Source: a virus. From it: a stretch of DNA of 26,525 nt. Of the stretch, positions 1-26,525 are shown piece after piece (within the stretch, counting starts at the first letter, position 1; the number at the start of each line of letters is the position of its first letter). The DNA is taken from IMG/VR virus record IMGVR_UViG_3300005581_000109, positions 1 to 26,525 of that record, one strand, 5' to 3'. Both the position numbers and the translations under genes were made by a program. The notes beneath the pieces were generated by a model. The model did not search any database and was not told the DNA's origin. It was given only the letters and a program-made list of their open reading frames with translations.

Positions 1-854
1 GCATCGGTATCTTTCAATTCGTCCCAACGTTCCAGATTAATCGAGGAAAGGCAGCAAACAAAAGATTCATCGGTCTGATTGCTCAGAAAGATTTCGGTAC
101 AAAGGTTACTATGATTGATCTTGAGACCTTTGTCCTTGTAAACCTGAGGAGCCGCATCATTGGCATTGTCGGTAAAGAAGAGGTATGGATAGCCAGATTC
201 GAAACGCTTCTTAATGACTTGACCCCAGATCTTGCGTTTATCTTTATCACCTTCGAGCATGCTTTCCATCCAAGCATTCGTAATCGTGACACCGATCGAA
301 AGATCCTGAATCGAGTTGCCTTCACCACGAATCTTTAAGAATTCCTCGATGTCTCCGTGATCGATCGGCAGATAGGCCGCAAAAGAGCCGCGGCGAACAT
401 TGCCTTGCGAGACGACATTCATCAGCTTATCATAGAGTTCCATGAAATGGACAGATCCTGTCGAGGTTCCGCCAGTCGAGATAGGAGTACCGCGTGAACG
501 AAGAGCCCCGAAATATGCCGAGGTACCACCACCGGATTTGGTCATCATTCCGATCTCGGCAAGCTTATTGCCTACAATCTCCTCGAGACGATCATCGATA
601 TAAGAACCGAAACAAGAAATTGGTAAACCTCTCTCACGACCAAAGTTACTCCAGACCGGAGAAGATAGTGAGAAGAAACCGGCATGCATGTAAGATTCAA
701 ACTTATCTGCAAATCCATCGATCTTCAAATATCGCTCTGCTGCCTCGGCAATATCACGAATTCTTTGTTCCGGGGTTTCTCCTTCAATTAAATACCCACG
801 CTCTAGGAACTTGCGCGAGTCTTTGTTCAACCAATAAATGTCCTTGTTACTCAT
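1..854 (-). CDS. nrdA: Class I ribonucleotide reductase large (alpha) subunit, N-terminal part, cut by window edge
   Basis: It reduces ribonucleoside diphosphates to deoxy forms for phage DNA synthesis, together with NrdB. The frame runs from an ATG at 854 to the window edge without a stop, about 284 residues. The first active-site cysteine lies in LPISCFGS (C81). NLCTEI near the left edge gives the Asn-Cys-Glu catalytic trio, and VCCLSSINL gives the second thiol of the redox pair. In E. coli NrdA the first thiol is residue 225, so about 140 N-terminal residues are absent here. There is therefore no room for an ATP-cone, and feedback inhibition by dATP is probably lost. The gene lies 16 bases downstream of the homing endonuclease gene, without a clear Shine-Dalgarno, and is probably transcribed from the nrdB promoter. 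Confidence 0.96.
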   Translation of the reverse strand, partial: MSNKDIYWLNKDSRKFLERGYLIEGETPEQRIRDIAEAAERYLKIDGFADKFESYMHAGFFSLSSPVWSNFGRERGLPISCFGSYIDDRLEEIVGNKLAEIGMMTKSGGGTSAYFGALRSRGTPISTGGTSTGSVHFMELYDKLMNVVSQGNVRRGSFAAYLPIDHGDIEEFLKIRGEGNSIQDLSIGVTITNAWMESMLEGDKDKRKIWGQVIKKRFESGYPYLFFTDNANDAAPQVYKDKGLKINHSNLCTEIFLSNQTDESFVCCLSSINLERWDELKDTD

Positions 855-870
855 AATCTAAAGTTATATA

Positions 871-1593
871 TCAAATTTTTGAATCTAATTTTGCTGCTCG
901 TCGGCGATCCCACGCTTCACGCATTTTTTGCTTACTTTCTTCAGATTGTTTTTTCCCATACATTGGGTTACCTTCTCCGCTAACGCGTTTACTAATCTTT
1001 TCTCGTGTTTCTTCATCAATTGGATTTTCTTTATAGTAATCTATCATAATTTGTGATTGAGCTTCACGATTTTTAGTATCGCTCCAACGTTTTTTATTAC
1101 ATTCTGATGCATGAATGCGTTGTTCTTGGCTTACCCATTCTTCATATCTTTCCCGACGAGTATTCACCATCTTTTCATATACTGCTTTACTTCTATTGCG
1201 CTTCTCGTCATTTTGAAGCTGAATAGTTTCTAACGATTTTGGTTTACTCATTTTAAATTTAGTTTTTTCATTCAAGATATATCCTCCTTTATTTCTAAAA
1301 TTAGAATTACCATTACTTTGGTTTATAAACGTATCATTGTTTTTAGCATCAATTTTATTTAGAAATCTAAATTCATAGAGTAATACATCTGCGGCGCTAT
1401 CAAAGAATTTTATTCGAAGAATTTCAAAAGAAGTTATGCCATCCAATTTAATTAAGTTTTTAACTATTTTGGATGATGTCTGATATCCACCTTTAGTCAT
1501 AAAATTAGAAAAATTGGCATTTGAATACTTACAACCAGCATAATATCGTTGAGAAGGTATATGTTTAATAATATAAAAATATGGGTTTTGCAT
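871..1593 (-). CDS. GIY-YIG homing endonuclease (Seg-like) with NUMOD3 motif, between nrdB and nrdA
   Basis: This is a free-standing DNA endonuclease of the kind that spreads by cutting intron-less or gene-less alleles. The N-terminus carries a divergent GIY-YIG core (FYIIKHIPSQRYYAGCKY). The C-terminus holds a NUMOD3-type DNA-binding module (GEGNPMYGKKQSEESKQKMR) after a basic helical region. I chose the ATG at 1593 because the motif begins directly after it. The open frame extends back to 1686, but that part overlaps the nrdB end in another frame. It has no good ribosome-binding site; a GAGG lies about 22 bases upstream. The gene is markedly AT-rich compared with nrdA and nrdB, which fits transfer. 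It sits exactly between two subunits of one enzyme, and T4 also has homing genes in its nrd genes. Confidence 0.88.
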   Translation of the reverse strand: MQNPYFYIIKHIPSQRYYAGCKYSNANFSNFMTKGGYQTSSKIVKNLIKLDGITSFEILRIKFFDSAADVLLYEFRFLNKIDAKNNDTFINQSNGNSNFRNKGGYILNEKTKFKMSKPKSLETIQLQNDEKRNRSKAVYEKMVNTRRERYEEWVSQEQRIHASECNKKRWSDTKNREAQSQIMIDYYKENPIDEETREKISKRVSGEGNPMYGKKQSEESKQKMREAWDRRRAAKLDSKI

Positions 1594-1630
1594 ATTCTTA
1601 TTTTTAATACACGCTACCTCATGAGTATAT

Positions 1631-2626
1631 TTAATCGCCGAATAAATCTTCTTCTCCAAATGATTGATTCTTCTTAGCGTACTCAACTGGTCTAGATGAG
1701 AAAAAGTCGGTCATATTATTTCCGAGCAGTTCTTCGTCAAACCACACGGTCTTCGAGAGCAATTCTTGATCCACGTCGGTGAATGGCAAAGGCATCGAGA
1801 TTTGTTTCATCGACTCGTTGATACGATTCTTGATGAACTCTTTTAGGATGGGTGCCGACAATGATTTCTCATCGATACCGTTTACCATCCAATCTACGAT
1901 CTTACTCTCGGCCAAGAAAGCCTCTTGCGCCGCACCTTGAATACGCTGCTCGAGTTCGGCATCAAACAATTCAGGATGCTCTTGGCGAATAGTATTGATG
2001 ATCTGAATACCAACTAAGGCATGAATGTTTTCTTCATTGCGAGTGTATTTCACTTGCTGATCTGTATCCTTCATCACGTTCTTAAATCGAGCAAAGTGAT
2101 TGATGATGTAAAACTGAGAGAAGAGCGAAACGTTCTCGACGAAGAGAGTAAAGAGAATGATCGCGTATAGGTATTGCTTCTTCGAATCCTTATAGAAGCG
2201 ATGAGTATACTTACGAAGGTACTTGACTCGACCTTGAATCCATTCGAGCTTAAGATTCTCCTCGAAGATGTCCTCTAATTCCAGGACAGAGAGGAGACGC
2301 TCATATGCATTGTTATGAATCACCTCGGTATTTGCCATGACATAGCCAAGATCCTGAAGTGTCGGATGAGGAAGGTTCTCGCCAAGTTTAGCCCAGAAAG
2401 TTTTCACTGCCACTTCGATTTGACCGATGGCGGAGAGGGTACGCACAACGATCTCGCGTTCTTGATCGTTGAGTTCTACCTTAAATTGCTGGATGTCACT
2501 CTTGAAATTAAATTCTTTGTCGGTCCAAAAACCATCGTGCATGGCCTGAATGAACTGCTCGGCCCAAGGGTAACGATTTGGCTTTCTACTGATCTGCTCT
2601 TCGAATATGCTGTATTGGTTGTTCAT
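1631..2626 (-). CDS. nrdB: Class I ribonucleotide reductase small (beta) subunit
   Basis: A 331-residue radical-generating subunit with a di-metal site. The ligands are visible: TEVIH supplies Glu and His, VENVSLF supplies Glu, and EENIH supplies Glu and His. The Tyr four residues after the first His (EVIHNNAY) matches the radical Tyr122 of E. coli. The first ligand, Asp84 in E. coli, appears to be Glu (in GQIEVAV). The T4 protein has the E. coli-like form there, so this subunit belongs to a different NrdB branch. The acidic C-terminal tail (SFGEEDLFGD) would dock into NrdA. A promoter (TTTACT, 16 bases, TATAAT) lies upstream, with a small hairpin in the leader. It heads a nrdB, endonuclease, nrdA transcription unit. 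Confidence 0.96.
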   Translation of the reverse strand: MNNQYSIFEEQISRKPNRYPWAEQFIQAMHDGFWTDKEFNFKSDIQQFKVELNDQEREIVVRTLSAIGQIEVAVKTFWAKLGENLPHPTLQDLGYVMANTEVIHNNAYERLLSVLELEDIFEENLKLEWIQGRVKYLRKYTHRFYKDSKKQYLYAIILFTLFVENVSLFSQFYIINHFARFKNVMKDTDQQVKYTRNEENIHALVGIQIINTIRQEHPELFDAELEQRIQGAAQEAFLAESKIVDWMVNGIDEKSLSAPILKEFIKNRINESMKQISMPLPFTDVDQELLSKTVWFDEELLGNNMTDFFSSRPVEYAKKNQSFGEEDLFGD

Positions 2627-2648
2627 GTCTTTGATGGTTAAAAATCTC

Positions 2649-2668
2649 GTTGCTATAGAGGCAGCAAC
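2649..2668 (-). promoter_or_regulatory. Small hairpin in the nrdB leader
   Basis: Inverted repeat GTTGCT / AGCAAC with an 8-base loop lies between the nrdB promoter and its start codon. It would form a 6-bp stem in the mRNA leader about 22 bases before the ATG. It has no U run, so it is not a terminator. It could modulate translation or stability, but that is inference. Confidence 0.35.
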
Positions 2669-2675
2669 AGGCCTA

Positions 2676-2703
2676 ATTATACACTAAAAATCACACAAGT
2701 AAA
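2676..2703 (-). promoter_or_regulatory. Early-type promoter for nrdB
   Basis: Reading leftward: TTTACT (2703-2698), a 16-base spacer, then TATAAT (2681-2676) preceded by AGTG. It is a near-consensus sigma70-like promoter resembling T4 early promoters and matches the other promoters of this window. Confidence 0.75.
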
Positions 2704-2725
2704 TACTTTTTACTCAGAAAATGAT

Positions 2726-3055
2726 TTAGGCCGCATCCTCACTAAGGGGACGGGCACGGATCATCTTCATTGCCCCAGTTTCGGCATCTCGAAGGACGAT
2801 CTTGGTCTTGCCGTCACGATTCTTGGCAAACTGATAGAGCTCATTCTGCTTCTCGTCATTCAGATCGAGAAACTTACTCCAGCGCTCAAACTTAGAGCGA
2901 CCAGGCATGAAACGACGAAAAACATCGGATGGAAGATCGAATATAGACTGCTTCGAACCTGAAGGCTTGATGCCCTTAAACTTTGGTCCTCCTGTCGGTG
3001 GAGTCGCCACCGAACCAGTACTCGTTCCCGCTCCTTCTCCGTCTTCGTTCTTCAT
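2726..3055 (-). CDS. Conserved T4-superfamily hypothetical protein with disordered N-terminus
   Basis: A 109-residue protein. The first 35 residues are Gly/Ser/Thr/Pro-rich and probably disordered. The rest is a compact basic domain (FDLPSDVFRRFMPGRSKFER) ending in a likely beta segment (KTKIVLRDAETGAMK). I believe similar proteins recur in T4-like phages, especially marine ones, but I know no function. A consensus late promoter TATAAATA ends 5 bases before the ATG, so the gene is late and the message would be leaderless. It is the last gene of the leftward virion-type block. A structural or packaging role would fit the context, but the sequence does not show it. Confidence 0.8.
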   Translation of the reverse strand: MKNEDGEGAGTSTGSVATPPTGGPKFKGIKPSGSKQSIFDLPSDVFRRFMPGRSKFERWSKFLDLNDEKQNELYQFAKNRDGKTKIVLRDAETGAMKMIRARPLSEDAA

Positions 3056-3060
3056 GACGA

Positions 3061-3068
3061 TATTTATA
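3061..3068 (-). promoter_or_regulatory. T4-type late promoter TATAAATA before the 2726-3055 gene
   Basis: A perfect TATAAATA read leftward, five bases (TCGTC) from the ATG at 3055. With usual T4 spacing the +1 base is the A of the start codon. It overlaps the stop codon of the upstream gene. Confidence 0.7.
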
Positions 3069-3432
3069 TAGACTGAAGTTTCTTTACGACAAAAAGATCC
3101 ACCGGAATATCCACATACTCATCCTCAGGCAAATAGTTCAGATACAAAAGAAAGGTTTTGAGAGCAGGCCACATTGCCTCGTCTATTCGATGAAAGCACA
3201 TGGTTCGGGCTGCCTCGATATAGAAGATGTTATGGATCGTGATCAGATGATTCAGGATGAGCCTCTCTTGCAGCTCCTTCTTTTCCTTATACCGACCGAA
3301 TAATCTCTTTAGGTACTTGAACTTCGACAGATCATCATAGAATTCCTGGATGTCGATACATCTAGGATTGTTATAATGCTTAGCCGCATACAGCTCAAAG
3401 TTTCGATCGGTTAACTCGTCGATGAGTTGCAT
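3064..3432 (-). CDS. Conserved phage protein of unknown function, helical
   Basis: 122 residues, mostly predicted helix, with no catalytic motif that I recognise. The central part (FYDDLSKFKYLKRLFGRY, then LILNHLITIHNIF) is the type of sequence I associate with a small conserved family in T4-like phages of unknown function. Its ATG at 3432 follows the stop of the upstream CTS-bearing gene by a single base, so the two are probably co-translated. Two Cys and several His residues occur, but not in a metal-binding arrangement. It is part of the late virion-type block by position. Confidence 0.8.
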   Translation of the reverse strand: MQLIDELTDRNFELYAAKHYNNPRCIDIQEFYDDLSKFKYLKRLFGRYKEKKELQERLILNHLITIHNIFYIEAARTMCFHRIDEAMWPALKTFLLYLNYLPEDEYVDIPVDLFVVKKLQSI

Positions 3433-3433
3433 A

Positions 3434-3745
3434 TTATTTTAGCAGATCACTAACACTTTTTCCTTTTTCCCAGAACTTGCAGCTCCAGTAGTTGGCTTTC
3501 CACTTGGGTCCGGGATCGGTATCACAACCGTGTCTTGCTCTATAACTCTTGAGGCGAGCCGGATCATCTCGCTTGATCTCCATATTCGGATCGCCAAATC
3601 CTAGCTTAATCACGTTGCCCTTTTCGTTCTTGACATAGACATAAAACTTATGCTTTTCGTCGTCAGAACGAAAGGGATTATTCAACGTGACTTGCTTGCC
3701 GTCATACTCGGCTGCTTCAGCTATATATTCTCCAAATGATTTCAT
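3434..3745 (-). CDS. Putative head-packaged protein with T4-like capsid-targeting N-terminus
   Basis: 103 residues from the ATG at 3745; a GTG at 3766 is a possible longer start. The N-terminus MKSFGEYIAEA is nearly the same as the capsid-targeting sequence of T4 internal protein III (MKTYQEFIAEA). In T4 the prohead protease gp21 removes this peptide after I-x-E. The remaining body (LNNPFR, FYVYVKNEKGNVIKLGFG, MEIKRDDPARLKSYRARH, KANYWSCKFW) is a domain I associate with T4-like phages, often inside virion proteins; its function is unknown to me. A GGAGG lies 14 bases before the chosen ATG. I infer it is cut by the phage protease and packaged in the head. Confidence 0.82.
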   Translation of the reverse strand: MKSFGEYIAEAAEYDGKQVTLNNPFRSDDEKHKFYVYVKNEKGNVIKLGFGDPNMEIKRDDPARLKSYRARHGCDTDPGPKWKANYWSCKFWEKGKSVSDLLK

Positions 3746-3806
3746 TTTTTGGTTTACAACCTCCACAGTTTTGGTATAATTCTACTAGATTCGACGATAC
3801 AAACTA

Positions 3807-5783
3807 TCAAGGATAATTTTGGATGCCTTCTTCTTCTTGTTTCTTGTTGGCCTTAAGAAACGTTGCATATTCTTCCTTGATTTGAAGAATCGACTTGCCG
3901 ACCACTGAATAGTTTTTGACGAAGTCTTCAAGTTTACCAGAACCATCTGATCTGAGTGCAAGCTGAGCAATCTTAAGATCACGTGCCTCAGTGAAGCTTT
4001 CATTCATGCGACTCAGACGATCAAGGACAAAATCTTTGCTTCCCATCTTTCGTTGGTTGAAAGCAATCTTTGTGACTGGAAGGTCCTTTGACTTGAACTC
4101 AATGGACGTACTAGAGATTGACTTGATAACACCGAAGTTAGTCTTATCACCGACACTGTACTTGGCAACGCGAGCCTTGATTTCTTCTACACCTTCTTCA
4201 AGATCTTCAACTTCTTCAAACAATGACAGCTTGCCGATAGGCACGCTCACTTCGTCTCCGCCATCATTGAGCTTGACATCAATAATTTCTTTATCACTGC
4301 TGACGTTAGTAACTTTACCAACTTTGCCATTGCGAAGAGTAACACGAACACCAATCTTGATCTCATCGGCCTTTGATTCATTCTGAATTGCCTTGGTCAC
4401 CGTCTTGCGACGATTCTTAAGGTACTCATCTGATTCATCAGAGTCGCCATCATTATCGACGTCGTCGTCTTCTTTACCAACAGGGTCGAGGGCTTCGGTC
4501 TTGCAAGTACCTTCACCTTCGGCTTTTTCCTTTTTCTTCTTGGCTTCTTGGTCTTCGATAGCATCTTCAAGATCATCGATAGCACAATCAGTGGTTTTTT
4601 GCTCGGTGAGAGGCGTAACATGTCTGAAACTACTTGTTTCAGTTCTACCTGACAATGAACTCTTATACTTTACGGTATATTCTTTTGCTATATCGCCAGC
4701 ATGGACACTTTGTTCTGTATCGGCAATCTTAACGATTGTTCCTTTAGCTGTAACCTCAGGTCGGGTTGTTTTACCTGTTGACCAATCAGTAGTACCACTA
4801 CTAATCGTCACTCTTACTGAATCTCCTACTTTAAGATCAGCCACCTTTTTTCCTTCAGTGACAGGAATCTCACCTTCACGATCAAAGTTAAGGCTAACCG
4901 AGCCTTCGTTCTTTTTACGACTCTTCATTAAAAGTTCAAATGTGCGACCTTCATATCCATTGGAAGACCATGTTTTCAACTCATCTTTCGTCATGAGCTT
5001 GCAGATCTGTTCGATTGCTTTAAAGTCTTGATTGGAAAGATATTTCTCAATCTGCGATCCGGTAATTTTGGTAATAGTTGATGTATTCATATTTTCTTGG
5101 ATTTCTTCGAGCTCGACTGACTCGTTCTTTTTGGCCTTATCTCTGGCATCCACATATGCGTCATAGACATCGTCGGCTCTATCATTCAACGTTCTCACTG
5201 CAGTGTAATAGGTCTCAAGTGAGTCATCATCAAGGTTGCGTTCTTTTGCTTTTTTATATTTTTCTTCTGCCTCATCGGCTTGTCTACGCAGAAACTTATA
5301 TTTGGTATGCAATGTTTCCATATAGCCAGCATTTTCTTCAAGATCGCTAACTACTCCTTCTTTCATTACGCCATATTCAACTCTATTACCTCTGATATGT
5401 TGCCAACTTCCGTCAGCATAATTAACAACATACACGGATGCAAATGACCCATCCGGTTTTACACTTCCAAGAACATTTTTAATTTTCTTTTTAATACTCT
5501 TTAAGTATGGAACTTTTTGAATATCAGAAGAACTCATCTGTTTATAATCATTATTTTGAAGTTCATGGCGCAACATTCCTTGTGCACCACTTTGACTTAT
5601 AGCTTCTTCAAGCTCAACAGACTCATTCTTCTGAGCCGCATAGTAGGCACCAAGTGCCATCATGATGCGTTCATCCTTGGTCTTGCCGTCAAATCGAGCA
5701 TCATCGCTGTTGACGAAGTCTTCGATCCAATCCTTTGCCGGAGCAGAGGCACCCAGTTTTTCATTGATTTGTTCTTGATTCAT
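3807..5783 (-). CDS. Large modular acidic protein, candidate processed virion/head-core polyprotein
   Basis: 658 residues built from segments joined by short acidic linkers: NESVELEE occurs twice (near residues 54 and 218), and DLEEN, DLEEG and FTEA occur elsewhere. These linkers resemble the (L/I)xE sites of the T4 prohead protease. Modules include an N-terminal domain (SAPAKDWIEDFVNSDDARF) that I associate with T4-like virion proteins and a coiled coil (about 150-215). They also include two small beta, SH3/KOW-like segments (KVGDSVRV, about 315-390; GVRVTLRNGKVGKV, about 475-520) and an EF-hand/dockerin-like loop (DVDNDGDSDESD, about 440). The middle and early parts look AT-richer than the flanks, suggesting mosaic insertion. 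A late-type AATAAATA lies 9 bases before the ATG. A role in the head core or as injected protein is inferred. Confidence 0.85.
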   Translation of the reverse strand: MNQEQINEKLGASAPAKDWIEDFVNSDDARFDGKTKDERIMMALGAYYAAQKNESVELEEAISQSGAQGMLRHELQNNDYKQMSSSDIQKVPYLKSIKKKIKNVLGSVKPDGSFASVYVVNYADGSWQHIRGNRVEYGVMKEGVVSDLEENAGYMETLHTKYKFLRRQADEAEEKYKKAKERNLDDDSLETYYTAVRTLNDRADDVYDAYVDARDKAKKNESVELEEIQENMNTSTITKITGSQIEKYLSNQDFKAIEQICKLMTKDELKTWSSNGYEGRTFELLMKSRKKNEGSVSLNFDREGEIPVTEGKKVADLKVGDSVRVTISSGTTDWSTGKTTRPEVTAKGTIVKIADTEQSVHAGDIAKEYTVKYKSSLSGRTETSSFRHVTPLTEQKTTDCAIDDLEDAIEDQEAKKKKEKAEGEGTCKTEALDPVGKEDDDVDNDGDSDESDEYLKNRRKTVTKAIQNESKADEIKIGVRVTLRNGKVGKVTNVSSDKEIIDVKLNDGGDEVSVPIGKLSLFEEVEDLEEGVEEIKARVAKYSVGDKTNFGVIKSISSTSIEFKSKDLPVTKIAFNQRKMGSKDFVLDRLSRMNESFTEARDLKIAQLALRSDGSGKLEDFVKNYSVVGKSILQIKEEYATFLKANKKQEEEGIQNYP

Positions 5784-5792
5784 ATCTGTATC

Positions 5793-5800
5793 TATTTATT
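5793..5800 (-). promoter_or_regulatory. Late-type promoter variant AATAAATA
   Basis: AATAAATA read leftward, 9 bases before the ATG of the long modular gene. The following bases GATAC match those after the TATAAATA at 6888-6895. It has one mismatch from the T4 late consensus. Confidence 0.5.
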
Positions 5801-6623
5801 AAATTTTCTCTACTGCATTGAGCCATTTGCGATATGACTTGCCATCGCTGGCCTCGACGATGATATAGTTTGGTCCACACTTTGAAATGGTTCCGCTGAG
5901 ATCCGTTCCGATGATATTGACTCGATCATTGACCGAGAATAGTTCTCCGTGAACATATGCCTCACGCGTCTCGGATATAGTCTCGAGCTGGATATGTTTG
6001 CGAAAGCTGTAGGACTCTTTAAGCCCCATTCCGGCACGCACTGCGTTGAACAGTTCACGCACCTCGCCGAATCCCTTTGGAACTCCTTTGGCAAAAGATT
6101 CTAAATCGTTCGCTTTTGCTGCATCGCGCATCTTAGTCGAACTCATTCCCTCGGCTCCATCGGAATCGGGATCGCGTTGATTGTTACTGACAACGTTGAT
6201 GCCATCCGAGAATTCGTAGGTACCATGAGAGGCATGAACTCCATTGTAGCGATTTAAGAGCGTCTCAAATTCCTTGACGCGATCGCTACCACAAACCAAT
6301 GTGAGCTTGGTGAATCCTTGTTTGTTCAACTTGACCGCCGCGTCCAACACAGTTTTGATGTGCTTATCCTCGATGATGTTGCGACCATACTTAGGAAAGA
6401 TCTTGCGCAAGAATTTGATCTTATCTTCGTAAGAAAGAGGGTTCTTCTTAGGATCATGTGTCTGCGAGGCAAAGATCGCATATTTTTTACCTTGAGCTTC
6501 CTTTACGACCTTCTGAAAGAGTGTCTCGTGACCGATATTCGGCGGCTGGAATCTACCAAAGGTAATCACGATCTCATTGATGCGTGATTCGGTAAATGTC
6601 TTAAATGATTTCAATTGTCCCAT
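5799..6623 (-). CDS. NMNAT/cytidylyltransferase-family nucleotidyltransferase with CTS-like N-terminus and C-terminal KOW-like domain
   Basis: 274 residues. The HIGH-superfamily nucleotide-binding motif is GRFQPPNIGH (residues 23-32) and the second motif is SSTKMR (161-166). Together they place it with NMN adenylyltransferases and cytidylyltransferases, which join NTPs to phosphate-bearing substrates. The start MGQLKSFKTFTESRINE precedes the fold and ends in I-N-E, like a T4 capsid-targeting peptide. A second copy-like stretch (SFRKHIQLETISE, about 206-218) separates the catalytic domain from a small beta domain (HGELFSVNDRVNIIG) that resembles those in the downstream 658-residue protein. The substrate cannot be read; NAD metabolism is possible. 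TATAAATT lies 5 bases before the ATG. Confidence 0.85.
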   Translation of the reverse strand: MGQLKSFKTFTESRINEIVITFGRFQPPNIGHETLFQKVVKEAQGKKYAIFASQTHDPKKNPLSYEDKIKFLRKIFPKYGRNIIEDKHIKTVLDAAVKLNKQGFTKLTLVCGSDRVKEFETLLNRYNGVHASHGTYEFSDGINVVSNNQRDPDSDGAEGMSSTKMRDAAKANDLESFAKGVPKGFGEVRELFNAVRAGMGLKESYSFRKHIQLETISETREAYVHGELFSVNDRVNIIGTDLSGTISKCGPNYIIVEASDGKSYRKWLNAVEKI

Positions 6624-6628
6624 ACACT

Positions 6629-6636
6629 AATTTATA
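6629..6636 (-). promoter_or_regulatory. Late-type promoter variant TATAAATT
   Basis: TATAAATT read leftward, followed by five bases (AGTGT) and the ATG at 6623. It is one base from consensus and predicts transcription starting at the start codon. Confidence 0.55.
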
Positions 6637-6644
6637 TCGGCAAA

Positions 6645-6875
6645 TTACTGACCGTAACCCACAGGATTACTGAATCTTTTAATCACATCCTCGGCAGTCT
6701 CGGCATTCGGGCTCATTTCTTTCTCATCAAGCTTATCGGCACCGCTCGAACCTTGCTGACGTTGCCAGGCATAATACGATAACAAGCCATCAGGATCGTA
6801 TTTTGGATCGGTTTTATGCGAGAATGTGTAGTCTACGACATTAAAGTCCTTGAATGATAGAGGTTTATTGCTCAT
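6645..6875 (-). CDS. Small late protein with SFKDF N-terminal motif
   Basis: 76 residues with no recognised domain. It begins MSNKPLSFKDFNVVDY, sharing the S-F-K-x-F pattern of its neighbours but lacking the Glu that would make a prohead-protease site. It has a Tyr/Trp-containing middle (GLLSYYAWQRQQ) and an acidic tail. A perfect late promoter TATAAATA is 12 bases upstream of the ATG. It lies between two nucleotidyltransferase-like genes, so it may be a partner or another packaged protein; this is inferred from position only. Confidence 0.75.
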   Translation of the reverse strand: MSNKPLSFKDFNVVDYTFSHKTDPKYDPDGLLSYYAWQRQQGSSGADKLDEKEMSPNAETAEDVIKRFSNPVGYGQ

Positions 6876-6887
6876 ATAGTGTGTATC

Positions 6888-6895
6888 TATTTATA
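6888..6895 (-). promoter_or_regulatory. T4-type late promoter TATAAATA
   Basis: A perfect TATAAATA read leftward, 12 bases before the ATG at 6875. No Shine-Dalgarno lies between them; the leader would be only about 7 bases. Confidence 0.7.
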
Positions 6896-7795
6896 TTATT
6901 TTGCTTTGCTGGCTTTGAATTGCGGCGTGGTAACCTTAATATCGCGGCCATTGATCGTCAGAACCAGTCCTTCAATGTCCGGTCCCAGCTTTAATTTATC
7001 TAAGATGCTTTCATGATGCAGAATATAGTCAGCAACCTCATCTTTCACCTTTTGAATCACCGCACGAATGTTTGCCTTGGATTCCTTATCTCCATGTTTG
7101 AGTGAAGTCAGCGTTACTCTGGCATCTTTACCCAGACTCAGGATCGGGTCGATCATGCCAGATACGTCGATTGCGCCTTGCATAGAAAGTGAAGGATCGA
7201 TCACACGAATCTTATCATTCGATGCGGCAACAATTGCCTTTAAGATTTTCTCTCCATCCGGATGAGGTTTGCCAGTCGAAGAATAGACCACCGCATGCGG
7301 AAACAGAGTCATCAGAGAACCTAACTTTTTCTTATCATACTTGACGGTGACGAACGTGATGCCCTCTTCGTCAAATGCAGCCATCGGATTATAGAAGATC
7401 TCAGTGATCACCTTGGCATCTGAAGGTACAACCGACATGGCCTTGCAATGAATGATCTCATTGAATAGATCATCGTAGTGCTGTGCCCGTAACATCACTT
7501 CACCAGTAGAACCACGACTCTTGGCATAGGCAGAGAAAGAACCGGGATTGAAGATTGGGCCAGAGCGTGAGCTCTCGAAGAAAGGCTTGCCGTGAATGTC
7601 TTTACCGAATCTAGCACCAAGACCATCGATCTTTAGTGCAACCTTGATGTCCTTTATTTTACCTTTCATCACAGAGGCGACGCTCTGAATAAAGTCGATG
7701 AATTCGACATCCTTCATCTTCTGAAGGTGCAGCATATTCTGCCGAGTTGTCGCCATAACATCCTCGACTAGGTGTTCTTTAAATGATCTGATCAT
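6896..7795 (-). CDS. DNA/RNA ligase-superfamily nucleotidyltransferase-like protein with CTS-like N-terminus
   Basis: 299 residues. Motif I of covalent nucleotidyltransferases is present as K55-I-D57-G58 followed by R62; Lys55 would carry AMP. A motif IV-like EGLVL lies at 275-279, and a motif V-like Lys follows (IKVTTPQFK, K287). EIFYNP may correspond to motif III. No OB-fold or ligase C-terminal domain is left after motif V, so it is a minimal catalytic core rather than a full ligase. The start MIRSFKEHLVE ends in L-V-E, like a capsid-targeting peptide with a prohead-protease site. I recall other KWDG-type phage proteins (DUF6267-like) of this kind. Whether it seals nucleic acid, caps or adenylylates is unknown. 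Confidence 0.75.
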   Translation of the reverse strand: MIRSFKEHLVEDVMATTRQNMLHLQKMKDVEFIDFIQSVASVMKGKIKDIKVALKIDGLGARFGKDIHGKPFFESSRSGPIFNPGSFSAYAKSRGSTGEVMLRAQHYDDLFNEIIHCKAMSVVPSDAKVITEIFYNPMAAFDEEGITFVTVKYDKKKLGSLMTLFPHAVVYSSTGKPHPDGEKILKAIVAASNDKIRVIDPSLSMQGAIDVSGMIDPILSLGKDARVTLTSLKHGDKESKANIRAVIQKVKDEVADYILHHESILDKLKLGPDIEGLVLTINGRDIKVTTPQFKASKAK

Positions 7796-7798
7796 GGT

Positions 7799-8899
7799 TC
7801 AATAGGATTTATAGTATTCTGCGCGCATGTTATCGATCGCGCGATGATCATAGTCGACACCGACAGTATCGATCAGCTTAAGGAATGCTGCCATCTTTTC
7901 GACGCTATCTTTCTCGGCATCACCGCGATAGAGACCTTGGGCTCCTTTTGACCAGAGAGTATGAGCGAAGGCACCAATGAGTTTTGTCTGATCCGAATGA
8001 TTGAAGTATTTCTTGACCAATTCGGCACCACCAGTAAAGGAATCAAACAGATCCAGATCGTGTTTATTCGGTACTCGATCGAAGAGCATCTCGAACATTA
8101 CGGCCAGATCAGTGACGTGACTCGATTGATTGGTAGGTATCTCGCGGTAGACATGAAGTCCATCCTGAACGATATGCTTGCCGACTGCGTCAAGGGCCGG
8201 AGCGATCTTGATTCTCAGCCCGGCAGTGACAGAGAATGCCAGGTCGGTCGCCTTGGTTTTTGTAGGCACTTCTTTCTTTCCTTTAAGAATGATGATATCA
8301 CGGAGGGTCTTGCTCGAGAATGCCCGAACAAGATACTTATGAAACACTCCCTTGATTCCTGAGGTGATATCATTCCATGCGGATGAATGAGAGAACATGC
8401 TCCATTGTGTAGGTTTGCCATGAACAAAGTCAACCAATTCGATGTCGATTTGAATGTTGATATCAAATTCAATGAAGTGCCAGAGTGTGATGAATTGACC
8501 TGCAGACTTTTTGAAGCCGATCAGATGCGCATCGCCAAATTTATGGCCAGTGCTGGATTTTAAGAAAGCCTCGATGTTCTTCTCCTCCATCTTGTCGACC
8601 TGAGTATCCACATCGCCGACAGTGTTTTTGTATTTGGTAAATTCCGGAGTGGATATCGCACGATTGAAGAAATGAAAGGCAGAACCGCTCAGATACTTCT
8701 TGCTCTTGAACAGTTCGCCGCTCCAGAGTGGAAGACCATACTTCTTCTTGAAGGCGCCGTTAACGATCTCGAGTGTCTTCTCGATCTTGGGAACGATCGC
8801 GTCACGGTTGATCTTAGAGAGGTCGATACGATCGGCACCTTTATCGCCGATCATGACGTTACCGCCTTCGTTGAGTGTAAATTCGTTAAATGATAACAT
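7799..8899 (-). CDS. Candidate pol-beta-superfamily nucleotidyltransferase with CTS-like N-terminus
   Basis: 366 residues. The pattern G-S (residues 72-73), D96-V-D98, then a strand with an acidic residue (IDIELVD, D152) matches the GS...DxD...D layout of minimal pol-beta-type nucleotidyltransferases. This is motif reading only and could be wrong. The start MLSFNEFTLNE ends in L-N-E, the prohead-protease pattern, so packaging in the head is predicted. It is the first gene of the leftward late block and reads from one arm of a palindromic late promoter. The next gene, the ligase-like protein, starts four bases after its stop. The pairing suggests a joint role, perhaps nucleic-acid end repair, which is inference. 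Confidence 0.7.
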   Translation of the reverse strand: MLSFNEFTLNEGGNVMIGDKGADRIDLSKINRDAIVPKIEKTLEIVNGAFKKKYGLPLWSGELFKSKKYLSGSAFHFFNRAISTPEFTKYKNTVGDVDTQVDKMEEKNIEAFLKSSTGHKFGDAHLIGFKKSAGQFITLWHFIEFDINIQIDIELVDFVHGKPTQWSMFSHSSAWNDITSGIKGVFHKYLVRAFSSKTLRDIIILKGKKEVPTKTKATDLAFSVTAGLRIKIAPALDAVGKHIVQDGLHVYREIPTNQSSHVTDLAVMFEMLFDRVPNKHDLDLFDSFTGGAELVKKYFNHSDQTKLIGAFAHTLWSKGAQGLYRGDAEKDSVEKMAAFLKLIDTVGVDYDHRAIDNMRAEYYKSY

Positions 8900-8904
8900 C
8901 TTTG

Positions 8905-8918
8905 TTATTTATAAATAA
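8905..8918. promoter_or_regulatory. Palindromic divergent late promoter TTATTTATAAATAA
   Basis: A perfect 14-bp palindrome containing TATAAATA on both strands (minus 8913-8906, plus 8910-8917). Leftward it lies six bases before the ATG at 8899. Rightward it serves the plus-strand gene at 8942, with an AGGAAG directly after it. Only four bases are shared by the two elements. Confidence 0.65.
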
Positions 8919-8941
8919 GGAAGACTGCAACAAGTCATCAT

Positions 8942-9937
8942 ATGGATTTTGTAAAGGAACTCGCGAAGATACTTAAAGATGCAAAAGTCGAAAGACCTAA
9001 AAAAGACATCATAGTTAAATCGAAAGATCGTAACTCCTCGAAAGATATCATAGAGAAATGGCTTAAGAAAAATAAGATAATATACAAAGATGTATTCAAA
9101 GCGTCAAAATCATCCAGCATAAACGTATTTGAGCTTACGGGTATAGCAGATATTATCTTTAAACCCATTATCCAAAAAGGAGCCGGCGGTGTCAAGTTTG
9201 AACACGAACTTGAGAGAGATTTAAAAAACTACTGGAATGGAGTAGAAAAGAAAGATTTGCAGCATGGAGATGTCCTTATAGAAATGGAAAAAGTAGTAAA
9301 GATATCGCCTAAAGATGTATGGACTACAGTGCCTATGGGATCACAAAATCAAAGGCGTTTACTTACTTTTAATGGAGCAAATTTATCTGTATCAAATTCA
9401 ACAGGGAAAACTCTTACTGACATCACCCTTAAAAATAGCGCTGGAAAAGAAGTCTATTTGTCCCTTAAAATGTCGAAATCGTTTTATATTTTATCTGCAG
9501 CAGTTGAACAATATTTTGCTAATGCAACTACTCAGGTGAAATTGTGTAAATTTTTTGGATTGGATGGTTATAAAATGGGAGGATTTGGAGCTAAGTATCA
9601 ATGCGACACGGGAAAAGCAAATTATTCAAAAGCAAAGGACAATATTCAAAACTTTCTAAGTGAAGTATATGGCACAGATGTCATCATCATCCATAAAAAA
9701 ACGGCTGGAGATGTGAAAGTTTCAAAGATTACAAAAGGAGCTTTTTCTAAAATAGCGCTAAATGCTTTAAATGAAGATTCTTATGTGTACCCCGAACCTG
9801 GAGTTCGAAAGTATGCAGTGATTAAAATGCGAGGTACGATTAATGGAGCCTCATATAAAATAGATTTTCAATTTAGAGGCACAACAGCATCTGATACCGG
9901 CCCAAAATATCTAAGAATATTATTGGAACGAATCTAA
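8942..9937 (+). CDS. AT-rich plus-strand protein, possible PD-(D/E)XK-like nuclease
   Basis: 331 residues, Lys-rich, and clearly more AT-rich than its neighbours, which fits recent acquisition. A possible restriction-endonuclease-like core is E88 in GGVKFEHELERD, D160, and KEVYLSLKMSKS with K176. The usual Glu before the Lys is Ser here, so nuclease activity is uncertain. I recall phage proteins with a similar VYxSLK strand but no proven function. It is one of only three plus-strand genes and shares a palindromic late promoter with the divergent gene. An AGGAAG is 17 bases before the ATG, farther than usual. Its stop codon abuts the stop of the converging gene with no gap. Confidence 0.8.
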   Translation: MDFVKELAKILKDAKVERPKKDIIVKSKDRNSSKDIIEKWLKKNKIIYKDVFKASKSSSINVFELTGIADIIFKPIIQKGAGGVKFEHELERDLKNYWNGVEKKDLQHGDVLIEMEKVVKISPKDVWTTVPMGSQNQRRLLTFNGANLSVSNSTGKTLTDITLKNSAGKEVYLSLKMSKSFYILSAAVEQYFANATTQVKLCKFFGLDGYKMGGFGAKYQCDTGKANYSKAKDNIQNFLSEVYGTDVIIIHKKTAGDVKVSKITKGAFSKIALNALNEDSYVYPEPGVRKYAVIKMRGTINGASYKIDFQFRGTTASDTGPKYLRILLERI

Positions 9938-10387
9938 TTAGCAATAGATACTCATCAGCGCCTTCTCACTCTGGAGTGCATCAATCTCCCAAGGTAATTC
10001 TTCATATTCAACGGTGTTACTATCGAACCTCTCGCCTTCCCAGATCGAGATGTTGGAATTCTCATAGTCATATCTCAGTTGACCGCACGAATATTGTTTG
10101 ACATGCGACATCTCATGAGCCAGAGTCGTGATCATCAACTCTTTATTTTCCGGAGTAAAGTCAATACGAATGATGAATTCATAGTGTTTTCCACCTACAG
10201 CAAAATCATCAGCTAAACAATCGCCGTGAATGCCTTCTCCCTCTAAAAGATCATGAACCATCTGAACGATGATCTTCAATCTTCGCTTTCTTGGCATCAG
10301 TTTTTTGATGAAGAATTGGGCAGAATCTTTTATAATCCTGCCCAATTCCTTATCTTTCGAACATCCGTTGACTCTTACTTCAATCAA
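9938..10387 (-). CDS. SprT-like zinc metallopeptidase domain protein
   Basis: 149 residues, starting at a TTG (10387) immediately after the thyX stop. The zinc motif HEMSH (H91, E92, H95) sits in a helix, and a downstream Glu in PWEIDA (about E134) could be the third ligand. This is the layout of small SprT/gluzincin-like domains. Such proteins act on DNA-bound or other proteins; the target here is unknown. There is no transmembrane segment or signal. It is the last gene of the uvsX, helicase, thyX unit, and it converges with the plus-strand gene. A late-like CATAAATA lies 8 bases before the TTG but may be chance, since it overlaps thyX coding sequence. Confidence 0.78.
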   Translation of the reverse strand: MIEVRVNGCSKDKELGRIIKDSAQFFIKKLMPRKRRLKIIVQMVHDLLEGEGIHGDCLADDFAVGGKHYEFIIRIDFTPENKELMITTLAHEMSHVKQYSCGQLRYDYENSNISIWEGERFDSNTVEYEELPWEIDALQSEKALMSIYC

Positions 10388-11053
10388 TTAAGGTATATTT
10401 ATGAATACCTTAGCAAGTGCCTCGGCGCACAGTCTGGCAACCTCGATGTGCTCTTTCTGCGTACCGTTGCCGCTTCGAACATCGATGTAATGAATCCAAC
10501 TGCGAATGGTGCCGTTCATGTACATTCGACTCATCATGTTTCCTTCAGGCAACACCGAGCGAGCCACTTCTTTAGCGATGCCTTGCTTGATTGCCCATTG
10601 ATAGGTACTGATCGCTTGCTCGTTGTTTGCCAACTGAATCATTTTCCATTTAGCCTGCAAATCATCATCATCGGTATCCACCGAATTTTGACGATTCTTT
10701 TCATCTTGCAATCGAGCCTCACGCACCACCATCGGCAATGCCGCGACCGGATCGGCGTATCGCTGAGAGAACTCTTGAAAGGAGAACGAGCGATGCCGCA
10801 AGATCTGACGAGCAATGTCACGAGTCGTCTCGATCTCTAGCACGGCATTACACATCTCGAAAGGAGAGAAATGCTTGTGCTTCAGGAGATACGCGATCAA
10901 CTTATCGATGGTGTCTGTATTCAGCTGATTACTTGGATTTGATACTCGAGCGCAGAAGCCGATCAAATCCTTAATATCCTTCACCTCCGTTCCGGCAAAA
11001 TACTCTGCATCCGGAATGGTGTAGCCAACTAATTTTACTTTTGTATGTGTCAT
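10388..11053 (-). CDS. thyX: Flavin-dependent thymidylate synthase ThyX
   Basis: 221 residues. It makes dTMP from dUMP using methylene-tetrahydrofolate, FAD and NADPH. The ThyX signature RHRxxSxxxxSxRY is present as RHRSFSFQEFSQRY (R86-Y99). The C-terminal part has the conserved GNMMSRMYMNGTIRSWIHYI region that binds substrate and flavin. The ATG overlaps the end of the helicase gene (TAATG), so translation is coupled. T4 itself uses a ThyA-type synthase; ThyX occurs in many marine T4-like phages. Together with gp42 in the same window this means thymidine supply and hydroxymethyl-cytosine supply are separate, and no dUMP hydroxymethylase is visible here. Confidence 0.96.
   Translation of the reverse strand: MTHTKVKLVGYTIPDAEYFAGTEVKDIKDLIGFCARVSNPSNQLNTDTIDKLIAYLLKHKHFSPFEMCNAVLEIETTRDIARQILRHRSFSFQEFSQRYADPVAALPMVVREARLQDEKNRQNSVDTDDDDLQAKWKMIQLANNEQAISTYQWAIKQGIAKEVARSVLPEGNMMSRMYMNGTIRSWIHYIDVRSGNGTQKEHIEVARLCAEALAKVFINIP
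10396..10403 (-). promoter_or_regulatory. Possible late-type promoter variant CATAAATA
   Basis: CATAAATA read leftward, eight bases before the TTG at 10387. It lies in the last thyX codons and inside a 7-bp inverted repeat (AAGGTAT / ATACCTT), so it could be accidental. Confidence 0.3.
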
Positions 11054-12444
11054 TAAACTTTGAATCCTGAGAAGTTCTTTGCTTTGGTTCCTGCGCTGAA
11101 TGGAGTGGAGGCCACCGGAGGTGGAGCACTCGATTCACCGGAGATGTTTGCGGTCGGGTCAGCGATGTCATATAATCGCATCTTGGCCAGATCTACACCG
11201 ACAGTGAATCGCTTGTTAGCAGTAGGGTCATTGTATCTATTCTTCAATTGCTTGACCATAATCTGATTCATCTTATCGAGCTGCTCGGTACGAATGAATG
11301 CCAACATCAGGTCTGCAGTCGCAGGCAGACCAAACGATTCAGAGGTATCGGTGATCTCGACATCAGATGAAGAGAAGCCTGCTCTCGTAACCTGAGTTGC
11401 ACTCCAGATCGGGACATTGAATTCAACGGCCAATCCGCGAATCTCCTCGGCAATCGACTTGATCAACGAATAGGTATTGACCGATCCACCCAAACCTTTC
11501 ATACGAGACGAAGCACAGATATTCAGGTAATCGACGTAGATGATATCGGGAACGAAGTTTTTCTTGAGCTTCAACTCATTCAGCAATGCCCTAAAGTGGC
11601 CGCAATGAGCCGCCGCTGTAGGATATTCCTTGATGATCAGTTTGCCATGAGTCTTCTCGGAAATCTTCTTGACTTTGCTGTTAAACGTGTCCTTCGATAG
11701 GTTGACGATCTGATCGATTCGAGTATCAAACAGGTTAGCATCGATACGCTCGGCGATCTTCTCCTCGGCCATCTCCAGTGTGATGTACAATACGTTTCGA
11801 CCTTGTGCCAGAGCCGCAGAGGCCATATGACACATGCCGAGACTTTTTCCACAACCAGTTCCTGCCAAGATGATGTTGAGCGTCTTACGAGGGATTCCTC
11901 CACCAGTAATGACGTTGAACATATCCAGGTCGAATGCGATCTTATCTTCCTTCTTATGATAGAAATCGAAACGACCATCTGCATTCTCGAGATAATCATG
12001 CCCGACATTGGTATCAAACGTAACGCTCAACGCCTTAGATAGGATGTCAGGAATCATGCCTTCACCATTTTCTCCACTCTTTCCGTCGATGATAGAAATG
12101 GATTCCATGATCGCCAGATAGACGGCACGGTCCTTACACCATTTTTCCGTAGAATCTACGAGCCATTCGAGCTCGACCGGTTCAGGTACGTCGATATTAC
12201 GAATCGATTCGGCGATGTTCATTCGATCCGAGGTCGTGACATAGTCAGAGCTCTGAAATTCGATGTCGAGCACCGCACCGTTTGGTAACTTATTGTATTT
12301 GCCGATGAACTTCAATATGAGTTCATAAACGGCTTTATTATGGCCCTCAAAATACTCGGGCTTGATATGTGGTAATGCTTTACGGCAAAAGATCTCGTTC
12401 TGAATTAAGTTCTTGAGTATGATCGCTTGCAGGTTCTGTTCCAT
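11053..12444 (-). CDS. 41: Replicative DnaB-family DNA helicase (T4 gp41-like)
   Basis: 463 residues from the ATG at 12444, which has a good GGAG seven bases upstream; a TTG at 12456 is less likely. It is the hexameric 5'-3' helicase that unwinds the fork and works with primase. The N-terminal helical domain (about 1-100) is followed by the RecA-like core. Walker A is AGTGCGKS, a Walker B-like strand is DIIYVDYLNI, and SATQVTR is the conserved Gln-containing motif. The C-terminus is a short Pro/Ser-rich tail (SSAPPPVASTPF). Its start lies inside the end of the preceding small gene (65-base overlap), and thyX overlaps its stop. The order uvsX, small gene, helicase matches the T4 order uvsX, 40, 41. 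Confidence 0.95.
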   Translation of the reverse strand: MEQNLQAIILKNLIQNEIFCRKALPHIKPEYFEGHNKAVYELILKFIGKYNKLPNGAVLDIEFQSSDYVTTSDRMNIAESIRNIDVPEPVELEWLVDSTEKWCKDRAVYLAIMESISIIDGKSGENGEGMIPDILSKALSVTFDTNVGHDYLENADGRFDFYHKKEDKIAFDLDMFNVITGGGIPRKTLNIILAGTGCGKSLGMCHMASAALAQGRNVLYITLEMAEEKIAERIDANLFDTRIDQIVNLSKDTFNSKVKKISEKTHGKLIIKEYPTAAAHCGHFRALLNELKLKKNFVPDIIYVDYLNICASSRMKGLGGSVNTYSLIKSIAEEIRGLAVEFNVPIWSATQVTRAGFSSSDVEITDTSESFGLPATADLMLAFIRTEQLDKMNQIMVKQLKNRYNDPTANKRFTVGVDLAKMRLYDIADPTANISGESSAPPPVASTPFSAGTKAKNFSGFKV

Positions 12445-12736
12445 TATTTTCTCCAATTTTAAATTCGCTTTCTTCGATGATGTTCGCCAATACTTCTCCT
12501 AGGTAGTTATTCAATTCAGTGTCTTCAAATACTACCATTCCATCCGGGCAATCCTCGATCTTGTAATTAAACTTCAGAGTTGCACCGCCAGATTCAGGAT
12601 TTTCCTTGATGCCTACTTGTCCGTAGGTATAGACTAGACCTTCCCATTTTCCACTCAGTAATTGTACCGAATAGAAGTCCGACGTTTCTTTTTCTACGAA
12701 CCGATAATCAGTTCCTTCGACTATTTGGCATTGCAT
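12380..12736 (-). CDS. Conserved small protein between uvsX and gp41 helicase
   Basis: 118 residues. The first 75 look like a beta-rich fold (FYSVQLLSGKWEGLVYTYGQ, then ATLKFNYKIEDCPDG). An acidic helix follows (ELNNYLGEVLANIIEE) and then a polar tail. I believe a similar protein sits at this place in cyanophages and other T4-like phages, but its function is not known to me. It occupies the position of T4 gene 40, a membrane-associated head-vertex factor, but it has no hydrophobic segment and does not look like gp40. It starts three bases after the uvsX stop and overlaps the helicase start, so it is co-translated with replication genes. A replication or recombination role is inferred. Confidence 0.82.
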   Translation of the reverse strand: MQCQIVEGTDYRFVEKETSDFYSVQLLSGKWEGLVYTYGQVGIKENPESGGATLKFNYKIEDCPDGMVVFEDTELNNYLGEVLANIIEESEFKIGENNGTEPASDHTQELNSERDLLP

Positions 12737-12739
12737 ATT

Positions 12740-13813
12740 TTAATTTTCTTGCTCGGGGTTAGAGATTTCTTCTACTGATTCTACGATCATCTCGCGCTGA
12801 CCGACCTGGAATTTATCCTCGATGAACTTGGCGAATGTGGTCTTGGAGAAGATGGTTTCCCAGAAATCCTTGGTCATGGTCTGAGCTTCACGAAGGTTGC
12901 CGGTCAATTCTACCTTATTCAATGGATCATAGCCGGTGTACCAACCATTCTTTGGCTTGACAACGAATCCACCTTGCAATGCAATCTCGAGCAGACCGCT
13001 CCATTTTTGAATACCACCAGTCCATGAGACAGAGATAGGAATCTTGGACTTTTCTTTGACGAAGCGAGACTTCTCGATGTTGATGATGAAGTGATAGCCT
13101 TGAATTTCGGTGCCGTCTTTGTCTTGCTGACGACCGATGATCCAGACATTGTCGGCCGAGTACATGATGCCAGTGCCGCCAGAAACGACGGACTTGGAAT
13201 ACATTTCCTGGGTTTGATAGGTATGATTGATTGCCAAGAGAGGCACATTCTTCATGGTCAAGTAAGGTGTCGCCATACGGAAAAGACCTTTCAGAGACTT
13301 GGCACGTGTCATATCGGCGACACTCTTCTCGTTCAGTGCATCTTCCATTTCTTTCTTGGAGGCAAGGTTGCCGACCGAGTCGACGATGATGATAACCTTA
13401 TCCTCACGAGAGATGGTGTTGAGCTGATGAACCAGATCGAACTTGAGCTCCTCGATATCCTTGATTGGTGTATGAAGCACACGACTGGTGTCGATGCCAA
13501 ACGATTCGAAATAGGATTGCGGGGAACCAAACTCGGAGTCATAGAACATCAGGATGGCTTCAGGATACTTCTTGAGGTATGCCGCTCCCATGAGCAAGGC
13601 GAACGAGGTCTTGAAGTGCTTTGATGGACCAGCCAAGACTGTGAGGCCAGAGGTGAGTCCTCCGTCAATAGCACCAGACAGTGCCACGTTAATCATCGGC
13701 ACCGCAGTGGTGGTGATGTCTTTTGCAGCATAGAAGATGCTGTCGGTGAGTACCGCACTCTCGGTGATACGAGAGTTCTTTCTTAGTTTTTCGAGTAGTG
13801 TGTTTGTTGCCAT
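12740..13813 (-). CDS. uvsX: RecA-like recombination protein UvsX
   Basis: 357 residues. This ATP-dependent strand-exchange protein drives recombination-dependent replication and repair in T4-type phages. Walker A is GPSKHFKTS, very like the T4 form, and the Walker B strand is KVIIIVDSV. The stretch NVPLLAINHTYQTQEM is the conserved Gln/His-bearing switch region, and VSGGTGIMYSADNVWII is the DNA-binding L2 region. The acidic C-terminal tail (VESVEEISNPEQE) is typical of RecA/UvsX. A promoter (TGTACA, 16 bases, TAGAAT) lies just upstream, with a short leader without Shine-Dalgarno. It heads a unit with the small conserved gene, the gp41 helicase, thyX and the metallopeptidase gene. Confidence 0.96.
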   Translation of the reverse strand: MATNTLLEKLRKNSRITESAVLTDSIFYAAKDITTTAVPMINVALSGAIDGGLTSGLTVLAGPSKHFKTSFALLMGAAYLKKYPEAILMFYDSEFGSPQSYFESFGIDTSRVLHTPIKDIEELKFDLVHQLNTISREDKVIIIVDSVGNLASKKEMEDALNEKSVADMTRAKSLKGLFRMATPYLTMKNVPLLAINHTYQTQEMYSKSVVSGGTGIMYSADNVWIIGRQQDKDGTEIQGYHFIINIEKSRFVKEKSKIPISVSWTGGIQKWSGLLEIALQGGFVVKPKNGWYTGYDPLNKVELTGNLREAQTMTKDFWETIFSKTTFAKFIEDKFQVGQREMIVESVEEISNPEQEN

Positions 13814-13831
13814 AGAGCTTGTTAGGTGGAT

Positions 13832-13859
13832 ATTCTACCATATCCGGGGAAAATGTACA
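13832..13859 (-). promoter_or_regulatory. Early-type promoter for the uvsX unit
   Basis: Reading leftward: TGTACA (13859-13854), 16 bases containing CCCCGGATATGG, then TAGAAT (13837-13832). The spacer is almost the same as those at 20343-20370 and 22544-22571, so it is a shared element. Confidence 0.78.
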
Positions 13860-14906
13860 TTATAAAAAGAATGAATCGAGAGAATTATTTTCGATGGTCG
13901 GCGCAGAGGTAGCATCGATTCCTGTCCAATGAGGATAGAATTCGCGAGAAAGGTGAACTGACTGAGGCTTCTCCATCTTGGCAAAGTCTAGCTCACCGAT
14001 TGAATTGGCCAAGTAATCCGTCCAGCGAATCAGTTTTGCCCGAGTCGCGATACGTTCTACTTCATTGGCAAATACTCGTCTGCATTCATTTCGTTGCTCC
14101 CAGGAGCCATAGAAAGGTTGTCCTTTATAGTAGCCAGTTTTCGGTAGCTTACGAGAAGGATTCTCGATCAAGAGCGGTTCATAGATCGAGACGTCATCGA
14201 TTGGCAATGCCTCGACCGCATCGACATATCGTTTGACCAGATCCTTGGTATTCTGGACATGATCCGAGGAGATTCTACAAAGGTGATGGCGAATGTCAAT
14301 GTTGCCAAAGTAGCATTCCAGAGCTTCGACTTCTTTGACAGGAATGCAATTCTCGATACCGTCATTGATCACACCATTTAGTGTCTTGAACGGAATCGAA
14401 TTGACCGTCCAACCCGGACGATACATACAGATCGAATGAGAATCGCCGATCACTACCTTATTAGTTTTATGAGGGAACTTTACGGTAGGCGCATGGATAT
14501 GCATTCGCTTTAGGTTCTCCATATCCACCTCGAGCCATTCGGGTTGAATCTCCTTATTGTTTTCCTTTGCCTTGAGGATGCGTTCGATGAGCATATCATG
14601 ATACGGAGGGAAATCACATGCTAAAGAGATGACTCGTCCTTTGAACTGAGAGAATGCCTTGACGTTGGCGACGTTAGAATATGCCTGCAGTCCTCCAAAA
14701 AGATTTAGAGAACCGAACCAATCGTTTCCGTGATAGACATAGAGGGTGTCGTATTGGTTATAGTCCTCGAGCTTACCGCCAAAGTTGATGTCAATATCTA
14801 CGCCGAGTTCACGAATCATATCTGCATAGATGACACCTTGAGAGGAGCGATGCGAGGTGGGTCGATCAGAGATCGAATTGAAAGGGCAACTGAGTAGTGC
14901 TTTCAT
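13860..14906 (-). CDS. SGNH/GDSL-like protein next to base-modification genes
   Basis: 348 residues. The C-terminal half carries VVIGDSHSICMYRPG (G154-D155-S156-H157), which resembles block I of SGNH hydrolases. It also carries YFGNIDIRHHLCR (G201-N202, D204, H207), which resembles the block III G-x-N/D pattern of SGNH proteins linked to glycan metabolism. The N-terminal half (YDTLYVYHGNDWFG, ISLACDFPPY) has no family I recognise. SGNH enzymes hydrolyse or transfer acyl groups; an acyl addition to a modified base would suit the location, but this is speculation. Its promoter ends six bases before the ATG, so the message would be leaderless. It may instead be a phage family of unknown fold. 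Confidence 0.72.
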   Translation of the reverse strand: MKALLSCPFNSISDRPTSHRSSQGVIYADMIRELGVDIDINFGGKLEDYNQYDTLYVYHGNDWFGSLNLFGGLQAYSNVANVKAFSQFKGRVISLACDFPPYHDMLIERILKAKENNKEIQPEWLEVDMENLKRMHIHAPTVKFPHKTNKVVIGDSHSICMYRPGWTVNSIPFKTLNGVINDGIENCIPVKEVEALECYFGNIDIRHHLCRISSDHVQNTKDLVKRYVDAVEALPIDDVSIYEPLLIENPSRKLPKTGYYKGQPFYGSWEQRNECRRVFANEVERIATRAKLIRWTDYLANSIGELDFAKMEKPQSVHLSREFYPHWTGIDATSAPTIENNSLDSFFL

Positions 14907-14912
14907 GTGAGT

Positions 14913-14941
14913 ATTCTATCTTAAATCGGGGTGAATGTAAA
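14913..14941 (-). promoter_or_regulatory. Early-type promoter for the SGNH-like gene
   Basis: Reading leftward: TTTACA (14941-14936), 17 bases, TAGAAT (14918-14913), then six bases (ACTCAC) to the ATG at 14906. With usual spacing the +1 falls at the start codon. Confidence 0.72.
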
Positions 14942-15931
14942 TTACTTTTTTAAAGAAAATTCTTTAGGGAATATCCAACTATATGGGATTCGTTTGGTCG
15001 GAGATTTGACTCCATGAGAGATGGCAATGTGCTTATAGAAAAAGCACGTTTTATCCTCGATGTTGAGCATCTTCTGAGAGGTCATTGGATTTCGAGAATC
15101 CTCACAAAGGATTTGCATCTGCTCTAACCAAAGGCGACACATATCATTTTCAGCAATGAATTGTCCATCTCCATCGATCGAGTATTTCGTCTTGCCATTC
15201 ACATTCTTTCCGCCGAATACTTGAAACAATCCGTCGAAATGTCCGGTGCCGCCATAGAGTACACTCTCAGGATCGACGAGATTCGGAAATGACATGGCAA
15301 GGTAACGTGCTGCATTTTTACAAGGATAGAGTGGGGAACGAAATCCTTGTTCTTCCTTGAAATGCTTCTCCATCAATTTAGCGAATTCCATCATGGTGTA
15401 TGGACGCTCGCGATTCTCGAGATGATGAGCCATGGCCTCGGCCGCTTTCAACGGTCCAGTTAATAACCAGTCCTTGACGTTCGTATTGAGCGGATAATAG
15501 ATCTGAAACAAATCGTTTCGAGCATGCCGATCATTGACAAACTTCTCACGAGTAGATTCAACACCATTCTCGATCAGATGCGTCAGAGTCCCCCAGTGTT
15601 CATTGGTGAATGAGAAGACGAGCGTATACCAAAGAATGTCCTTCAGGTCAGTCATGGTACGCATCAGGTCACAGAAGGGATGCTCGTGCCAATGCAGTCT
15701 ATGAGAGAAGATCTGATAATCCTCGGCCAGCAACTTGTCCTCACGCTTGTCGAATGCATGGCAGAACTCAAAGAACTTGTCGAGTCTCTGATCCAATGTC
15801 CAGCCGCGCATCCAACTATCTAAAGGCTTCTTGCCATCCTTGAGCGGGACAGTGAGGTCTGTACCTAGATATGTGATGTTGGTGTATTTCGTTCCGTCCT
15901 CAATGAAGTCTTCAAGTGTATTATTGTGCAT
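14942..15931 (-). CDS. Putative alpha-glutamyl/putrescinyl-thymine pyrophosphorylase-like protein (amino acid:DNA transferase family)
   Basis: 329 residues, mostly helical. Members of the aGPT-PPlase families replace the pyrophosphate on an activated 5-hydroxymethyl base in DNA with an amino acid or amine. Matches that I see are a Phe-Thr-Asn element (LVFSFTN, 104-110) and a Gly-rich element GGTGHFDGLFQVFG (227-240), which resembles the family's GPGA-x-RGL loop. A C-terminal signature N290-I-E-D-x-x-C-x-F-Y-K300 resembles the family's D-V-E-x-x-x-C-E-x-x-K. It overlaps the end of the PLP-enzyme gene by 11 bases, so the two are made together. This is distant recognition by motif only; structure prediction is needed to confirm the family. 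Confidence 0.6.
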   Translation of the reverse strand: MHNNTLEDFIEDGTKYTNITYLGTDLTVPLKDGKKPLDSWMRGWTLDQRLDKFFEFCHAFDKREDKLLAEDYQIFSHRLHWHEHPFCDLMRTMTDLKDILWYTLVFSFTNEHWGTLTHLIENGVESTREKFVNDRHARNDLFQIYYPLNTNVKDWLLTGPLKAAEAMAHHLENRERPYTMMEFAKLMEKHFKEEQGFRSPLYPCKNAARYLAMSFPNLVDPESVLYGGTGHFDGLFQVFGGKNVNGKTKYSIDGDGQFIAENDMCRLWLEQMQILCEDSRNPMTSQKMLNIEDKTCFFYKHIAISHGVKSPTKRIPYSWIFPKEFSLKK

Positions 15932-16805
15932 CGTTCTTTTTCCAGTCTCGATATGAATCGGTATTGTCTATGATTGATTTATCATGAAGGATCGGATCGG
16001 TCCCCACGTTCCACATCAAGACGCGCCGACCGCTATTCTTTGGAATCCATTTCCAGACTTTTGCATCGTAAGAGTCGACAGTAGGAAATGGAGGCAGATT
16101 TTCTGGCTTCTCACTCTGAGGGAAATCAAGCGGTTCGCTGATAACATCGGCTCGTCCGAGTTCACCGGCTTTTAGGTTTCGGGCCACGGCAACGCATGTA
16201 AACTTGGCATTCGGCCAGGCAATCTGAAGCGCCCGGGATAATACTCCGGTCGAGATGGCCACGTAGACCTCATCCGGTTCAGGAATAGTCGAGGCAGCAT
16301 GCACGATGGCTGCAGTAGCCAATTCGTGTTTCAGACCAAGAGGAATGAAGTATGCTCCATTGTCGGCTGCCCACTTCTTGGCGTATAGGTTTAGATTGGG
16401 CATGGCCGCGATTCGCTCAAAGATCACCTTGGCTCCTCGCTCGATGCAGCACGCCTGATGAACCGAGATGCGCTTGGAGCTTGGCATGAAGAGTACGATC
16501 TTCTTTTCAGGATGGCGCTGAGCGACATCACACAGAGATACACCGGCCAGACCCACACGTGGTTGGCAATATACCAACGTATCTGCCTTGACTTTCGACA
16601 TCAGCAAATCGCCGGCTCGAGTCTTGGTTCCGACAGTCAGATCATCTCGAACCACCAAAACACCCTCGTGCTCCACTACCACAGGATTTGGGTTATATGG
16701 CACCCAACCTTCGCAGAGTGAAAGGTAGTATTCCTTTGCATCCTCTGGGCTCATGAGTCCAATATCTTTATTGAATCCGTCAATGACGTGTGTATCGTGC
16801 GACAT
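15921..16805 (-). CDS. Fold-type II PLP-dependent enzyme (ACC-deaminase/tryptophan-synthase-beta-like)
   Basis: 294 residues. The N-terminal VVRDDLTVGTKTRAGDLL resembles the K-R-E-D-L...GG-x-K-x-R motif of ACC deaminase/cysteine desulfhydrase enzymes; K61 would hold PLP. ISTGVLSRALQIAW (about 184-197) stands where the phosphate-binding Gly-rich loop is expected. The protein is shorter than most family members (around 330). PLP enzymes of phage DNA-modification loci decarboxylate or rearrange an amino acid already attached to the base; this role is inferred from its overlap with the transferase-like gene. A promoter ends six bases before the ATG. The left border of the homing-endonuclease insertion is just upstream. 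Confidence 0.78.
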   Translation of the reverse strand: MSHDTHVIDGFNKDIGLMSPEDAKEYYLSLCEGWVPYNPNPVVVEHEGVLVVRDDLTVGTKTRAGDLLMSKVKADTLVYCQPRVGLAGVSLCDVAQRHPEKKIVLFMPSSKRISVHQACCIERGAKVIFERIAAMPNLNLYAKKWAADNGAYFIPLGLKHELATAAIVHAASTIPEPDEVYVAISTGVLSRALQIAWPNAKFTCVAVARNLKAGELGRADVISEPLDFPQSEKPENLPPFPTVDSYDAKVWKWIPKNSGRRVLMWNVGTDPILHDKSIIDNTDSYRDWKKNDAQ

Positions 16806-16811
16806 GCTAGT

Positions 16812-16840
16812 ATTCTACACTAAATATCTACGCTTGTAAA
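16812..16840 (-). promoter_or_regulatory. Early-type promoter for the PLP-enzyme unit
   Basis: Reading leftward: TTTACA (16840-16835), 17 bases, TAGAAT (16817-16812), then six bases (ACTAGC) to the ATG at 16805. It predicts a leaderless transcript. Confidence 0.74.
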
Positions 16841-16870
16841 TACTTTTTTACAATTTCATGATCTTTCTGG

Positions 16871-16878
16871 TATAAATA
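16871..16878 (+). promoter_or_regulatory. T4-type late promoter for the homing endonuclease gene
   Basis: A perfect TATAAATA on the plus strand in the 136-base gap between divergent genes. It is 64 bases before the ATG at 16942 and 16 bases before a TTG at 16894 in the same frame. Confidence 0.65.
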
Positions 16879-16941
16879 GTACTGTTCGCGGAATTGCCGT
16901 TCCCAACAGCTCTACAATCAAACATTAACCCCAATCGCAGC

Positions 16942-17667
16942 ATGAAATTATTTATAGTCTACCTTATCACGTATCAAGGTAATAAGCTTCCTCCATTCTA
17001 TATTGGCTCTACTTCTTTAGAGAAATTCAATAAAGGATATTCTGGATCAGTATCGTCCAAAGAATACAAAACTCTTTGGAAAACCGAATTGAGAAGTAAC
17101 CCGCACCTATTTAAGAGAAGAATAGTTAGTTCATACTTTACTCCCGAGGAAGCAATATCTGCAGAATCTAGGTTTCATTACGTTCTTCGAGTGAATAGAA
17201 ATCCGCTTTATGCAAATAAGTGCATAGCCGGAAATTCCCCTAGATCAATGGGATTCGTTGGTCATGGAGAGAATAACCCGATGTTTGGTCACGTCTATAG
17301 CGATGAAACCCGAGAAAAGATGCGAAACGCAAAACTTGGAAGTAAAGCTAAAGAAAGTACTAAAGAAATTTGGAGGAAAAATCGTAAAGGTCACTGGACC
17401 GGAGACAAAAATCCGACTAAAACAAATCTAACAATGTTAGGTAAAAAGCATTCTGAGGAATCTAAGAAGAAAATGTCAGAATTAGCAAAGGGCAAATATG
17501 CTGGAGATAAAAACCCAATGTATGGAAAGTCAGCAATGAAAGGAAGAAAACATTCTCCAGAAACAAAGGCGAGAATGGCAGAGGCTAGGAAAAAGTACTG
17601 GGAGAATAAGTCCAATCTGCATATTCAGGAAGTTGTTTCACCTTCCTTATGTACTGAATCTCAGTAA
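16942..17667 (+). CDS. GIY-YIG homing endonuclease with several NUMOD3 motifs
   Basis: 241 residues from the ATG at 16942; a TTG at 16894 would add 16 residues and is nearer the late promoter. The nuclease core is LFIVYLITYQ ... FYIGSTS, followed by the Arg/Glu-bearing helix (EEAISAESRFHYVL). Three or four NUMOD3-like DNA-binding repeats follow (ENNPMFGHVYSDETREKMR, LGKKHSEESKKKM, KNPMYGKSAMKGRKHS). It lies on the plus strand inside a block of minus-strand modification genes. Its last 83 bases overlap the 3' end of the converging transferase-like gene, so its C-terminus reads through the opposite strand of that gene. It is probably a mobile gene not directly involved in base modification. Confidence 0.9.
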   Translation: MKLFIVYLITYQGNKLPPFYIGSTSLEKFNKGYSGSVSSKEYKTLWKTELRSNPHLFKRRIVSSYFTPEEAISAESRFHYVLRVNRNPLYANKCIAGNSPRSMGFVGHGENNPMFGHVYSDETREKMRNAKLGSKAKESTKEIWRKNRKGHWTGDKNPTKTNLTMLGKKHSEESKKKMSELAKGKYAGDKNPMYGKSAMKGRKHSPETKARMAEARKKYWENKSNLHIQEVVSPSLCTESQ

Positions 17668-18784
17668 GACCAGCATTTTTGATAACTTGATCTTTGGTGT
17701 AAACCCCATCAAAGTCATTGAAACTTTTAACTAGACCCAAATCTAGCATGGCTTTTTGTCTTCCATATGGGTGAATAATCTTACTTGAATTCCATATTTT
17801 ATCTGCATCCAAGTGATTATACGAATCGCCTGATTTGAAATAATTGGTGAGATACCTTATGAAGTCACAACAGACATCCTCGACGTTATATGGGAATCCA
17901 CCTGTGTCGGCAAAAAGATTCATCATGATCTCGTCGACTAACTGCTCGGATTTCATCTTCGTCTTGGCCGTTGCCAGATATGAGATGCTTTGAATCGCGT
18001 TGCTACCGTAATAGAATAGCGATTCCTTATTCACGAACTGAGGAAACCAATCGGCGACATCTGCCACGATCGCGGCATACTGGAAATGGTACTGACGAAG
18101 ATTGTTCTTAACGTTCCAGTTCAGCATGAATGAGCCAATCTCGCGAAGATCTTTCTTTCCTCCTTTGACTAAGAAATCTGCCAACTCTCTGGCTAAGCGA
18201 GGAGCAAATTCACAAAGGTAATAGTCTCCACCTTTCTTGTAGCCTTCGACTGGTTTAGGAAATGCCGGAAACTGATAGCCCACTGAGGTGTAGAATGAAT
18301 TCTGCTCGTGACGAACGATGTCACACATCTTCTCGATGGTGTCGGCCCGATAGAGCTTAAAGAGAAGCGTATTGTGATAGCCACTCGGCTTCAAGGCATA
18401 GTTAATACCAGAACCGCATACCCGATGAAGGATGAAGACGTAGAGCCATTCGGCCAAACCAAAGACATCTTGCTTTCCGCTCCAGTTATTGGCAACCTCG
18501 ACTCGCTGATCGAAGACTTGCCCGGCCTTCATCTTCTCCCAATAAGGGTGACTCTCACTCCAGCCATGAAAGCAATCATGAACGATCTGAGAGAAACCCG
18601 CATAGGCACGTTCTACTACGTCATACAACTCGACCTTCTCCATCAGGTCATCACCAATATTCGAATCGGCATGGCTAATCATGCCATAAGGAGCATGATC
18701 GCTAACGTTGCATTTCTCTTGCTGCTCTTTTGCCAAGGCATAGTAGCGTAAGAATTCGTCGTAGTATTCCGTCTTTTCGATCAT
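17585..18784 (-). CDS. Second putative amino acid:DNA transferase (aGPT-PPlase-like) protein
   Basis: 399 residues from the ATG at 18784, one base after the stop of the upstream gene; the open frame to 18943 overlaps that gene. Mostly helical. N300-V-E-D-x-x-C-x-F-I-R310 is almost the same signature as in the protein at 14942-15931 (N-I-E-D-x-x-C-x-F-Y-K), and FYYGSNAIQSI (257-267) may be the matching Gly loop. FILHRVCGSGINYALKPSGY (117-136) looks like a conserved substrate pocket. A paralogous pair would allow two modifications or a hetero-complex. The C-terminal 28 residues overlap the homing gene. Recognition is weaker than for its paralog; it could be another helical enzyme. Confidence 0.5.
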   Translation of the reverse strand: MIEKTEYYDEFLRYYALAKEQQEKCNVSDHAPYGMISHADSNIGDDLMEKVELYDVVERAYAGFSQIVHDCFHGWSESHPYWEKMKAGQVFDQRVEVANNWSGKQDVFGLAEWLYVFILHRVCGSGINYALKPSGYHNTLLFKLYRADTIEKMCDIVRHEQNSFYTSVGYQFPAFPKPVEGYKKGGDYYLCEFAPRLARELADFLVKGGKKDLREIGSFMLNWNVKNNLRQYHFQYAAIVADVADWFPQFVNKESLFYYGSNAIQSISYLATAKTKMKSEQLVDEIMMNLFADTGGFPYNVEDVCCDFIRYLTNYFKSGDSYNHLDADKIWNSSKIIHPYGRQKAMLDLGLVKSFNDFDGVYTKDQVIKNAGLTEIQYIRKVKQLPEYADWTYSPSTFS

Positions 18785-18785
18785 A

Positions 18786-19229
18786 TTATTCAGTGATATA
18801 GACCGCAGTCTCACGACCGCCACACTTGAAGTTAATAACTGCATCTTCGCCGGTCCAGCGAATTGCCGAGATTTGCTTCGAAGCTTCAGCGCTTGTTGGA
18901 CGATTGAGAAAGTCACGACCTTCGACTTGGCCATCCATACCACCTCGGCAATACGAGACGATGAATGAGCAATAGTTGATCATGTCCTTGGCGCTATCCT
19001 CGACGCTTTCGAAGTTCGGGACATAAGAAGGATCATGTTCCATTGCAGCGATCACACTGCGAAGGCGAAGCATCTTGGCATGGACGATATCCAGCAAGGT
19101 CGAAACCCCGCGAGGATAATAGTCGGCTTGCTTAATGATGCTATGCGAGTTCTGATAATCGTTACCCTTCTTACGTTGAAGGTTGGCGCATTCGTCTAGT
19201 ACCTTGATTGATTCCTTATCGTTTTCCAT
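18786..19229 (-). CDS. DUF1599 / nucleotide modification associated domain 1 (Nmad1)-like protein
   Basis: 147 residues. The pattern ECANLQRKKGNDYQNS, then STLLDIVHAKMLRLRSVI and SVEDSAKDMINYCSFIV, matches the K-x-x-D-Y-G-x-S ... D-I-x-x-K-x-x-R-I-x-x-L ... DIINY layout of DUF1599. This domain was renamed Nmad1 because it recurs in phage base-modification loci; it is thought to be related to MazG-type all-alpha NTP pyrophosphatases. The residues fit nucleotide handling but no substrate is known. A C-terminal extension of about 45 residues (TSAEASKQISAIRWTGEDAV) looks beta-rich. It heads a two-gene unit with the second transferase-like gene and has its own promoter nine bases before the ATG. 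Confidence 0.72.
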   Translation of the reverse strand: MENDKESIKVLDECANLQRKKGNDYQNSHSIIKQADYYPRGVSTLLDIVHAKMLRLRSVIAAMEHDPSYVPNFESVEDSAKDMINYCSFIVSYCRGGMDGQVEGRDFLNRPTSAEASKQISAIRWTGEDAVINFKCGGRETAVYITE

Positions 19230-19238
19230 GTTGGGAGT

Positions 19239-19267
19239 ATTTTATATTGTTTTGAGTAATTTGTACA
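19239..19267 (-). promoter_or_regulatory. Early-type promoter for the Nmad1-like unit
   Basis: Reading leftward: TGTACA (19267-19262), 17 bases, TAAAAT (19244-19239), nine bases to the ATG at 19229. The -10 is weaker than in the sister promoters, and the spacer lacks the CCC-GATATGG element. Confidence 0.6.
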
Positions 19268-19272
19268 CATCT

Positions 19273-20004
19273 TTATGCATCGCCTAATGCTTTTTGTGCC
19301 ATGCGCTGGGTCTCAAGATGCTCGTCTTGTTTGTCGATGAATTTTTGAATCAGATGAAAGTGGCAAGAATAGACATGAAGGCTACCTACTTGCCAAGTGA
19401 TATCACCTGCGATCAGATCTCGACCAAGCTTTTGATTGTAATCGGCGACCAGCTTATCTAGCACAAATTTCTGCCAGGCATAGTCATTGCGATATCCGAA
19501 GATGACATCATTCGAACGCATCTGCACGACGCAATGAATCTTGCCATCGCGAATCAGGTATTGAACCGCATTGGTGCAGATGAAGTCGCTCATACCACCT
19601 TTGCACCAATCAGTGTGCATAGTAGGACGAGTGTAGATAGTGACTGCTCGACGAGAATTTGGGCTGACCACTAACTCGTTGAGGACAGAGAGATATTGCC
19701 CATGATTCTGCTTGCCAAAGACCAGATAGCCATAGTTTGAATTGATCACTCCATCCGGAGTAGCCACAGATTTCCAGATCTGAGGAACCTTGCCAGGAAT
19801 ATCATTGACATTCAAAGATTCCGACAGGTACCAATCCAATTCGTGCTGGATATACTCATGATTGAGTTCACCGAAGATTGCCGGAGCATCAGCCAAAAAG
19901 CTGGCACCTACCAGCTCGATGGTGCTGGTACCGGTTTTATCCTCGATAAGATTGCCCGAGCGAAGTTCGGAGATGAAGTGTTGCTGAATATCTTTTGTTG
20001 TCAT
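19273..20004 (-). CDS. 42: dCMP hydroxymethylase (T4 gp42-like)
   Basis: 243 residues of the thymidylate-synthase superfamily. It makes 5-hydroxymethyl-dCMP from dCMP and methylene-tetrahydrofolate. It follows T4 gp42 closely by recall: DKTGTSTIELVGASF, INSNYGY, SRRAVTIYTRP, FICTNAVQYLIRDGKI, MRSNDVIFGYRNDYAWQKF and VGSLHVYS. C143 is the nucleophile. D174 takes the place of Asn177 of ThyA and equals T4 Asp179, which selects dCMP over dUMP; the Cys-to-Asp spacing (31) is the same as in T4. Its ATG follows the previous gene's stop by two bases. It indicates that cytosine in this phage DNA is largely 5-hydroxymethylcytosine or a derivative, shielding it from host nucleases. Confidence 0.94.
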   Translation of the reverse strand: MTTKDIQQHFISELRSGNLIEDKTGTSTIELVGASFLADAPAIFGELNHEYIQHELDWYLSESLNVNDIPGKVPQIWKSVATPDGVINSNYGYLVFGKQNHGQYLSVLNELVVSPNSRRAVTIYTRPTMHTDWCKGGMSDFICTNAVQYLIRDGKIHCVVQMRSNDVIFGYRNDYAWQKFVLDKLVADYNQKLGRDLIAGDITWQVGSLHVYSCHFHLIQKFIDKQDEHLETQRMAQKALGDA

Positions 20005-20006
20005 GA

Positions 20007-20333
20007 TCAGTGTGTGAAGATGTATTTGCGATTTTCGATGATGCCCTTCATGTAGAATTCATCCGAGCGATCCAGATTAGCATGAGCAGTTTTAGAGCCA
20101 ATGAACAATACCTTGTGCTCGAGTTTTACTCTGCTGCCCTTTAGATATTCACTGCAATCATCGATGAACATCTTTGCGAGCTTGGATTCGGCGGAAATAT
20201 CCCAGTTGATGTTGCCATCATCCTCGGCAACCACTTGACGCACGCGATCAAAGAGAAATTGTTGAAGTGGGCATTGTTGTTCTGGAGATTCTACCGAGAA
20301 CATGTATTTTAGGCGTTTAAGGATTGGTATCAT
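20007..20333 (-). CDS. Hypothetical protein upstream of gp42
   Basis: 108 residues, family not recognised. It has a basic start (MIPILKRLKYMF), a helical middle (LQQFLFDRVRQVVAEDD, SKLAKMFIDDCSEYLKG) and a beta-like end (VKLEHKVLFIGSKT). It has no transmembrane segment. It is the first gene of the unit that ends with gp42, with a clear promoter nine bases before its ATG, and gp42 starts two bases after its stop. The tight coupling suggests early expression and perhaps nucleotide metabolism, but that is only context. Confidence 0.75.
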   Translation of the reverse strand: MIPILKRLKYMFSVESPEQQCPLQQFLFDRVRQVVAEDDGNINWDISAESKLAKMFIDDCSEYLKGSRVKLEHKVLFIGSKTAHANLDRSDEFYMKGIIENRKYIFTH

Positions 20334-20342
20334 ATCGGTGTT

Positions 20343-20370
20343 ATTCTACTATATCTGGAGAAAAAGTAAA
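20343..20370 (-). promoter_or_regulatory. Early-type promoter for the gp42 unit
   Basis: Reading leftward: TTTACT (20370-20365), 16 bases containing CTCCAGATATAG, TAGAAT (20348-20343), nine bases to the ATG at 20333. The spacer matches the promoters at 13832-13859 and 22544-22571. Confidence 0.75.
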
Positions 20371-20373
20371 TGC

Positions 20374-20814
20374 TTATTTTCTAAATTGTTCGGCCTGAGA
20401 CAGACTTCTCATCTTTGTAGCGAGCTCATTCGAATTGACCTCATGAAGAAGGTTCATTTGCGAAATGGGCCAACCAAGCATATTCGTCATGGCATTCGTA
20501 CGGTACCTGACGAAGTCTTTCCTCGACCCACATTCCCAGACCTTGATCTTTGGGGTCGAGTCATATTCTACGAAGATCAGACGATCGACGTTCATGCACT
20601 TATCGCGATTGGTCTGCTTATCCGCCTGGATTGAGAAGACATTCATGCCAGGATGACGATTCTGGGTCTTGACCTCGATCTGACACCCGTTAGCGTCGAT
20701 CAGATCCTTGATGATGTCGAAGCGATCCTCAGAGATGATGGCATCTTCCAGATAGGCCACCAACTTTTCACCAATCTCTCCGAGCCGATGCTTGTTTGTA
20801 ATTGGAGCACTCAA
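20374..20814 (-). CDS. Putative PD-(D/E)XK endonuclease
   Basis: 146 residues. The layout GEIGEKLVAYLED, then acidic residues (D33-D40), then CQIEVKTQ (E47-x-K49) matches the helix, D, E-x-K core of restriction-like nucleases. MNVDRLIFVEYDS gives the next strand, usual in Holliday-junction-resolvase-like or restriction-like members. It is small, single-domain and soluble. T4 lacks a direct counterpart that I recognise. Its start overlaps the stop of the small upstream gene by four bases (ATGA). Possible roles are degradation of unmodified host DNA, to which modified phage DNA would be immune, or branch resolution. The former fits the nearby modification genes but is inference. Confidence 0.68.
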   Translation of the reverse strand: MSAPITNKHRLGEIGEKLVAYLEDAIISEDRFDIIKDLIDANGCQIEVKTQNRHPGMNVFSIQADKQTNRDKCMNVDRLIFVEYDSTPKIKVWECGSRKDFVRYRTNAMTNMLGWPISQMNLLHEVNSNELATKMRSLSQAEQFRK

Positions 20815-21020
20815 TATATTATGTCATCACCGTTTGGATCGCCGAACTCTTCAAATTCACCAAACATTTCATCGATAGTTCGCGTATCAAATGTTTCATG
20901 CATCATGATGGTCTTGAAGGCATGCTTCCAATCATCCACAGTAGAAAAACGATTCAGAGACAGTTGAATCTCTTTATCGTCAAAGGTGTTGTTGACAGTG
21001 ATTTTAATTTTATGATTCAT
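20811..21020 (-). CDS. Small acidic hypothetical protein
   Basis: 69 residues, acidic, family not recognised. The first half (KIKITVNNTF ... LSLNRFSTVDDWKHAFK) looks like a beta hairpin plus helix; the tail (EMFGEFEEFGDPNGDD) is strongly acidic. The ATG follows the upstream stop closely and the stop overlaps the nuclease start, so it may be a partner or inhibitor of the nuclease-like protein. That is only a guess from the coupling. Confidence 0.7.
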   Translation of the reverse strand: MNHKIKITVNNTFDDKEIQLSLNRFSTVDDWKHAFKTIMMHETFDTRTIDEMFGEFEEFGDPNGDDIIY

Positions 21021-21021
21021 A

Positions 21022-21267
21022 TTAGGATTTATAGTTTTGAATTTCTACCAGATAGTCTACCAGATCAGCGATCTTTTCATCATCAAGAATAACCATATCA
21101 GCATAAGGTTTGCCCTTTAAGCATTGCCAGGCAAGAATGAGACGATTTTTGAATGAACGATTTTGCGGATCGGTTTTAAAGAATGAAATTTCTGTACCAA
21201 ATCCCGGTTCATGTTCGATCCACATGCCCTCTGACTCACAGTCGCATTTGAAGAATTGACCTTTCAT
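21022..21267 (-). CDS. Small conserved-type phage hypothetical protein with Cys pair
   Basis: 81 residues. The N-terminus FFKCDCESEGMWIEHEPGFG has a C-x-C pair and an aromatic-rich strand. It reminds me of short phage proteins beginning with F-x-C-x-C but without known function. The rest is helical (NRLILAWQCLKGK, KIADLVDYLVEIQ). The start overlaps the stop of a tiny membrane peptide (ATGA), so the genes are translationally coupled. Confidence 0.75.
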   Translation of the reverse strand: MKGQFFKCDCESEGMWIEHEPGFGTEISFFKTDPQNRSFKNRLILAWQCLKGKPYADMVILDDEKIADLVDYLVEIQNYKS

Positions 21268-21356
21268 AGTTTTCCTTTATAGTTTAAAAATGTTACACAT
21301 AATACACTGCAGATCATTACGACAGCTGCACAGATGATGGGGATGTCTTCGATCAT
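21264..21356 (-). CDS. Tiny membrane peptide, 30 residues
   Basis: This ORF of 30 codons plus stop has both ends coupled by ATGA overlaps: its ATG overlaps the TGA of the 130-residue gene upstream, and its TGA overlaps the ATG of the 81-residue gene downstream. The product has a three-residue acidic start (IED), one hydrophobic stretch (IPIICAAVVMICSVLCVTF) long enough to span a membrane, and a basic end (NYKGKL). It fills what would otherwise be an 85-base gap. It has no family match that I know. Inner-membrane insertion is likely; function is unknown. Confidence 0.6.
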   Translation of the reverse strand: MIEDIPIICAAVVMICSVLCVTFLNYKGKL

Positions 21357-21745
21357 TTTAGTAAGGCTTCGGTGATTCGTTGTGCATTCTCTTGAATCGA
21401 TGGATATTCAAGAGAACTAAATTCTTTTCCGTGTTTCGCAATAAATGCTTTCCAATCCGCAAGAGCTTCAGGCGAAATAGGATTCTGTGATGGTCGAGCT
21501 TCAGAGGCTTCACGAATAATGTCCATGAGTTGATCTTCTTTTTCTCTCGCAGCAGCAGTAATTTCTGCCTTATGAGGATGCACTTGTTGACGAATTGAAG
21601 TAGATCCAGCAGCAACTCTTACAAGCCACCAACCTTCACGCAATCCGCCATAGGCCCAAGGATCATTATCCTGAACATATTTTCGACCAACTTTCTTATA
21701 GCGGATTTCATTCATTTTTTCGTATGCTCTTGTTTCTGCGTTCAT
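21353..21745 (-). CDS. Hypothetical phage protein, 130 residues
   Basis: It has a basic N-terminal part with aromatic residues (IRYKKVGRKYV, WAYGGLREGWWLVRVAAG), followed by a charged helix (EITAAAREKEDQLMDII) and a second helical domain (EALADWKAFIAKHGKEF). The WWLVRV strand may be a small beta fold. I do not recognise the family and see no catalytic motif. It belongs to the leftward accessory unit started by the promoter at 22544-22571. Confidence 0.78.
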   Translation of the reverse strand: MNAETRAYEKMNEIRYKKVGRKYVQDNDPWAYGGLREGWWLVRVAAGSTSIRQQVHPHKAEITAAAREKEDQLMDIIREASEARPSQNPISPEALADWKAFIAKHGKEFSSLEYPSIQENAQRITEALLK

Positions 21746-21771
21746 ATCTTATATTTTTATCAGTGTTACTT

Positions 21772-22284
21772 TTACGGATACATTTTACTGTGTTTGTCGG
21801 CATTGTCAAGAAGTTTTTTTGTCTTCTCGTTTTGAAGTTGCACCATCACTTTAAATTTTCGCAACTGTTCTGCCGGTGGTTGCAGAGATTCCCATGATGC
21901 TGGAATTGCTTCACCCAAAGAATATGCCGCTTCTCTCCAGCCATCACGTTCTTCAATCAACTCAGCTACAAGTTTAGCGCGTTCTTTCAAGTCAGGACGA
22001 TCACTAACGATTTTCTTTAGTTTCACTTGATTGTCATGAGAAGCTTTCCAGCTATTACATTCACGTTCAAGTTTTAAGTTTGCCGCTTCAGCTTCAAGCA
22101 TATTTTGCTCGCAGATGTTAGATACTCGTTCATATTGCCGAGCTAGAGCATTTGCTGCATCCCGCTCTTCTTTAAGCATTCCAATTTCTGCTCTGGATTT
22201 CACGCTATCAACAATAAGACATATCATGCCAATCGTGCAAACGATACCTGCAAAGGCAAAAAAGATAATGTCTGCTTTGTTCAT
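21772..22284 (-). CDS. Membrane-anchored coiled-coil protein
   Basis: 170 residues. One hydrophobic segment near the N-terminus (IIFFAFAGIVCTIGMICLIV, residues 6-25) is followed by a long charged coiled coil (about 30-95) and a helical end. The layout resembles an inner-membrane spanin (Rz-like), which has one N-terminal membrane helix and a periplasmic coiled coil. However, no embedded or adjacent outer-membrane lipoprotein partner is seen here, and the early-type promoter argues against lysis. It could also be a membrane protein that reshapes the cell after infection. Function is open. Confidence 0.75.
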   Translation of the reverse strand: MNKADIIFFAFAGIVCTIGMICLIVDSVKSRAEIGMLKEERDAANALARQYERVSNICEQNMLEAEAANLKLERECNSWKASHDNQVKLKKIVSDRPDLKERAKLVAELIEERDGWREAAYSLGEAIPASWESLQPPAEQLRKFKVMVQLQNEKTKKLLDNADKHSKMYP

Positions 22285-22304
22285 AAGTTAGTGGTTAGTA
22301 AAAG

Positions 22305-22514
22305 TTAGGCATACATGAGGAACATGCGATCTTGCAGTTCGGCCGCATAACCACGAGCGATGCGGGCAATGGTGTCATCGGCAATGTTATGTTCGATCAA
22401 AATGTTAATGGCTTCGACAAACTCATGAAGCATCTCGATTGGAGGGATAGAGCTAAGATCCATGCGAGTGATGGCTTTGAATTCGGTGGCGAGGTAGTCA
22501 ATTGGTGTTTTCAT
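22305..22514 (-). CDS. Small helical hypothetical protein
   Basis: 69 residues, all predicted helix (PPIEMLHEFVEAINILIEH, DDTIARIARGYAAELQDRMF), family not recognised. It is the first gene after a strong promoter. The leader is about 22 bases and has a pyrimidine-rich sequence without a Shine-Dalgarno. Confidence 0.72.
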   Translation of the reverse strand: MKTPIDYLATEFKAITRMDLSSIPPIEMLHEFVEAINILIEHNIADDTIARIARGYAAELQDRMFLMYA

Positions 22515-22543
22515 AATGTAGAGGAGAGGTTGCTTACGAGGTT

Positions 22544-22571
22544 ATTCTACCATATCTGGGGCTAATGTACA
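22544..22571 (-). promoter_or_regulatory. Early-type promoter for the 20374-22514 accessory unit
   Basis: Reading leftward: TGTACA (22571-22566), 16 bases containing CCCCAGATATGG, TAGAAT (22549-22544). It is nearly identical to the uvsX promoter across the -35, spacer and -10. Confidence 0.78.
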
Positions 22572-22625
22572 CATCTTTTTACGTAGAAAGTGAATTATTT
22601 TCACTTGCTCCCATAACTCGTTTGG

Positions 22626-22633
22626 TATAAATA
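22626..22633 (+). promoter_or_regulatory. T4-type late promoter for the 22642 gene
   Basis: A perfect TATAAATA on the plus strand, eight bases before the ATG at 22642. The predicted leader is about three bases with no Shine-Dalgarno. Confidence 0.72.
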
Positions 22634-22641
22634 CTTGTACC

Positions 22642-22995
22642 ATGAAACTCAGCTACATCTTTACCGTCCAAAACCAACTCCAGACCGACCACTGGCAGAC
22701 AAAAAGCTTTGCCGAACACAAAGCTCTCTCCACTGCCTATGAAGGCCTCGGTGGACTCTTTGACAGCTTTATCGAGACCTACTTCGGCAAGAACGGTATC
22801 GATGCAGCTCCTACGGCTTGCACTGCGATCACTCATTCCTATAAGGGTGACTTGATTGGTCAATACACCAACACACGCGACGTGGTTGATGCATATCTCG
22901 GCGAATGCACCGGTGGCAGCTCGGACCTTGAAAACATTCGCGCCGATATCAAGGGTGAATTCAATCAACTCTTGTATCGCCTTCAACAGAAGTAA
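22642..22995 (+). CDS. DUF5856-like (ferritin/Dps-like helical) phage protein
   Basis: 117 residues. The pattern HWQTKSFAEHKALSTAYEGL, then FDSFIETYFGK, resembles a small helical phage family (DUF5856) whose H-W-x-T-x-S-x-x-x-H-x-A start recalls Dps and ferritin-like proteins. Whether metal is bound is unknown: His and Glu residues are present (H23 and E31, roughly) but the full site cannot be judged. It is a late gene on the plus strand, controlled by a consensus late promoter. Its stop abuts the stop of the convergent phosphoesterase gene. Late timing suggests a virion or late stress-protection role. Confidence 0.75.
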   Translation: MKLSYIFTVQNQLQTDHWQTKSFAEHKALSTAYEGLGGLFDSFIETYFGKNGIDAAPTACTAITHSYKGDLIGQYTNTRDVVDAYLGECTGGSSDLENIRADIKGEFNQLLYRLQQK

Positions 22996-23685
22996 TCAAC
23001 GATGCTCGCTGATCTCAAGTTCAGCTAAGATCCTTCCACGGCATCCATTGCGCTCGGCAAGATAGTGCTGATGGAAGTGTCCACAATAGAGGCGACTGGG
23101 TTTTGATAGCTCCACTATCTTGCCTATGTCGTCTCTTTCTTTTGTGCAGTCGCGCCAGAGATATTCATCCTTGTCACACCAGCCGATGATGCCTTGCTTG
23201 TCGAAAGGACCCAACCAGGTCGGGGCAGAATGTGTGATGAGCACGTCACATTCGACGGCGAACTCCGGACGAAGGACGAACGGCTCATCCTCCCAATAAG
23301 CAACCAAAGGTTGCCGTATTTGACGATCAATAGAGATTGCGCCGCCTACGAATAGAAACTTTTCTCCGTTTATAAATTCGACATGGTAATCCGGAATCAG
23401 ACGAAGGTTAGACCACTCGTGAATCTCATCATTGAAGAAGCCAGGGTCGTCATGATTTCCCCGAATCGAGAGGAACTGGATATCGCGCTTCGAGAAAAAC
23501 TCATTGGCAATTTCAAGGCAACGCATCTCCTTGGAGTAGCTGTCCTTAAAGCCGATGCCTAAATCTCCGACGCAGATCAGGTAACAGCCAGAGATTTCGG
23601 CGGTATTGATTCTGCGAAACATGGCATCCCAATTGCCATGCACATCTCCGAGCATATAGACTGGTTTATTCAAGGAATTCTGCAT
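22996..23685 (-). CDS. Calcineurin-like metallophosphoesterase
   Basis: 229 residues. All five blocks of the family are visible: GDVHGNW (D14, H16), GDLGIGF, RGNHDDPG, a His in ITHSAP, and GHFHQHY. It is a two-metal phosphoesterase; substrates in phages include phosphoproteins, cyclic nucleotides and nucleic-acid ends, and this one cannot be told. The last 20 bases of the upstream lipoprotein-like gene overlap its start. Its stop abuts that of the plus-strand gene. A role in removing host signalling nucleotides is possible but not shown. Confidence 0.92.
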   Translation of the reverse strand: MQNSLNKPVYMLGDVHGNWDAMFRRINTAEISGCYLICVGDLGIGFKDSYSKEMRCLEIANEFFSKRDIQFLSIRGNHDDPGFFNDEIHEWSNLRLIPDYHVEFINGEKFLFVGGAISIDRQIRQPLVAYWEDEPFVLRPEFAVECDVLITHSAPTWLGPFDKQGIIGWCDKDEYLWRDCTKERDDIGKIVELSKPSRLYCGHFHQHYLAERNGCRGRILAELEISEHR

Positions 23686-24055
23686 AGTGTACTGTGTTTT
23701 TTGAACGACCTCTTTGTTTTTCTGCCAGTTGAGCGATAGTTAATGGATCATCAATGTATGCGCGAGTGCGATAGCTGCCCATAAAATCATATACCCAAAG
23801 TTGGTTCTTACCGATAGGATACATAAACGCTACAACAGCGTGTCCTTTCGCTTTACCATCTACATCATCAGTATATCCATACACTACTACCTTACTCCAC
23901 TTACATTTAGATTCTTTAAGACCTTCACGAAAAGCAATTGCAGTGGGAAGACAATCATTAGCGCCCTGCCACTCCATCCACTTTTGCGGATTGCTTGGTA
24001 GTGTACTACACGAGGCATGGATAAGAGCAACTAATGATAGTAGTAATTTTTTCAT
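23666..24055 (-). CDS. Putative lipoprotein with transglutaminase/papain-like Cys-His-Asp pattern
   Basis: 129 residues. The N-terminus (MKKLLLSLVALIHASC) is a signal peptide with Cys16 followed by STLPS, typical of a lipoprotein; the His at -3 is unusual for a lipobox. Cys35 (GANDCLPTAIAF), His72 (KGHAVVAFMY) and Asp90 (LWVYDFMG) are spaced as in transglutaminase-like cysteine proteases, so an enzyme of the cell envelope is plausible. Surface lipoproteins of phages are often superinfection-exclusion or lysis factors; neither is proven here. It overlaps the phosphoesterase gene. Confidence 0.68.
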   Translation of the reverse strand: MKKLLLSLVALIHASCSTLPSNPQKWMEWQGANDCLPTAIAFREGLKESKCKWSKVVVYGYTDDVDGKAKGHAVVAFMYPIGKNQLWVYDFMGSYRTRAYIDDPLTIAQLAEKQRGRSKNTVHYAEFLE

Positions 24056-24071
24056 TGCTATATTTAAAATA

Positions 24072-24632
24072 TTATGTCCAAAGATATTTACGATTCTTAA
24101 TAATAATCTCCATTGTAAGAGTATCAGTGTCTTCTATTTGTTTATTTATGCGTATATTTTCCGCATATGCCTCTGCAAAAGACATACCATATCTCTCTTC
24201 ACAAGAAAGCATACGTTTAAGACCACTGCCATCTTCAGACGGCACAAGCCATTCTGAATGAGGCTTTATTGGCGTAGGATGCGATTCATCTTCTTGCTTT
24301 TCCAATTTGGGACGTTCATTCTTAATGTAGTGATAAGCGGTCCAAAGTTGATTTCTGACTTCAGAACGTTCATTCTTGTATTCTTCGCTAATATATCCTT
24401 TTGCAAGATCATCAGCATAAAGCTCGTCACTCCAGATAGAATCTAACCCCTTCTCAACTTCAATAAAATGAACTAATATCTCAAATAAAACAATATCAAT
24501 TAATCCATATGAGTCATAGTAATTATTGCCTATTTTTTTGAATAGCCATTTACTTTTAGGAAAGAAATAGTCGCGGATATTCCATTTTAATTCGCGCCAA
24601 AAATATCGATGAGTAAGTAGTTTGACTTTCAT
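24072..24632 (-). CDS. Hypothetical phage protein, 186 residues
   Basis: Aromatic and basic at the start (HRYFWRELKWNIRDYFFPKS), then a hydrophobic helix (YGLIDIVLFEILVHFIEVEK) that is probably amphipathic rather than membrane-spanning. A charged helical middle (EYKNERSEVRNQLWTAYHYI) and a polar C-terminal part follow. I think similar proteins are common in phage genomes, but I know no function. It is very AT-rich, as is this whole end of the window. Confidence 0.75.
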   Translation of the reverse strand: MKVKLLTHRYFWRELKWNIRDYFFPKSKWLFKKIGNNYYDSYGLIDIVLFEILVHFIEVEKGLDSIWSDELYADDLAKGYISEEYKNERSEVRNQLWTAYHYIKNERPKLEKQEDESHPTPIKPHSEWLVPSEDGSGLKRMLSCEERYGMSFAEAYAENIRINKQIEDTDTLTMEIIIKNRKYLWT

Positions 24633-24635
24633 AAT

Positions 24636-24848
24636 TTAATGTATACATATTGCTTGACAATCAAATGGATCAGAGTCGACATGAACAATTTCGTGTTTAC
24701 CATAATACCATTCGGTATATACGTCAAGTTTAATTTTTAAGTCAACCGCATCTTTTGCTTCATCGACACCACCTTCATAGCCACCAATGATAACCATAAG
24801 CTCAGGATCGTAAGACTGTAGTTTTTCAATCAACTGTTTGACTTTCAT
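24636..24848 (-). CDS. Small conserved-type phage protein (KVKQLIEKLQSYDPE family)
   Basis: 70 residues. It begins KVKQLIEKLQSYDPELMVII and continues GGYEGGVDE, a pattern I have seen in many small proteins of unrelated phages without an assigned role. The rest is beta-like and acidic, with two Cys near the end. Its start overlaps the stop of the upstream coiled-coil gene by four bases (ATGA). Confidence 0.75.
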   Translation of the reverse strand: MKVKQLIEKLQSYDPELMVIIGGYEGGVDEAKDAVDLKIKLDVYTEWYYGKHEIVHVDSDPFDCQAICIH

Positions 24849-25837
24849 AAGTTAGCTTTACAATGTTCTTCGTGATGATAGTCCCAATATTCTCCGCAAT
24901 CAGGGAAACACATTAAAGGATTTACTTTGTCAGGAAAAACTTTGTTGAGCAGCTTGCTATCGATCACCGCTTGCAAATCCTCAATCTTCATCTTGAGTGC
25001 AAGATTCTCTTCGATCAGCAACTCAGGTTGATACTCATCGTCAGCCAACTGACCTAGCGCTTGTTGTGCGATCAGTTTGCAGGTCTCAGATTTGCGTGGA
25101 CGTTTGACGATTTCTTCCAAAGCGGCTTTGTACTGGTCTCGTTCACTTTCAATACTTGTGATGTCCTTTGCTGATTTGGATTTCAACAAATAATTCAACA
25201 TCTGAGCAGGTTTAAGATCTTTCTTTACTCCAAAACCAGCATAGTATTCATAGCATGTTTTGATCTCTTCTTGGAGTGCTTCAAGATCTTCTCTATCTCC
25301 CCAAGCCTCAATCTTAGCCTTATCAGCTATAGCAATTAATAAAGCGATATTATCAAGGATGTAACCAGCATCAGGATGATCAAAGAAGTTGGGCATTGAT
25401 TGAGAAATCAATTCATTGGCTTCATCTTGTTGACTTTCAAGTAGAGCATGTTCTCTAACATAATACTTAACACGATCAGGAATGTTCTCATATGTATGAG
25501 TAGTGATATTGCTTACAGGAAGTTCAAAGAGAATTTTATCAAGAATTTCTTGTTGCCTTTTGACAGCAAAAGACTTTACATCACCAGTCTTTATGTAACA
25601 ATCAAGTTCGTTTCGAAGTTTCTCATTCTCTTCTGTGAGTCTTTTAATATTAAATCTATCACCATTGACAGTCGCCTGTAATGCATTAATTTCTCTTTGA
25701 TACCAAAGGCAGTCTCCTTCATATTGATCGATAGTTTTTGTCATAGTAGATTCGGTTGGTTGTTTTTCAAAGCAGGTCATACACGTATCATATATTTCAG
25801 TGAAGAGTGTGTCATTGCAGTGTTTACAGTGTTTCAT
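24845..25837 (-). CDS. Zinc-ribbon-like N-terminus plus coiled-coil protein
   Basis: 330 residues. The first 22 residues contain two C-x-x-C pairs (CKHC, CMTC), a probable small zinc site. Long charged helices follow (RLTEENEKLRNELDCY), with a second coiled coil near 270-290 and a Cys/His-rich end (MCFPDCGEYWDYHHEEHCK). The stretch DTLFTEIYDTCMTCFEKQPT is shared almost exactly with the gene at 25937-26525, the result of a recent duplication. It is coupled to a tiny membrane peptide upstream and to the 70-residue gene downstream by ATGA overlaps. Function not recognised. Confidence 0.78.
   Translation of the reverse strand: MKHCKHCNDTLFTEIYDTCMTCFEKQPTESTMTKTIDQYEGDCLWYQREINALQATVNGDRFNIKRLTEENEKLRNELDCYIKTGDVKSFAVKRQQEILDKILFELPVSNITTHTYENIPDRVKYYVREHALLESQQDEANELISQSMPNFFDHPDAGYILDNIALLIAIADKAKIEAWGDREDLEALQEEIKTCYEYYAGFGVKKDLKPAQMLNYLLKSKSAKDITSIESERDQYKAALEEIVKRPRKSETCKLIAQQALGQLADDEYQPELLIEENLALKMKIEDLQAVIDSKLLNKVFPDKVNPLMCFPDCGEYWDYHHEEHCKANL
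25729..25816. repeat. Direct repeat, copy 1 (88 bp)
   Basis: This 88-base segment matches 26353-26440 in the same orientation with five mismatches by eye. It encodes the shared N-terminal segment of two neighbouring genes. Confidence 0.85.
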
Positions 25838-25935
25838 AATTTAAACCAAGTAATAGTAAGTGTTTTAAGTAAAAGATAGCAGATAATTGGTCCTACAACC
25901 AATCCTGCAATGAATGAAATAATTAGTGATAACAT
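25834..25935 (-). CDS. Tiny membrane peptide, 33 residues
   Basis: This ORF fills the gap between two paralogous genes. Its ATG (25935) comes one base after the upstream TAA and its TGA overlaps the next ATG (ATGA). The product is a single hydrophobic helix (LIISFIAGLVVGPIICYLLL, near residues 4-23), a short Lys-containing end, and no signal motif. It resembles the tiny peptide at 21264-21356 in size and coupling but not in sequence. It is probably an inner-membrane peptide of unknown role. Confidence 0.58.
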   Translation of the reverse strand: MLSLIISFIAGLVVGPIICYLLLKTLTITWFKL

Positions 25936-25936
25936 A

Positions 25937-26525
25937 TTATTGTATCGGTGTTCCCTTTATTTTTTCTTTCTCATTTAAAATAATATACTTTCTTAAAGTA
26001 CGAATTTCTCTAATTAAATCTGATAGCATATTATAAGGTTTATCTTTCCATCTATGCCCATCACTTGCAAATGGTTCATCACCGCACACATTATTCCAAA
26101 ACGCTTGACGAACCAATGACGGAATATCAATGGGATAAGCGATGATGTGTTTGATACCTTCTGCCATTTCATCATCACGTTTATGATTTTCAAGATTGCC
26201 TACAGGAAGTTCAAAGAGAGTCTTACCGGGAATACCTTTTAGTTTGCCCATTTTTATGATATGTTGAGATTCTCTTTTATAAAGATCATCTAAATCTTCA
26301 CTCATATGACGATTAGACATTTTCAGGCTTTTAATTTCTTTTTGATAGTCTTCGATAGTTTTTGTCATAGTAGATTCGGTTGGTTGTTTTTCAAAGCAGG
26401 TCATACATGTATCATATACTTCAGTGAAAAGGGTGTCGTTCATGGTTTCAGTTTTGGTTGGATTTGTCAGCGCGTTGAACTCCGCCTCGGTCAGATACTC
26501 ACCATTGATATACCATGCTTCGTAG
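25937..26525 (-). CDS. Paralog of the zinc-ribbon/coiled-coil protein, 5' end beyond the window
   Basis: The frame is open to the right edge. From the edge it reads YEAWYINGEYLTEAEFNALT and on through an internal Met (26443) into DTLFTEVYDTCMTCFEKQPT. The edge part looks like real coding sequence, so the true start is probably outside. The segment from that Met matches the other gene's N-terminus but has lost the first C-x-x-C pair. It then diverges: a short coiled coil, GKTLFELPVGNL (also similar to the paralog's ILFELPVSNI), and a C-terminal part (VRQAFWNNVCGDEPFASDGH) of a kind often seen in small phage proteins. Function unknown. Confidence 0.68.
   Translation of the reverse strand, partial: YEAWYINGEYLTEAEFNALTNPTKTETMNDTLFTEVYDTCMTCFEKQPTESTMTKTIEDYQKEIKSLKMSNRHMSEDLDDLYKRESQHIIKMGKLKGIPGKTLFELPVGNLENHKRDDEMAEGIKHIIAYPIDIPSLVRQAFWNNVCGDEPFASDGHRWKDKPYNMLSDLIREIRTLRKYIILNEKEKIKGTPIQ
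26353..26440. repeat. Direct repeat, copy 2 (88 bp)
   Basis: Copy of 25729-25816, about 620 bases away, same orientation, five mismatches by eye. See copy 1. Confidence 0.85.

Follow-up and report, generated by a model that had tools for sequence, protein, structure and literature searches.

Which base does this locus modify, and what kind of group does it attach? The window, by which we mean the whole 26.5 kb fragment of viral DNA analyzed here, carries a modification block on its minus strand (13860-20004; Table 1). All features named in the original prediction were found; that prediction had missed 2 further genes, encoding a protein related to T4 beta-glucosyltransferase (BGT; hereafter the GT-like protein) and a GIY-YIG endonuclease on the plus strand. 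The endonuclease gene is inserted between the PLP gene and the P4 gene, overlaps the 3′ end of the latter by 83 bp, and is missing at that place in relatives. For P4, an initially considered start at 18943 was replaced by 18784, where its relatives begin in the alignment. The match of the Nmad1 protein to DUF1599 is weak when the window's protein is taken alone (0.0029, below the cut-off), but the call is borne out by the aligned members of its family (best 6.1e-7, Pfam).

Table 1. Genes of the modification block and the supporting ThyX gene, with their positions in the window.
Feature	Coordinates	Strand	Evidence
dCMP hydroxymethylase, T4 gp42-type (predicted 5hm-dCMP synthesis)	19273..20004	-	Pfam Thymidylat_synt 7.9e-19; 355 bits to T4 gp42
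DUF1599/Nmad1 protein, possibly a nucleotide-pool enzyme	18786..19229	-	DUF1599 in 8/10 aligned members
P4, putative divergent aGPT-PPlase/HMUDK_hel/ADDT-superfamily protein, core member, 399 aa	17585..18784	-	predicted fold
GIY-YIG/NUMOD3 homing endonuclease, mobile passenger	16894..17667	+	NUMOD3 1.1e-16
Fold-type II PLP enzyme, phage M6 gp52 family	15921..16805	-	phrog_7093 9.4e-39
P2, second divergent aGPT-PPlase/HMUDK_hel/ADDT-superfamily protein, 329 aa	14942..15931	-	fold match and C-terminal HMUDK_hel alignment
GT-like protein: T4 BGT-type N-domain and unlike C-domain	13860..14906	-	hhalign to BGT family
ThyX, independent dTMP source (supporting feature)	10388..11053	-	Thy1 1.2e-38

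The choice of base depends on the hydroxymethylase. Its profile reaches 355 bits with T4 gp42, compared with at most 70 for thymidylate synthases (TS), and the active-site residues of T4 gp42 (E60, S94, Y96, D145, C148 and D179; PMC6400193) have their equivalents in E55, S89, Y91, D140, C143 and D174, which are invariant in all 18 aligned sequences. The TS fold, the Cys nucleophile (C143) and the dCMP-selecting Asp (D174, equivalent to T4 D179) that together mark a gp42 are thus all present, D174 having been pointed out by the original prediction. By sequence, the enzyme groups with T4 gp42 (55.6% identity) and away from the Mosigvirus (RB69-type) OLB35 enzyme (~25%). This grouping matters because Mosigvirus gp42 homologues are reported to make 5-hydroxy-dCMP (PMC13390438). 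In a rival reading, the window's enzyme would do the same, with the sugar joined directly to the ring oxygen; considering that this enzyme clearly belongs to the T4 clade, and that aminoalkyl displacement requires the hydroxymethyl carbon, we regard this reading as very unlikely. The same T4-type hydroxymethylase occurs in 18 of 25 large records of relatives encoding P4, adjoining the cluster in many of them, and went undetected in 3 large marine records (183, 165 and 150 kb). Among the relatives, this Asp-type gp42 is the only recurring TS-family enzyme, the other TS genes looking canonical (e.g., that of L106, with FNIASY). Together with ThyX as the source of dTMP, also foreseen by the original prediction, these findings identify the modified base very probably as cytosine rather than thymine.

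One of the closest known counterparts is a thymidine cluster, that of Pseudomonas phage M6, which consists of gp51 (ADDT), gp52 (PALP), gp53 (radical SAM) and gp54/55 (5-hmdU kinase and helical partner). Amino-acid hypermodification has been characterized on thymine, through 5-hmdU and a base kinase. As in M6, a hydroxymethyl-pyrimidine synthase, proteins of the aGPT-PPlase/HMUDK_hel/ADDT superfamily and the same PLP family lie in one region; unlike in M6, the hydroxymethylase is of the dCMP rather than the uracil type, the cluster in the window has a BGT-like protein and no radical SAM gene, P2 and P4 are too divergent for Pfam models, and no P-loop kinase was found. The dedicated P-loop hydroxymethyl-base DNA kinase that marks a 5-hmdU-type pathway had been expected to lie outside the window. 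This was not borne out: a scan for the HMUDK P-loop kinase (PF18748), in which the positive control matched, gave no hit in 2 sets of P4-type records (26 and 17), and a 5-hmdU DNA kinase was absent from every related record searched, some of which reach 260 kb, although these records may be fragments. Nor did PF18748, PF18751 or a local kinase HMM turn up a persuasive candidate for a kinase elsewhere that the records would share, and no kinase was common to 4 large records. The likeness of the superfamily and of the PLP enzyme to those of M6, and the size of the window, a mere 26.5 kb fragment, would fit a classic thymine pathway (5-hmdU, kinase, amino acid transferase, PLP enzyme) with its dUMP hydroxymethylase and kinase encoded elsewhere in the genome; set against the recurrence of a single, Asp-type gp42, the lack of an HMUDK kinase in any related record searched and the window's own ThyX route to dTMP, we consider such a pathway very unlikely.

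Both aGPT-PPlase-like calls of the original prediction, for P2 and P4, proved right. AF2 models of the 2 proteins (pLDDT 87 for P2 and 83 for P4) gave fold matches to this superfamily: in BFVD, aGPT-PPlase clade 1 was matched by P2 (prob 1.00) and by P4 (prob 0.97-0.99), the latter also matching HMUDK_hel of PhiW-14 (prob 0.98). These matches are moderate (prob 0.97-1.0, TM 0.38-0.50, E 0.007-0.24), and suggest that P2 and P4 share the helical, DNA-glycosylase-like fold of known superfamily members. At the profile level, P2 is collinear with HMUDK_hel across 'GGTGHFDGLHQI ... LNIEDKSCLFYKH...G...P.+..Y.W' (at E 0.007, against 0.26 and 0.35 for the control pairs), so that the C-terminal signature GxG...[DN]I(E/Q)..xC..xK...G is clear in this protein; in P4, the same signature was recognized by eye and through P2 (E 0.0024). 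Because the P4 profile gave no significant match to HMUDK_hel or ADDT in hhalign (E 0.14 and 0.41), its placement in the superfamily rests on the predicted fold. No Pfam match to ADDT or HMUDK_hel above cut-off was obtained for P2, P4 or 42 aligned members (19 and 23), nor was ADDT matched in 26 records, and the UniProt label "Amino acid:DNA transferase domain" carried by the closest BFVD relatives was not reproduced by Pfam scans. A PDB fold search with P2 yielded nothing significant, the sole plausible weak match being the AGOG glycosylase (E 1.4).

The PLP enzyme, whose gene overlaps that of P2 by 11 bp, is of the fold type II originally proposed. It aligns over its full length with M6 gp52 (hhalign prob 95.5, E 1.4e-8, 216 columns), its catalytic Lys (Lys61) is invariant in the alignment, and 11 of 20 aligned family members match PALP in Pfam. 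Since M6 gp52, which we take to be a decarboxylase, is a full-length homolog, the amino-acid-derived decoration suggested earlier is plausible, and membership of this PLP family is sound ground for inferring a product derived from an amino acid. Homologs in Erythrobacter and Microcystis phages occur in a different context, beside or within genes annotated as ParB/sulfiredoxin or "DNA modification methylase".

The GT-like protein aligns with the BGT family in its N-domain only (hhalign prob 95-96, E 3e-8 to 4e-9), its nearly invariant D98 aligning with the catalytic Asp100 of T4 BGT. Its C-domain gave no hhalign alignment with the UDP-glucose-binding C-domain of BGT; it carries GDSH...GNIDxRHH...VHLS motifs, and 3 of 25 members match Lipase_GDSL (best 0.013). 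A PDB sequence search with the profile gave no match. Glycosyl transfer by this protein is thus putative, given a C-domain unlike the donor domain of BGT. Homologs are encoded by cultured Aeromonas T4-like phages (44RR2.8t ORF233c and phage 25 ORF225c; phrog_17781 and phrog_13881). The GT-like gene accompanies gp42, with no known glucosyltransferase, in Aeromonas phages 44RR, 31 and 25, and the enzyme that modifies their hmC was left as an open question (PMC2993671). The 44RR ORF233c is a fusion, in which the GT-like domain is followed by a C-terminal part that matches HMUDK_hel weakly (0.0036) and contains an "AGPGA" motif. Cultured phages of the 44RR/phage 25 group gave no match to P4, P2 or the PLP enzyme, and tblastn with P2 and P4 found nothing at E 0.01 in 50,697 cultured-phage records.

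Among uncultured phages, the picture is different. More than 560 P4 relatives are present in IMG/VR, and P4, P2, the PLP enzyme and the GT-like protein (the quartet) occur together in 104 IMG/VR loci, every time on one strand, spanning 3.2-5.9 kb in 4 gene orders (39, 29, 23 and 13 loci). A scan of bacterial genomes turned up just 7 MAG contigs, taxonomically too mixed to point to a host; the carriers are widespread uncultured T4-like phages from freshwater and marine environments. P2 is missing at 11 or more loci and a nearby PLP gene in a few genomes, so that not every such phage would have the amino-acid part. Furthermore, the GT-like protein and the PLP enzyme vary together across lineages: between L041 and L018, these are 42% (PLP) and 34% (GT) identical, but P4 and P2 79% and 73%.

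Taken together, we read the block as a locus with which a T4-like phage hypermodifies the cytosines of its DNA, the quartet building a larger group on hmC without a base kinase, and assign this reading a probability of roughly 0.6. The group attached to the viral cytosines is probably amino-acid-derived, perhaps with a sugar as well. For the order of steps, the amino-acid chemistry and the involvement of sugar, we infer the following scheme. Judging from its near-identical active site, gp42 would produce 5-hydroxymethyl-dCMP, to be incorporated as hmC, after which the 4 proteins would act on DNA and extend hmC at its hydroxymethyl oxygen. In the core step, the base would be handled by the GT-like enzyme and P4, a helical protein of the HhH-like kind, while P2 and the PLP enzyme would install and trim the amino-acid-derived moiety, the latter probably decarboxylating a base-linked amino acid by analogy with M6 gp52. 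Since no hmC kinase was found, activation would either rely on a group that the GT-like enzyme supplies or do without pyrophosphate; the GT-like protein would be the constant partner where thymine pathways have the kinase. More tentatively, and at somewhat less than even odds, the product would be an aminoalkyl hmC, possibly also glycosylated, made kinase-free through activation by the BGT-like enzyme with an aGPT-PPlase-fold partner, constituting a new class of hypermodification. In support of the pathway we counted the clustering of the quartet, the T4-type hydroxymethylase nearby, the M6 gp52 homology, the superfamily fold and motifs of P2 and P4, the BGT N-domain with its Asp, the 44RR fusion, the lack of an HMUDK kinase, and the GT-like/PLP co-variation; against it, P4 without a significant profile match, the 3 marine records without hydroxymethylase, the non-universal P2 and PLP genes, and the unlike GT-like C-domain.

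Several of these observations could also be arranged around glycosylation, with glycosylated hmC as the end product: the GT-like protein would transfer a sugar, P4 would serve as a DNA-binding, base-flipping subunit, and the PLP enzyme and P2 would modify or supply the donor (e.g., an amino sugar) instead of joining an amino acid to the base. P4 and the GT-like protein form the minimal set, occurring without nearby PLP or P2 genes, and the co-variation of the GT-like and PLP proteins and the possibly HMUDK_hel-like part fused in 44RR would fit as well; moreover, an aGPT-PPlase1 gene is paired with a glucosyltransferase gene in other phages (PMC9599517), LuckyBarnes likewise. However, the PLP enzyme is of the same family as M6 gp52, from a pathway that elaborates a base-linked amino acid, and a BGT-type donor domain is unrecognizable in the GT-like C-domain, which leaves this arrangement rather unlikely.

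The locus shares with the T4 gp42/BGT system the gp42 clade and a BGT-type N-domain with the catalytic Asp, but its GT-like C-domain differs and up to 3 extra proteins adjoin. With the 44RR2.8t ORF233c/phage 25 ORF225c family it shares a GT-like homolog alongside gp42 in phages without a known glucosyltransferase (PMC2993671); those phages have no P4, P2 or PLP match, and the 44RR homolog carries the extra C-terminal half described above. The CmoX/CmoY carboxymethylcytosine-glycine pathway likewise links an amino acid to phage DNA cytosine, but uses a SAM-derived carboxymethyl group and an ATP amide ligase, with enzymes unrelated to those of the window (PMC12783734). Similarly, the 5hmC carbamoyltransferase phages found by MetaGPA are uncultured, encode dCMP hydroxymethylase and dCMP deaminase and elaborate hmC further, but do so by carbamoyl transfer with an unrelated enzyme (PMC8670742).

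Superfamilies of thymine hypermodification thus adjoin a hydroxymethylcytosine synthase here, in very common uncultured phages of freshwater and marine environments. If our reading is true, the locus would represent a chemically new kind of cytosine modification, would provide new enzymes for hmC labelling, and would suggest which enzyme might modify hmC in T4-like phages that have gp42 but no glucosyltransferase. These include Aeromonas phages 44RR, 31 and 25, whose availability in culture makes part of the proposal testable now.

The block at 13860-20004, on the minus strand of this IMG/VR virus record (a fragment of 26,525 bases), holds six genes and one passenger, and the window also encodes ThyX and T4-like replication proteins (UvsX/RecA-like, DnaB-type helicase and NrdB). 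The genes named in the original prediction are present, including the DUF1599/Nmad1-like one (8 of 10 family members match, best 6e-7), while the gene for the GT-like protein, whose N-terminal domain is of the T4 beta-glucosyltransferase (BGT) type, had been left unidentified. P4, one of two helical aGPT-PPlase-like proteins (the other being P2), has its start at 18784 rather than 18943, as shown by where its relatives begin.

Genes of the block and the evidence for each assignment
Feature	Position	Strand	Evidence
T4-type dCMP hydroxymethylase	19273-20004	-	Profile score against T4 gp42; active-site residues
DUF1599/Nmad1	18786-19229	-	Matches of family members
P4	start 18784	-	Start set by relatives
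PLP enzyme	15921-16805	-	phrog_7093; alignment to M6 gp52
P2	14942-15931	-	Predicted fold; HMUDK_hel alignment
GT-like	13860-14906	-	BGT alignment of N-terminal part
GIY-YIG endonuclease (passenger)	16894-17667	+	NUMOD3 homing endonuclease

The passenger is one of two NUMOD3 homing endonucleases in the window (the other at 871-1686), and relatives have no GIY-YIG endonuclease at the equivalent place; it overlaps P4 at its 3' end, and the final residues of the P4 ORF are unlike those of relatives. A cytidylyltransferase-like (NMNAT-type) protein lies at 5799-6623 (7.7e-7).

P4, P2, the GT-like protein and the fold-type II PLP enzyme were the four commonest gene families in the first ~100 loci compared (99, 91, 87 and 83, respectively). 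The full quartet occurs in 104 loci, always on a single strand and within 3.2-5.9 kb, in four gene orders and differing surroundings; many of these loci are short contigs, some overlapping, so that the counts are not independent events. Because the genes stay close through such rearrangement, a pattern otherwise hard to explain, we favor a shared function. IMG/VR contains more than 560 P4 relatives and cultured phages none. P2 is missing from 11 newly fetched loci and a nearby PLP gene from some, so P4 and GT-like look like the core. The PLP and GT-like proteins co-vary: between loci L041 and L018 they are only 42% and 34% identical, whereas P4 and P2 retain 79% and 73%, a contrast from which we infer that the former pair sets the chemistry and the latter reads DNA. 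Further neighbors include a DUF6378 protein directly upstream of GT-like in the marine lineage, most of whose loci show no DUF1599 (L020:7183-7485; family f4, 49 loci). In many marine clusters a LOG-family nucleotide phosphoribohydrolase-like protein separates P2 from PLP (L017:11062-11733; f17, 20 loci; Lysine_decarbox 3e-31). A possible base-handling partner, encoded immediately upstream of P4, is a protein of 134 aa (L041:708-1112; f18, 18 loci) that weakly matches the uracil-DNA-glycosylase superfamily (0.0024).

The relevant Pfam models match neither P2, P4 nor any of 42 aligned members. Confident AlphaFold2 models (pLDDT 87 for P2, 83 for P4), compared with predicted viral structures, nevertheless matched aGPT-PPlase clade 1 (probability 0.97-1.0), as had been predicted, and each matched close relatives of the other; the P4 model also matched the PhiW-14 helical kinase partner. 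In sequence, P2 is collinear with the HMUDK_hel family (E 0.007; 'GGTGHFDGLHQIFGG...LNIEDKSCLFYKHIAINHNVKSPTKRIPYNW' against 'PGPGAKRGLNRIHGR...RDIEHCLCEFDKYERVRLGQGKPRAKYKP'; unrelated control pairs gave E 0.26 and 0.35), and P4, not significant when aligned directly to the superfamily, joins it via P2 (E 0.0024). On these fold matches and alignments we place both as putative new, divergent families of the aGPT-PPlase / HMUDK_hel / ADDT superfamily, P2 with better support than P4.

The PLP enzyme, whose gene overlaps that of P2, as originally described, by 11 bp, belongs to phrog_7093 and aligns over 216 columns with gp52 of Pseudomonas phage M6 (probability 95.5, E 1.4e-8), sharing the C-terminal 'PFP...YD.K.WKW...(M/F)WN(V/I)G'. 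M6 gp51-gp55 are ADDT, PALP, radical SAM, kinase and helical partner; in that pathway a PLP enzyme, which we take to be gp52, decarboxylates the base-linked amino acid. PLP homologues in Microcystis and Erythrobacter phages (L101:10342-12660 and L100) lie beside or inside genes annotated as ParB/sulfiredoxin or 'DNA modification methylase'.

As to the base, the hydroxymethylase scores 355 bits against T4 gp42 and at most 70 against thymidylate synthases. It keeps T4 E60, S94, Y96, D145, C148 and D179 (roles in PMC6400193), all invariant across 18 aligned sequences; the last is D174, the predicted dCMP-selecting Asp, where the M6 enzyme has Asn. Mosigvirus gp42 enzymes are reported to make 5-hydroxy-dCMP (PMC13390438), but T4-type activity is more likely here, judging from 55.6% identity to T4 gp42 versus ~25% to Mosigvirus OLB35 gp42. 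A T4-type hydroxymethylase occurs in 18 of 25 large P4 records, usually as the sole such enzyme, and is absent from three marine ones (183, 165 and 150 kb, possibly incomplete); in a 212 kb record it spans two overlapping frames (L117:1486-2341), possibly through a frameshift or assembly error. A dCMP deaminase is found in 17 loci (family f19; e.g., L082:9547-10005), in many between hydroxymethylase and P4. Together with the absence of the known kinase, PF18748, from the P4-type records searched, this points to cytosine, as originally proposed.

That kinase, expected elsewhere in the genome, was not found in the 26 and 17 P4-type records searched, while an M6-like positive control matched, and the P-loop families shared among four large records were only core ones (gp46-, gp44- and PhoH-like). 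How the pathway would do without this kinase is the main difficulty. In the mechanism we propose, gp42 would supply hydroxymethylcytosine (hmC), a well-supported step; P4 and GT-like may carry out the first reaction on the DNA-borne hydroxymethyl group, and PLP and P2 may then install or trim an amino-acid-derived part. Activation could dispense with a kinase if GT-like supplied the activating group or if attachment bypassed pyrophosphate.

GT-like, which may transfer a sugar, aligns over residues 1 to ~105 with T4 BGT (probability 95-96, E 3e-8 to 4e-9), with the nearly invariant D98 at catalytic D100, but the alignment ends there; the remainder carries GDSH, GNIDxRHH and VHLS motifs, and weak matches to GDSL hydrolases were seen in 3 of 25 members. 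Cultured relatives occur in phages of Aeromonas, Stenotrophomonas and Tenacibaculum. In Aeromonas phage 44RR, GT-like forms a fusion protein, ORF233c, whose C-terminal half has an AGPGA motif and weakly matches HMUDK_hel (0.0036). This fusion suggests joint action of GT-like and helical proteins; the gene immediately upstream of it encodes a sodium:solute symporter (L102:6408-10388). The cultured actinophage WilliamStrong of Microbacterium (L282, 1737-5324) encodes a clear HMUDK_hel protein (1e-31) together with a TAGT glycosyltransferase and a gp42-like enzyme whose Asp is of the dCMP type, possibly another hydroxymethylcytosine use of the superfamily.

Amino-acid hypermodification is known on 5-hmdU and hmC glucosylation from T4. 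Amino-acid-linked cytosine has been described via CmoX/CmoY, with unrelated chemistry (PMC12783734), and we found no description of the quartet in the literature searched. There is a real chance that the locus makes a new class of modified base. According to Petrov et al. 2010 (PMC2993671), Aeromonas phages 44RR, 31 and 25 possess gene 42 and no glucosyltransferase genes; a concrete candidate for hmC modification in these phages is the GT-like gene.
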